From contig JAHCKS010000028.1 of the NCBI GenBank assembly GCA_026125665.1, positions 1 to 55,982 on the forward strand: a DNA stretch of 55,982 bases. The letters are read 5' to 3'. Made by a program: the position numbers and the translations under genes. Positions within the stretch are counted from its first letter, which is position 1; the number at the start of each line of letters is the position of its first letter. The notes under the pieces were generated by a model. It did not search any database. It was not told where the DNA came from and saw only the letters and a program-made list of their open reading frames with translations. Source of the DNA: Rubrivivax sp. GTDB lineage: Bacteria; Pseudomonadota; Gammaproteobacteria; Burkholderiales; Burkholderiaceae_C. Shown one piece after another: positions 1 to 55,982 of this stretch.

Positions 1-195
1 CAGCCGGTGCTCGTAGCGGTAGAAGTCGCTTTCGGTCAGCAGGTCGGCGGCGCGGTCCCAGGCCAGGTTGTCCAGCAGCAGGCCGCCGAGCACGCTCTGC
101 TCGCCTTCCACCGAGTGCGGCGGCACGCGCAGGCGGGCGATGTCGCTGTCGTGCGCGGCCGCCGGACCCTGGGTGAGATCGATCGGGCTGTTCAT
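1..195 (-). CDS. dnaB: Replicative DNA helicase DnaB, N-terminal fragment
   Basis: The first 65 codons of a minus-strand gene that leaves the window at position 1. The peptide begins MNSPIDLTQGP and contains PPHSVEGEQSVLGGLLLDN, the hallmark start of the DnaB N-terminal domain, which mediates hexamer assembly and primase contact. DnaB unwinds DNA ahead of the replisome. It lies just downstream of rplI, a common arrangement in betaproteobacteria. The helicase core lies outside the window. The ATG at 195 is the only reasonable start. Confidence 0.93.
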   Translation of the reverse strand, partial: MNSPIDLTQGPAAAHDSDIARLRVPPHSVEGEQSVLGGLLLDNLAWDRAADLLTESDFYRYEHRL

Positions 196-313
196 CGATT
201 CTGCAATCGTGCCCTGAGTTGGGCCTGACCGTGAGCGGGAAAGCTAGGAAGCCAGGGCTGTGGGCAGAGCTGTGGTCAACGTGTGACCTGGCAGGGAAAT
301 CTCCTCGGCCCAA

Positions 314-346
314 AAAGGAGAGAGGCCGGCAGGCCGGCCTCTCACA
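314..346 (-). terminator. Rho-independent terminator after rplI
   Basis: A 10-bp GC-rich stem (320-329 pairing with 334-343, 4-nt loop) lies 18 nt beyond the rplI stop. On the minus strand it is followed by TCTCCTTTTTGG, a usable U-tract. It should end the rpsF-priB-rpsR-rplI transcript before dnaB. The remaining 196-313 holds no gene that I can support and presumably carries the dnaB promoter and leader. Confidence 0.8.
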
Positions 347-361
347 TCGGCTGCGCGCGCG

Positions 362-814
362 CTACTCGACCTGCGCGACCACCTGCACGGTGACCTCGGC
401 CGACACGTCGCCGTGCGGCACGACGGTCACGGCATGCTCGCCGACGGTCTTCAGCGGCCCGCTCGGCAGCCGCACCTGCGACTTGTGCACCGCCAGGCCC
501 ATCTTCGCCAGGCCTTCGGCGACGTCGGCGTTGGTCACCGAGCCGAACAGGCGTCCGTCGACGCCGGCCTTCTGCACGATGCGCACGGTCTTGCCGGCAA
601 GCTGCTCACCCAGCGACTTCGCCGCGTCGAGCTTGGCCTGCGCCGCGCGCTCGAGCTCGGCCCGCTTGTCCTCGAACTCCTTGATCGCCGCCTCGGTGGC
701 GCGGCGCGCCATCTTGCTCGGGATGAGGTAGTTGCGGGCGAAGCCGTCCTTGACCTTGACGACGTCGCCCAGGTTGCCGAGCTTGCCCACCTTCTCCAGC
801 AGAATCACTTGCAT
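362..814 (-). CDS. rplI: 50S ribosomal protein L9
   Basis: A 150-residue protein, the normal L9 length. The N terminus [13 protein letters not shown] and the following GYARNYLIP-type stretch (here [13 protein letters not shown]) are the L9 signature in the rRNA-binding N domain. A long charged connecting helix around residues 40-75 ([15 protein letters not shown]) leads to the C-terminal domain. L9 binds 23S rRNA near the L1 stalk and helps keep the reading frame. Last gene of the S6 operon, 12 nt after rpsR, with a terminator just beyond. Confidence 0.97.
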
Positions 815-826
815 GGCTGCCTCCGC

Positions 827-1120
827 TCAGATCTTGTGCAGGTCGGTGTACGGCAGCAGGGCCAGGAAGCGGGCACGCTTGATGGCAGTCGTCAGCTGGC
901 GCTGGTAGAAGGCGCGCGTGCCCGTCAGGCGGGCCGGCGTGATCTTGCCGTTCTCGCCGATGAAGTCGCGCAGCGTGTCCACGTCCTTGTAGTCGATCGA
1001 CTCGACCTTGGCCACCGTGAAGCGGCAGAAGCGCTTGCGGCGGAACAGCAGGGATTGGGAACTGCGCTTGCCGCGCTTGTTGTCCTTGGCACCACGGCCT
1101 TTGCCACGGGGTGGGGGCAT
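827..1120 (-). CDS. rpsR: 30S ribosomal protein S18
   Basis: A 97-residue basic protein. The core ([10 protein letters not shown], then [12 protein letters not shown], then [22 protein letters not shown]) is S18, which pairs with S6 on the 30S platform. It is about 20 residues longer at the N terminus than E. coli S18, because of a Lys/Arg/Gly-rich extension ([19 protein letters not shown]). Such tails occur in betaproteobacteria. It lies between priB and rplI in the usual order. S6 and S18 together could bind the operon leader as autoregulators. Confidence 0.96.
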
Positions 1121-1188
1121 GTCAGGCTCCTCGAGAAAGTTGTGTGATATCGGTTGGGGTCAGGTCGCCACGGCTCGCCGGTTCGTCG

Positions 1189-1482
1189 TCACGACGACGC
1201 CGCTTCGACCTCGGTGATGTGGAACAGCCATCCGCGCCCGTTGCGCGCGCTGGTGACGAAGCCGGCAAAGGTGCCGCCCTGTCCCAGCGCCAGCGCCGCC
1301 AGCCGCTGCGTCACCGCCCCGATGGCCACCGCGCGCATCTCCATCGAGACCTTGCGGGGCTGGCCGTCCTCGCTCACCGTGGACTCGTGCTTCAGTGCCA
1401 GGTCCAGGGCGGGCAGGCCGGCCGGGGTGTAGCGCAGCGCCGAGCGCTGCACCAGCGTTGCGGCGAGCACGAGGCGGTTCAT
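1189..1482 (-). CDS. priB: Primosomal replication protein N (PriB)
   Basis: A 97-residue single OB-fold protein from an ATG at 1482 (MNRLVLAATLVQRSALRYTP). A longer reading frame to 1530 exists, but its added residues are Pro/Arg-rich and unlike the family. PriB is an ssDNA-binding dimer that works with PriA in replication restart. Residues such as PALDLALKHES and the C-terminal GRGWLFHITEVE fit PriB. The location between rpsF and rpsR is diagnostic in proteobacteria. Confidence 0.9.
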   Translation of the reverse strand: MNRLVLAATLVQRSALRYTPAGLPALDLALKHESTVSEDGQPRKVSMEMRAVAIGAVTQRLAALALGQGGTFAGFVTSARNGRGWLFHITEVEAASS

Positions 1483-1536
1483 GCCGCCTGGGTCGATGCC
1501 CCGCCGCTCGGCCGGTGGCCGCGCAGGCACGCCGCT

Positions 1537-1902
1537 TCAGGCGGAGGCGGCCTCCTGCCGCTCCTTGCGCGCTTCTTCGCGTTCCACGGCCTTCATCATC
1601 ACCGAAGGCGTGGTCTCGGCCTTGTCGCGGGCCACCGTCAGGTGGCGCAGCACGGCGTCGTTGAAGCGGAAGCCGGTCTCCAGCTCGGTCAGCGTCTCGC
1701 CGCTGCACTCGATGTTCAGGCACAGGTAGTGCGCCTTCGCGAGCTTCTGGATCATGTAGGCCAGCTGCCGCCGGCCCCAGTCCTCGACCCGGTGCACCTT
1801 GCCACCGGCGGCGGTGACCAGCCCCTTGTAGCGTTCCAGCATCGCCGGAACCTGTTCGCTCTGGTCCGGATGGATCAGCAGCACGATCTCGTAGTGACGC
1901 AT
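1537..1902 (-). CDS. rpsF: 30S ribosomal protein S6
   Basis: A 121-residue S6. The start [19 protein letters not shown] is canonical, and the ATG at 1902 is preceded by a good GAGGAG ribosome-binding site; the upstream in-frame extension is not S6-like. Further family marks are [14 protein letters not shown] and [10 protein letters not shown]6 binds S18 and 16S rRNA on the 30S platform. The C-terminal tail is charged and Ala-rich ([15 protein letters not shown]). First gene of the rpsF-priB-rpsR-rplI operon. Confidence 0.97.
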
Positions 1903-2084
1903 CGAAGCTCCTCGTGGATTCCGGCGTCCACGGCAAGGTGCCCGGGCCGGAAGCCGCCCTGCGAGGCCACGACCCGGTGATCTCCCGGGTCTCGGCCGCC
2001 GGCCCGGGGGCCGAAGCCAGGGCTGGGGCCGGGCCGCGTCCGAAGTGACGCAGGTGCGGCAAGGTGGAAAAGCTGCGAAGTATA
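1903..2084 (-). promoter_or_regulatory. Leader and candidate promoter of the rpsF operon
   Basis: On the minus strand a TATACT hexamer (2079-2084) is a candidate -10 box; no convincing -35 is seen. The roughly 170-nt leader that would follow holds an ACCCGG/CCGGGT hairpin (1972-1990) and, just before the ribosome-binding site, a GTGGA/TCCAC hairpin (1914-1931) whose loop contains CCG. A CCG element in a leader hairpin is the known feature of S6:S18 autoregulation. Assignment is tentative and based only on position and motif. Confidence 0.35.
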
Positions 2085-2158
2085 GCCGAGGCGCCGACGC
2101 CGCTGAGGGTGGGCTCGGCGCCGAGGCCACGCGGCCGTCATTCCCACCCCGAAAGCAG

Positions 2159-2188
2159 ATCGGCCCCCGGGTCGCCCCGGGGGCCGAT
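2159..2188 (-). terminator. Strong hairpin after the symporter gene
   Basis: A perfect 12-bp GC-rich stem (2159-2170 with 2177-2188, 6-nt loop) lies 33 nt downstream of the symporter stop on the minus strand. Only a short TTT follows (CTGCTTTCGG), so it may be a weak intrinsic terminator or a 3' stabilising hairpin separating this cluster from the ribosomal operon. Confidence 0.5.
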
Positions 2189-2221
2189 CGAGACTTCAGT
2201 CTTGCCGAGAGGCTCGAGCGA

Positions 2222-4351
2222 TCAGCGCGCGGCCGGCTTCAGGTTCGGGTAGCGCACGTGCTCCACCAGTTCCTGCACCTCGGCCTTCGGCGCCGGCGTC
2301 AGCAGGCTGACGACGATGATGACGAGGAAGCCGAGCGGCACGCCAAAGAGGCCGGCCGAGATCGGCTGGATGCCCCACCAGATGTTGTCGGCAATCGGGC
2401 TCGTCACGCCGAACACGCTGCGCAGCCAGGGCTGCGTTGTCGCCATGTAGTAGAAGGTGATGCCCAGGCCGGCGATGATGCCCAGCGCCGCGCCCCACTT
2501 GCTGGCGCGTTTCCAGAAGATGCCGAGCGTGAGCGCCGGGAAGAACGCCGCCGCCGCGAAGGAGAACGCCGCCGAAACCAGGAACAGGATGTCCGCCGGC
2601 TTCTGCGACGCCACCATCGCCGCGAGCACCGCGACGACCAGCAGCAGGATCTTCGAGATCATCACGCGGCGCGCCGTCGGCGCATTCGGGTCGATCATCT
2701 TGTAGTACAGGTCGTGGCTCAGCGCGTTGGCGATCGTCAGCAGCAGGCCGTCGGCCGTGGACAGCGCCGCGGCCAGGCCGCCGGCGGCCACCATGCCCGA
2801 GATCACGTACGGCAGGCCGCCGATCGCGGGAGTCGCCAGCACGACGATGTCACCGCCGATGCGCAGCTCACCCAGCTGCAGGATGCCGTCCTTGTTGACG
2901 TCGCTGACCGACAGCAGGGCCGGGTCGACCCGGTTCCACGCCGCGATCCAGTCCGGCAGCTTGTCGAACGGCGTGCCGACGACCATCGTGAATATCTCGT
3001 ACTTGACGAGCACCGCCAGCGCCGGCGCCGAGAAGTACAGGAGGAAGATGAAGAACAGCGACCAGGTCACCGACTCGCGCGCTTCCTTCACCGATGGCGT
3101 CGTGTAGTAGCGCATCAGGATGTGCGGCAGCGCCGCCGTGCCCACCATCAGGCAGAAGATCAGCGCCAGGAAGTTGCGCCGCGACTCGTCGTAGGCCTTC
3201 TTCGCCGCCGCGTCACCGTTCGGGTCCCCCGCGAACTGGTTGGCGTGGCGCGGCATGCCGCCCAGCGGGCGAGTGCGCCCATCGGCCGCCGCCTTGGCCG
3301 CCGTCCAGGCGGTCTTCGCGGCCGCCTCGTCCTTCGGCACCGCGGCGAGCGCCCTCTCCGCCGCCTGCACCTCGGCGAGCGGGGCCCCGGCCGCCTTCAG
3401 GTCGTCGACCTTCTTCTGCGCCGCGGCCCGGTCGGCCGCCAGCGCCCCAGGGATGTCCTTCAGCTTCGCGGCGAAGGCGTCGGACTGCGCCTTGAACGCG
3501 GCGATGACCTCCTTCTCCTTCGGGTCGTCGAGGAGCTCCTTCTCCTTGGCCGTCACCTTCTGCAGCTGCATGCCGTAGATCAGCTGCGGCACCGGGATGC
3601 TGGTCTGCTTCACCGACAGCCAGACCAGCGGGATCAGGTAGGCGATGATGAGGATGATGTACTGCGCCACCTGCGTCCACGTGACGGCGCGCATGCCGCC
3701 GAGGAACGAGCAGACCAGGATGCCGCCCAGGCCGACGAAGATGCCGATCTCGAACGCCAGGCCCGAAAGGCGCGTCGTGATGATGCCCACGCCGTAGATC
3801 TGCGCCACCACGTACGTGAACGAGCACAGGATCGCGGCGAAGATGCCCAGGAAGCGGACCAGGTTGCCCTCGTAGCGCGCGCCCAGGAAGTCGGGGATCG
3901 TGAACTGGCCGAACTTGCGCAGGTACGGCGCCAGGAAGAGCGCCACCAGGCAGTAGCCGCCGGTCCAGCCCATGATGAACGCGAGGCCGCTGTAGCCGGT
4001 GAGGTACAAGGTGCCGGCCATGCCGATGAACGACGCCGCGCTCATCCAGTCGGCACCGGTGGCCATGCCGTTGTAGATCGCGGGCACGCGCCGCCCGGCC
4101 ACGTAGTACTCGGCCGCGTCGCTGGTGCGGCTCATGATGCCGATGCCGGCGTACAGGGCCACCGTGGCGAGCAGGAAGACGATACCGATGGCCGCGCGGC
4201 CCAGGCCCATCTGCTCGGCGATGGCGACGAGGATGACGAAGACGAGGAAGCCGCCGGCATACCAGCCGTACACCTTGTTCAGCTGCTTCTTGAACGCCGC
4301 CCGGTCGGCGGCGGAGTAGCCGCTGCCGTGTTCGAAACTCATGCCTGCCAT
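2222..4351 (-). CDS. Sodium:solute symporter, VC_2705 subfamily (acetate/carboxylate type)
   Basis: A 709-residue inner-membrane transporter of the SSS family. N-terminal SSS features include a helix near 33-50, [28 protein letters not shown] at 81-108 (read in parts) and later [26 protein letters not shown]. It has two uncommon parts: a charged, Ala/Lys-rich, probably coiled-coil insertion at about 262-390, and a canonical EF-hand loop [12 protein letters not shown] at 484-495. The pair with the upstream DUF4212 gene (1-nt gap, shared ribosome-binding GAGGAA) is typical of this subfamily. Substrate cannot be read from sequence; acetate, pyruvate or lactate is an inference. ATG at 4351 is preferred over 4342 because of the ribosome-binding site. 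Confidence 0.9.
2867..2902 (-). other. EF-hand calcium-binding loop encoded in the symporter
   Basis: These 36 bases encode [12 protein letters not shown]. Positions 1, 3, 5 (D, N, D), 6 (G), 8 (aliphatic) and 12 (E) match the canonical 12-residue EF-hand loop. It lies in a non-membrane stretch between two hydrophobic segments of the symporter. Calcium binding is inferred from the motif only. Confidence 0.7.
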
Positions 4352-4352
4352 G

Positions 4353-4610
4353 TCATTCCTCCTCGGCGACGCCGTGCTCTTGGTCGAGCTTGTTCATGTA
4401 GTGTGCGTAGTAGCCGATGATCACCACGTACACGACCAGCGCGCCCTGGCCCCCAACCCAGAAGCTGAACGGCCAGCCGAAGAAGTTGAAGTTCAGGTCG
4501 CGGGCGAAGTAGCCGACGACGAAGGTCACCACGAACCAGATCGCCAGCAGGATCGCGGTGATCCTGAGGTTCTTCTGCCAGTAGTGGCGGTGGGTCTCAC
4601 TGACCTGCAT
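4353..4610 (-). CDS. DUF4212 small membrane subunit of the symporter
   Basis: An 85-residue protein with two hydrophobic helices (about 14-34 and 52-68) and an acidic tail. MQVSETHRHYWQKNLRIT and FFGWPFSFWVGGQGALVVYV are characteristic of the DUF4212/sodium-substrate symporter small subunit family, always found next to VC_2705-type symporters. It probably forms a complex with the 709-residue transporter encoded 1 nt downstream. An AAGGGG stretch precedes the ATG. Confidence 0.88.
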   Translation of the reverse strand: MQVSETHRHYWQKNLRITAILLAIWFVVTFVVGYFARDLNFNFFGWPFSFWVGGQGALVVYVVIIGYYAHYMNKLDQEHGVAEEE

Positions 4611-4859
4611 AGCCTTTGGCCCCTTTCTTCCCCCTTGCCCCGGGGCGGGCTTTGGGGGGTGCTTTGGTTGTCCCGGCCCGCCGCATCGGACCGGCCGCGC
4701 CGCGTGAGCGCCACCGGCCCGCGCCGTCGCGAACGAGCCACCGGGAGGGTCGTGCGCGGTGCTTACGGCCTTCTGACACTGCCGTGTCCCCGCGGGTAAG
4801 TCGCCTCCGTGGAAACCCGCAGGTCGTGGCGCCGACGCCGCAGCGGCGGGCCGCGCGAG
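4611..4859 (-). promoter_or_regulatory. Intergenic region upstream of the DUF4212/symporter pair
   Basis: A 249-nt stretch with no supportable gene; the reading frames crossing it are shadow-like. It is the only sizeable gap inside the cluster, so a separate promoter for the symporter pair is likely here. It contains an inverted repeat GACAC-TGCC-GTGTC (4775-4788) that could be an operator. I see no convincing sigma-70 or sigma-54 boxes. Confidence 0.3.
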
Positions 4860-6017
4860 TCAGCGCCGGTAGTCGAGCTCGATGCGCTGCTGCACCAGAC
4901 GCGCGGCGCGCAACGACCGGCGCAGGGCTTCGCGCTGCGCCGCATCAAGCCGGTCCCAGCCGACCCAGGCGCGCTGCGAGAGGTCCGCTCCGCCGAGCTG
5001 ACGGCGTTGCACCTGCAGGCGAAGCCGCTGCAGCGCCAGGAAGCCCTGCATCCACTCGTCGGCTTCGCCGGCGGGCACGCGCATCGCGCGTGCCGCCGCG
5101 CGCAGGCGCCGCACCGTGCCCGTCTCGCCCAGGCGATGCGCCAGGTTCCACAACCGGCCGGCGTCCACGAAGAGCGTCGTGCCGCCGGTCTTCAGGTCGA
5201 ACGCATCGATCCCCTCGTGCCGGCGGGTCACGACGCGACCGAGCCAGTTCAGCGGCACGTGGTTGCACAGCACCACGTCGGCCATCTGCTTGACGAAGCG
5301 CGGCACCGCCGCGGCGCTCGATCGCAGCAGCTCCAGCAGCGGTTGAGCCAGCGCGACGTCGCCGGCCACGGCACGCACGTCGAAGTAGATGCGCGCGGCG
5401 AACAGCGCGTTGCCGTCGCCGTGCGCCAGCCAGTGCTCGAAGCGCTGACACCACTCGGCCGGGCTCAGGCAGCACGGCGGCTGCCCCGCCATCAGCTGCC
5501 CGTCGCACAGCGGGTAGCCGCAGCGCGCCAGCAGCTCGTTGACACGGCGGCCGAACGCCAGCCAGGCCGGCCGCTGCGCCCGCGCGTCCGCCTCGTCGCG
5601 CGCGGCGAAGACGAGGCCGTTGTCCTGGTCGGTCAGCAGCGTCTGCTCGCTGCGGGCCTGCGAGCCGAAGGCCAGCCAACACGCCCGCCCGAGGTCGCGC
5701 CCCTCGCTCGCGGCCACCAGGCGCACGGCGGCGGTGCTGACACGGTCGTTGAGCTCGGTGATGGCCGCCGTCAGCGCGGCGGTCTGGCCGTGCGCTTCGG
5801 CCGCAGCGGGCGCTGCGGCCGTCGCGGCGGCCGCCTCGAGCGAGTCCAGCACCCCGGCGGCGGTCTCGACGATGCCCGCCGCAGCGGCAACCAGCTGTTC
5901 CTCGTCGCTTGCCGCCCCGATGGCCCGTGCCAAGGCAGCCAGCGGTGGCGGCAGATCGGCCGCCGCATCGGACGCGGCAGCCACCGCGCCCGGCACCTGC
6001 GCCTCAGTACGAGACAT
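4860..6017 (-). CDS. DUF294-type putative nucleotidyltransferase
   Basis: A 385-residue soluble protein. The nucleotidyltransferase motif GSQARSEQTLLTDQDNG at 118-134 has the Gly-Ser and the metal-binding Asp pair (130, 132) of the GlnD-like/DUF294 fold, followed by the DUF294 C-terminal helical region. Most relatives carry cNMP-binding and CBS domains before the transferase; here only about 110 Ala-rich helical residues precede it. Start ATG 6017 (MSRTEAQVPG), preceded by GAGG, overlaps the upstream exonuclease gene by 14 nt; a frame to 6074 is less likely. Substrate unknown. Neighbourhood with a symporter suggests a role in signalling or transporter control. Confidence 0.8.
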   Translation of the reverse strand: MSRTEAQVPGAVAAASDAAADLPPPLAALARAIGAASDEEQLVAAAAGIVETAAGVLDSLEAAAATAAAPAAAEAHGQTAALTAAITELNDRVSTAAVRLVAASEGRDLGRACWLAFGSQARSEQTLLTDQDNGLVFAARDEADARAQRPAWLAFGRRVNELLARCGYPLCDGQLMAGQPPCCLSPAEWCQRFEHWLAHGDGNALFAARIYFDVRAVAGDVALAQPLLELLRSSAAAVPRFVKQMADVVLCNHVPLNWLGRVVTRRHEGIDAFDLKTGGTTLFVDAGRLWNLAHRLGETGTVRRLRAAARAMRVPAGEADEWMQGFLALQRLRLQVQRRQLGGADLSQRAWVGWDRLDAAQREALRRSLRAARLVQQRIELDYRR

Positions 6018-8340
6018 GCGCCTCGGCCACGCGCTGCGAAGCCTCCCGCGCCTGGCCGAGCGTGACGATGCCACGCTCGGCCAGCAGCGGCACCAGGCGC
6101 AGCAGCACGCGCGCTGCCGTCAGCGCGTCGCCCAGTGCCTCGTGCCGGCCGGTGATCGCCACGCCCAGCCGCGCGGCGATCTGCTCCAGGTGGTGCTCGT
6201 CGTCGCGGTGTCCGGGCAGCACCGCGGCCGAGAGCAGCATCGTGTCCAGCACCGGCTGGTCGAAGGCGACGCCGGTGCGCACGCGCGCCAGCTCGAGGAA
6301 GCGCATGTCGAACGCGGCGTTGTGCGCCACCAGCACGGTGCCTTCGCAGAAGCGGGCGAAGGCCGGCAACACCTGCTCCAGCGGCGGCTCGCCGGCCAGG
6401 CTGGCCGTCGAGATGCCGTGCACCGCCTCGGCGCTGGCCCGCACGGCGCGCCTCGGGCGCACGCGGCGGTCGAAGCACTCGTCCTCGAGCAGGCGGCCGT
6501 TGACGATGCGCACCGCCCCGAGCGCGATGATCTCGTCGCCTTCCGAAGGGCGCAGGCCGGTCGTCTCGGTGTCGAACACCGTGCAGGCCAGCGCCGCGAG
6601 CGGTGTCTCGTCGAGCGCGGCGTTCTGCCCGGCCTGGTGGAACAGGTCGAAGTCGTAGGTCGCCGGGCGGCTGCGGACCCGTGCCGGCTCGGCAGCAGCG
6701 GGGCGCCGGGCGGCCGGCGCGCCCTCCGCGGGGGCCAGCTGCACGCACAGGCGCTGCCAGTCCTCGGGGCCGGACTGCGCCCACCACTCGGCGCCGTGGC
6801 GGTCGAGCACCTCGCGCAGCGAGGGCTCCTGCGCGGCGGCGGTGCCTTGCGGCGAGTCCTCGGCGCCATCTTCGCCGCGCACCCGTTCCCAGGCCGCCAG
6901 GCACCCCGGCGGCAGCGGCCGCCCCAGCCAGACCAGCTGCAGCCGGGTGGCCGGAGCCTCCGGCGGCTTGCGCGGCGCACCCAGCGGCGTGTCGCGCGCC
7001 GCCGCCGGCGCCGAGTCCACCTCGAACCGCACCTCGGCGACGCCGATCTCGGCGCGCAGGCGGCACGCCGCCCATGCCAGCAGCTGCACGATCGCATGGC
7101 TGTCGACGAGGCAGGCCCGCTCCGCGCCCTGCCCGTCGAAGCGGCAGGCCGGGCCCGCCGCCGCCTGCAACCGGCGCTGCAGCGCGAAGGCGATGTCGCC
7201 GGCGCGCACCTCCTCCAGCGGCCACGCCGTGGGCGCACCGCCACCGGGCTCCTGCAACGCCTCGCCGAGCTGGGCCGCGAGGCGCTCGGCCTCGTCGTGC
7301 ACGACGGCAGTGAAGCGCGTGCGTCGCGTCGCCTCCATCTGCGGGTACTGGTGCAACGCCTGCGCCGCGGCGCGCAGGTTGCCGAGCGCCGCGCGCGTAC
7401 CCTCGGTCAGGCGCAGCAGCAGCGCATCGCGCCGGCGCTGCGACCGCACCGAGTGCGTGATGTCGTCCAGCAGCAGCAGGTAGCCACCCGCCGCGCCCTG
7501 TTCGTCGAGCGTGGGCACCATCTGCACATGCAGCATGTCACCGCCCCCGCTGCGCCGGGCCACGGCGAAGCGGGCGATGGCCGGGGCGGCCGCGGCATCG
7601 CCGGGCGCTGCGTTCTCGCGCGCAGCCAGCCGCCGCTGCACCTGCTGCCAGGCGTGCTCCACCGCACCGGTCCCGAGCAGCGCGCCGATCGGCCGGCCCA
7701 GCCCGAGCAGCGGCGCGATCGATGCTTCCGCCGCCATGCCCGCCACCCCGTCGCGGCCGACGTCATCGCCGCCGGTCGGCGCACCGGCGCCGAGCAGGGC
7801 GCGGGCGCGCGCGTTGTAGAGCAGCACGTGCCCGTCGCGGTTGCAGACGACGACGCCGATCGTCAGCTCCGACATCAGGGTCGCCAGGCGGCGCGTCTCG
7901 GCAGCCAGTGCGGCGCGCGACGCCTGCACGCGCGACTCGACGTCGCGCTGCGCCGCCGCGTGCGCCTGCGCCAGCGCGTCGATGGCCTGCGCCAGTTCGC
8001 GCAGCTCGCGCGGGCCGGCGACCTGCACCCGGTGCCCGGCGTTCGCGGTGGTGACGACGGCCACCTGCTCGCGCAGGCGCTGCGCGGCCCGCGGCCAGGT
8101 GGCCACCCAGGGGCGCACCACCGCCCACAGCAGCAGCGGCAGCATCAGCGCCAGCAGCAGGGCGAGTCCGCCGCGGCCGCGCAGCGTCGCGGCCAGCGTC
8201 TCGCGTTCGGCCGGCGCGAGGTCCACCCACAGCAGGCCGGCGAATGCGCCGGCCCACGCCAGCACCACGGCGCAGAGCACGGCCACGGCGGCGGCCGTGC
8301 GGGGCGAGCCGGCGCGCCGCGGCTGCGGCGTCTCAGCCAT
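6004..8340 (-). CDS. Membrane-anchored PAS/pseudo-kinase protein fused to a DEDDh 3'-5' exonuclease
   Basis: A 778-residue fusion. Two N-terminal membrane helices (about 16-38 and 58-78), a HAMP-like/coiled linker (80-150), a PAS-like domain (about 152-296), a region shaped like a histidine kinase dimerisation and ATPase module (305-540) that lacks the phospho-His motif and G boxes, then a DnaQ-like exonuclease (about 585-760). All exonuclease residues are present: D590 and E592 (FDTETTGL), D678 (HNAAFDMRFL), H733 and D738 (RHEALGD). The upstream response regulator overlaps by 8 nt. ATG 8340 is chosen; a GTG at 8364 is possible. Probably an inner-membrane sensor that gates a nuclease acting on RNA, DNA or a small nucleotide; the role is unknown. 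Confidence 0.82.
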   Translation of the reverse strand: MAETPQPRRAGSPRTAAAVAVLCAVVLAWAGAFAGLLWVDLAPAERETLAATLRGRGGLALLLALMLPLLLWAVVRPWVATWPRAAQRLREQVAVVTTANAGHRVQVAGPRELRELAQAIDALAQAHAAAQRDVESRVQASRAALAAETRRLATLMSELTIGVVVCNRDGHVLLYNARARALLGAGAPTGGDDVGRDGVAGMAAEASIAPLLGLGRPIGALLGTGAVEHAWQQVQRRLAARENAAPGDAAAAPAIARFAVARRSGGGDMLHVQMVPTLDEQGAAGGYLLLLDDITHSVRSQRRRDALLLRLTEGTRAALGNLRAAAQALHQYPQMEATRRTRFTAVVHDEAERLAAQLGEALQEPGGGAPTAWPLEEVRAGDIAFALQRRLQAAAGPACRFDGQGAERACLVDSHAIVQLLAWAACRLRAEIGVAEVRFEVDSAPAAARDTPLGAPRKPPEAPATRLQLVWLGRPLPPGCLAAWERVRGEDGAEDSPQGTAAAQEPSLREVLDRHGAEWWAQSGPEDWQRLCVQLAPAEGAPAARRPAAAEPARVRSRPATYDFDLFHQAGQNAALDETPLAALACTVFDTETTGLRPSEGDEIIALGAVRIVNGRLLEDECFDRRVRPRRAVRASAEAVHGISTASLAGEPPLEQVLPAFARFCEGTVLVAHNAAFDMRFLELARVRTGVAFDQPVLDTMLLSAAVLPGHRDDEHHLEQIAARLGVAITGRHEALGDALTAARVLLRLVPLLAERGIVTLGQAREASQRVAEAHVSY

Positions 8341-8776
8341 CGTTGCGGGGGGCGTCCCGGGCACCGGCGCGCCCCAGCTGCCGCGCCACCTCGGCCAGCA
8401 GTTCCTTGATCGCGAAGGGCTTGGTCACGTAGGCGTCGGCGCCGAGCGCCAGCCCCTTCTGCACCTCGACCTCGCGCCCCTTTGCGCTCAGCATCACGAC
8501 ACGCAGGTCGCGCCATTGCGGATTGGCACGGATGCGCTCGCAGACGTCGAAGCCGCTGACGCGCGGCAGCATCACGTCCAGCAGCAGCAGGTCGGGCCGC
8601 TCGGCAGCCAGCGCGTCCAGCGCCTCCTGGCCGTCGCGCGCCACGCGCACGCGGTAGCCCGCCTCCTGCAGCACGAACTCCAGCGACAGCACGATGTTGG
8701 GCTCGTCGTCGGCGACGAGGATGGTGGCCGGGGCCGGGCCGGTCCGGGCGGCGTCGTGCGGGGCGGGGTCGCTCAC
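8333..8776 (-). CDS. Receiver-only response regulator
   Basis: A 147-residue single receiver domain. Acid pocket D23-D24, phospho-acceptor D67 (LLLLDVMLPR), S97 and K119 (VTKPF) are all present; nothing follows the receiver except a short basic tail, so there is no DNA-binding output. The GTG start at 8776 overlaps the stop of the sensor kinase gene as GTGA, indicating translational coupling and a cognate pair. The longer frame to 8893 would lie fully inside the kinase gene. It may signal by protein contact, possibly to the downstream exonuclease or nucleotidyltransferase. Confidence 0.9.
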   Translation of the reverse strand: MSDPAPHDAARTGPAPATILVADDEPNIVLSLEFVLQEAGYRVRVARDGQEALDALAAERPDLLLLDVMLPRVSGFDVCERIRANPQWRDLRVVMLSAKGREVEVQKGLALGADAYVTKPFAIKELLAEVARQLGRAGARDAPRNDG

Positions 8777-11553
8777 GTCGGTGTCACTCCCGGGGCCCGT
8801 GCGCCGCGCGCCGCACGCGACGGCAGGGGCGGTGAGACGCGCGGCAGCGTGAACGAGAACGTCGCGCCGCGGCCGACCTCGCTGGCCAGCCACAGCCGCC
8901 CGCCCAGGCGGCGGATGATCTCGCGGCTGATCGACAGGCCGAGCCCCGACCCCTTCGGCTTGTAGGTCAAGGTGTCGCCGAGCTGGCGGAACTTCTCGAA
9001 GATGTCACGGTGGTGCGCCGGGTCGATGCCCTCGCCATTGTCGGCGACGTCCACCTGCAGCACGTCGGGCCGCTCGTGCAGCGTCACCACCACCTCGCCT
9101 CCTTCCGCGCGGCTGAACTTGGCGGCGTTCGACAGCAGGTTCCACAGCACCTGCGTCACGCGGTCGGCGTCCGAGCGAAGCGTCGGCACCTGGTCGGGCA
9201 GGCGCAGCTCGAGCCGCACGCCGCGCTCGCGGAACAGCGCCGCGGTGCTCGCCGCCGCCTCCTCGATCAGTGCACGCAGGTCGACCTCGCCCGGGTGCCA
9301 GTCCGCCAGGCCGCTCTCGAGCTTGGCCAGGTCGAGCACCTGGTTGATCAGGCGCGTCAGGCGTTCGCTCTCCTTGACGATGACGGCCACGAACTGCGCC
9401 CGCCGCGCGGGCTCCAGGTCGGGGTGGGTGTGCAGGATCTCGGCCATCGCGCGGATCGACGTGAGCGGCGTGCGCAGCTCGTGCGTGACGGTGGAGATGA
9501 AGTCGTCCTTCAGGCGGTCCAGCTCCTGCAGCCGGCGGTTGGCGGCGCGCAGCTCGGCGCTGGCGGCCTCCAGCGCCTTCGACTTGGCCTCCAGCTGGTG
9601 GCTGTAGGCGATGACCTGCGACGCCTCGTCGAGGATGTGCAGCACCTGGTCCATGCCGAGCGGCTCCTCCTTCACGACGGAGGCGACCACCGCGCGCGCC
9701 GACGACGCACCGATGGCGCCGGCGAGCAGCTTTTCGGAGAAGCCGACCAGCTCCGTGTCGGGGCTGATCTCCTGCACCGAAGGCAGGGCGCGGCGCTGCG
9801 CGTAGTCGGCGAGCTCGCTCTGAGCCCTCGCCGGCCCGAGGAAACGCGCGAGCAGCGCCGACACCTCCTGCACCGAAGCGCCGGTGCGCCAGGTGCTGCG
9901 CGGCGCCACCTCGCGCCGGAAGGCGTCGACGAAGTGCGCGGCCTGCGCACGCTCGACCTCGCCCTGGCGGCCGAGCAGCGACACCGCCACGTAGGCGCCG
10001 GTGTTGGCCACGAGGCTCCAGAACAGCGCGTGCGTGGTGCTGTCCAGCCCGCTGAGGCCGAACAGCGCCAGCGGATTGAGCAGGGCCACGCCGAACGGGC
10101 CCGCCTCGATGAACGACACGGGCAGCCAGCCCGAGCGCGCGAACGACGGCAGCAGCAGCGTGTAGCCCCAGACGAGGAAGCCGAGCGTCAGCCCCGCGAG
10201 CGCACCCTCGCGCGTGCCACGCCGCCAGTACATGCCACCGAGCATGGCCGGCGCGAACTGCGCCACCGCCGCGAACGACACCAGCCCGATGGCCACCAGC
10301 GCGTAGGCCTCGCCGGCGACGTGGTAGTAGGCGTAGCCGAGCATCATCAGCACGACGATGGCGCCGCGCCGGATGCCGAGCAGCAGGCCGGTGAGGTCGG
10401 CGCGCCGCGCCAGCACGCCCTGCCGCCAGCGCAGCAGCACCGGCATCACGAGGTCGTTGCAGATCATCGTCGACAGCGCGATCGTCTCCACGATGACCAT
10501 GCCGGTGGCCGCCGACAGCCCGCCGAGGAAGACGAACAGCGTCAGCGCCAGCTGCCCGTGCGCCATTGGCAGCGTCAGCACGAAGGTGTCGGCATCCACC
10601 TGCCCGGCCGGGAAGTGCATCAGGCCGGCCACCGTGATCGGCAGCACGAAGATGTTGATGACGAGCATGTACAGCGGGAACAGCCAGATCGCCTTGGCGA
10701 CATGGTTCTCGTTGACGTTCTCGACCACGCCCACCTGGAACTGGCGCGGCAGGAACAGCACCGCCAGCGCCGAGAGGAACACGAGCGAGGCCCAGGCTCC
10801 GTAGCCGTCTTGCCCGGCGTCCAGCGTCAGCAGCTTCGCCAGTTCCGGCTCGGCGGCGGCGCGCGCCAGCAGCGGCCCGAAGCCGTCGTTCACGACGAAC
10901 GTCACGAAGACGCCGGCGGCGACGAACGCCAGCAGCTTGACGAGGGACTCGAAGGCGATCGCCGCCACCATGCCCTCGTGCCGCTCGGTGGCGTCGAGGT
11001 GCCGCGTGCCGAAGACGATGGTGAAGGCGGCCAGCAGCAGCGCGATGTAGAAGGAACTGTCGCGCCAGACCTCCACCACCACGCCCTTGGGCGGCATCAC
11101 CACGGCCGGGTACTGCAGCACGACGGCGAAGCTCACCGACACCGCCTTCAGCTGCAGCGCGATGTACGGGATGATGCCCACCACCGCGATCAGCGTGACG
11201 AGGCCGCCGAGCAGCGCGCTCTTGCCGTAGCGCGCGGCGACGAAGTCGGCGATGGACGTGATGCGCTGCGCCTTGCTGATGCGGATCATCTTGCGCAGCA
11301 CGACCCAGCCGAGCGCGAAGGCGAGCGTCGGCCCGAGGTAGATCGGCAGGAACCCCGGGCCGCTGGCGGCGGCGCGGCCGACGCTGCCGTAGAACGTCCA
11401 CGACGTGGCGTAGACGGCCAGCGACAGCGCGTAGATCGTCGGGTTGGCGATGATCGAGCGCCCGGCGTCGGCACGCTTGTCGCCGAAATAGGCGATGGCG
11501 AACAGCACGCCGAGGTAGGCGAACGAGATCAGGATGACGCCGGCGAGGAGCAT
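8773..11553 (-). CDS. Sodium:solute symporter-histidine kinase fusion (CbrA-like sensor)
   Basis: A 926-residue protein. Residues 1 to about 530 form a 12-13-helix SSS/SLC5 transporter domain. A linker (about 560-680, possibly STAC-like, ending in a coiled coil) leads to a complete histidine kinase: H691 in THELRTPLTSI, N box NLLSNAAKF (805-813), DNGEGID (838-844) and GSGLGLS (868-874). The architecture resembles CbrA, which couples nutrient sensing or transport to phosphorelay. It overlaps the receiver gene by 4 nt. A second, true symporter lies further down the cluster, so this one may report on the same solute. The ligand is unknown. Confidence 0.9.
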   Translation of the reverse strand: MLLAGVILISFAYLGVLFAIAYFGDKRADAGRSIIANPTIYALSLAVYATSWTFYGSVGRAAASGPGFLPIYLGPTLAFALGWVVLRKMIRISKAQRITSIADFVAARYGKSALLGGLVTLIAVVGIIPYIALQLKAVSVSFAVVLQYPAVVMPPKGVVVEVWRDSSFYIALLLAAFTIVFGTRHLDATERHEGMVAAIAFESLVKLLAFVAAGVFVTFVVNDGFGPLLARAAAEPELAKLLTLDAGQDGYGAWASLVFLSALAVLFLPRQFQVGVVENVNENHVAKAIWLFPLYMLVINIFVLPITVAGLMHFPAGQVDADTFVLTLPMAHGQLALTLFVFLGGLSAATGMVIVETIALSTMICNDLVMPVLLRWRQGVLARRADLTGLLLGIRRGAIVVLMMLGYAYYHVAGEAYALVAIGLVSFAAVAQFAPAMLGGMYWRRGTREGALAGLTLGFLVWGYTLLLPSFARSGWLPVSFIEAGPFGVALLNPLALFGLSGLDSTTHALFWSLVANTGAYVAVSLLGRQGEVERAQAAHFVDAFRREVAPRSTWRTGASVQEVSALLARFLGPARAQSELADYAQRRALPSVQEISPDTELVGFSEKLLAGAIGASSARAVVASVVKEEPLGMDQVLHILDEASQVIAYSHQLEAKSKALEAASAELRAANRRLQELDRLKDDFISTVTHELRTPLTSIRAMAEILHTHPDLEPARRAQFVAVIVKESERLTRLINQVLDLAKLESGLADWHPGEVDLRALIEEAAASTAALFRERGVRLELRLPDQVPTLRSDADRVTQVLWNLLSNAAKFSRAEGGEVVVTLHERPDVLQVDVADNGEGIDPAHHRDIFEKFRQLGDTLTYKPKGSGLGLSISREIIRRLGGRLWLASEVGRGATFSFTLPRVSPPLPSRAARGARAPGVTPT

Positions 11554-11592
11554 GCGGGCCTTGCGCTCGATCTGCCCGTGCGGGGCTGCCGG

Positions 11593-11934
11593 TCAGGGTC
11601 GCCGATCGCGCACGTCGCCGCGGCCCGGTGTGGCGGGTGTCGCGGTCGTGGCGGGCGCCGCATGCGCGGCGCCCGCCCCGCCCTGCCCCTCGTCCACCGC
11701 CTCGGCCGGCTCGCCGAGCGCGTCCGCCGCGTCGTGCGGCGCGCGCCGCCACGCGGCCAGCGCCAGCAGCGCGATCAGGCCGCCCCAGGCGCCGAACAGG
11801 TAGGCGTAGAGCACCGGGATGCCGAGCACGAACTCGGCCCGGTTGAAGACGGCCAGCAGCGGGTACGTCAGCAGCAGCACGCCGAGCGCGAAGAGGGCGA
11901 CGAGGCGCTGCGACTGGTCGGGCTGCAGGCCCAT
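11593..11934 (-). CDS. Small two-helix membrane protein
   Basis: A 113-residue protein with two hydrophobic helices (about 11-30 and 38-61) and a disordered Ala/Gly/Pro/Thr-rich tail. I do not recognise a named family with certainty. It sits 39 nt upstream of the symporter-kinase gene, the position taken by the small CbrX-type or subunit proteins near SSS-type sensors, so an accessory role for that sensor is plausible. ATG at 11934. Confidence 0.65.
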   Translation of the reverse strand: MGLQPDQSQRLVALFALGVLLLTYPLLAVFNRAEFVLGIPVLYAYLFGAWGGLIALLALAAWRRAPHDAADALGEPAEAVDEGQGGAGAAHAAPATTATPATPGRGDVRDRRP

Positions 11935-11970
11935 CGTCGTGCTCCGGCGCCGCGCCCGCCCGCGCTGCGC

Positions 11971-12549
11971 CTAGCGAGCCGGCTCTCCGGCCCGCAAGCC
12001 GGTCTCGCGCTCGAGCTGCGCCGCCACCTTCGGCTCGAAGCCCCTGAGGTGGCGGATGATCTTCAGCGCCTCCTCGGGCTGCGCGCGGTCGACCTGCACG
12101 CGCGCCAGCTGGTACCAGCCGTACGGGCTCATCGGCTGCAGCTCGGTGTTCTTCTTCAGCGCCGCGACGGCGGCGTCGTAGCGCTTCAGGCGGATCAATG
12201 CGAGGCCCATGCCGTACCAGGCGCGATCGAGCTTCGGGTCGATCGACGTGGCCCGCTCGAAGGCGGCGATCGCCTCCTCGCAGCGGCCGGCGGCCTCGAG
12301 CATGAAGCCGTGGTTGAACCAGCCGGCCGCGTCGTCGGGCGCGGCCTCCACGAGCTGCCCGTAGGCAGCGAAGGCCTCGTCCGAGCGCCCCGTCTCGGCG
12401 AGCACGTGCGCGCGGCTGGACAGCGCGTAGCGGTCGCCGGGCCAGCGGCGCAGCATCTCGTCGAACACCTGCAGCGCCGCCTCGCGGCGCGCGAAGACCA
12501 GCAGGGCGATGCCGCGCAGCTTGAGCCACAGGTAGTCGAGGCGGCGCAT
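11971..12549 (-). CDS. Tetratricopeptide repeat protein
   Basis: A 192-residue protein with about four TPR units, for example residues near 40-70 (ALSSRAHVLAETGRSDEAF), then GWFNHGFMLEAAGRCEEAI, AWYGMGLALIRLKRYDAAV and YGWYQLARVQVDRAQPEEAL. The N terminus (LWLKLRGIALLVFARR) is mildly hydrophobic and could touch the membrane. TPRs are protein-docking scaffolds. ATG 12549 is chosen since the frame upstream is Arg-rich and not TPR-like. It lies between YggT and the small membrane protein, in the same direction as the sensor cluster. Function unknown. Confidence 0.8.
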   Translation of the reverse strand: MRRLDYLWLKLRGIALLVFARREAALQVFDEMLRRWPGDRYALSSRAHVLAETGRSDEAFAAYGQLVEAAPDDAAGWFNHGFMLEAAGRCEEAIAAFERATSIDPKLDRAWYGMGLALIRLKRYDAAVAALKKNTELQPMSPYGWYQLARVQVDRAQPEEALKIIRHLRGFEPKVAAQLERETGLRAGEPAR

Positions 12550-12607
12550 CAGGCGCCCTCCGCATGGCGCGCCGCGGCGCCGATCGGGCGAGGGCCGGGC
12601 GAGCGGC

Positions 12608-12913
12608 TCACTGGCAGATCCCCTGCCCCACCAGGCCCGCCCTGACGCACTGGTCGATGCGTTCGAAGGTGACGATGGCGTAGACGAGCAGCAGCAGGAA
12701 GAACGTGACCACAGGCACGTGCGTATCGGCCACCTGCCGCGGCGTGACCTTGCGCACGACGAAGGTGAACGGCCTGGAGACCGTGCGCAGCAGCGTGTAG
12801 AAGAGGTTCTGCTCGCGCCTGGCGCCGGCCAGCACGTAGAGCACACCCTGCCCGGCGAGCGCCAGCAGCGCGATGTAGAGCACCAGTTGCACGTACTTCA
12901 GGAAGATGAGCAT
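12608..12913 (-). CDS. YggT-like inner-membrane protein
   Basis: A 101-residue protein with two hydrophobic helices (about 5-28 and 66-84) linked by a basic segment (LLRTVSRPFTFVVRKVTPRQV). The pattern hydrophobic helix, RPF..V..., hydrophobic helix resembles the YggT family. It heads the minus-strand cluster running down to the symporter. No enzymatic motif. Function unknown in this context. Confidence 0.65.
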   Translation of the reverse strand: MLIFLKYVQLVLYIALLALAGQGVLYVLAGARREQNLFYTLLRTVSRPFTFVVRKVTPRQVADTHVPVVTFFLLLLVYAIVTFERIDQCVRAGLVGQGICQ

Positions 12914-13071
12914 GGCCGCCCCGGCCTTCTTGCGTCGCCAACGACAGACACGCCATTGTCCGCCGCCGTCACGCAGGCCGGCACCGCCAGCGCCTTGGGC
13001 GGGCTAGGTGTTTCCCTGGAGTCCCGGGCAAGCCGATCGTCAGGGCACGGTCAGGTGCCTGCACGGCACCG
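12914..13071 (-). other. Intergenic region between ppsA and the YggT-like gene
   Basis: A 158-nt gap. Next to the ppsA stop there is a GGTGCC/GGCACC hairpin (13054-13070) without a U-tract, a weak terminator candidate. The rest should hold the promoter for the cluster headed by the YggT-like gene, but I see no clear boxes. Confidence 0.3.
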
Positions 13072-15504
13072 TCAGCGCTGCGCGAGCCTCAGCCACGTCT
13101 CGACGACGGTGTCGGGGTTGAGCGAGATCGAGACGATGCCTTCGCTGGCCAGCCAGTCGGCGAAGTCGGCATGGTCGCTCGGGCCCTGCCCGCAGATGCC
13201 CACGTACTTGCCGGTGGCGCGGCAGGCGGTGATGGCACGCGAGATCAGTGCCTTCACCGCCGGGTCGCGCTCGTCGAAGTCGTGCGCCAGCTGTTCCAGG
13301 CCGCTGTCGCGGTCCAGGCCCAGCGTGAGCTGCGTGAGGTCGTTGCTGCCGATGCTCATGCCGTCGAAGTGCTCGAGGAACTGCTCGGCCAGGATGGCGT
13401 TGCTCGGCACCTCGCACATCATGATCAGCCTCAGGCCGTTGGTGCCTCGCTTGAGGCCGCGCTCGGCGAGCATGCGCACGACCGCCTCCGCCTGCTTCAC
13501 CGTGCGCACGAAGGGCACCATGATCTCGACGTTGGTGAAGCCCATGTCGTTGCGCACGCGCCTGAGGGCCTCGCATTCCATCGCGAAGGCATCGCCGAAC
13601 TCGCCGCTGATGTAGCGGCTGGCCCCGCGGAAGCCGAGCATCGGGTTCTCCTCGTCGGGCTCGTAGCGCGTGCCGCCGATGAGCTTGCGGTACTCGTTGC
13701 TCTTGAAGTCGGACAGGCGAACGATCACCGGCTTCGGCCAGAACGCCGCGGCGATCGTCGCCACGCCCTCGGCGAGCTTGTCGACGTAGAACGCGCGCGG
13801 GCTGGCGTGGCCGCGGGCCACCGACTCCACGGCCTTCTTCAGCTCGGGATCGACGTTCGGGTAGTCGAGGATCGCCTTCGGGTGCACGCCGATGTTGTTG
13901 TTGATGATGAACTCCAGCCGCGCCAGGCCGACGCCGGAGTTGGGGATCTGCGCGAAATCGAAGGCGAGCGTCGGGTTACCGACGTTCATCATGATCTTGA
14001 TCGGGCAGTACGGCATCTCGCCGCGCTTGACCTCGGTGATCTCGGTCTCGAGCAGGCCGTCGTAGACGTAGCCGGTGTCGCCCTCGGCGCACGAGACGGT
14101 GACCAGCGCCCCTTCGGCGATCTTCTCGGTGGCGTTGCCGCAACCCACCACCGCCGGGATGCCGAGCTCGCGCGCGATGATCGCGGCGTGGCACGTGCGC
14201 CCGCCGCGGTCGGTGACGATGGCCGCGGCGCGCTTCATCACCGGCTCCCAGTTCGGGTCGGTCATCTCGGTGACGAGGATGTCGCCCGGCTGCACGCGCT
14301 CCATCTCGGCCGGGCTGCGCACCAGGCGCACGGTGCCCGTGCCGACCTTCTGGCCGATGGCGCGGCCTTCGGCCAGCACCGGCGTCTTGCGGCGGTCGCC
14401 CTTGAGCCTGAAGCGCTGCTCGACGCGGCCGGCCGCGCCGCTGTGGCTCTTCACCGTCTCCGGCCGGGCCTGCAGGATGTAGAGCAGGCCGTCTTCGCCG
14501 TCCCTGCCCCACTCGATGTCCATCGGCCGGCCGTAGTGCTTCTCGATCACCAGCGCATAACGCGCCAGCTCGATGACGTCGGCGTCGGCCAGCGAGTAGC
14601 GGTTGCGCTGTTCCGGCGGCGTGTCCGCCACCTTCACCAGGCGGCCGCTGGCCGCCTTCTCGGCGGCGCTGGCGAACTGCATGCGCTGCAGCTTCGAGCC
14701 GAGCGAGCGGCGGATGATCGGGAAACGGCCGGCCGCGAGCGTCGGCTTGTGCACGTAGAACTCGTCGGGATTGACGGCGCCCTGCACCACCGTCTCGCCG
14801 AGGCCGTAGCTCGACGTGATGAACACCACCTGGTCGAAGCCGGACTCGGTGTCGATGGTGAACATGACCCCCGCGCTGCCCAGGTCGGAACGCACCATGC
14901 GCTGCACGCCGGCCGACAGCGCCACGTCGGAGTGCGCAAAGCCCTTGTGCACGCGGTAGCTGATGGCGCGGTCGTTGTACAGCGACGCAAAGACCTCCTT
15001 CACGCGGTGCAGCACCTCGTCGATGCCATGCACGTTGAGGAAGGTCTCTTGCTGCCCGGCGAACGAGGCGTCGGGCAGGTCCTCGGCGGTGGCCGAGCTG
15101 CGCACGGCGAAGCTGGCATTCGGATGGTCGGCGGCGAGCCGTTGGTAGTGCTCGCGAATCTTCGCCTCCAGCTCGGGCGGGAACGGCGTGTCGGCCACCC
15201 AGGCGCGGATCTGCGCCCCGGCCTCGGCCAGCGCGCGCACGTCGTCGACGTCGAGCGCGGCGAGCTTGCGGTGGATGCGCTCGCCCAGGCCCTCGTGCTG
15301 CAGGAACTGCCGGAACGCCAGCGCGGTGGTGGCGAAGCCGCCGGGCACGCGCACGCCGCTGGCGGCCAGTTGGCTGATCATCTCGCCGAGGCTGGCGTTC
15401 TTGCCGCCCACCACCTCGACGTCGGTCATCCTCAGCTGTTCGAACGGGACGACCAGGGCGGCCATCGCCTGCCCAACGGCGGGCCGTGCAGCGGCGTTTG
15501 ACAT
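13072..15504 (-). CDS. ppsA: Phosphoenolpyruvate synthase
   Basis: An 810-residue enzyme converting pyruvate, ATP and water to PEP, AMP and phosphate in gluconeogenesis. N-terminal ATP-grasp-like domain ([28 protein letters not shown]), phospho-histidine domain with H439 in GGRTCHAAI, and PEP-utilising TIM barrel ending with C771 in ICGQGPSDH, the catalytic proton donor region. Length is normal. ATG 15504 starts [12 protein letters not shown]. Divergent from ppsR, whose product toggles PpsA activity by phosphorylating the threonine beside the catalytic His (T437 here). Confidence 0.97.
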
Positions 15505-15721
15505 GGGAAAGCTCCGTGATGAGGGGAAACCGGTGCTTCCGCATGCGCGCGCCGAACCTGCGCGGCCGCGCGACGCGGCGTTGCGGCCGAGGCGACGGGC
15601 GACGAGCCTGGCAGGTTCACGGGCGGGGGCGCTGCGGGGAAAACTGCGGCGGATTCTAAGGAGATTGCTCCTATGATGGCCCGCGCCTGCCGCCCCCCGG
15701 CCCGGCGGTCGGAAAGTCTCC
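15505..15721. promoter_or_regulatory. Divergent ppsA/ppsR promoter region
   Basis: A 217-nt divergent intergenic region. It contains a perfect inverted repeat AGGAG-ATTG-CTCCT (15659-15672), flanked by a minus-strand TAGAAT (15652-15657, candidate ppsA -10) and a plus-strand TATGAT (15672-15677, candidate ppsR -10). No good -35 boxes. The repeat lies between the two candidate -10 boxes, so it could be a shared operator. Tentative. Confidence 0.35.
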
Positions 15722-16546
15722 ATGCCCGAACGAACCGTGTTCTTTGTCTCGGACGGCACCGGCATCACGGCCGAGACCTTCGGCAACAGCATCCTGGCGC
15801 AGTTCGAAGGCAAGCCGCGCCACGTGCGCCGGCCCTTCATCGACAGCGTCGACAAGGCGCTGGCCGTGGTCAGCGAGATCAACGAGGTGGCGCTGCGCGA
15901 AGGCAAGCGGCCGATCGTCTTCATCACGCTCGTCAACGACGAGGTGCGCGACATCGTCACCGGCGGGCAGACGCAGGCGCTGGTGCTGGACATGTTCCGC
16001 ACCTTCGTCGAGCCGCTGGAGCAGGAGTTCGGCGTCAAGAGCAGCCACCGCATCGGCCGCTTCCCCGACGTCAGCGCCAGCCGCGAGTACCACGACCGCA
16101 TCGAGGCCATCAACTTCAGCCTCGCGCACGACGACGGCCAGAGCGCACGCAACCTGGCGGCCGCCGACGTCATCCTGCTGGGCGTCAGCCGCAGCGGCAA
16201 GACGCCGACCTCGTTGTACCTGGCGATGCAGCACGGCATCAAGGCCGCCAACTACCCGCTGATCCCGGAGGACTTCGAGCGCGGCCGGCTGCCCTCGGTG
16301 CTGGCGCCCTACAGGAAGAAGTGCTTCGGCCTGACGATCGACCCGGCGCGGCTGACGCAGATCCGGCACGAGCGGCGGCCGGGCAGCCGCTACGCGGCGC
16401 TGGACAACTGCCGCTACGAGGTGAGCGAGGCCGAGGCGATGATGCGGCGCGAAGGCATCAGCTGGCTCAGCTCGACGCACAAGTCGATCGAGGAGATCGC
16501 CACGACGATCCTGCGCGACCTGCGGCCGGACCGCCTCGTCTACTGA
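15722..16546 (+). CDS. ppsR: PEP synthase regulatory protein (bifunctional kinase/pyrophosphorylase)
   Basis: A 274-residue DUF299-family protein. It inactivates PEP synthase by ADP-dependent Thr phosphorylation and reactivates it by Pi-dependent phosphorolysis. N-terminal [20 protein letters not shown] and the P-loop-like [11 protein letters not shown] at 154-164 are family signatures. Length is typical (about 270-280). It faces away from ppsA, its target. Its stop overlaps by 7 nt the convergent RNA methyltransferase gene. Confidence 0.96.
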
Positions 16547-17343
16547 TCGGCGCGTGGTGCCGTCGCGGCGGCGCGCCGGCGCATCGACTCGTACAGGCAC
16601 ACGGCGGCCGCGGCCGCGACGTTGAGCGACTCCTCGCCGCCGGGCTGCGGGATGCGCAGCTCCAGCGCGCACATCGCCAGCAGCTCCTCCGCGACACCCT
16701 GCCCTTCGTGGCCCAGCACCCAGGCGCACGGGTCGGGCAGACGTGCATCGGGCAGCGCGATGTCGGCATGCGAGCCGGTCGCCACCAGCGGCACCCGCAG
16801 CGCCTTCAGCGCCGCAGCTTCGAGCCCCTCGCGCAGCGCGAGGCCGAAGTGCGCCCCCATGCCGGCCCGCAGCACCTTGGGCGACCAGAGGCTGGCCGTG
16901 CCCTTCAGCGCCAGCACCTGGCGCACGCCGAAGGCGGCGGCGCTGCGCAGCATGCTGCCGACGTTGCCGGCGTCCTGCACGCGATCGAGCACGAGCGTGG
17001 CAGCGCGCGGCTCGATCTCCGCTGGCGCCGGCAGGTCGATCAGCCACCCGACGCCGGCCGGCGACTCGAGTGTCGACACCGACGCGAACAGCGCGCTCGG
17101 CAGCACGACCACGCGCGCCGCGGCGTGCGCCAGCACCTGCAGCGCCGGCTCGCCGAGCGCACGTTCGTCGAAGATCACCTGCTGCGGCACCAGCCCGCGC
17201 GCCAGCGCGGCGCGGCACAGGTGGTCGCCTTCGAGCCACAGCGCACCCACCTTCCGGTAGCCGGCCGGGTCCTGCACCAGCTGGCGCAGGTGCACGAGCA
17301 GCGGGTTGCTGCGCGAGCGGATCACCTGCACCGTGCCGTCCAC
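16540..17343 (-). CDS. TrmH/SpoU family RNA 2'-O-methyltransferase
   Basis: A 267-residue SPOUT methyltransferase. N-terminal substrate-binding region (IRSRSNPLLVHLRQL, LWLEGDHLCRAAL) and the three SpoU motifs: VLDRVQDAGNVGSMLRSAAA, WVLGHEGQGV and PQPGGEESLNVAAAAAV. It methylates a ribose in rRNA or tRNA using S-adenosylmethionine; the exact target is unknown. The GTG at 17343 is chosen because GGAGG lies 6 nt upstream and the longer frame overlaps rnhB with Pro/Arg-rich sequence. It ends convergently with ppsR. Confidence 0.88.
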   Translation of the reverse strand: MDGTVQVIRSRSNPLLVHLRQLVQDPAGYRKVGALWLEGDHLCRAALARGLVPQQVIFDERALGEPALQVLAHAAARVVVLPSALFASVSTLESPAGVGWLIDLPAPAEIEPRAATLVLDRVQDAGNVGSMLRSAAAFGVRQVLALKGTASLWSPKVLRAGMGAHFGLALREGLEAAALKALRVPLVATGSHADIALPDARLPDPCAWVLGHEGQGVAEELLAMCALELRIPQPGGEESLNVAAAAAVCLYESMRRRAAATAPRADQ

Positions 17344-17374
17344 TGCCGCCTCCGGTTTGGCGCCGGGCCCGCGC

Positions 17375-18007
17375 TCAGAACAGCTGGTCGCCGGCGCAGG
17401 CCGCGGCCACGGGGGCGAAGCTGCGGCGGTGCGCCGGGCAGGCACCATGCGAACGCAGCGCCTGCAGGTGCGCGGGCGTCGCGTAGCCCTTGTGGTCGTC
17501 GAAGCCGTACTGCGGCCAGCTCGTGTGCAGCGACGTGCACAGGCGGTCGCGCTGCACCTTCGCCAGGATCGAAGCGGCGGAGATCGCGGGCACCTTGGCG
17601 TCGCCCTTCACCACCGCTGCCGCCGGCATCGGCAGTTGCGGCAGGCGGTTGCCGTCGACCACCACGCGGTGCGGCGTGAGCCTGAGGCCGGCCACGGCGC
17701 GCTGCATCGCCAGCAGCGTCGCGCCCAGGATGTTGAGCCGGTCGATCTCCTCGACGCTCGCCTCGGCGATGCAGACGCACAGCGCGCGCGCCATCACGAG
17801 GTCGAACAGGCGTTCGCGCCGGCGCTCGGAGAGCGCCTTGGAGTCCGCCAGGCCCTTGATGGGCCTGAGCTCGTCGAGGATGACGGCCGCTGCCACCACC
17901 GGCCCCGCGAGCGGCCCGCGGCCGGCCTCGTCGACCCCCGCGACGAGCCCCGGCCGTGCCCAGCCGGGGCCGAGCGAGTCAAGCCTGAAGGACCTGCGCG
18001 ACGGCAT
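17375..18007 (-). CDS. rnhB: Ribonuclease HII
   Basis: A 210-residue RNase HII that removes ribonucleotides and RNA primers from RNA:DNA hybrids. The metal site starts with [16 protein letters not shown] (D, E), followed by [14 protein letters not shown] and [13 protein letters not shown] 18007 ([10 protein letters not shown]) overlaps the end of lpxB by 29 nt. Position after lpxB is the classic proteobacterial order. Confidence 0.95.
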
Positions 18008-19109
18008 CGGTGGCGGCGCGCGCCGTGTCGAGGCGCAGCGAATGGTGCATCGCGTCGAAGCGGGCACGCACGCGTGCACATGCCGCGTCGTCGTCGAGCC
18101 AGCGGCGCACGGCCGCGGCCAGCGGCTCGGCGCGGCAGTCGTGCTGCAGCAGCTCGGGCACGATGAACTCGCGCGCCAGGATGTTGGGCAGCGCGACCCA
18201 GGGCTGGTAGCGCATGCGTTTCATGATCGCCCAGGAAAGGGCGTGCATCGCGTAGCCGACGACCATCGGTCGCTTGAAGAGCGCCGCCTCGAGCGTGGCG
18301 GTGCCGCTGGCGATCAGCGTCACGTCGCACGCGGCGAGCGCGGTGTGCGACTGCCCCCCGACGAGCTGCACGGGCACGCCGGGCGCGTGCTCGGCGACAA
18401 GCGGCGCGATGAGCGGCGCGAGCCCCGGTGCCGCCGGCAGCACGAAACGCAGCGCCGGCCGCTCGCGGTGCAGCAGCGCCGCCGCACGCAGGAACGGCGG
18501 CGCGATGTAGCGGATCTCGGCACGGCGGCTGCCCGGCAGCAGCGCGACCACGGTGTCCTCCGCGGCCAGGCCGAGCGCGGCGCGTCCCTCGGCGCGCGGC
18601 GGCTCGAGCGGGATGGTGTCGGCCAGCGGATGGCCGACGAAGGTGGCCGCCACGCCGTGTTCGGCCAGCAGGGCCGGCTCGAAGGGAAACAGGCACAGCA
18701 CGTGGTCGCAGCTCGCGGCCATCTTCTTCGCGCGGCCGCCGCGCCAGGCCCAGATCGACGGGCAGACGAAGTGCATCGTCTTCACGCCGGCCGCCTTCAG
18801 GCGCTTCTCCAACCCGAGGTTGAAGTCCGGCGCATCGACGCCGATGAAGGCCGCAGGCGGCGCCGCGAGCAGGCGCGCAGCGAGTGCGTCGCGGATGCCC
18901 GAGATCTCGCGGTAATGGCGCAGCGCCTCGGCGTAGCCGTGCACGGCCAGCCTGTCGCTCGGCCACCAGGCCTCGAAGCCCTGCGCCGCCAGCCGCGGGC
19001 CGCCGATGCCGAAGGCCTGCAGCGCCGGCCAGCGCTGGCGCAACGCACCCAGCAGCGCCGCGGCGAGCAGGTCCCCCGAGGCTTCGCCGGCGACCATCGC
19101 GAGCCGCAT
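17979..19109 (-). CDS. lpxB: Lipid-A-disaccharide synthase
   Basis: A 376-residue GT19 glycosyltransferase that joins UDP-2,3-diacylglucosamine and lipid X to make the lipid A disaccharide at the inner membrane. Family marks: [65 protein letters not shown] and [11 protein letters not shown]. Normal length. Follows lpxA by 31 nt. Confidence 0.97.
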
Positions 19110-19140
19110 GTCCTGCCCCAGCCAGCCGGCGGCGCCGGCG

Positions 19141-19929
19141 TCAGCGCGCGATGCCGCGCTTGGAGGCGGCGAGGAAGTCGAGCATCTGTGCCACGTCGGC
19201 GTCGCCGCCCTCGACGGTGCCCGCGAGCGCGGCGATCGCGGCGCGTGCCGCCTCGAGCGTGAGACCGTCGCGGTAGAGCAGCTTGTGCATCTGCTTGACG
19301 AGCGCGATGCGTTCGCGCGAGAAGCCGCGCCGGCGCAGGCCCTCGACGTTGAAGCCGTGCACGCCGAGCGGGTTGCCGGAGACCATCATGAACGGCGGCA
19401 CGTCCTGCGAGACGTGGCTCTGGAAGCCGGTCATCGCGTGCGCGCCGACGCGGCAGAACTGGTGGATGCCGGTGAGGCCGCCGACGATGACCCAGTCGCC
19501 CACGTGCACGTGGCCGGCCAGCGTCGCGTTGTTGGCCAGGATCGTGTGGCTGCCAACCTGGCAGTCGTGCGCGATGTGCACGTAGGCCATGACCCAGTTG
19601 TCATGGCCCACGCGCGTCACGCCCGCGTCCTGCGCGGTGCCGCGGTTGAAGGTGCAGAACTCGCGGATCGTGTTGCCGTCGCCGACCTCCAGCGCCGTCG
19701 GCTCGCCCGCGTACTTCTTGTCCTGCGGCGCCGCGCCGAGCGCGGCATGGCTGAAGATGCGGTTGTTGCGGCCGATCCTCGTCGGGCCCTCGAGGACGCA
19801 GTGCGGGCCGATGCGGGTGCCGGCGCCGACACGCACGGCGGCGCCGACGATGGCGTAGGGGCCGACGCTGACGTCGTCGTCGAGCTCGGCCGCAGCGTCG
19901 ACGATGGCGGTGGGGTGGATCTGCGTCAC
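19141..19929 (-). CDS. lpxA: UDP-N-acetylglucosamine acyltransferase
   Basis: A 262-residue left-handed beta-helix acyltransferase, first step of lipid A synthesis. The hexapeptide repeats are visible throughout (for example [19 protein letters not shown]). [34 protein letters not shown] and [15 protein letters not shown] carry the catalytic His region, and [17 protein letters not shown] is typical. It starts with GTG at 19929. It follows fabZ and precedes lpxB as usual. Confidence 0.97.
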
Positions 19930-19969
19930 GGCAGCGTGGCCGTCGGTCCCGAAGCCGCCTGCCGAGGCC

Positions 19970-20428
19970 TCAGACCTCGCGCTCGGTGCACATCAGCTCG
20001 CATTCGGCGGCGAGCTGGCCCTCGACGCTCGCCTTGGTGCGGTACTTGTGGATGCCACCCTTCACGCGCTCCTGCCAGACCTCGAGGATGAGCTGGTCGC
20101 CCGGCACCACCGGCCGCTTGAAGCGTGCACCGTCGATGCCGACGAGGTAGACCACCTTGTCGTTGCCGGCCTCGGTGCCCTTGGTGACGAAGGCGAGCAT
20201 CGCCGCGGCCTGCGCCAGCGCCTCGATGACGAGCACGCCCGGCATGACCGGCCGCACCGGGAAGTGGCCGGGGAAGAACGGCTCGTTGACGGTGACGTTC
20301 TTCAGCGCCCTGGTGTACGCCCCACGATCCAGCTGCAGCACGCGGTCGACCAGCACGAACGGATAGCGGTGCGGCAGCGTCCTCAGGATCGCCTGGATGT
20401 CCATGTGCGTTTCCATGCCGGTGCTCAT
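19970..20428 (-). CDS. fabZ: 3-hydroxyacyl-ACP dehydratase FabZ
   Basis: A 152-residue hot-dog fold dehydratase of fatty acid elongation. [16 protein letters not shown] and the catalytic His/Glu segment [20 protein letters not shown] are diagnostic. ATG 20428 overlaps the lpxD stop as ATGA, supporting translational coupling; a later ATG at 20404 (MDIQAIL) would match the family's usual length equally well. It draws on the same 3-hydroxyacyl-ACP pool as LpxA and LpxD. Confidence 0.96.
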
Positions 20429-21504
20429 GATGGCGTCTTCTTCTCCAGCGGCTTCGGCGACGACGTCCCCACCGCCTTCTCGACCGCCCGCAGCCGCTCG
20501 CGCAGCGCGTGCAGCTGCCGCAGCGTGGCGGCGTTCTTCTCCCACGAGGCATTGTCGTCGAACGGGAAGGCGCCGCTGTAGCGGCCCGGCTTGAGGATCG
20601 AGCGGCTGACCAGCGTCGTGGCCGAGATGTGCACGTGGTCGCAGATCTCGAGATGGCCGATGATGCGCGCCGCACCGCCGATCGTGCAGTGCGCGCCGAT
20701 GCGCGTGCTGCCTGCCACCGCGGCGCAGCCGGCGAACGCGGTGTGCGCGCCGATGTGCACGTTGTGCGCGACCTGCACCAGGTTGTCGAGCTTCACGCCG
20801 TCGGCGAGCACGGTGTCGCCGAGCGCACCTCGGTCGATGCACGTGTTCGCGCCGATCTCGACGTCGTCGCCGATGACGACGGCGCCGAGCTGCTCGATCT
20901 TCACCCAGCGTCCCTCGTGCGGCGCGAAGCCGAAGCCGTCGGCGCCGATGACGGCACCGCCGTGCACCAGGCCACGGGCACCGATGCGACAGCCGGCGCC
21001 GAGCTGCGCGCCGGGCATCAGCACCGAGCCCTCGCCGAGCACCGCCTCGGCGCCGACGTGCGCCTGCACGCCGACGACACAGCCCGCCGCCACCCGCGCA
21101 CCGCGCCCGACGTAGGCCAGCGCACCGACATGCGCGCCGGGGTCGATGAGCGCCGTCTCCTCGATGACGGCGCTCGGATGCACGCCGGGCACGGGCCGCC
21201 GGCGGGTCTCGCGCGCCCACCGCTGGGTCAGCCGCGCGAACGCGAGATAGGGGTCGGCGCAGAGGATGACGGCACCGCGGCCCGCCGCGACGCGCGCCTC
21301 GGCCGCCTCGCGCAGCGCCGGCGACACGATGACGCACGCGGCCGCCGTGCCGGCCAGCTGCGGCGCGAGGCGCGACTGCGCGATGAAGGTGATGCTGTCG
21401 GCCGCGGCTTCGGCGAGCGGCGCGATGCGCTCGACGAGCAGGTCCGCCGGGCCGAGCAGTTCGCCGCCGAGTTCGCGGGCCAGCTCGCTGACGCGGTGAC
21501 CCAT
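20425..21504 (-). CDS. lpxD: UDP-3-O-(3-hydroxyacyl)glucosamine N-acyltransferase
   Basis: A 359-residue LpxD, third acylation step in lipid A synthesis. An N-terminal uridine-binding domain ([33 protein letters not shown]) precedes hexapeptide repeats ([20 protein letters not shown]) and a C-terminal helix ([17 protein letters not shown]). [17 protein letters not shown] is typical. Slightly longer than E. coli LpxD (341) because of the tail. Lies between skp and fabZ. Confidence 0.96.
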
Positions 21505-21540
21505 CGTCGCGACGGCCCCTGCGCGGGCGGCGCGGCGGGG

Positions 21541-22107
21541 CTACTGCCGGCCAGCCGGCGCGGGCGCGGGCTGGGTGTTGAGCGCGCGGATCACCTTGTC
21601 GGTGATGTCCACGCGCGGGCCGGCGAAGACGACTTCCTGGAGGATGAGGTCGAACTTCTCGCTCTCGAAGATCTGCTTGATGATGCGGTTGGCGCGTTCG
21701 ACGATGGCGGCCAGCTCCTCGTTGCGGCGCTGGTTCAGGTCTTCCTGGAACTCGCGGCGTCGGCGGGTCAGGTCGCGGTCCTGGTCGACGAGCTCGCGCT
21801 GGCGGCGGGTGCGCTCGGCCTCGCCGAGTGCCGGCCCGTCCTTCTCGAGCTTGTCGGCCGCCGCCTTCAGGCGCGACGCGGCCTCGGCCAGCTGCTTCTC
21901 GCGCGCCCCGAACTCGCTCTCGAGCTTGGCCTGCGCGGCCTTCGCCGGCGTGGACTCGCGCAGCACGCGTTCGCTGTTGACGTAGCCGATCTTCAGCGCG
22001 TCCTGCGCCCAGGCGTTGCCGGCCACCGGCAGGGACGCGGCCGCGAAGGCCAGCGCAACCAGCCATGACCGGGCCGTTGCGGACGGGCGAGTGGCGGAAG
22101 GCATCAT
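21541..22107 (-). CDS. skp: Periplasmic chaperone Skp/OmpH
   Basis: A 188-residue secreted protein. Signal peptide about 1-35 ending AGNAWA-Q, then [18 protein letters not shown], the OmpH start, followed by a long charged coiled coil (about 60-145), the tentacle region that holds unfolded outer-membrane proteins. The C-terminal [21 protein letters not shown] is a family mark. The ATG at 22107 overlaps the bamA stop by 1 nt (TGATG). Confidence 0.93.
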
Positions 22108-24422
22108 CAGAACGCGGTCCCGATCTGGAATTGGAAGCGCTGGATTCTATCGTTGCGCTGCACGCGCACCGGCGTGCCCCAGCTGAGCTTCAGCGGCCCC
22201 ACCGGCGAGATCCACGACAGGCCGACACCGGCCGAGGCGCGCAGCGATCGTTCGTCGATCTTCTCGTCCTCTCGCCACACGTTGCCGGCGTCGGTGAAGG
22301 CGAAGATGCGCAGCGACTTGTCGTTGCCGGTGCCCGGCACGGGGAAGTACAGCTCGGCGTTGAGGTTCAGCCGCTTGGCGCCGCCGATGTAGGCTCCGGT
22401 CGGGTCGATGATGCCGAGCGAGCCCTGCTCGAGCACGCGCACGGTGCCCAGGCCCCCGCCGTAGAAGTTCTTGAACACCGGGAACGGCTTGCCGCCGAGG
22501 CCCTTGCCCCAGCCGAGCTCGCCGTTGACGCCCAGCACCAGGCGCAGCGGCAGCGGGAAGTACTCCTGGTACTGCAGGTTGGTGCGCGTGTAGCGCACGT
22601 CGCCGAGGAAGCTGTACTCGAAGTTCACCCGCTGGTAGCGGCCGGCCGTGGGCACGAGCACGCTGTCGCGGGCGTCGCGCGCCCAGCCGAGCGTCAGCGG
22701 GTAGGCCATGCTCTTCTCGCCGAAGAGCACGCGGTAGTTGAGGTAGGCGAGCGGCAGGCCGACCGAGGTGCCGATGACCTGGCGGTCGGCGGCGATGCCC
22801 ATGAACACCGTGTCGTACTCGGAGAACGGCACGCCGAAGGTGACGCCCAGGCGCTGGTTGCCGGCCTCGTAGGCGTCGCTCAGCTGGTTCAGTGCCCGGC
22901 CCTTGCGGTAGACGAGGTCGATCGAACGCGAGATGCCGTCCACCGTCCAGTAAGGGTCGAAGGTGCTGACGACCAGCGCCTGCTGCGTCTTGCTGGTGTT
23001 GATCTCGAGGCCCAGCGAGTTGCCGGTGCCGAAGGCGTTGTCCTGGCGGATGCCGGCGGTGAACGTGAACTTCTCGGCGTTCGAGTAGCCTGCCCCGAGG
23101 TTGAGGTTGCCGGTGGGCTTCTCCTTCAGCGTCACGACGAGGTCCACCTGGTCGGGCGCACCCGGAACCTCGCTCGTCTCGACCTCGACCTCGGAGAAGA
23201 AGCCCAGGCGGTTCAGTCGCTCCTTGGACAGGCGGATCAGCGTCGCGTCGTACCAGGCGGCCTCGAGCTGGCGGAACTCGCGCCGGATGACCTCGTCGCG
23301 CGTGCGCGAGTTGCCGGACACCTCGATGCGCCGCACGTACACGCGGCGCTCGGGGTTGGCCATCAGCACGACGACGACCTGGCCGGTGGCGCGGTCGATC
23401 TCGGGGCGCTGGTCGACGCGGGCGAAGGCATAGCCGTACTGGCCGAAGAGCTCGGTGAACGCCTTGGCGGTGGCGGTCACCGCCTCGCCACGGTAGGCCT
23501 CGCCAGGGCGCAGCTGCACCAAGGTCTGGAACTCGGCTTCCTTGCCGAGGTAGTCGCCCTCGAGGCGCACGGCGGTGACCGTATACGGCTGACCCTCGCG
23601 CACGGAGATGGCGATGGCGATGCCCTGCTTGTCGGGCGAGATCGTCACCTGCGTGGACTCGATCGCGAACTCGAGGTAGCCGCGGTTGATGTAGAAGGCG
23701 CGGATGCGCTCGAGGTCGGCGTTGAGCTTGCTGCGAGAGTAACGGTCGTTCTTCGAGTACCAGCTGAACCAGCCGGTGGCCGACAGCTCCATCTGCTCGA
23801 GCAGCGTCGACTCGCTGAACGCGCTCATGCCGGTGATCTTCACCGACGACACCTTGGCCGCGTCGCCCTCGTTCATCGTGAAGGTGATGTTGACGCGGTT
23901 GCGCTCGATCGGCGTGACCGTCGTCGTGACCTCGGCGCCGTAGAGGCTGCGGCTGAGGTACTGTCGCTTGATCTCCTGCTCGGCGCGGTCGATCAGCGCG
24001 CGGTCGTACGGCAGGCCCTCGCCGATGCCGTTGTCCTTCAGGCTCTTGAGCAGCGGGTCCTTGTCGAACTCGCGCAGGCCGACGAAGCTGACGTTGGCGA
24101 TGATGGCGCGCTCGTCGACGATGATGACGGCGACCTCGCCCTCGATGTCGATGCGCACGTCCTTGAACAGGCCCGTGGCGAAGAGCGCCCGTAGCGCGGC
24201 CGAGCCCTTGTCGTCGGTGTAGGTGTCGCCGATGCGGAACGGCAGCGCGGCGAACACGCTGCCCGGGTCGGTGCGCTGCAACCCCTCGACGCGGATGTCC
24301 TTGATGACGAACGGGGCCACGGCGCGCGCCGCGGGCGACAGCGCGGCCGCCGCGGCAGCCACGATCAGGGTCGCGGCGACCCTCGCGGCATGCGGGCCGC
24401 CGCACGGAAAGGCAGGGAACAT
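22107..24422 (-). CDS. bamA: Outer membrane protein assembly factor BamA
   Basis: A 771-residue Omp85 protein, the core of the BAM complex. Signal peptide (cleavage near [10 protein letters not shown]), five POTRA domains (about 38-430), then a C-terminal beta-barrel ending in Phe (FQFQIGTAF). Family stretches: [48 protein letters not shown]. Odd point: the usually conserved lid-loop motif V-R-G-[FY] reads V661-R-V-L664. It lies between rseP and skp in the conserved order. Confidence 0.96.
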
Positions 24423-24439
24423 CGGGGCGAGACAGGCAA

Positions 24440-24458
24440 GGCCCGCCTCAGGCGGGCC
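24440..24458. other. Intercistronic hairpin between rseP and bamA
   Basis: A perfect 8-bp stem GGCCCGCC/GGCGGGCC with loop TCA in the 42-nt gap between the rseP stop and the bamA start. No U-tract. It may be an RNA-processing or partial-termination element setting BamA levels; inferred only from structure. Confidence 0.45.
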
Positions 24459-24464
24459 GTGGAG

Positions 24465-25859
24465 TCAGAGCCCGCCGAGCAGGCGGGCCACGTCGTTGTA
24501 GAGCGCCACCGACATCATCATCAGCAGCACCGCGATGCCGCCGCGCTGCAGCCGCGCCATCCACTCCTCGGAGATCGGGCGGCCGGTGACACCCTCGAAA
24601 ATGTACATCATGAGGTGACCCCCATCGAGCATCGGCAGCGGCAGCAGGTTGAGCACGCCGAGGCTGACGCTGACGATGGCGAGGAACTCGAGGAAGCGCG
24701 CCGGCCCCTGCTGCACCGACTGGCCGGCGTAGTCGGCAATGCTGATCGGGCCGGAGAGGTTCTTGATCGACGCCTCGCCGATGACCATCCGGCCGAGCAT
24801 CTTCACCGTGAACACCGAGGTGTCCCACATGCGTTCGACGCCGCCGACGAGGCCGTCCCACGGACCCTGCCGAACGGTGACCATGGCCGGGGGCGTGCCG
24901 ACGTACGCGTCGATGCGGCCGATGGGCGACGCGCCGCTCGTGTCGATGCGAGGCGCGACCGTGATCTCGAGCGTGCGGCCGGCCCGCTCGACCGACCAGC
25001 GCTGCGGCATGGCCTCGCGGGCGCCGCGATCGGCGGCGAGCGCCGGCGCGGCGGAGGCGCGGATGCGCTCGCGCAGGGTGTGCGCGTCCTGCACGGGCTG
25101 GCCGTCGATGGCGAGCACGCGGTCGCCCTCGGCCAGGCCGCTGCGCGCCGCCGGCCCACCCTCGCGCACGCGGCCGATGACGGCCTCGCCGAAGGCCGGG
25201 CCGAGGCCGATCTTGCGTGCCAGGGCGCCGTCCACTTCGCGCGGCTCGAACGTGGAGAGGTCGAGCAGCAGCGTGCGCGAACCGCGGCCGTCGCGGTCGC
25301 TGACCTGCAGGCGCACCGCCTCGCGCTGCAGGGCCGCCTGCGTGAGGCGCCACATGAGGTCGCTCATCGACTGGACCTCGCGCCACTCGCCGCCGCCCTC
25401 CTCGGAAAGCGCACGCACCCAGTCGCCGCTGCGGAGGCCGGCCCGCTCGGCGTGGCTGCCGGCAGCGGGGGCTCCGAGCACCGCCTTGGGTTCCTGGATG
25501 CCCACCCAATAGGCGCCGGCGAAAAGCAGCACGGCCAGCCCGAGGTTGGCCAGCGGCCCGGCGGCCACGATGGCACTGCGCTGCTTCAGCGACTTGCGGT
25601 TGAAGGCCTGGCCCAGCTGCTCCGCCGGCACAGGGCCCTCGCGTTCGTCCAGCATGCGCACGTAGCCGCCGAGCGGCAGCGCGCAGACGACAAACTCGGT
25701 CGATTGCGGATGGCGCTGCCAGCGCCACAGCACGCGGCCGAAGCCGACCGAGAAGCGCTGCACCTTCACGCCACAAGCCACGGCGATGCGGTAGTGGCCG
25801 TACTCGTGGATGACGATGAGCAGGCCGAGCGTGACGATGAGGCCGACGAGGTAGGTCAT
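24465..25859 (-). CDS. rseP: Site-2 intramembrane metalloprotease RseP
   Basis: A 464-residue inner-membrane zinc protease that cleaves anti-sigma factor RseA in envelope stress. Zinc motif H18-E-Y-G-H22 in the first helix, two PDZ-like regions between helices (for example ERAGLRSGDWV and AARSGLAEGDRVLAIDGQPV), and the second active-site motif LNLLPLPMLDGGH near the C terminus. Normal length. Sits 6 nt before dxr's stop side and upstream of bamA, the usual order. Confidence 0.95.
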   Translation of the reverse strand: MTYLVGLIVTLGLLIVIHEYGHYRIAVACGVKVQRFSVGFGRVLWRWQRHPQSTEFVVCALPLGGYVRMLDEREGPVPAEQLGQAFNRKSLKQRSAIVAAGPLANLGLAVLLFAGAYWVGIQEPKAVLGAPAAGSHAERAGLRSGDWVRALSEEGGGEWREVQSMSDLMWRLTQAALQREAVRLQVSDRDGRGSRTLLLDLSTFEPREVDGALARKIGLGPAFGEAVIGRVREGGPAARSGLAEGDRVLAIDGQPVQDAHTLRERIRASAAPALAADRGAREAMPQRWSVERAGRTLEITVAPRIDTSGASPIGRIDAYVGTPPAMVTVRQGPWDGLVGGVERMWDTSVFTVKMLGRMVIGEASIKNLSGPISIADYAGQSVQQGPARFLEFLAIVSVSLGVLNLLPLPMLDGGHLMMYIFEGVTGRPISEEWMARLQRGGIAVLLMMMSVALYNDVARLLGGL

Positions 25860-25865
25860 GGTGGC

Positions 25866-27083
25866 TCAGGCAGGTGACAGCGCGCGCACGTTCGCGGCCG
25901 CTTCGTCGCGGGCGCGCCGGTCGAGCTCGAGCAGGTCCTCGAGCGTCGCCTCGGCCGGCAGCGCCGGCGCAAGCCGCTCGACGGTGCGTGCGTTGACGCT
26001 GTGAATGCCGGTGAAGCGGATGGTTCCGTCGAGGAAGGCCTGCACGGCCACCTCGTTGGCGGCGTTGAGCACGGCCGTCGTGCCCGGCGGAGCGGCCAGC
26101 GCCTGCCAGGCGAGCGCGAGGCCGGGGAACAGCCGAAGGTCCACCGGTTCGAAGTGCAGCCCCTGCAGCGCGGTGAAGTCCAGGCGCGCTGCGCCCGACT
26201 CGATGCGCTCGGGGAAGCTCAGGCCGAAGGCGATGGGCACGCGCATGTCCGGCGTGCCCAGCTGCGCCAGCACCGAGGCGTCGCGGCACACGACCATCGA
26301 GTGCACGATGCTCTGCGGGTGGATGACGACGTGCACCTGCTCGGGTGCGAGGTCGAACAGCCAGCGCGCCTCGATGACCTCGAGCGCCTTGTTCATCATC
26401 GTCGCCGAGTCGACCGAGATCTTGCGCCCCATGACCCAGTTCGGGTGCGCCACCGCCTCGTCGGGCGTCACGCCGTGCAGGCTCTCGGGGGCGCGGCCGC
26501 GAAAGGGCCCGCCGCTGGCGGTGAGCACGATGTGATCGATGCGCTCGCCCCACGTGCTGCGATCCTCGGGCAGGCACTGGAAGATCGCCGAGTGCTCGCT
26601 GTCGATCGGCAGCAGCGTGGCGCCGCCGGCGGCCACCGCGCGCATGAAGAGCGCGCCGCCGACGACGAGCGCTTCCTTGTTGGCCAGCAGAAGCCGCTTG
26701 CCGGCCGCCGCCGCGGCCATGCACGCCGGCAGGCCGGCGGCGCCGACGATGGCGGCCATCACCGCATCGACCTCCGGCGCGGCCGCCAGCTGGCACAGCG
26801 CCTGCGGGCCTTCGAGCACCTCCGTCGGACAGCCGCGCTCGGCCAGCGCCTGCCGCGCCTGCCTCGCGGCGGCCCGGTCGGGCAGCACGGCGATGCGCGG
26901 CGAGAAGCGCACGCACTGCTCGACGAGCTCCGCGACGCGGCGGTGGCTCGTCAGCCCGAACACCTCGAAGCGCTCGGGGTGGCGGGCGATGACGTCCAGC
27001 GTGTTCGCGCCGATCGAGCCCGTCGAGCCCAGGATGGCGACGCGCTGGCGGCGTGTGGCGGAGTGGAGGGCGGCACGGGTCAT
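25866..27083 (-). CDS. dxr: 1-deoxy-D-xylulose 5-phosphate reductoisomerase
   Basis: A 405-residue enzyme of the MEP isoprenoid pathway, making MEP from DXP with NADPH. NADPH-binding VAILGSTGSIGANTLDVI near the N terminus, LLLANKEALVVGG, and SEHSAIFQCL with ILTASGGPF-type residues (here VLTASGGPFRGR) mark the metal/substrate site. ATG 27083 is chosen; a GTG at 27092 would overlap the cdsA stop as GTGA and is also possible. IspG of the same pathway is encoded at 49.8-51.1 kb. Confidence 0.96.
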   Translation of the reverse strand: MTRAALHSATRRQRVAILGSTGSIGANTLDVIARHPERFEVFGLTSHRRVAELVEQCVRFSPRIAVLPDRAAARQARQALAERGCPTEVLEGPQALCQLAAAPEVDAVMAAIVGAAGLPACMAAAAAGKRLLLANKEALVVGGALFMRAVAAGGATLLPIDSEHSAIFQCLPEDRSTWGERIDHIVLTASGGPFRGRAPESLHGVTPDEAVAHPNWVMGRKISVDSATMMNKALEVIEARWLFDLAPEQVHVVIHPQSIVHSMVVCRDASVLAQLGTPDMRVPIAFGLSFPERIESGAARLDFTALQGLHFEPVDLRLFPGLALAWQALAAPPGTTAVLNAANEVAVQAFLDGTIRFTGIHSVNARTVERLAPALPAEATLEDLLELDRRARDEAAANVRALSPA

Positions 27084-27088
27084 CGTCG

Positions 27089-27934
27089 TCACCGCGAAGG
27101 CAGGCTGACGATCGCCAGCACGGCCGGCATCACCGGCAGCAGCGCATCGACGCGGTCGAGCACGCCGCCGTGGCCGGGCAGCAGGCCGCTGCTGTCCTTC
27201 GCGCCGGCGGCGCGCTTGACGAGCGATTCGATGAGATCGCCGACGACCGACAGCGCGCACAGCGCCAGCAGCGCCAGCGCCGTGACGAGCCAGCCGTGCG
27301 CGTGCACGAGGCGCGAGTACAGGCTCGGGCCGTCGAAGCCGAAGCGGCGGTCGAGCGCGATCCACACCAGCGCCAGGACCAGCACGCCGGCCATGCCCGA
27401 CCACACGCCCTCCCAGCTCTTGCCCGGGCTGATGCCCGGCGCGAGCTTGTGCCGGCCGAAGGCCTTGCCGCCGAAGTAGGCGGCGATGTCGGCCATCCAC
27501 ACCACGCACAGCATCGACAGCATGAAGTTGATGCCGACGGCGCGCGCCTCGATCAGCGCGGCCCAGGCGAGCAGCAGCAGCGCCAGCCCGCACACCCAGC
27601 GCAGCGCGCGTGGCGTGTGCGGCCAGGCCTGCACGCCCCGGCGCAGCACCAGCGTGCCCCCTAGCGTCCACACGCCCACCGCCAGCCACCACCAGGCGCC
27701 GAGGCTGGCACCGGCGAGGCCGCCGACCACGGCCCACAGCCCCGCCAGCACCATCACCGCGCCCAGCGCCCAGGCCACGGCCCCGGCCGCGCCGTTCAGC
27801 CGCCCCCACTCCCAGGCGCCGGCAGCCAGCAGCGCCAGTGTCACGAGCGCGAACGGCCACGGCCCCGGCGCCGCCAGCGCGGCGAACATGATCCCCACGA
27901 GGATCAGGGCGGTGATCACCCGCTGGCGCAGCAT
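27089..27934 (-). CDS. cdsA: Phosphatidate cytidylyltransferase
   Basis: A 281-residue integral membrane enzyme with about eight hydrophobic helices that makes CDP-diacylglycerol for phospholipids. The C-terminal signature is intact: SLVKRAAGAKDSS followed by LLPGHGGVLDRVD. ADIAAYFGGKAFGRHKL and ISPGKSWEG are further marks. ATG 27934 starts MLRQRVITALIL. Lies between uppS and dxr. Confidence 0.95.
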   Translation of the reverse strand: MLRQRVITALILVGIMFAALAAPGPWPFALVTLALLAAGAWEWGRLNGAAGAVAWALGAVMVLAGLWAVVGGLAGASLGAWWWLAVGVWTLGGTLVLRRGVQAWPHTPRALRWVCGLALLLLAWAALIEARAVGINFMLSMLCVVWMADIAAYFGGKAFGRHKLAPGISPGKSWEGVWSGMAGVLVLALVWIALDRRFGFDGPSLYSRLVHAHGWLVTALALLALCALSVVGDLIESLVKRAAGAKDSSGLLPGHGGVLDRVDALLPVMPAVLAIVSLPSR

Positions 27935-27957
27935 GGGGCCTCGAGGCGGCGGCGACC

Positions 27958-28725
27958 TCAGTCGGCCGCCTGCACGACCGGCGGGCGGATCATGCCGAAG
28001 CGCCGGTCGCGCTGCGCATAGGCCGCGAGCGCGCGGTCGATCTCGTCGGCACCGAAGTCGGGCCAGAGGCAATCGGTGAAGTGGAACTCCGCGTAGGCCG
28101 ACTGCCAGAGCATGAAGTTGCTGATGCGCATCTCGCCGCCGGTGCGGATGAAGAGGTCGGGGTCGGGCGCGAACGCGAGCGCCATGTGCCGGCCGAGCCA
28201 CGCTTCGTCCAGCTGCTCGGGCGGCAGGCCCTCGGCGAGCGCGCGCCGCGCCGCCTGCACGATGTCCCACCGGCCGCCGTAGTTGAACGCGACGGCCAGC
28301 GTGATGCGCGTGTTCTCGCGCGTCAGCGCCTCGGCCTGTTCCCAGGCCTCGCGCAGCTTCTCGGAGACCGAGGAGCGGTCGCCGACGATGCGGATGCGCA
28401 CGCCGTCCTTGGCCAGCTTGCCGAGGTACTTCGACACCGCGACCAGCACGAGGCTCATGAGCCCGGAAACCTCCTCCGACGGCCGCTTCCAGTTCTCCGA
28501 CGAGAACGCGAACACGCTCAGGTACTGCACGCCGCGGTCGGCGAAGAGGTTGACGGCGCGCACCAGCGCATCGACGCCGGCCTTGTGTCCGAAGAAACGC
28601 GGCATGTAGCGCGAACGGGCCCAGCGGCCGTTGCCGTCCATCACCACGGCGACGTGGCGCGGCACCATGCTCTGCGGCCGCGGCTCGTTCTGGCTGCCGT
28701 CGCCGTTGGGCTGCGCGGTACTCAT
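27958..28725 (-). CDS. uppS: Undecaprenyl diphosphate synthase
   Basis: A 255-residue cis-prenyltransferase that builds the C55 lipid carrier for peptidoglycan and LPS. Core motifs: HVAVVMDGNGRWARSR (catalytic Asp), GHKAGVDALVRAV, LSVFAFSSENWKRP, and DLFIRTGGEMRISNFMLWQS. A 20-residue polar N-terminal tail precedes the domain. The reading frame ends 24 nt before cdsA. Confidence 0.96.
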   Translation of the reverse strand: MSTAQPNGDGSQNEPRPQSMVPRHVAVVMDGNGRWARSRYMPRFFGHKAGVDALVRAVNLFADRGVQYLSVFAFSSENWKRPSEEVSGLMSLVLVAVSKYLGKLAKDGVRIRIVGDRSSVSEKLREAWEQAEALTRENTRITLAVAFNYGGRWDIVQAARRALAEGLPPEQLDEAWLGRHMALAFAPDPDLFIRTGGEMRISNFMLWQSAYAEFHFTDCLWPDFGADEIDRALAAYAQRDRRFGMIRPPVVQAAD

Positions 28726-28775
28726 CGGGCCCGGACAGGAGCTCGCAAGGACATGAGGCGGCGGGCGCGGCGCGC

Positions 28776-29336
28776 TCAGACCGCCATCACTTCGGCTTCC
28801 TTGCCGTGCACGAGGCGGTCGACCTCGGCGACGACACGGTCGGTGAGGCGCTGCACCTCGTCCTGGGCACGCTTCTCCTCGTCCTCGGGCACGTGCTTGT
28901 CCTTGAGCAGCTTCTTCAGGTGCTCGTTGGCTTCGCGGCGCACGGCACGCACGGCGATCTTCGCCTCCTCGCCGGCGTGGCGCACCACCTTCGTCAGCTC
29001 CTTGCGGCGCTCTTCGGTGAGCGGCGGCATCGGCACGCGCAGCAGGTCGCCCTGGGAGCTGGGGTTCAGGCCGAGGTCACTTTCGCGGATGGCCTTCTCG
29101 ATCTTCGCGCCCATGCCCTTCTCCCAGGGCTGCACGCTGATCGTGCGGGCGTCCAGCAGCGTCACGTTGGCCACCTGGCTGATCGGCACGTGGTTGCCGT
29201 AGTACTCCACGTGCACCTGGTCGAGGATGCCCGGGTGCGCACGGCCGGTGCGGATCTTGTGCAGGTCGTTCTTCAGCGCCTCGAGCGACTTGCCCATCTT
29301 GTGCTCGGCGGTCTTCTTGATCTCGGCGATGTCCAT
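28776..29336 (-). CDS. frr: Ribosome recycling factor
   Basis: A 186-residue RRF, the usual length, that splits post-termination ribosomes with EF-G. Characteristic parts: [60 protein letters not shown], and [20 protein letters not shown]. It lies between pyrH and uppS, in the conserved order. Confidence 0.97.
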
Positions 29337-29367
29337 GGCAGTTGCTCCTTGAGGCCGCGGGCCGTGC

Positions 29368-30078
29368 TCAGACGTGCACCAGCGTTCCCTCGTCCTCGCC
29401 CAGCACCACGCGCTGCAGCGCGCCGGGCTTGAAGATGCTGAAGATCTTGATCGGCAGCTTCTGGTCGCGGCACAGCGCGAAGGCGGTGGCGTCCATGACC
29501 TGCAGGTTCTTCGCGATCGCCTCGTCGAAGGCGATCGTCGAGTAGCGTGTCGCCTCGGCGCTCTTCTTCGGGTCGGCGGTGTAGACGCCGTCGACCTTCG
29601 TCGCCTTCAGCACGATCTCGGCGCCGATCTCGGCGCCGCGCAGTGCCGCCGCGGTGTCGGTGGTGAAGAACGGGTTCCCGGTGCCGGCCGCGAAGATGAC
29701 GATCTTGCCTTCCTCGAGGTACTGCAGCGCCTTCGGCCGCACGTACGGCTCGACCACCTGCTCGATGTTGATGGCCGACATCACGCGCGCCGTCATGCCT
29801 TCCTGGCGCATCGTGTCGGCCAGCGCCAGCGCGTTCATCACCGTGGCCAGCATGCCCATGTAGTCGGCGGTGGCGCGGTCCATGCCGACCGAGCCGCCGG
29901 CCACGCCGCGGAAGATGTTGCCCCCGCCGATGACCACCGCGACCTCGCAGCCGAGCTTCGTCACCGCCTGCACCTCGCGCACCATGCGCACGATCGTGGC
30001 GCGGTTGATGCCGTAGGCATCGTCGCCCATCAGGGCCTCGCCGGAAAGCTTGAGCAGGATGCGCTTGTAGGCGGGCAT
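29368..30078 (-). CDS. pyrH: Uridylate kinase
   Basis: A 236-residue UMP kinase of the amino-acid-kinase fold. [47 protein letters not shown] and [16 protein letters not shown] are hallmark segments for ATP and UMP binding. Normal length. Lies between tsf and frr. Confidence 0.97.
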
Positions 30079-30119
30079 CGGGGAACGGACTTTCGCGCGG
30101 AAGAGATGCGAGAGTTTAA

Positions 30120-30144
30120 GGGGCCGGCCTCGTCGGCCGGCCCC
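30120..30144 (-). terminator. Hairpin between tsf and pyrH
   Basis: A 10-bp stem GGGGCCGGCC/GGCCGGCCCC with a 5-nt loop in the 126-nt tsf-pyrH gap. On the minus strand it is followed by TTAAAC, a poor U-tract, so it may be an attenuator rather than a full terminator. It could separate rpsB-tsf from pyrH-frr expression. Confidence 0.5.
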
Positions 30145-30204
30145 GGGGCATGTAAACGCGGGAGCGCGCAGTGCCCGGCGATCGCCCGGGCGCCGCGCCA
30201 GGGC

Positions 30205-31101
30205 CTACTGCGCCTTCGCCGCCGCCACCTGCGCTGCCACCTCGGCGGCGAAGTCGTCGGCCTTCTTCTCGATGCCTTCGCCGACGACGTAGAGCGTGAA
30301 GCCCTTCACCGCCGTGTTCGTGGCCTTGAGCATCTGCTCCACGGTCTGCCTGCCGTCGGCGGCCTTGACGAAGACCTGGTTCAGCAGCGAGATCTCCTTC
30401 AGGTACTTCTGCACCGAGCCCTCGACCATCTTGGCGACGATGTCGGCCGGCTTGCCGCTCTCGGCCGCCTTCTCGGCGGCGATCTTGCGTTCCTTGTCGA
30501 CCAGGTCGGCCGGCACGTCCTTCTGCGACAGCGCCGCGGGCTTCATCGCCGCGACGTGCATCGCGACGTCCTTGGCCGCCACCGCGTCGCCGTCGAACTC
30601 GACGATGACGCCGATGCGCGTGCCGTGCAGGTAGTGCGCGAGCTTGCCGCCGCCCGCATAGCGCTTGAAGCGGCGGATCGACATGTTCTCGCCGATCTTG
30701 CCGATCAGGCCCTTGCGCACGTCCTCGAGCGTCGGCCCGAACCCGTCCTGGCTGTGCGGCAGCGCCGAGAGCGCCGCGACGTCGGCCGGGTTCTTCTCGG
30801 CGACGAGCTTCGCGGTGGCGTTCGCGAAGGCGAGGAAGGCCTCGTTCTTGGAGACGAAGTCGGTCTCGCAGTTGATCTCGACCAGGGCGCCGGTGGTGCC
30901 GCTCACCGACGCGGCCACGACACCCTCGGCGGTGATGCGGCTGGCGGCCTTGCCCGCTTTGCTGCCGAGCTTGACGCGCAGGATCTCCTCGGCCCGGCCC
31001 ATGTCGCCTTCGGCCTCGGTGAGCGCCTTCTTGCACTCCATCATCGGCGCGTCGGTCTTGGCGCGCAGCTCGGCCACCATGCTGGCGGTGATCGCGGCCA
31101 T
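30205..31101 (-). CDS. tsf: Elongation factor Ts
   Basis: A 298-residue EF-Ts, the nucleotide exchange factor of EF-Tu. N-terminal domain [20 protein letters not shown] then [20 protein letters not shown], and core parts [19 protein letters not shown] and [18 protein letters not shown]. Normal length. Starts only 3 nt after rpsB, much closer than the long spacer found in many bacteria. Confidence 0.97.
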
Positions 31102-31104
31102 CGC

Positions 31105-31845
31105 TCAGTTCTCCTGCACTTCGACGAACTCGTCGCCGCCGGCCACCGCCGCCGTCACCTCGGTGGTGGCGTTGGCCTTGCCTTCGAGCACGGCGTCGGC
31201 CACCGCGCGCGCGTACAGCGCCACGGCCTTGGCGGAGTCGTCGTTGCCGGGGATGACGTAGTCGATGCCGAGAGGCGAATGGTTCGTGTCGACGACGGCG
31301 ATGACCGGGATGCCGATCTTCTTCGCCTCGGCCACGGCGATCTTGTGGTAGCCGACGTCGATGACGAAGAGCGCGTCGGGCAGCGCGCCCATGTCCTGGA
31401 TGCCGCCGATATCCTTCTCGAGCTTGCCGAGCTCGCGGTCGAACAGCAGCGCCTCCTTCTTGATCATCTGCTCCATGCCGGCCTCCTTCGTGGCCTGCAT
31501 GTCCTTGAGCTTCTTCAGCGAGCCCTTCACCGTCTTGAAGTTGGTGAGCATGCCGCCGAGCCAGCGCTGGTCGACGAAGGGCATGCCGCAGCGCTGCGCC
31601 TCGGTCTTCACCACCTCGCGCGCCTGGCGCTTGGTGCCCACCATCAGGATCGTGCCGCGGCGGCTGGCCAGCTGGCGCACGAACTTCATCGCGTCGTTGA
31701 AGAGCGGCAGCGTCTTCTCGAGGTTGATGATGTGGATCTTGTTGCGATGGCCGTAGATGTAAGGGGCCATCTTCGGGTCCCAGAAGCGGGTCTGGTGTCC
31801 GAAATGGACACCCGCCTCCAGCATCTCGCGCATGGACACGGACAT
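31105..31845 (-). CDS. rpsB: 30S ribosomal protein S2
   Basis: A 246-residue S2. [60 protein letters not shown] and [13 protein letters not shown] are diagnostic. S2 is a late-binding 30S protein on the platform side. Followed directly by tsf. A 236-nt divergent spacer precedes it; S2 often represses its own operon through the leader. Confidence 0.98.
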
Positions 31846-32081
31846 GAGAGCTCCAAAAGGTTGCTTCTAGAATCCCGGCGCCTGCAACACGGGGCCGGCG
31901 CGTGCGGCGCGTGTTGTGCGCCGGGTTGTCGCGACGGGCCTCGTGCACCTTCGGAAGGGTCGGGCTCGCGAATTTCGCCGGCCGAGAGAACACAGGGCTG
32001 CCCGCGGCGGCGGTTCCGCCCCTCGGTACCGCGTGCCCACAGGACGCGCATGCGCAAGAAGCAAAACCTGCGGATCATAAC
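31846..32081. promoter_or_regulatory. Divergent rpsB / dadA-like intergenic region
   Basis: A 236-nt gap between the divergent starts. The rpsB side is long enough for a structured S2 autoregulatory leader. Minus-strand TATGAT (32074-32079) and a palindromic TTCTAGAA (31866-31873) are the only box-like elements I see; neither has a convincing -35. A further reading frame crosses the gap on the plus strand but is not gene-like. Confidence 0.3.
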
Positions 32082-33341
32082 ATGCGCGTCGCGGTGATCG
32101 GTGCGGGCATCGTCGGCGTGACGACCGCCTACGAGCTGGCCGCGGCCGGGCTCGACGTGACGGTGTTCGAGCGGCGCCCCGGCGTGGCCACCGAGACCAG
32201 TTTCGCCAACGCCGGCATCGTCGCCCCGGGCTACGTCACGCCGTGGGCGGCGCCCGGCATGCCGCTGAAGGTGATCGGGCAGCTCTTCGCGCGCGACGCC
32301 GCGGTGCGCTTCGCCGGCCCCTCGGCCCTGCGCGAGCTGCCGTGGATGTGGCGCTTCCTGCGCGCCTGCCGCACCGGCGTGCACGTGACCAACCGCACGG
32401 CCATGCAGCGCCTGGCGCACTTCAGCCGCGAGCGCATGGACGAGCTGGCCGCCCGCCTCGGTCTCGACTACGAGCAACGCCTGGGCTACATGGTGCTGCT
32501 GCGAACGCCCGCCGAGCTGCAGCGGGCCCGCGCCGGCCTGCGCCTTCTCGCCGAGCTCGGCGTCGCGCACGAGGTGCTCGATGAAGCCGGCTGCCGCGAC
32601 GTCGAGCCGGCGCTCTCGCCCACGGCGCGCGTGCATGCCGCCATCCGGCTGCCGAACGACGGGGTCGGCAACTGCCGCCAGTTCGCGCACCTGTTGAAGA
32701 ACGAGGCGCAGCGCCTGGGCGCCCGGTTCAACTTCGATGCCGATGCGCAGCGGCTCGTGGCCGGCGACCGGCCGGCCCTTCGCCTGGCCGACGGCCAGGC
32801 ACCGTCGTTCGACCGCGTCGTCGTCTGCGCCGGCGTCGAGTCGAACCGGCTGCTCGCGCCACTCGGGTTGCACGTGCCGCTGGCGCCGGTGTTCGGCTAC
32901 TCGCTGACGGCGCCGCTGCGCACGCACGACGGCGGCCCCGACATGGGCCCACGCTCGGCGCTGATGGACGAGCGCTACAAGGTCGCCATCTCGCGCCTGG
33001 GCCAGCGAGTGCGCGTGGCCGGCAGCGCCGAGCTCGGCGGTCGGCTCGACCAGCTGCGGCGCGCGCCGCTGGCCACGCTGTACCGCGTGCTCGACGAGTG
33101 GTTCCCCGGGGCGGCATCGATGCGCGACGTGCAGGAGTGGAAAGGCGCGCGGCCGATGCTGCCCGACGGCCCGCCGCTCGTCGGCGCGAGCCGCCTGCCC
33201 GGCGTCTGGCTCAACCTCGGCCACGGATCGAGCGGGTGGGCGCTGTCGTGCGGTTCGGCGCGGCTGGTGGCCGACTCGATGCTCGGCAGGCCGCCGCCCA
33301 TCGACGCGGCAAGGCTCGCCCCGGCGCGGCTGCGCGCCTGA
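32082..33341 (+). CDS. FAD-dependent D-amino acid dehydrogenase (DadA-like)
   Basis: A 419-residue oxidoreductase of the DAO family. N-terminal dinucleotide fold VAVIGAGIVGVTTAYELA (first residues after the start) and the E of VTVFERRP for FAD binding; FANAGIVAPGYVTPWAAPG and the C-terminal GVWLNLGHGSSGWALSCGSA fit DadA. It would oxidise D-amino acids to 2-oxo acids and pass electrons to the respiratory chain at the membrane. ATG at 32082; a longer frame to 31902 enters the intergenic region. No racemase gene nearby, so the substrate is uncertain. Confidence 0.85.
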   Translation: MRVAVIGAGIVGVTTAYELAAAGLDVTVFERRPGVATETSFANAGIVAPGYVTPWAAPGMPLKVIGQLFARDAAVRFAGPSALRELPWMWRFLRACRTGVHVTNRTAMQRLAHFSRERMDELAARLGLDYEQRLGYMVLLRTPAELQRARAGLRLLAELGVAHEVLDEAGCRDVEPALSPTARVHAAIRLPNDGVGNCRQFAHLLKNEAQRLGARFNFDADAQRLVAGDRPALRLADGQAPSFDRVVVCAGVESNRLLAPLGLHVPLAPVFGYSLTAPLRTHDGGPDMGPRSALMDERYKVAISRLGQRVRVAGSAELGGRLDQLRRAPLATLYRVLDEWFPGAASMRDVQEWKGARPMLPDGPPLVGASRLPGVWLNLGHGSSGWALSCGSARLVADSMLGRPPPIDAARLAPARLRA

Positions 33342-33413
33342 GCGATCCGGCGGCCCCGCGCCGTGTGCGCGGTGGGGCCCGGCGCGCCGCCGGCCTTGGC
33401 CGAGAATCGGCGC

Positions 33414-35009
33414 ATGTCCGGCAACCGCGGCTCTGCTTTCAGCGACGTGGCAGCACACCCACGGAAGATCACGGCCGAATCCGGCCCGTGGCCGCTGCAC
33501 GACGCGGCGGCGGGGCGTGCCTTCGAGGCGGCGGCGCTGGCGCTGTGCGAGCCGCACGCGCTGATGGAGCGCGCCGGCCTCGCCACGGCGAAGCTCGCGC
33601 GCGCGCTGGCGCCGGCCGTCCGCCTCGTCGAGGTGTGGTGCGGGCCGGGCAACAACGGGGGAGACGGCCTGGTCGCTGCACGCTGGTTGCACGGCGCGGG
33701 CACGCCGGTGCGCGTGTTCCAGATCGGGGCCGACGCGACCCGCATGCCGGCAGACGCGGCGCATGCAAGGCAACGGGCGATCGAAGCCGGCCTGGCCGTC
33801 GCCGCGCCACCGGCGGCGGGCGTCGCGGCGATCCCGGGCGACCCGCCCGACCTCGTCATCGACGCGTTGCTCGGGCTCGGCGCGTCGCGCCCGCCCGACG
33901 GCGCCCTCGCGGAGGCGGTCGGGTACATCAACGCACGTGGCGCACCGGTGCTGGCGGTGGACATGCCCTCGGGCCTGCACCCGGGCACGGGGCAGCCGCT
34001 CGGCCCTGCGGTCGTGAAGGCCACGCACACGCTCGCGCTGCTGACGCTGAAGCCGGGCCTCTTCACGGCGCTGGGCCGCGACCTGGCCGGCGTCGTCTGG
34101 TTCGACGATCTCGGGCACGGCTCGATCCGCGGCGGTCCGGGGGCGACATCCGGCCCGTCGGGCACGCCGGGCGGCGCGACCGCGATCCTCGCCGGACCGG
34201 CCCGGCGCGAACCGTGGCCCCATGCCGCGCACAAGGGGCGGCGTGGCGACGCCTGGATCGTGGGCGGCGCCCCGGGCATGGCCGGTGCGGCATGGCTGGC
34301 AGCCCGAGCGGCGCTCGCCGCCGGTGCCGGCCGGGTCTACGTGAGCGCGCTCGCAGGCGACGTCGCCGCCTTCGACCCCGCGCGGCCGGAGCTGATGTGC
34401 CGGCCATACGCCGCCGCGCAGGACCTGCTGGCCGGCGAGGCCACGGTGGTGGCCGGCTGCGGTGGCGGCGAAGCGGTGCGCGAGTGCCTGGCGCCGCTGC
34501 TCGCCAAGGCGCCGCGCATCGTGCTCGACGCCGACGCGCTGAACCACCTCGCGCGCGCCCACGAGCTGCGGCGCCTGCTGTGCGCCCGTGCCGGCCAGGG
34601 CCGGCCGAGCGTGCTGACGCCGCACCCGCTGGAGGCGGCCCGGCTGCTCGGCGTGACCGCCGCGGTCGTGCAGGCCGACCGGCTGGCCGCCGCACGGGCG
34701 CTGGCCGAGCGCCTGGCCGTCGTCGTGGTGCTGAAGGGCTCGGGCACGATCGTCGCGGCGCCGGGTGCGCTGCCGCACCTCAACCCGACCGGCAACGCGA
34801 TGCTCGCCACTGCGGGCACCGGCGACGTGCTGGCGGGCTGGCTGGGCGGCCTCTGGGCGCAGCAGCCGCAAGCCGACCCGCTGCAGGTGGCCTGTGCGGC
34901 GGTGTGGCAGCACGGGCATGCAGCCGACGCTGCGATGGCGGATGCCGGGCGACGCGGCGCACCGCTCCTGGCCGCCGACCTGATCGCCGCACTGCACGCC
35001 AGCGTCTGA
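33414..35009 (+). CDS. nnr: Bifunctional NAD(P)H-hydrate epimerase / dehydratase
   Basis: A 531-residue fusion that repairs hydrated NAD(P)H. N-terminal epimerase domain (YjeF_N, about 20-235) with GPGNNGGDGLVAARWL and AVDMPSGLHPGTG. C-terminal ATP/ADP-dependent dehydratase domain (carbohydrate-kinase fold) with RRGDAWIVGGAPGMAGAAW, LDADALNHLA, LTPHPLEAARLLG, and the catalytic NPTGNAMLATAGTGDVLAGW. ATG 33414 is chosen over 33363. Co-directional with the dadA-like gene, 72 nt downstream. Confidence 0.93.
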   Translation: MSGNRGSAFSDVAAHPRKITAESGPWPLHDAAAGRAFEAAALALCEPHALMERAGLATAKLARALAPAVRLVEVWCGPGNNGGDGLVAARWLHGAGTPVRVFQIGADATRMPADAAHARQRAIEAGLAVAAPPAAGVAAIPGDPPDLVIDALLGLGASRPPDGALAEAVGYINARGAPVLAVDMPSGLHPGTGQPLGPAVVKATHTLALLTLKPGLFTALGRDLAGVVWFDDLGHGSIRGGPGATSGPSGTPGGATAILAGPARREPWPHAAHKGRRGDAWIVGGAPGMAGAAWLAARAALAAGAGRVYVSALAGDVAAFDPARPELMCRPYAAAQDLLAGEATVVAGCGGGEAVRECLAPLLAKAPRIVLDADALNHLARAHELRRLLCARAGQGRPSVLTPHPLEAARLLGVTAAVVQADRLAAARALAERLAVVVVLKGSGTIVAAPGALPHLNPTGNAMLATAGTGDVLAGWLGGLWAQQPQADPLQVACAAVWQHGHAADAAMADAGRRGAPLLAADLIAALHASV

Positions 35010-35071
35010 GTGGCGGTGCGGCCAGGCCGGACCGCCGCGCGGAGTGCCACGCCGACGCGACGCGGACCCCG

Positions 35072-37318
35072 TCAGCGCCGCCGGCCCGCGGTGCCCGCCT
35101 TGGCGGCGCGTTTGCCCGTTGCGCCGCCGGGCTTGTTCTTGCGCTCGCGTGCCGCGGCCTTGGTGCGCCGGTCTGCACTCTTCACCGCCGCGAGCTCGGC
35201 CTGCGCCGACGCGGCTTTCTCGCCGCCACGCGCCGGCCGCCCGCGCGCGAGCAGCGCCTCGGCCTCGCCGTCGCGCACGAGACGGAAGTCGATCCGGCGG
35301 CCGTCGAGGTCGACGCGGCTGACCTGCACGCGCACGCGCGAGCCGATGGCATAGCGCACGCCGGTGCGCTCGCCCCGCAGCTCCTGGCGCGTCTCGTCGA
35401 AGCGGTAGTACTCGCCGCCGAGCTCGGTGATGTGCACGAGGCCGTCGACGTACATCGCGTCGAGCGTGACGAACAGGCCGAACGAGGCCACCGCGCTCAC
35501 CGTGCCCGAGAACTCCTCGCCGAGGTGCTCGCGCATGTAGCGGCACTTGAGCCACGCCTCGACGTCGCGGCTCGCCTCGTCGGCGCGGCGCTCGTTGGCG
35601 CTGCAGTGCGCGCCCGCCGCCTCCCACACCTCCATCTCCTGAGACATCGGCCTGGCGTGGCGCGGCTTGCCCCCCTTGCGCACCTCGGGCTTGCGCGTCA
35701 GGTCGCTGGCGGCGAGGTGGTAGCGCCGCCCCGCCAGCAGCGCCTTGATGACGCGGTGGATGAGCAGGTCGGGGTAGCGCCGGATCGGGCTCGTGAAGTG
35801 CGCGTAGGCCTCGTAGGCGAGGCCGAAGTGGCCCGAGTTCATCGCCGTGTAGATGGCCTGCTGCATCGAGCGCAGCAGCATCGTGTGGATCTGCTGCGCG
35901 TCGGGCCGCTCGAGCACGGCCTGCGAGATCGCCTGCATCTCCGCCGGCGTCGGGTCGTCCGACAGCGGCATCGCGATGCCCAGCGCCTTCAGGTAGGCCT
36001 GCAGCATCGCGCGACGTTCCGGCGTCGGCCCCTCGTGCACGCGATACAGCGCAGGGTGCTCGTGCGCCGAGATGAACTCGGCGGCGCAGACGTTGGCCGC
36101 GAGCATCGCCTCCTCGATCAGGCGGTGCGCCTCGGTGCGCACGCGCGGCACGATGCGCTCGATGCGGCCGGCCTCGTCGCAGACGATCTGCGTCTCGGTG
36201 GTGTCGAAGTCCACGGCGCCGCGGCTGGCGCGCTGCTTCAGCAGCGCCCGGTACACCTCGTGCAGGTGCACGAGGTGCGGCACGAGCTCGGCGCGGCGCT
36301 GCGCCTCCGGCCCGCGCGTGTTGGCGAGCATCGCCGCCACCTCGGTGTAGGTGAGCCGCGCGTGCGAGCAGATCAGCGCCGGGTAGAACTGGTACGCCGT
36401 GATGCGGCCGTCGTCGGCGACGAGCATGTCGCACACCATGCTCAGGCGTTCCTGCTCCGGGTTCAGCGAGCACAGGCCGTTGCTCAGCTTCTCCGGCAGC
36501 ATCGGGATGACACGCCGCGGGAAGTAGACGGAGGTTGCGCGCTCGTAGGCGTCGCGGTCCAGCGGCTCCTCGGGCTTGACGTAGTGGCTGACATCGGCGA
36601 TCGCCACCACCAGGCGCCAGCCCGAGAAGGCCTTCTTGCCCTTGCCGCCGTGGTGCGGCTGGCAGAAGACGGCGTCGTCGAAGTCGCGCGCGTCCTCGCC
36701 GTCGATGGTGACGAGCGGCACGTCGGTGAGGTCGACGCGGTGCCGGCGGTCGGCGGCGCGCAGCTTCTCGGGCAGCGCCGCCGCCTGCGCCAGCGTCTCG
36801 GGGCTGAAGCGGTGCGGCACCTCGTACTTGCGCACCGCGATCTCGATCTCCATGCCGGGGTCGTCGATCTCGCCCAGCACCTCGGCCACGCGGCCCACGG
36901 GCTGCGCGTGCAGCGACGGCGTCTCGGTCAGCTCGACCGACACCACCTGCCCCACCGCCGCGCTCGCGGTGGCGTTCTTCGGGATCAGGATGTCCTGGCC
37001 GTAGCGGCGGTCTTCCGGCGCCACGAGCCACTGGCCGCCCTCGTGCAGCAGGCGCCCGATGATCGGCGCCTTGGCACGCGAGACGATGTCGACGACGCGC
37101 CCCTCGGGCCGGCCCTTGCGGTCGATGCGCACGATGCGCACGCGCACGCGGTCGCGGTGCAGCACCGAGCGCATCTCCTGCGGCGCAAGGTAGATGATCG
37201 GCTCGCCGCTGTCGGGCACGACGAAACCGTGGCCGTCGCGGTGGCCCTCGACGCGGCCTTCGACCTCGCCGAGCAGCGCCGGCGCGGCGGCCGGGGCGGA
37301 AGTGGTTGTCGTGCTGAT
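35072..37318 (-). CDS. rnr: Ribonuclease R
   Basis: A 3'-5' exoribonuclease of the RNB family. Cold-shock/OB region, then the RNB catalytic domain with TIDGEDARDFDDAVF (metal Asp cluster) and HFTSPIRRYPDLLIHR, an S1 domain (FSGTVSAVASFGLFVTLDAM) and a Lys/Arg-rich tail. The first canonical in-frame start is GTG 37219 (715 residues), but the frame upstream encodes GEVEGRVEGHRDGHGFVVPD, a typical RNase R N-terminal stretch, so translation must begin earlier. No ATG, GTG or TTG lies between 37219 and the tRNA. Candidates are CTG 37276 or ATC 37318, the latter 5 nt after GGAG. Extent given uses ATC; it is tentative. Confidence 0.88.
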   Translation of the reverse strand: MSTTTTSAPAAAPALLGEVEGRVEGHRDGHGFVVPDSGEPIIYLAPQEMRSVLHRDRVRVRIVRIDRKGRPEGRVVDIVSRAKAPIIGRLLHEGGQWLVAPEDRRYGQDILIPKNATASAAVGQVVSVELTETPSLHAQPVGRVAEVLGEIDDPGMEIEIAVRKYEVPHRFSPETLAQAAALPEKLRAADRRHRVDLTDVPLVTIDGEDARDFDDAVFCQPHHGGKGKKAFSGWRLVVAIADVSHYVKPEEPLDRDAYERATSVYFPRRVIPMLPEKLSNGLCSLNPEQERLSMVCDMLVADDGRITAYQFYPALICSHARLTYTEVAAMLANTRGPEAQRRAELVPHLVHLHEVYRALLKQRASRGAVDFDTTETQIVCDEAGRIERIVPRVRTEAHRLIEEAMLAANVCAAEFISAHEHPALYRVHEGPTPERRAMLQAYLKALGIAMPLSDDPTPAEMQAISQAVLERPDAQQIHTMLLRSMQQAIYTAMNSGHFGLAYEAYAHFTSPIRRYPDLLIHRVIKALLAGRRYHLAASDLTRKPEVRKGGKPRHARPMSQEMEVWEAAGAHCSANERRADEASRDVEAWLKCRYMREHLGEEFSGTVSAVASFGLFVTLDAMYVDGLVHITELGGEYYRFDETRQELRGERTGVRYAIGSRVRVQVSRVDLDGRRIDFRLVRDGEAEALLARGRPARGGEKAASAQAELAAVKSADRRTKAAARERKNKPGGATGKRAAKAGTAGRRR

Positions 37319-37323
37319 AGAAT
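37315..37323 (+). promoter_or_regulatory. Extended -10 promoter of tRNA-Leu
   Basis: TGATAGAAT fits an extended -10 element (TG, one base, TAGAAT) ending 14 nt before the mature tRNA. No clear -35, as expected for extended -10 promoters. It overlaps the presumed rnr translation start on the other strand. Confidence 0.55.
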
Positions 37324-37337
37324 CTCCGTTCGTACCT

Positions 37338-37422
<85 letters not shown>

Positions 37423-37437
37423 ACACCGGATGGAAAC

Positions 37438-37476
37438 GAGGCCGCCGATCCTGCGGATCGGCGGCCTCGCCCTTTT
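37438..37476 (+). terminator. Intrinsic terminator of tRNA-Leu
   Basis: A perfect 14-bp stem (37438-37451 with 37455-37468, loop TGC) followed by GCCCTTTT on the plus strand, 15 nt after the tRNA. The T-tract ends exactly at the stop codon of the convergent gene. The stem could also serve that gene in the other direction, but its U-tract there is short. Confidence 0.88.
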
Positions 37477-37997
37477 CAGATCTGGAACTTGCGTGCCAGG
37501 CCGTCGGGGCGAAGCACGTCGTACTCCTCGAACGGCTGGTGGATCCACGGGCTCGTGGGCAGCAGCTCGACGTAGTAGTCCGGCGTGTAGGTGGAGACCC
37601 CCTTCACCCAGATGACCGCGGCGCGCAGCTCGGCGATGGCCGGCATGCCACGCAGCCGCTCGACCACGGCGCGCAGCGTGTGCCCGGTGTCGGCGAGGTC
37701 GTCCACCAGCAGCACGCGGCCGGCGAGCTCGCCCTTGGGCATCGTGATGTACTTGGCCAGGTCCAGCCGCCCCTGGATCGTGCCGGCCTCGGCACGGTAC
37801 GAGCTCGTCGACATGATGGCCAGCGGCTTGTCGAACACGCGCGACAGCACGTCTCCCGGGCGCATGCCGCCACGCGCCAGGCACAGGATCTGGTCGAAGG
37901 GCCAGCCCGAGTGCGCCACCTTCAGCGCCAAGCGTTCGATCAGCAGGTGGTACTCGTCCCACGAGACGTACAGGTGTTTGCCGTCGTCGGTCAGCAT
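37476..37997 (-). CDS. Phosphoribosyltransferase (purine salvage type)
   Basis: A 173-residue PRTase. PRPP-binding motif VLLVDDLADTGHT at 95-107 and the N-terminal ILCLARGGMRPGD mark a type I phosphoribosyltransferase of the hypoxanthine/xanthine-guanine group (COG2236-like). It salvages a purine base with PRPP; which base cannot be told. Just upstream of it is purA, another purine gene, 27 nt away. Confidence 0.85.
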   Translation of the reverse strand: MLTDDGKHLYVSWDEYHLLIERLALKVAHSGWPFDQILCLARGGMRPGDVLSRVFDKPLAIMSTSSYRAEAGTIQGRLDLAKYITMPKGELAGRVLLVDDLADTGHTLRAVVERLRGMPAIAELRAAVIWVKGVSTYTPDYYVELLPTSPWIHQPFEEYDVLRPDGLARKFQI

Positions 37998-38024
37998 CGG
38001 GTCTTCTCTCCTCGCGGGGCGGGC

Positions 38025-40594
<2,570 letters not shown>

Positions 40595-40711
40595 CGGGAT
40601 TCGTGCCGGGTCTTGAAAACGGCATTGTAGGCGCGGGGCCCGGCGTCGCCGGCCGCGCAGCAGGCGCCCGGCAACTTCTGCGGGCGCACCCCGCGCCCGC
40701 GGCGACTGCCC

Positions 40712-40897
40712 TCAACGCCAGAGCACGAGCAGCCCGAGCCCCGCGGCGATGCTGACCAGCCCGACGAAGCGGATCTGCCCGTCGGACATCGCGAGCGCGC
40801 GCTCGAACATGGCCCGCCAACCACGCGGGCTGAGGAAGGGCATCAGCCCCTCCATCACCAGCATCAGCCCGAAGGCGCCGAGCAGCAGGTCGCCCAT
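40712..40897 (-). CDS. DUF2065 small membrane protein
   Basis: A 61-residue protein with two hydrophobic helices (about 4-20 and 42-59) joined by LSPRGWRAMFERALAMSDGQ, the DUF2065 (YjeT-like) pattern. It lies just after hflC, the usual place for this family. Function unknown; membrane location is inferred from hydrophobicity. Confidence 0.85.
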   Translation of the reverse strand: MGDLLLGAFGLMLVMEGLMPFLSPRGWRAMFERALAMSDGQIRFVGLVSIAAGLGLLVLWR

Positions 40898-40929
40898 GCC
40901 GGTAGCGCCCGCAGCGGCCCGAGGCGCCG

Positions 40930-41814
40930 TCAGCGACGCGGCGCCGGTCCGGGCGTGCCCTGCATGGCGCGGAAGAAGTCGTTGGCGGGGTCCAGCACCA
41001 TCACGTCGCTGCGGTTGCGGAACGTGGCGCGGTAGGCCTCGAGGCTGCGGTAGAACTGCGCGAACTGCGGGTCGCGGCCGAAGGAGTCGGCGTACAGGGC
41101 CGAGGCGCGCGCGTCGCCGGCGCCCTTGACCTTCTGCGCGTCGCGGTAGGCCTCGGCGATGATGATCTCGCGCTGGCGGTCGGCATCGGCGCGGATCTTC
41201 TCGCCCTCGGCCGTGCCCTGCGAACGCAGCTCGTTGGCCACCTGCGTGCGCTCGGAGACCATGCGCCGGTACACCGAGTCGGTGATGTCGGCGACGAAGT
41301 CCACGCGCTTGATCCGCACGTCGACGATCTCGATGCCGAAGGCCTTGGCCTCGTCCGCCAGGCGCTGGCGCACGTCACCCATGATCCTCTCGCGCTCGCC
41401 CGCCAGCACGCCCTGCACCGTGCGCTTGGTGATCTCCTCGTTGAAGGCGGCCTGCACGACCGGCGACAGGCGTGCCTCGAGGTTGCGGTAGTCGGCGCCG
41501 TTGTTGCGGATGAACTGCCGCGGCTCGGCGATGCGCCACTTGACCAGCCAGTCGATGACGAGACTCTTCTTCTCGGCCGTGAAGATGGGCCGCGTCTCCG
41601 GGCTGTCCATGGTCTGGATGCGCTTGTCGAGGAAGACGACGTTCTGGAACGGGGGCGGCAGCTTGAAGTTGAGCCCGGGGGCGGTGATGACCTCCTTGAT
41701 CTCCCCGAGCGCGTAGATCGCGGCGACCTGCCGCTGGTCAACGATGAAGAGCGTGCTCGAGGCGACCATCAGCGCGAGCAGCGCGCCGACGACGGCGATT
41801 CCGATGCGGTTCAT
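40930..41814 (-). CDS. hflC: FtsH protease regulator HflC
   Basis: A 294-residue SPFH/prohibitin-family protein with one N-terminal membrane anchor (about 5-25) and a periplasmic band-7 domain (STLFIVDQRQVAAIYALGEI, KRVDFVADITDSVYRRM). C-terminal coiled coil then a hydrophobic end typical of HflC (SDVMVLDPANDFF). It forms the HflKC cage around FtsH. 12 nt after hflK. Confidence 0.95.
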   Translation of the reverse strand: MNRIGIAVVGALLALMVASSTLFIVDQRQVAAIYALGEIKEVITAPGLNFKLPPPFQNVVFLDKRIQTMDSPETRPIFTAEKKSLVIDWLVKWRIAEPRQFIRNNGADYRNLEARLSPVVQAAFNEEITKRTVQGVLAGERERIMGDVRQRLADEAKAFGIEIVDVRIKRVDFVADITDSVYRRMVSERTQVANELRSQGTAEGEKIRADADRQREIIIAEAYRDAQKVKGAGDARASALYADSFGRDPQFAQFYRSLEAYRATFRNRSDVMVLDPANDFFRAMQGTPGPAPRR

Positions 41815-41826
41815 GTGGCGCCCTTC

Positions 41827-43017
41827 TCAGCGGCTCTCGCGGTCGCGCGATCGCCCGCCATCGCGCGAGCGCACGTCGGTCCCCGGCGTGGCCGGTGCGG
41901 TCTCCAGCGGCGCCGGCACCGCGCCGGCTGCGCCCGCAGCGCCCGCCTGCTGCAGCAGGCGGTCCAGCGGCAGGTACAGCAGGTTGCTCCCGTTGCGCGA
42001 GTCGACCAGCACCTTGCTGACATTCGAGTAGACCTGCTGCATCGTTTCGAGGTAGAGGCGGTCGCGCGTCACCTGGGGGGCCTTCTGGTACTCGGCCAGC
42101 ACCGAGCGGAAGCGCTGGGCATCGCCCTCGGCCTGCGCGACGACCCGCCCGCGGTAGCCCTCGGCTTCCTCGAGCAGTCGGCTGGCGGTGCCGCGCGCCT
42201 TCGGCACGACGTCGCTGGCGTAGGCGCGACCCTCGTTGACCAGGCGGTCGCGGTCGGCGCCGGCCTTCACGGCGTCGTTGAACGCCGCCTGCACCGCGTC
42301 GGGGACCTGCACGTTCTGCAGGTTGACGTTGGAGACGACGATGCCGGCCTTCAGCCGGTCGAGCTGCGCCTGGATGCTCTTGACCAGGTCGGCGGCGATC
42401 GCGTCGCGCCGCTCGTACAGCACCGAGTCGACCTTGCTGCGCCCGACGATCTCGCGCACCGCGGACTCGGCGGCCATCACCACCGCCTCGTCGGCGTTGC
42501 GGTTCTCGAACAGGTAGGCACGCGCATCGGCGCGCCGGTACTGCACCGTGAAGCGGATGTCGACGATGTTCTCGTCCTGCGTCAGCATCGAACTGTCGCG
42601 CAGACCGGTGGCCGGCACCACGGTGCTGCGACCCACCTCGACCGACTGCAGCTGCGTCACCGAAACGACCTCGTGCGCCTGGATCGGGTAGGGCAGCCGC
42701 CACTGGAAGCCGGCATCGGCGGTGTGGCTGAAGCGGCCGAAGGTCGTGACCACCGCCTGCTGGCCTTCCTGCACGATGAAGAAGCCGCTGCCGAGCCACA
42801 CCAGCGCCGCCACGACGGCGATGAGGCCGGCGCCGATGCCGGCGCTGCGCATGTCGGGCTGGAAGCCGCCGCCGCCGTCGCCAGCCGGCGGGCGCTCGTC
42901 GCGGCCGCGCTGCGGCCCCGGGCCCTTGCCGCCGAACAGGCCCGACAGCTTCTTGTTGAAGTCGCGCCAGAGCTCGTCGAGGTCGGGCGGACCGTCGTTG
43001 CGGTTGTTGTGCAGCAC
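41827..43017 (-). CDS. hflK: FtsH protease regulator HflK
   Basis: A 396-residue HflK from a GTG at 43017 (start then LHNNRNDGPPDLDELWRDF). GGAG lies 5 nt before it. The frame is open to an ATG at 43185, but those 56 residues are Arg/Ala-rich and unlike HflK. One membrane helix (about 88-107), SPFH domain (FIVQEGQQAVVTTFGRFSHT) and an Ala/Pro-rich tail. Works with HflC to restrain FtsH. Confidence 0.9.
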   Translation of the reverse strand: MLHNNRNDGPPDLDELWRDFNKKLSGLFGGKGPGPQRGRDERPPAGDGGGGFQPDMRSAGIGAGLIAVVAALVWLGSGFFIVQEGQQAVVTTFGRFSHTADAGFQWRLPYPIQAHEVVSVTQLQSVEVGRSTVVPATGLRDSSMLTQDENIVDIRFTVQYRRADARAYLFENRNADEAVVMAAESAVREIVGRSKVDSVLYERRDAIAADLVKSIQAQLDRLKAGIVVSNVNLQNVQVPDAVQAAFNDAVKAGADRDRLVNEGRAYASDVVPKARGTASRLLEEAEGYRGRVVAQAEGDAQRFRSVLAEYQKAPQVTRDRLYLETMQQVYSNVSKVLVDSRNGSNLLYLPLDRLLQQAGAAGAAGAVPAPLETAPATPGTDVRSRDGGRSRDRESR

Positions 43018-43177
43018 CGCGGCTCCGGCGGTGGGTTGGGCCGATGTGGCCGCGCCGCGGCCGCGAACGCGGCCGGGCACGAGCACGTGCACGACCAGGC
43101 GAACACCGCCGCGCGCCAGGGCGGCCACGGCGCGCGCCAGGGCGCCCAGCCGGCCGGGGAACGTGAGCGACGCCTGG

Positions 43178-44488
43178 TCACGCATGGGGTTGCGGCTGCC
43201 GTTCGCTCGCCGTCTCTGGGTTCTGCTTCATCGGGTCCATCGCAGTAGGTCCAACCTCGCCATCTCCAGCCGGCGCCGACGGGGCGGCACGCAGGCGCGC
43301 GGCCACCTCGCCGGCGAGCACCTGGCGCAAGGTATCGAGGCCGGCGCCGGTGCGCGCGCTGACGAACACCCGCCGGCGGCGTACGCCGCCGGGCAGTTCG
43401 AGCCAGTCGTCGGCCACCCGGGGCTGGCGCGAGGGCTCCAGCCGGTCGCACTTGTTGAACACGATCAACTGCGGCACGGCGCCGGCGCCGATCTCCTGCA
43501 GCACGCGCTCGACCTCGTCCATCTGTTCCTGGAGCACCGGGCTCGCCGCGTCGACGATGTGCAGCAGCAGGTCGGCCTCCGCGGCTTCCTGCAACGTCGC
43601 CTCGAAGGCCTCGACAAGGCGGTGCGGCAGGTCGCGGATGAAACCCACGGTGTCCGACAGCGTCGCGGCACAACCGGCGGCGTGCCCCTCCGTGGGCTCG
43701 GCCGCGGGCAGCCACAGCTGGCGCGTGGTCGTGTCCAGCGTCGCGAAGAGCTGGTCGGCAGCGTAGCTGCGCGCCTTGGTCAGCGCGTTGAACAGCGTCG
43801 ACTTGCCGGCGTTGGTGTAGCCGACGAGGGAGATGCGCACAGTGCCGCGCCGCTCGCGCGCGCGGCGCTGTGTGCCGCGCTGGCGCTTGACGCGCTCCAG
43901 CCGCTCCAGCACGCGCCGGATGCGCTCGCCGATCATGCGACGGTCGAGCTCGATCTGCGTCTCGCCCGGACCGCCGCGCGTGCCGATGCCACCGCGCTGT
44001 CGCTCCAGGTGCGACCAGCGCCGCACGAGGCGCGTCGAAAGGTACTGCAGCCGCGCCAGTTCGACCTGCAGCTTGCCCTCGTGGCTCTGGGCGCGATCGG
44101 CGAAGATGTCCAGGATCAGCGACGTACGGTCGGCAACCGGAACGCCCAGGTGCCGCTCGAGGTTGCGTTGCTGCACCGGCGACAGCGCCTGGTCGAAGAT
44201 GACCCCGTGCGCCGAGGTGGCCGCGATCATCGACTTGATCTCGTCGGCCTTGCCGCTGCCGACGAAGAGCGCCGGGTCCGGCGCCTTGCGGCGCGCCGTG
44301 ATGCGGGCCACCGCCTCGTCGCCAGCCGAGGCGGCCAGCAACGCCAGTTCCTCCAGCGACGCGTCGAACGGCGTGCCGGGACCGAGGTCGACGCCAACGA
44401 GCACCGCGCGGGTCGCGTCAGCCGCGCCCACGGCGCGTGCGTCGTGGCGGGCCGGACGGCCCGCGGCGGATTCTGCGCCTTGGCTCAA
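43178..44488 (-). CDS. hflX: GTPase HflX
   Basis: A 436-residue ribosome-associated GTPase that can split stalled ribosomes. N-terminal HflX domain (VGSGKADEIKSMI, FDQALSPVQQRNLERHL), then G domain with GYTNAGKSTLFNALT (P-loop), DTVGFIRDLPHRLVEAFEAT (G3) and NKCD (G4). The only start at the far end is TTG 44488 (SQGAESAAG); a GTG at 44431 is an alternative. The C-terminal tail is low complexity. Lies between hfq and hflK. Confidence 0.94.
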   Translation of the reverse strand: MSQGAESAAGRPARHDARAVGAADATRAVLVGVDLGPGTPFDASLEELALLAASAGDEAVARITARRKAPDPALFVGSGKADEIKSMIAATSAHGVIFDQALSPVQQRNLERHLGVPVADRTSLILDIFADRAQSHEGKLQVELARLQYLSTRLVRRWSHLERQRGGIGTRGGPGETQIELDRRMIGERIRRVLERLERVKRQRGTQRRARERRGTVRISLVGYTNAGKSTLFNALTKARSYAADQLFATLDTTTRQLWLPAAEPTEGHAAGCAATLSDTVGFIRDLPHRLVEAFEATLQEAAEADLLLHIVDAASPVLQEQMDEVERVLQEIGAGAVPQLIVFNKCDRLEPSRQPRVADDWLELPGGVRRRRVFVSARTGAGLDTLRQVLAGEVAARLRAAPSAPAGDGEVGPTAMDPMKQNPETASERQPQPHA

Positions 44489-44558
44489 GTTCGGATCTGC
44501 AGGGCGTGTGCCGGGGGGGCCATGGAAGCGGCGCTCAACCGGGCGCGATGCCGGTTGC

Positions 44559-44804
44559 TCAGGACGGCTCGCCCGTGTTCTCGTTGGGGTGGAAGTTCAC
44601 CGCGCGGCTGGGCACGACGGTGGAGATCGCATGCTTGTAGACCATCTGCGTGACGGTGTTACGCAGCAGCACGACGTACTGGTCGAACGACTCGATGTGG
44701 CCCTGGAGCTTGATGCCGTTGACGAGGTAGATCGACACCGGCACGTGTTCCTTGCGCAGCAGGTTCAGAAAAGGGTCCTGCAGAAGTTGGCCCTTGTTGC
44801 TCAC
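44559..44804 (-). CDS. hfq: RNA chaperone Hfq
   Basis: An 81-residue Sm-like hexameric protein that pairs small RNAs with mRNAs. [20 protein letters not shown], then [20 protein letters not shown] (Sm1) and [15 protein letters not shown] (Sm2), match closely. The start is GTG at 44804, with GGAG upstream. Tail is short ([10 protein letters not shown]), as in betaproteobacteria. Order der-hfq-hflX-hflK-hflC is conserved. Confidence 0.98.
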
Positions 44805-44877
44805 GATATGCTCCGTGTTGGATGACTCGAGGCGGGCACCTTACCACAGGCCCGTCGCGCCGCGGCCCGCCGTTCCC

Positions 44878-46221
44878 TCATCCGCCCCGGTCGTCGAAGG
44901 GATTGCGCCCCGAGCGCAGCTCGATGCGCAGCGGGGTGCCGACGAGCTTGAAGTGCTCGCGGAAGCGCCCCTCGAGGTAGCGCTTGTAGGCCGGCGTCAC
45001 GTGCTCCAGCGAGTTGCCGTGGATCACCACGACGGGGGGATTCATCCCGCCCTGGTGCGCGTAGCGCATCTTGGGGCGGAAACGTCCCTCGCGCCGCGGT
45101 TGCTGGTGCGCCACTGCGTCGTGCAGCAGGCGCGTCAGCACCGGCGTGGGCAGCTTCGCCGTGGCCGACGCGTGCGCCTGCAGCACCGCCTTCCACAACG
45201 CGCCGAGGCCGCGGCGCTTCAGCGCCGACACGTGCAGCACCGGCGCGAACTTCAGGAACGCGAGGCGCGACTCGACAGAGCGCTCGAGCATCCGGCGCTG
45301 GTAGTCGTCGGTCGCGTCCCACTTGTTGATCGCGACGACGACGGCGCGCCCGGCCTCGAGGATGTAGCCGGCGATGTGCGCGTCCTGCTCGCTGACGCCC
45401 TCGGTGGCGTCGATCAGCAGCACGACGACGTGGGCGTCGGCGATGGCCTGCAGCGTCTTCACGACGGAGAACTTCTCCACCGCCTCGAAGACGCGACCCT
45501 TGCGCCGCAGCCCGGCGGTGTCGACGAGCTCGAAGCGCCGGCCGTCGCGCTCGAACGGCACATGGATCGCGTCACGCGTCGTGCCCGGCTGGTCGAACGC
45601 GACCAGGCGTTCCTCGCCGAGCCAGGCGTTGATCAGCGTGCTCTTGCCGGCGTTGGGGCGGCCGGCGACGGCCAGGCGGACGGGCCGCTCGGCGGCGTCC
45701 TCGCCCTCCTCCGCCCGATCCGCGTCGGGCTCGAAACCCTCGAGGGCCGCCTCGAGCAGGCTGCGCACACCCTGGCCGTGTGCGGCCGACACCGGATGCG
45801 GCGCACCGATGCCGAGCTCGTGGAACTCCGCCAGCGCCGGCGAGTCGGCCATGCCTTCGGCCTTGTTCGCCGCGAGCAGGGCACGCTTGCCCCGCGTGCG
45901 CAGGTAGCGCGCGATGTCGTGGTCCTGCGCCGAAAGGCCGGCGCGTGCGTCGACGACGAAGATGACGACATCGGCCTCGGCCACCGCGGCCTTCGTCTGG
46001 CGCGCCATCTCGGCGACAACCCCCGTGGGTCGCTCGGGCTCGAAGCCGCCGGTGTCGACAACGATGAACTCGAGCGCGCCGAGGCGCGCGTCACCGTAGT
46101 GGCGGTCGCGCGTGAGCCCCGGAAAGTCGGCGACGATGGCGTCGCGGCTCTTCGTGATGCGGTTGAAGAGCGTGCTCTTGCCGACGTTGGGCCGGCCGAC
46201 CAGTGCGACGACGGGCTTCAC
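44878..46221 (-). CDS. der: Ribosome assembly GTPase Der (EngA)
   Basis: A 447-residue double-GTPase for 50S assembly. First domain: [31 protein letters not shown]; second: [33 protein letters not shown], with NKWD for G4; C-terminal KH-like domain ends [18 protein letters not shown] 46221 (VKPVVALVG) is preferred over another GTG at 46242 because it matches the family start. Confidence 0.96.
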
Positions 46222-46366
46222 GGCGCCCGCGGCACGGTGCACCTGCGCAGCCAGGCGGCCGCCGCGGAACCGGCTTTGCCGGGCCGCCGGCGGCGCCCAC
46301 AGGGCCGCGAAGCGGCCCCTGCGGTGTGGCGGGAGGAGGCGCCGAGGGCGCTTCGGCGCAGAGTCA

Positions 46367-47509
46367 TCAGTTGGCGCGAAAGGCGAAGACGCCGCCGTCG
46401 CGCGTGACGACCAGCACCGTGCCGGCGCCGGCGACCGGCGTCGTCGCGACCGGCGTGCCGTCCGTCACCACGCGCAGTTGCGTCTCGCCGGTGGCGGCAC
46501 TGATGAAGTGGACGTACCCGTCGGTGTCCCCGAACACGACCAGCGGCCCCACGGCGAGCAGGCCCGACAGCCCACGGTGCATGAAGCGTTCGTTGCTCCA
46601 GAGCACGTCGCCGGTCTCGGCACGCCAGGCGGTGATGCGGTCGCTGGCGTCGGCGGCGACGATGCGCTCGGCATCGCCGGCGATCGGGCGGGCGCCGCCG
46701 AAGTTGCGGCTCCACAGCAGCGCGCCCCGCTCGGCGTCGACGCAGGCCACGGCCGACTGGAAGGCACGCGCGCAGTAGCGGCTGCCGTTGCGCACCGGCG
46801 GGCCCACCAGGTCGGCCAGCCGCTCGACCTCGTTCGTGCCGCGCGGCGACGCGAGCGCCACGTCCCAGGCGAGCGTGCCGCCGGTCGGCTCCAGGGCCGC
46901 CAGGCGGGCACCCTGCCCGGCGAGCAGCGTGTTGCGATAGGCGACCAGCACGCCCGGCTGCGCCAGCGTCAGCGGATCGCCCGCGCGCTGGTACACCCAC
47001 AGGCGCCGCCCGTCCAGCGCGTCGAACGCATGCACGACGCGGTCGACCGTCATCACGAAGACGCGCTCGCCGGCGACGAACGGCGGGCTCACCACGGCCG
47101 AGGGCACGCGCTTGCGCCACAGCTCGGCCCCCTTGGCGTCGAACGCGACGACCTCGTTCGCGCGCGTCACTACGCTCGTGAAGCGGCCGTCGCTGCCCAC
47201 GCCGGCGGCGATGGCATCGCCGGCATCGGCGCGCCAGACCTCGCGGCCGTTGTCCGCACGCAGCGCGCGCACGGTGCCTTCGCTGCTGGCCAGGTAGAAC
47301 AGGCCGTCGCGCGCCGCCGGCACGAGCGGGAAGCGAAGCGGGCCGAGCTGATCGAGCCACACCTGGCGGCCGGAGATGCGCGGCTCGAAGGTCTCGAGCG
47401 GCTTCGGGTCGGGCTTGTCGGCGGCGCAGCCCGCCAGCCAGGCGGCGCCCGCAACCAGCCACAGGAGGGCCAGCCGCCGCGAGCCGGAGCGGCCAACGTG
47501 ACGCGGCAT
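46367..47509 (-). CDS. bamB: Outer membrane assembly lipoprotein BamB
   Basis: A 380-residue beta-propeller lipoprotein of the BAM complex. Signal peptide with lipobox WLAGC (Cys about 28), then PQQ-like repeats ([18 protein letters not shown]-type stretches, AVDMDAKG-like units such as [23 protein letters not shown]). ATG 47509 overlaps the stop of the upstream gene as TGATG. Works with BamA, encoded at 22-24 kb. Confidence 0.95.
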
Positions 47510-48252
47510 CACTTCGACGCCGCCGCAGCGGCCGATGCTGCCGTGGAGGCCGCCCGCCCCGCAGGCGCGGCGGCGGAGGGCGCGCTCGAGACGGGCGCCG
47601 CCGACGCCGCTGCGGCCGGCGTGCCAAGCGCGGCCAGCTTCGCCTCGACGAGGCGCCGGTACTCGACCTTGTCGCTCATCGCCGCGTAGGCCACGGTCCA
47701 CGCGTTGCGCGCCTCGTCGCGCCTGCCCTGCAGCATCAGCACGTCGCCCTTGCGATCGGCGACGAGGGCCTCGAAGCCCTCGGCCTTCGCCGCTTCCAGC
47801 GTCTTCATCGCCTCGTCGTACTGCTTCGCTTCGGCCTGCAGCGCGGCCAGGCGCAGGCGCGCCACCGTGCCGATGGCGGCGTCCTTCGCGTGCTCGGCCA
47901 CCCAGGCGAGCGAGGCGCGTGCGTCGTCGGCCTTTCCCTTGTCGAACTGCACCTTGGCCACCAGCAGGCCGCCCTGCGTCGCCCACGCCGTGCCGCCATG
48001 GCGCTGCCGCAGGTCGGCGAAGGCGCGTGTGGCCTTCTCCACATCGCCGGCCGTGGCGGCGCGATCGAGCTCGTCGTACAAGGCACCGGCCCTGGCCGCC
48101 TGGTCGCGCTGGTACCACTGCCAGCCGTTCCAGGCCGCGAAGCCGCCGAGCACCAGCACCAGCACCCAGGTGATGAGGTTGCCGTAGCGGTTCCAGAACG
48201 CCTTGACGGCGTCGAGCTGTTCCTGCTCCTGCAGGTCGAGAGAGGTGGCCAT
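47509..48252 (-). CDS. yfgM: YfgM-like TPR membrane protein
   Basis: A 247-residue protein: short cytoplasmic start (LDLQEQEQLDAVKAFWNRYG), one membrane helix (about 23-42), a periplasmic TPR-like domain, and an Ala/Ser/Pro-rich low-complexity tail (about 215-247). It matches the YfgM family, an ancillary SecYEG translocon and chaperone-linked protein. ATG 48252. Location between hisS and bamB is conserved. Confidence 0.92.
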   Translation of the reverse strand: MATSLDLQEQEQLDAVKAFWNRYGNLITWVLVLVLGGFAAWNGWQWYQRDQAARAGALYDELDRAATAGDVEKATRAFADLRQRHGGTAWATQGGLLVAKVQFDKGKADDARASLAWVAEHAKDAAIGTVARLRLAALQAEAKQYDEAMKTLEAAKAEGFEALVADRKGDVLMLQGRRDEARNAWTVAYAAMSDKVEYRRLVEAKLAALGTPAAAASAAPVSSAPSAAAPAGRAASTAASAAAAASK

Positions 48253-48340
48253 GGGCGTGCGGGAAGGGACTCGGTGGCGCGCGGCGGCCGCGCGCAAAGC
48301 GGCGGATTATGTCGTGCGGGCTGCCGGGCCGATGCGCGTG

Positions 48341-49669
48341 TCAGGTCGCTGTGGCCGTGGAAGCGGCGCCGGCGGATGCCGCGCGCAGTGCAGCGGCGAG
48401 GCCGTCCACGTCGGCCAGCGGCCAGGTGCGCTGCTCGCCGGCGGCATCGCGCAGCGGCTTGAGCGCCACCGTGCCGCGCGCCAGTTCGTCCGCGCCGAAG
48501 ATCAGCGCGAGGCGCGCGCCGCTGGCATCGGCGCGCCTGAACTGGCTCTTCATGCTGCCGTGGCCGTCCCTGCCGGCGGCGTGCATGACGATCGCCAGCC
48601 CTCGCTCGCGCAGCGCGGCCAGCAGCGGCAGCACACGCGCCAGGGCGCCGGCATCGGGCACCACGGCGTAGGCATCGGGCACGTTCGCGGGCGCCTGCAC
48701 GCCCACCGCCGCCAGCATCAGCAGCAGCCGCTCGGTGCCCAGGCCGAAGCCGATGCCCGGTGCCGGCTTGCCGCCGAGCGTCTCGATCAGCCGGTCGTAG
48801 CGGCCGCCGCCGCACACCGTGCTCTGCGCCCCGAGGTGCGGGCTCTTCCACTCGAAGACCGTGAGGTTGTAGTAGTCCATGCCGCGCACGAGGCGCGGGT
48901 TGACGGTGTAGGCGAGCCCCGCGGCGTCGAGCACGGCACGCAGCGCCGCGAAGTGGGCGAGCGAATCGGGCCCCAGGAAGTCGATGAGCCGTGGCGCGTC
49001 GGCCACCACCGCCTCCATCGCCGGGTTCTTCGTGTCGAGGATGCGCAGCGGGTTGCTGTGCAGCCGCCGCCTTGCGTCCTCGTCCAGCCGGTCGGCGTGC
49101 CGCTCGAGGTGCGTGATCAGCGCCTCGCGGTGCGCGCGCCGCTCCTCGGGCTGCCCGAGGCTGTTCAGCTCGAGGACGATGTCACGGCCCTCGACCAGGC
49201 CGAACTCGCGCCACAGCGAGCGCAGCATCAGGATGAGCTCGGCGTCGACGTCGGGCCCCGGGTGCCCGAGCGCCTCGACGTCGAGCTGGTCGAACTGCCG
49301 CGAGCGGCCCTTCTGCGGCCGTTCGTGGCGGAACATCGGTCCCATCTGCCAGATGCGCAGCGGGCCGTTGTACAGCGCGTTGTGCTCGTTGATGGCCCGC
49401 ACGATGCCGGCCGTGGCCTCGGGGCGCAGCGTGAGCGTGTCGCCGTTCATCGCGTCGGTCCAGGAGAACATCTCCTTCTCCACGATGTCGGTCACCTCGC
49501 CGAGGCCGCGCACGAACAGCGCCGTCGGCTCGACGACCGGCGTGCGCAGGTTGCGGTAGCCCCAGCGCGCCAGCACGCCGCGCATCACGCCCTCGACCCA
49601 CTCCCACCGCTCGGCCTCGTCAGGGAGCAGGTCGTTCATGCCCTTGACGGCCTTCAGCTTGTCAGCCAA
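48341..49669 (-). CDS. hisS: Histidyl-tRNA synthetase
   Basis: A 442-residue class II synthetase. [20 protein letters not shown], motif 2 area [20 protein letters not shown], and HisRS marks [15 protein letters not shown] and [14 protein letters not shown] are clear. No ATG is near the true start: TTG 49669 ([10 protein letters not shown]) with GGAG 8 nt upstream fits the family N terminus. A longer frame to 49768 is Arg-rich. Length normal. Confidence 0.95.
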
Positions 49670-49801
49670 CTCGTTCGCTCCAGTGCGGGTGCGCAGTGCG
49701 GCGGTACCAGCCCCGTGACCGCCGCGGATCCGGCCTTGCCGGTCGGCGGGCGGTGCCGCCCGGTCCACGACGTGGACCTCGCCAGGTCGTTTCGGGGGCC
49801 C

Positions 49802-51073
49802 CTACCCTCCGAAGCGCCGCTCGATGTAGTTCTCGACGATCTTGTGGAACTCGGCGGCGATGCCCTCGCCGCGCAGCGTCATCGCCTTCTCGCCGTCGAT
49901 GAACACCGGCGCCGCCGGCGCCTCGCCGGTGCCTGGCAGGCTGATGCCGATGTCGGCATGCTTGCTCTCGCCCGGGCCGTTGACGATGCAGCCCATGACC
50001 GCCACCTTCAGCTTCTCGACGCCGGGGTAACGGCTCTTCCACACCGGCATCTGCGCGCGCAGGAAGTCGTCGATCTGCTTGGCGAGCTCCTGGAACGTGG
50101 TGCTCGTCGTGCGGCCGCAGCCGGGACACGCGGTGACGCTCGGGTTGAAGGTGCGCAGGCCGAGCGACTGCAGGATCTCCAGCGCCACCACCACCTCCTG
50201 CGTGCGCGCCTCGCCCGGCTGGGGCGTCAGGCTCACGCGGATCGTGTCGCCGATGCCTTCCTGCAGCAGCACGGCCAGCGCCGTGGCGCTGGCCACCGTG
50301 CCCTTGGTGCCCATGCCGGCTTCGGTCAGGCCGAGGTGCAGCGCGTAGTCGCAGCGGCGGGCCAGTGCACGGTACACGGCGATCAGGTCCTGCACGCCGC
50401 TGACCTTGCAGCTGATGATGATCTGATTCGGGTCGAGCCCGAGCTCGCGGGCGTAGGCGGCCGAGCCGAGAGCCGACTGCACGAGCGCCTGGTACATCAC
50501 CTGCTTCGCATCGGCCGGCTGCGCGCGCCTGGCGTTCTCGTCCATCAGCTGGGCGAGCAGTTCCTGGTCGAGGCTGCCCCAGTTGACGCCGATGCGCACG
50601 GCCTTGCCGTGCTTCGCCGCCGCCTCGACCATCATGGCGAACTGGCGGTCGCGCTTGTCGCCCTTGCCGACGTTGCCCGGGTTGATGCGGTACTTGGACA
50701 GCGCCTGCGCCATGGCCGGGAACTCGGTGAGCAGGCGGTGGCCGTTGTAGTGGAAGTCACCCACCAGCGGCACGTCGACGCCCATGCGGTCGAGCTGCTC
50801 GCGGATGTGCGGCACCGCCGCCGCCGCCTCGGGCGTGTTGACGGTGATGCGCACGAGCTCGGAGCCGGCCTGCGCGAGCGCCTTCACCTGGATCGCCGTC
50901 TCGATGACGTCCACCGTGTCGGTGTTGGTCATCGACTGCACGCGCACCGGCGCGTCGCCGCCGACCGTGACCACACGCTCGCCCCAGCGCACCACGGCCT
51001 GGCGCGAGCGGCGCGGCGCCGGTGCGGCGCCGGCGACGGGTTCCAGCAGGTCGGGGGCTTCGGGTGCGTTCAC
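49802..51073 (-). CDS. ispG: 4-hydroxy-3-methylbut-2-enyl diphosphate synthase
   Basis: A 423-residue iron-sulfur enzyme of the MEP pathway. N-terminal barrel ([53 protein letters not shown]) and the C-terminal cluster domain with [14 protein letters not shown], then [20 protein letters not shown], giving the three cluster Cys and Glu. GTG 51073 ([11 protein letters not shown]) follows the rodZ-like stop by 5 nt. Confidence 0.96.
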
Positions 51074-51078
51074 GGCGG

Positions 51079-52020
51079 TCAGCGCAGTTCGAGCCGCGCC
51101 ACGTTGTCGCGCGTGCGCGGCGCCAGGTCGACGGGTTTGCCCTTGTACGAGACGCGCGTCCCGGCGGCATTGCCCACCACCACCTGGAGCGGCGCCGGGC
51201 CGTCGATGCCGATGGCCTCGCCGGACTCGAGGTTGCGCGACAGCAGCACGCGGCCGAGCGCGTCGGTCACCTCGATCCATGAGCGCGCCTCGCACTCCAC
51301 CACCAGTTCGCCCGCCGGCAGCGCCGCAGGCACCGGCGCAGTGGCCGCGGCGGCCATCGACGGGCCGCCGGCAGGCGCACTTGGCGCCGCGCCGCCCGGC
51401 GCAGCTGGGGTGCCGGCGGCGGGTGCCGGCGTGCCGGTGCCCGACGTTGTCGCGGCGGCGGGCACGGCCACCGGTGGTTGCGGTGCGGCCGGCGGCGCCG
51501 CCGGTACGGCAACGGGCGCACTCGTCTCGGTCGTTGCCGGCGCACGAACGGCGACGAGCGGGTTGGCACCGGGCCACCACATCACCGCGGCGGCCGCGAG
51601 CAGCAGCACCAGCGCGGCGACCAGCCACGGCCCCCGCGGCACCAGGCCTGCCAAGCCCCCGATGCGCCCGTCCCGCCCCGCGAACGGCTCGTTGATGGTG
51701 CCGAAGTTGCTGTCCAGCATCGAGGTGTCGGCCGGCGGCAGAAGCTCCATCACCGGCTGCGGATCGGCCTTGAGAGCCCGGCACACCGCCTGCGCCAGGG
51801 CGCGCGTGAACGTCGGACCGGGCAGCTCGTCCCAGCGGTCCTGTTCCAGGGCCTCCAGCTTGCGAGGCGCCACCTTGATGGCGGCGGCCAGCGTGGCGAT
51901 GTGCATGCCCTGGCGCTCGCGCGCCGCACGCAGCCAGGCGCCGGCGCTGGCCGGCGCTTGTGCACCGTCGCCGGTTGCCGGGCGGACCGTCTCGTCCATC
52001 GTTTCGGGCGGGGCCGACAT
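51079..52020 (-). CDS. rodZ: RodZ-like cytoskeletal membrane protein
   Basis: A 313-residue protein: helix-turn-helix domain ([40 protein letters not shown]), one membrane helix (about 132-150), a long Ala/Pro-rich linker, and a C-terminal DUF4115 beta domain ([40 protein letters not shown]). RodZ links MreB to the membrane for rod shape. ispG follows and pilW precedes it, the common order. Confidence 0.92.
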
Positions 52021-52026
52021 CGCAGC

Positions 52027-52898
52027 TCAGTCGTCGAAGCGGCCGCGCTCGAACTGCAGCGTCTCGGGCGACTGCGGGAAGCGCTCGCGCAGCTGGCGGC
52101 CGAAGTCCCTCACGCCGTCCAGGTTGCCCAGCCGCCGCTCGATGCGCGCGGCCAGCCACAGGCTCTGCGACGTCACCGCCTCGGGCACCTGGTTGATGCG
52201 GCGCACGTAGAAGCGCGCCCGCTCGAGCTCGCCGCGGCGCAGCAGCACCTCGCTGAGGTTGTAGGCGGTCACGGGGCTCGAAGGGTCGAGCTCGTAGGCG
52301 CGCGACAGCGTGCGTTCGGCCTCGGCCCAGCGGCCGGCGCGCGCCTCGCACACGCCGCGCGCCAGCATCGTGCGCTGCGCCTCGCCGTGGCTGGGCAGCG
52401 CGATGGCACGCTGGAACACCGCCTCGGCCTCGTCGTAGCGGCGCTGCTGGCAGAGGAACCAGCCGTAGTTGTGCAAAGTGTCGCCATCGCGCGGACTGAG
52501 CTCGACGGCCCGCTTGAAGCTCTGCTCCGCCACGGCCAGCTCGCCCAGGCTGGCGTAGATCAGGCCGCGCAGGTTGTGCGCTTCGGGCAGGTCGGGGTTG
52601 GCGGCCATCGCCAGCTTCAGCTCGTCGAGCGCGGTGTTGCTCTGGCCGCGGCTGAAGTACAGCGCCGCGAGCTCGAGCCGAACGCGGGCGCGCCGTTCGG
52701 CCGATGCAGCGTCCGCTGGCGGCGAGCCCGTTGCCGCACCGGATGGGCTGCCGTCGGCCGCCGTGGCAGGCACCGATGAGCCGGGCGCGCCACCGCCCGC
52801 CGGCACGGCCACGCAGGCGGCCTGAAGCGCGGCAACCAGCGCCACGAGGGCCGGCACGGCACCCCGTGTGACACGCCCGCAGCGCTCGCCGGGGCGGC

Positions 52899-52902
<4 letters not shown>
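52027..52902 (-). CDS. pilW: Type IV pilus biogenesis lipoprotein PilW/PilF
   Basis: A 291-residue lipoprotein with a signal peptide and lipobox (LQAAC), a low-complexity linker, then about six TPR units ([80 protein letters not shown]). It helps multimerise the PilQ secretin. GTG 52902 overlaps the rlmN stop as GTGA. Needed only if a type IV pilus is made. Confidence 0.92.
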
Positions 52903-54119
<1,217 letters not shown>

Positions 54120-54138
54120 GGCCCTTGCCGCGTGCGCG

Positions 54139-54564
54139 TCAGCGCGAGTAGACGTTCATCGCCGGGAAGAAGAACGCCACCTCGACGGCGGCGGTCTCCG
54201 GCGCATCCGAGCCATGCACCGCGTTGGCGTCGATGCTCTCGGCGAAGTCGGCGCGGATCGTGCCTCTGGCGGCCTTCTTCGGGTCGGTGGCGCCCATCAG
54301 GTCGCGGTTCTTGGCGATCGCCCCTTCGCCCTCGAGCACCTGCACCATCACCGGGCCGGAGATCATGAACTTCACGAGGTCGTTGAAGAAGGGGCGCCCC
54401 TTGTGCACGGCGTAGAACGCCTCGGCCTCACCCTGGGACAGCCGGGCCATGCGAGCGGCCACGACCTTCAGGCCCGCCGCTTCGAAGCGCGCATAGATCT
54501 GGCCGATCACGTTCTTCGCCACGGCGTCGGGCTTGATGATCGACAAGGTGCGTTCGATGGCCAT
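54139..54564 (-). CDS. ndk: Nucleoside diphosphate kinase
   Basis: A 141-residue NDK that equalises nucleoside triphosphate pools through a phospho-His. [20 protein letters not shown], the [16 protein letters not shown] region, and the active-site stretch [12 protein letters not shown] (catalytic His) are all present. Normal length. First gene of the ndk-rlmN-pilW-rodZ-ispG-hisS series. Confidence 0.98.
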
Positions 54565-54603
54565 GAAAAAACACTCCCGAATCAGGAACTTGCAAAGCTT
54601 CTC

Positions 54604-54609
54604 ATTCTA
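54604..54609 (-). promoter_or_regulatory. Candidate -10 box of the ndk operon
   Basis: Minus-strand TAGAAT lies 39 nt upstream of the ndk start. It matches the TAGAAT hexamer in the tRNA-Leu promoter. No clear -35. Confidence 0.4.
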
Positions 54610-54640
54610 GCCAGCAGGCACGGGGCCACCGCCGGCGCCC

Positions 54641-54661
54641 GACGCGCGACAGGCGCGCGTC
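54641..54661 (-). terminator. Hairpin after the RluB-like gene
   Basis: An 8-bp stem GACGCGCG/CGCGCGTC with a 5-nt loop just 2 nt past the stop codon of the RluB-like gene. No U-tract, so it is at best a weak intrinsic terminator or a transcript-end stabiliser. Confidence 0.35.
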
Positions 54662-54663
54662 GC

Positions 54664-55982
54664 TCACCGGCCCCGGCCGCCACGGCCCCCGGCGCCCTTC
54701 TTGCGCAGGAAGGCATCGGCGCCGATGTAGCCCACGGACGTGCGCATCGGATCGGGTTGCCCCCCGGCACCCGCACCCTTGGCTGCCCCGGCCCCCTTGG
54801 CTGCCTTGGCAGCGCCCTTGGGCCCGCCCTTGCCCCGCGCCACCGGGCCGCCCTTGCCGGGTGCGCCGGGCTTGCCGCCGCGACGCCGCGGTCCGTTCTG
54901 TCCACCCGCCGCGCCGGCACCGGCGCCCTTGCCGCCGCCCTTGCCGCCGAACGGCCCGCCGCCCTGCCCGAAACGCTTGTCGTAGGTCTGCTGCAGCGGG
55001 TTCGGAATCGGCCCGTCGTCGGAGTACTCGCGCCTGGGCTGGCGGTCGCGTTGCAGCGCCCGCTTGTCGTAGGTCTGCTGCAGCGGATTGGGGATCGGGC
55101 CGTCCTCGGGCAGCTCGCGCTGCGCACGCTCCTGCTGCAGGGCACGCCGGTCGAAGGTCTGCTGCAGCGGGTTGGGGATCGATGCGAAGTCCGGCTCGTG
55201 GTCTTCGCCCTCTTCTTGACGGCGGCGCGGCTCCTGCGGCGGCTGCGGGCCGCCCTCGCGTGGTCCACGCCCGCGGTTGCGCTGCTTGTTGCGGTTGTTC
55301 GGCCGCGCGCCATTGCCTGCGTTGCCCTGCTGCTGCGCCCCGGCCGTGCCGCCGACCATGTTCTGCAGCGTCTGCAGGTCACTCGCCGGCAGGTCGACCC
55401 ACACGCCGCGGCGCAGGCCGCGCGGCAGCACGACGCAGCCGTAGCGGATGCGGATCAGCCGGCTCACCGCGTGGCCGGCGGCCTCGAACAGCCGGCGCAC
55501 CTCGCGGTTCCGGCCTTCGGTGATGACGACGCGGTACCAGCGGTTGACGCCCTCGCCGCCACCGTCCTCGATGCTCTTGAACGCAGCGCGCTGGCCGTCG
55601 ATCTCGATGCCTTCGAGCAAGCGCGCCCTGGCCTCGTCGTCGAGCACGCCGAGCGAACGCACCGCGTACTCGCGCTCGACGCCGAAGCGCGGGTGCATCA
55701 GCTGGTTCGCCAGCTCGCCCGAGTTGGTGAACAGCAGCAGGCCCTCGGTGTTGATGTCCAGCCGCCCGACCGACTGCCACTTGCCCTGCGGCAGCCGCGG
55801 CAGGCGGCGGAACACGGTCGGCCGCTGCTGCGGGTCGTCGTGCGTGACGACCTCGCCTGCCGGCTTGTGGTAGGCCAGCACGCGCGGCGGCGGCGGCGCG
55901 ATGCGCACCTTGACCGGCTTGCCGTCGACGGCGATGCGGTCGCCGAAGGAGATGCGCTGACCCGTGTGCGCCGGCTCGCCGT
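54664..55982 (-). CDS. rluB: RluB-like 23S rRNA pseudouridine synthase, 5' end beyond the window
   Basis: At least 439 residues visible. The frame is open to the window edge and upstream of the first GTG (55908) it still encodes S4-domain sequence (RISFGDRIAVDGKPVKVRI), so the true start lies outside. The RsuA-type catalytic core follows: SVGRLDINTEGLLLFTNSG (Asp nucleophile), HPRFGVEREYAVRS, GRNREVRRLFEAAGH, and IRYGCVVLPRGL. The C-terminal 210 residues are disordered: a basic patch, three IPNPLQQT repeats, a Gly/Lys-rich run and a PDPMRTSVGYIGADAF end. RluB modifies U2605 of 23S rRNA. Confidence 0.9.
   Translation of the reverse strand, partial: GEPAHTGQRISFGDRIAVDGKPVKVRIAPPPPRVLAYHKPAGEVVTHDDPQQRPTVFRRLPRLPQGKWQSVGRLDINTEGLLLFTNSGELANQLMHPRFGVEREYAVRSLGVLDDEARARLLEGIEIDGQRAAFKSIEDGGGEGVNRWYRVVITEGRNREVRRLFEAAGHAVSRLIRIRYGCVVLPRGLRRGVWVDLPASDLQTLQNMVGGTAGAQQQGNAGNGARPNNRNKQRNRGRGPREGGPQPPQEPRRRQEEGEDHEPDFASIPNPLQQTFDRRALQQERAQRELPEDGPIPNPLQQTYDKRALQRDRQPRREYSDDGPIPNPLQQTYDKRFGQGGGPFGGKGGGKGAGAGAAGGQNGPRRRGGKPGAPGKGGPVARGKGGPKGAAKAAKGAGAAKGAGAGGQPDPMRTSVGYIGADAFLRKKGAGGRGGRGR
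54974..55186 (-). repeat. Three coding repeats of an IPNPLQQT[FY]D[KR]R motif
   Basis: In the RluB-like tail the peptide IPNPLQQT-F/Y-D-K/R-R occurs three times (near 54974-55013, 55061-55100 and 55143-55180) at intervals of about 28 residues, joined by acidic/basic linkers. DNA copies are diverged at synonymous sites, so selection on the peptide is likely. Confidence 0.75.

Follow-up and report, generated by a model that had tools for sequence, protein, structure and literature searches.

A recurring gene set with a predicted SLC5-type sensor kinase and a membrane pseudokinase joined to an exonuclease in Rubrivivax sp.

Introduction

GlnD unites a nucleotidyltransferase, a hydrolase of the HD type and a sensor of the ACT type in one protein, and pseudokinases in general can act as sinks or scaffolds. 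The SLC5/STAC kinases, such as CbrA and CrbS, combine an SLC5 domain and a histidine kinase in one protein, and CrbS proper carries in addition PAS and a C-terminal receiver. In the CbrXA and CrbS-CrbR (MxtR-ErdR) systems, which belong to an acetate/pyruvate context, a small membrane protein is encoded upstream of the kinase. CbrX binds the SLC5 domain of CbrA, according to the accessible part of a paper that cites the entry 10ED once, for the structure of Pseudomonas CbrA (PMC13022988). In Pseudomonas, as far as the available text of the sources goes, the acetate regulator MxtR/ErdR controls an operon made up of the CBS-domain gene PP_0354 and a gene for an exonuclease; Pflu5625, the counterpart of PP_0354, has CBS and nucleotidyltransferase domains in its annotation (PMC9927547; PMC5715377). 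This pairing, found as PP_0354-PP_0353 and as PA3232-PA3235 (CBS-domain protein, exonuclease, actP, yjcH), stands under an SLC5-type kinase; its control is described as transcriptional, and the accessible passages mention no fusion to a kinase core (PMC9927547; PMC9765439). Another relevant system is DivL-DivK of Caulobacter, in which a histidine-kinase fold without phospho-His is combined with a single-domain receiver, and DivL serves, in the part of the source available, as an example of a pseudokinase able to recognize a receiver in its phosphorylated form (PMC4211667).

Results

The window, i.e. the whole stretch of 55,982 nucleotides that was analysed, contains the following nine genes (A to I) at 2222-12913, all in one direction on the minus strand according to the open reading frames and their translations; for B, E, F and G the start codon was picked by judgement.

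A, 12608..12913, minus strand: membrane protein of 101 aa (ORF)
B, 11971..12549, minus strand: TPR protein of 192 aa (TPR matches in Pfam)
C, 11593..11934, minus strand: small membrane protein, directly upstream of kinase D
D, 8773..11553, minus strand: predicted SLC5 (symporter-like) sensor histidine kinase of 926 aa, HisKA and HATPase_c
E, 8333..8776, minus strand: single-domain receiver, Response_reg as the sole match
F, 6004..8340, minus strand: membrane PAS pseudokinase with DEDDh exonuclease, 778 aa
G, 4860..6017, minus strand: nucleotidyltransferase-like protein of 385 aa, DUF294 and DUF294_C
H, 4353..4610, minus strand: small symporter subunit, DUF4212 (TIGR03647)
I, 2222..4351, minus strand: sodium/solute symporter of the VC_2705 family (TIGR03648)
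Context, 13072..15600, minus strand: PEP synthase, named by eye from the translation, start approximate, 158 nt upstream of A

Transcription runs in the order A, B, C, D, E, F, G, H, I, and the coordinates agree with the earlier note, which described nine co-directional and partly overlapping genes. Three junctions overlap (D/E by 4 nt, E/F by 8 nt and F/G by 14 nt), and the other gaps are 58 nt (A-B), 36 nt (B-C), 39 nt (C-D), 249 nt (G-H) and 1 nt (H-I); a separate H-I transcript is possible because of the 249-nt gap. A consensus scan of 2000-13200 gave no sigma-70 promoter-like site, which tells little in a GC-rich genome, and four terminator-like sites against 2.6 expected, which is uninformative. 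With 105.4 bits for H (TIGR03647, cut-off 26.05) and 798 bits for I (TIGR03648, cut-off 320.75), both subunits of the VC_2705/DUF4212 two-part symporter are present above the NCBIfam cut-offs. No Pfam or NCBIfam family matched A or C up to E 0.1; A homologues adjoin H-I in several relatives, and B homologues occur together with A and H-I in several relatives.

The symporter half of D aligns to PDB 10ed_A over residues 7-626 (D-family profile, E 7e-95; 13 rows in the family alignment), with K206 opposite K196; the alignment ends within the STAC part of 10ed_A, at residue 589, and the similarity there is weak. The Pfam family SSF did not match this half, and His691 and the ATP boxes are present in the other. 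D, as a fusion of SLC5 domain and histidine kinase, is predicted to be a CbrA/CrbS-type SLC5 kinase. It differs from CrbS proper in that neither PAS nor Response_reg matched D up to E 0.1 (Pfam), and the receiver is the separate protein E. In a scan for D, restricted to the best 80 of 580 relatives, a C homologue was found upstream of D in 70 of 79 loci, and C, judged from gene order, is CbrX-like in position. Moreover, in 69 loci of the same scan, acetyl-CoA synthetase (acs) and PEP synthase lie at most 1.5 kb upstream of D in 18 and 7 loci, respectively, which supports the proposed link to nutrient sensing, as does the Pseudomonas operon under MxtR/ErdR (PMC9927547; PMC5715377, accessible parts). 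The cluster itself contains no acs, and the best acs match of this genome is cut at the ends of two contigs. Unlike CrbS-CrbR, the cluster contains no LuxR-type regulator, and a pseudokinase-nuclease stands downstream. A CrbR-type LuxR regulator is an unlikely partner in this genome, the best matches (44-46%) being located on two other contigs near other HisKA genes; the genome is 88.6% complete, and such a gene may have been missed.

The new part of the cluster is F, a protein with two N-terminal membrane helices, a coiled linker, PAS, a dead DHp-CA core and a DEDDh exonuclease, in this order. RNase_T matched at 1.1e-32 (Pfam), and the matches to PAS and HAMP are below the cut-off. The motif of the exonuclease is intact (FDTETTG, HNAAFD, RHEALGD), so that this part is predicted to belong to the DEDDh (DnaQ-like) 3'-5' exonuclease family. 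The phospho-acceptor His is found in 0 of the 86 aligned rows that have a residue in the acceptor column, by which an active kinase is ruled out; the alignment has 92 rows, includes a few stand-alone or otherwise fused exonucleases and leaves out three loci (L229, L240 and L242). In the AlphaFold2 model (pLDDT 81.7), the exonuclease part resembles PolC and the epsilon subunit. The structure search with the whole of F (VIA-align) returned mostly exonucleases, and DHp-CA, folded and searched alone, matched histidine kinases. F is thus a pseudo-histidine kinase, a kinase fold without phospho-His, by the 86 rows and the predicted fold, and the membrane PAS/pseudo-kinase fused to an intact exonuclease was correctly recognized in the earlier note. 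No paper on this architecture was among the literature matches listed, a scope to which subscription journals largely do not belong.

Furthermore, the gene set recurs. Among the 46 D loci flanked by 9 kb or more in both directions, E is present in 44, F in 33, G in 30 and I in 29, and the full set C, E, F, G, H and I in 18. F, called present at 195 bits or more (one genome with 104 bits, in the exonuclease part only, was not counted), occurs in 22 of 300 Burkholderiales genomes; across the class the figure is 18 of 369, and both counts include this genome. In the 300 genomes, F and D are both present in 17, F alone in 5, D alone in 16 and neither in 262 (Fisher p=1e-14); here 33 of the 36 D genomes at E<=1e-120 were kept, and three (41-46% identical) were left out. 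Chance clustering is ruled out by this co-occurrence among relatives. The members co-occur widely, so the expectation that would have counted against the cluster, that they rarely meet elsewhere, does not hold, and A-I is a recurring gene set. F is missing in 16 of the 33 D-bearing Burkholderiales genomes.

Discussion

We assume, with a probability of about one half for the module as a whole, that the cluster is a conserved module for sensing and uptake of monocarboxylates of the acetate/pyruvate type. C and D would form a transceptor kinase, in which the SLC5 half of D and its small membrane partner sense a carbon compound, and the HisKA-HATPase half would phosphorylate the receiver E. The DHp-CA core of F would no longer make phosphate and would keep the face on which receivers dock; F could then bind E in its phosphorylated state, much as DivL recognizes DivK~P, and pass the change to the exonuclease at the membrane, which would act in the same pathway as the DUF294 protein G. 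H-I would import a substrate. The phosphotransfer from D to E, the docking of E on F, the gating of the nuclease, the ligand, the cargo of H-I and the substrates of F and G are what we infer here. The likeness to DivL would be one of function; DivL acts on the kinase CckA, and F ends in a nuclease.

That F reads E~P is suggested by a D-like DHp, by the adjacency of E and F and by the decay of a motif where E is missing. In full local alignment, D is by a wide margin a better match to the DHp of F than 58 other kinases encoded in this genome. At several further docking-type positions D and F are not alike, and the D-like DHp may show no more than an origin of F from a copy of D. Asp67, the phospho-acceptor of E, and Asp24 are present in 90 of 90 rows. 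E stands upstream of F in 49 of the 49 loci of the D scan (best 80 of 580 relatives) with room for it, even where D has moved; four loci with exonuclease matches below 150 bits (L130, L134, L154 and L162) are omitted from this count, and none has E directly upstream of the nuclease gene. In the corresponding check of 20 loci, three (L234, L238 and L248) were cut upstream. For the 22 Burkholderiales genomes with F, 20 regions were compared, a set that leaves out this genome and two others, the latter at contig edges. An Ala-Ala motif in DHp is kept in 73 of 78 F copies with E and lost in 6 of 7 without E, a motif chosen after looking, in rows that are related; the count leaves out L050, L234, L248, the four loci omitted above and the three missing from the F alignment. 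E, encoded right upstream in most loci, is on this basis the likely partner of F, which now looks like the most telling point and is not made in the earlier note.

It is rather unlikely, by comparison, that the genes are simply regulated together, C-D-E being an ordinary two-component system whose receiver acts elsewhere and F an independent PAS-sensing nuclease in the same operon. This would suit the 16 D-bearing genomes without F: E adjoins D in the majority of the D-only loci inspected, so E must have another output there, and a LuxR-type regulator follows D or E in some relatives (L194 by Pfam, L130 and L203 by eye). It would also suit the seven genomes that have F without a detected E orthologue, from which it follows that F can work without E; one of them keeps the DHp motif. 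Conversely, L051 has an F without DHp-CA although E is right upstream. However, the constant position of E before F, the purifying selection on the dead core (dN/dS) and the loss of the motif in six of the seven F copies without E argue against this reading.

The earlier note also proposed that a nucleotidyltransferase paired with a nuclease would write and erase a mark. This is compatible with the module preferred above: under carbon control, G would attach a nucleotide to a protein or an RNA, and F would take it off again with its exonuclease. G matches DUF294 (7e-36) and DUF294_C (5.6e-29) in Pfam, and its translation carries FGSQAR..TDQDN, which we take to be an intact nucleotidyltransferase active site. 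CBS domains did not match G (Pfam), so that the N-terminal CBS pair of the PP_0354 type is not found there, and CBS-bearing DUF294 versions are present in relatives. The pairing of the two enzymes is supported by single proteins made of RNase_T, two CBS, DUF294 and DUF294_C, which occur in 5 of 398 genomes of the phylum and at L134. At L221 the fusion adjoins H-I, an SLC5-like kinase that also has PAS and receiver domains, and a gene for a LuxR-type regulator; it has similar-looking surroundings at L224 and is found with H-I at L225 and with a D-like gene at L223, but with none of these genes nearby at L222. Like GlnD, these fusions combine three functions, with a DEDDh exonuclease in place of HD and CBS in place of ACT; DUF294_C and GlnD_UR_UTase belong to one Pfam clan, as given in the accessible part of PMC3710099. 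On the other side, G is at most 2.5 kb from F and on the same strand in 18 loci of one set of 50 and in 14 of another set of 20; in 11 of the 50 it is on the opposite strand. The pairing of G with F holds in part of the loci, G being on the opposite strand or not found near F in others. In addition, the PP_0353 exonuclease mutant of P. putida showed a pyruvate defect and a strain without PP_0354 did not, as far as the available text reports (PMC9927547). The fusions support a shared pathway and not yet write/erase chemistry, and it is unlikely that one and the same mark is written by G and erased by F. The Pseudomonas genes share the combination of DUF294-type, RNase_T-type and symporter proteins with the present cluster, in which, however, membrane helices, PAS and a dead kinase core are attached to the nuclease.

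Finally, it is quite improbable that F works backwards, its dead core soaking up or holding E~P near D to tune the signal and the nuclease not being gated by E: F does share the DHp of D, and at L154 a PAS-pseudokinase after E carries no nuclease (a separate exonuclease gene lies by G), so that reading E need not act via a fused nuclease. L154 is the one real case among eight D-scan loci in which the N-terminal part of F lacks a nuclease match (six are contig ends, and L149 has a weak 42-bit match). On the other side, the nuclease motif is intact in full-length F rows, the exonuclease has the lowest dN/dS of five F regions in 7 of 10 pairs and is tied in one more, and the variants at L051, L052 and L162 keep the nuclease without DHp-CA.

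A possible reading of these genes is that nutrient sensing is wired directly to a nuclease. If F reads E~P, a repurposed kinase core would link a bacterial two-component pathway to a regulated nuclease as its end point. The principle of DivL would then have a very different output, in a case that is fairly common given the distribution of F, and the CBS-DUF294/exonuclease pair in the acetate regulon of Pseudomonas, so far unexplained, would gain a signalling context. It is very doubtful that D, through E~P and F, switches a membrane DEDDh nuclease which forms with G a GlnD-like write/erase pair, with nucleotidyltransferase, hydrolase and CBS or membrane parts as sensor, marking RNA or protein by acetate/pyruvate supply; if this GlnD-like reading were true, the module would be a carbon-side counterpart of GlnD.

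Organization and recurrence of the cluster

The cluster consists of nine genes, here called A to I in the order of transcription, which run on the minus strand from 12913 down to 2222, with a PEP synthase gene upstream:

A, minus strand, small membrane protein
B, minus strand, TPR protein
C, minus strand, small membrane protein
D, minus strand, SLC5-type sensor kinase (HisKA and HATPase_c)
E, minus strand, receiver
F, minus strand, membrane PAS/kinase-like protein with exonuclease
G, minus strand, DUF294 nucleotidyltransferase-like protein
H and I, minus strand, two parts of the VC_2705/DUF4212 symporter
13072-15600, minus strand, PEP synthase (assigned by eye), upstream of A with 158 nt between them

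D and E overlap by 4 nt, E and F by 8 nt, and F and G by 14 nt; 249 nt separate G from H. A PEP-synthase regulator-like gene (15722-16546, plus strand, named by eye) diverges from the PEP synthase gene, the pair lying directly upstream of the cluster, and rplI, rpsR, rpsF and a priB-like gene (1-2130, named by eye) follow the symporter genes; the I-rpsF junction is also found in Hydrogenophaga loci. The order in the window is PPS-A-B-C-D-E-F-G-H-I-rpsF, and several Hydrogenophaga loci have PPS-C-D-E-F-G-A-B-H-I-rpsF with G reversed.

Among the loci gathered by homology to D (the best 80 of 580 relatives), gene shares were counted in the 46 with at least 9 kb on either side, and are upper values because the 80 were selected for closeness: C occurs in 42, E in 44, F in 33, G in 30, H in 24 and I in 29, the complete set of these six in 18/46, the acetyl-CoA synthetase gene (acs) in 15/46 and PEP synthase in 8/46. 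Within 1.5 kb upstream of D, acs is present in 18/69 loci with room and PEP synthase in 7/69. Of 300 Burkholderiales genomes not chosen by closeness to D, 22 carry F and 33 carry a D orthologue (both 17, F only 5, D only 16, neither 262; p=1e-14, the genomes being related to one another and the window's own genome counted in). The order acs-C-D, usually with E, recurs among 12 regions around D, mostly from genomes without F.

In some relatives, a LuxR-type response regulator gene after D or E (L194, 9853-10488, by Pfam; L203, 6959-7612, and L130, 13157-13843, by eye) is likely an alternative output of D. Several Burkholderiales loci, among them L036 (12552-13226) and L202 (6484-7155), have an OmpR-type response regulator gene (by eye) close to H or D-E that runs in the opposite direction. 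A record under the name Pseudomonas aestuarii SA3-5 (L117, 9800-15291) contains C-D-E-F; its D and that of the window share 71% identity, and G is absent from the fetched flanks, possibly through horizontal transfer or a misassigned contig. E-F units also occur in five MAG loci (L136, L139, L185, L166, L181) whose labels are Deltaproteobacteria/Desulfobacterales, Spirochaetia and Caldilineaceae, and these reflect either a broad distribution or mixed bins.

D as a probable transceptor kinase

Sequence comparison places D among the CbrA-type transceptors. Thirteen D homologues were combined into a profile, which aligned with PDB 10ed_A over 7-626 (E 7e-95), covering the SLC5 domain throughout and reaching the STAC region, where similarity is weak. 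K206 of D, invariant in 13/13 rows, stands opposite K196 of 10ed_A, which the CbrA paper assigns to the Na2 site (PMC13022988). HisKA and HATPase_c were both matched; CrbS has a PAS and a receiver in the kinase, whereas D matched neither. A C homologue lies upstream of D in 70/79 D loci, the position that CbrX has upstream of CbrA (PMC13022988).

Pairing of E with F

From the gene arrangement, E appears to belong with F. In every D-scan locus with room (49/49), E precedes F and shares its strand, and this includes six in which D is downstream or on the opposite strand (L137, L139, L157, L160, L164, L185); a seventh locus with moved D (L136) also has E, with less room. In two scans by F homology the same order was found in 13/19 and 12/17 loci. 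Among the misses, L037, L041, L230, L231 and L237 have an E orthologue elsewhere in the same genome, and none was found in the F genomes G020, G150, G270, G102, G872, G979 and G756, the G756 locus being cut upstream. Three genomes (G733, G857, G030) have two F copies each, one directly after E and the other near symporter-like genes without E.

In a Desulfobacterales MAG (L154, 4760-6539), the gene after E encodes a 351-aa PAS-pseudokinase with no nuclease part and, by eye, no membrane helices; C-D come next, and a separate exonuclease gene adjoins G. This arrangement supports an E-pseudokinase pairing, and shows that the nuclease can be a gene of its own, separable in this MAG from the pseudokinase.

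Aligned with D, the dimerisation domain (DHp) of F reaches a score of 108; none of the genome's 58 other detected HisKA domains, 56 compared in one alignment set and two in a second, gave more than 58. Ala-Ala at DHp +11/+12 occurs in 73/78 F copies with E and 1/7 without, for a motif chosen after inspection and rows that are not independent. According to PMC4211667, the DHp-CA part of DivL is frequently missing in species without DivK, which the loss of the F motif where E is absent echoes. L051, which has E, yet an F without DHp-CA, counts against E-F pairing.

Nuclease and nucleotidyltransferase

RNase_T, two CBS, DUF294 and DUF294_C domains are joined in one protein in L134 and in 5/398 phylum genomes, where the search gave eight matches at E<=1e-60, three of them over the CBS-DUF294 part only. 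In L221 the neighbours of the fusion are H-I, a LuxR-type regulator and an SLC5-like kinase that has PAS and receiver domains; the neighbourhood in L224 looks the same; H-I is nearby in L225, a D-like gene in L223, and none of H-I, LuxR-type regulator, SLC5-like kinase or D-like gene in L222. In Pseudomonas, PMC9927547 describes the exonuclease and the CBS-protein as two separate genes controlled by MxtR/ErdR, the exonuclease mutant growing poorly on pyruvate and the CBS-protein mutant lacking this defect. The fusions and this gene pair support a common pathway for nuclease and nucleotidyltransferase; they do not support action on the same chemical bond.

Proposed signal path

The best reading is a path from D to E to F, for which we infer the phosphotransfer, docking, gating and all substrates: D would phosphorylate E, F would dock phosphorylated E as its reader, and this reading would gate the F nuclease. 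Among the papers listed by literature searches in a library without most subscription journals, none deals with the F architecture. On this signal path, a different output of E is required where F is absent, and a different input to F where E is absent.
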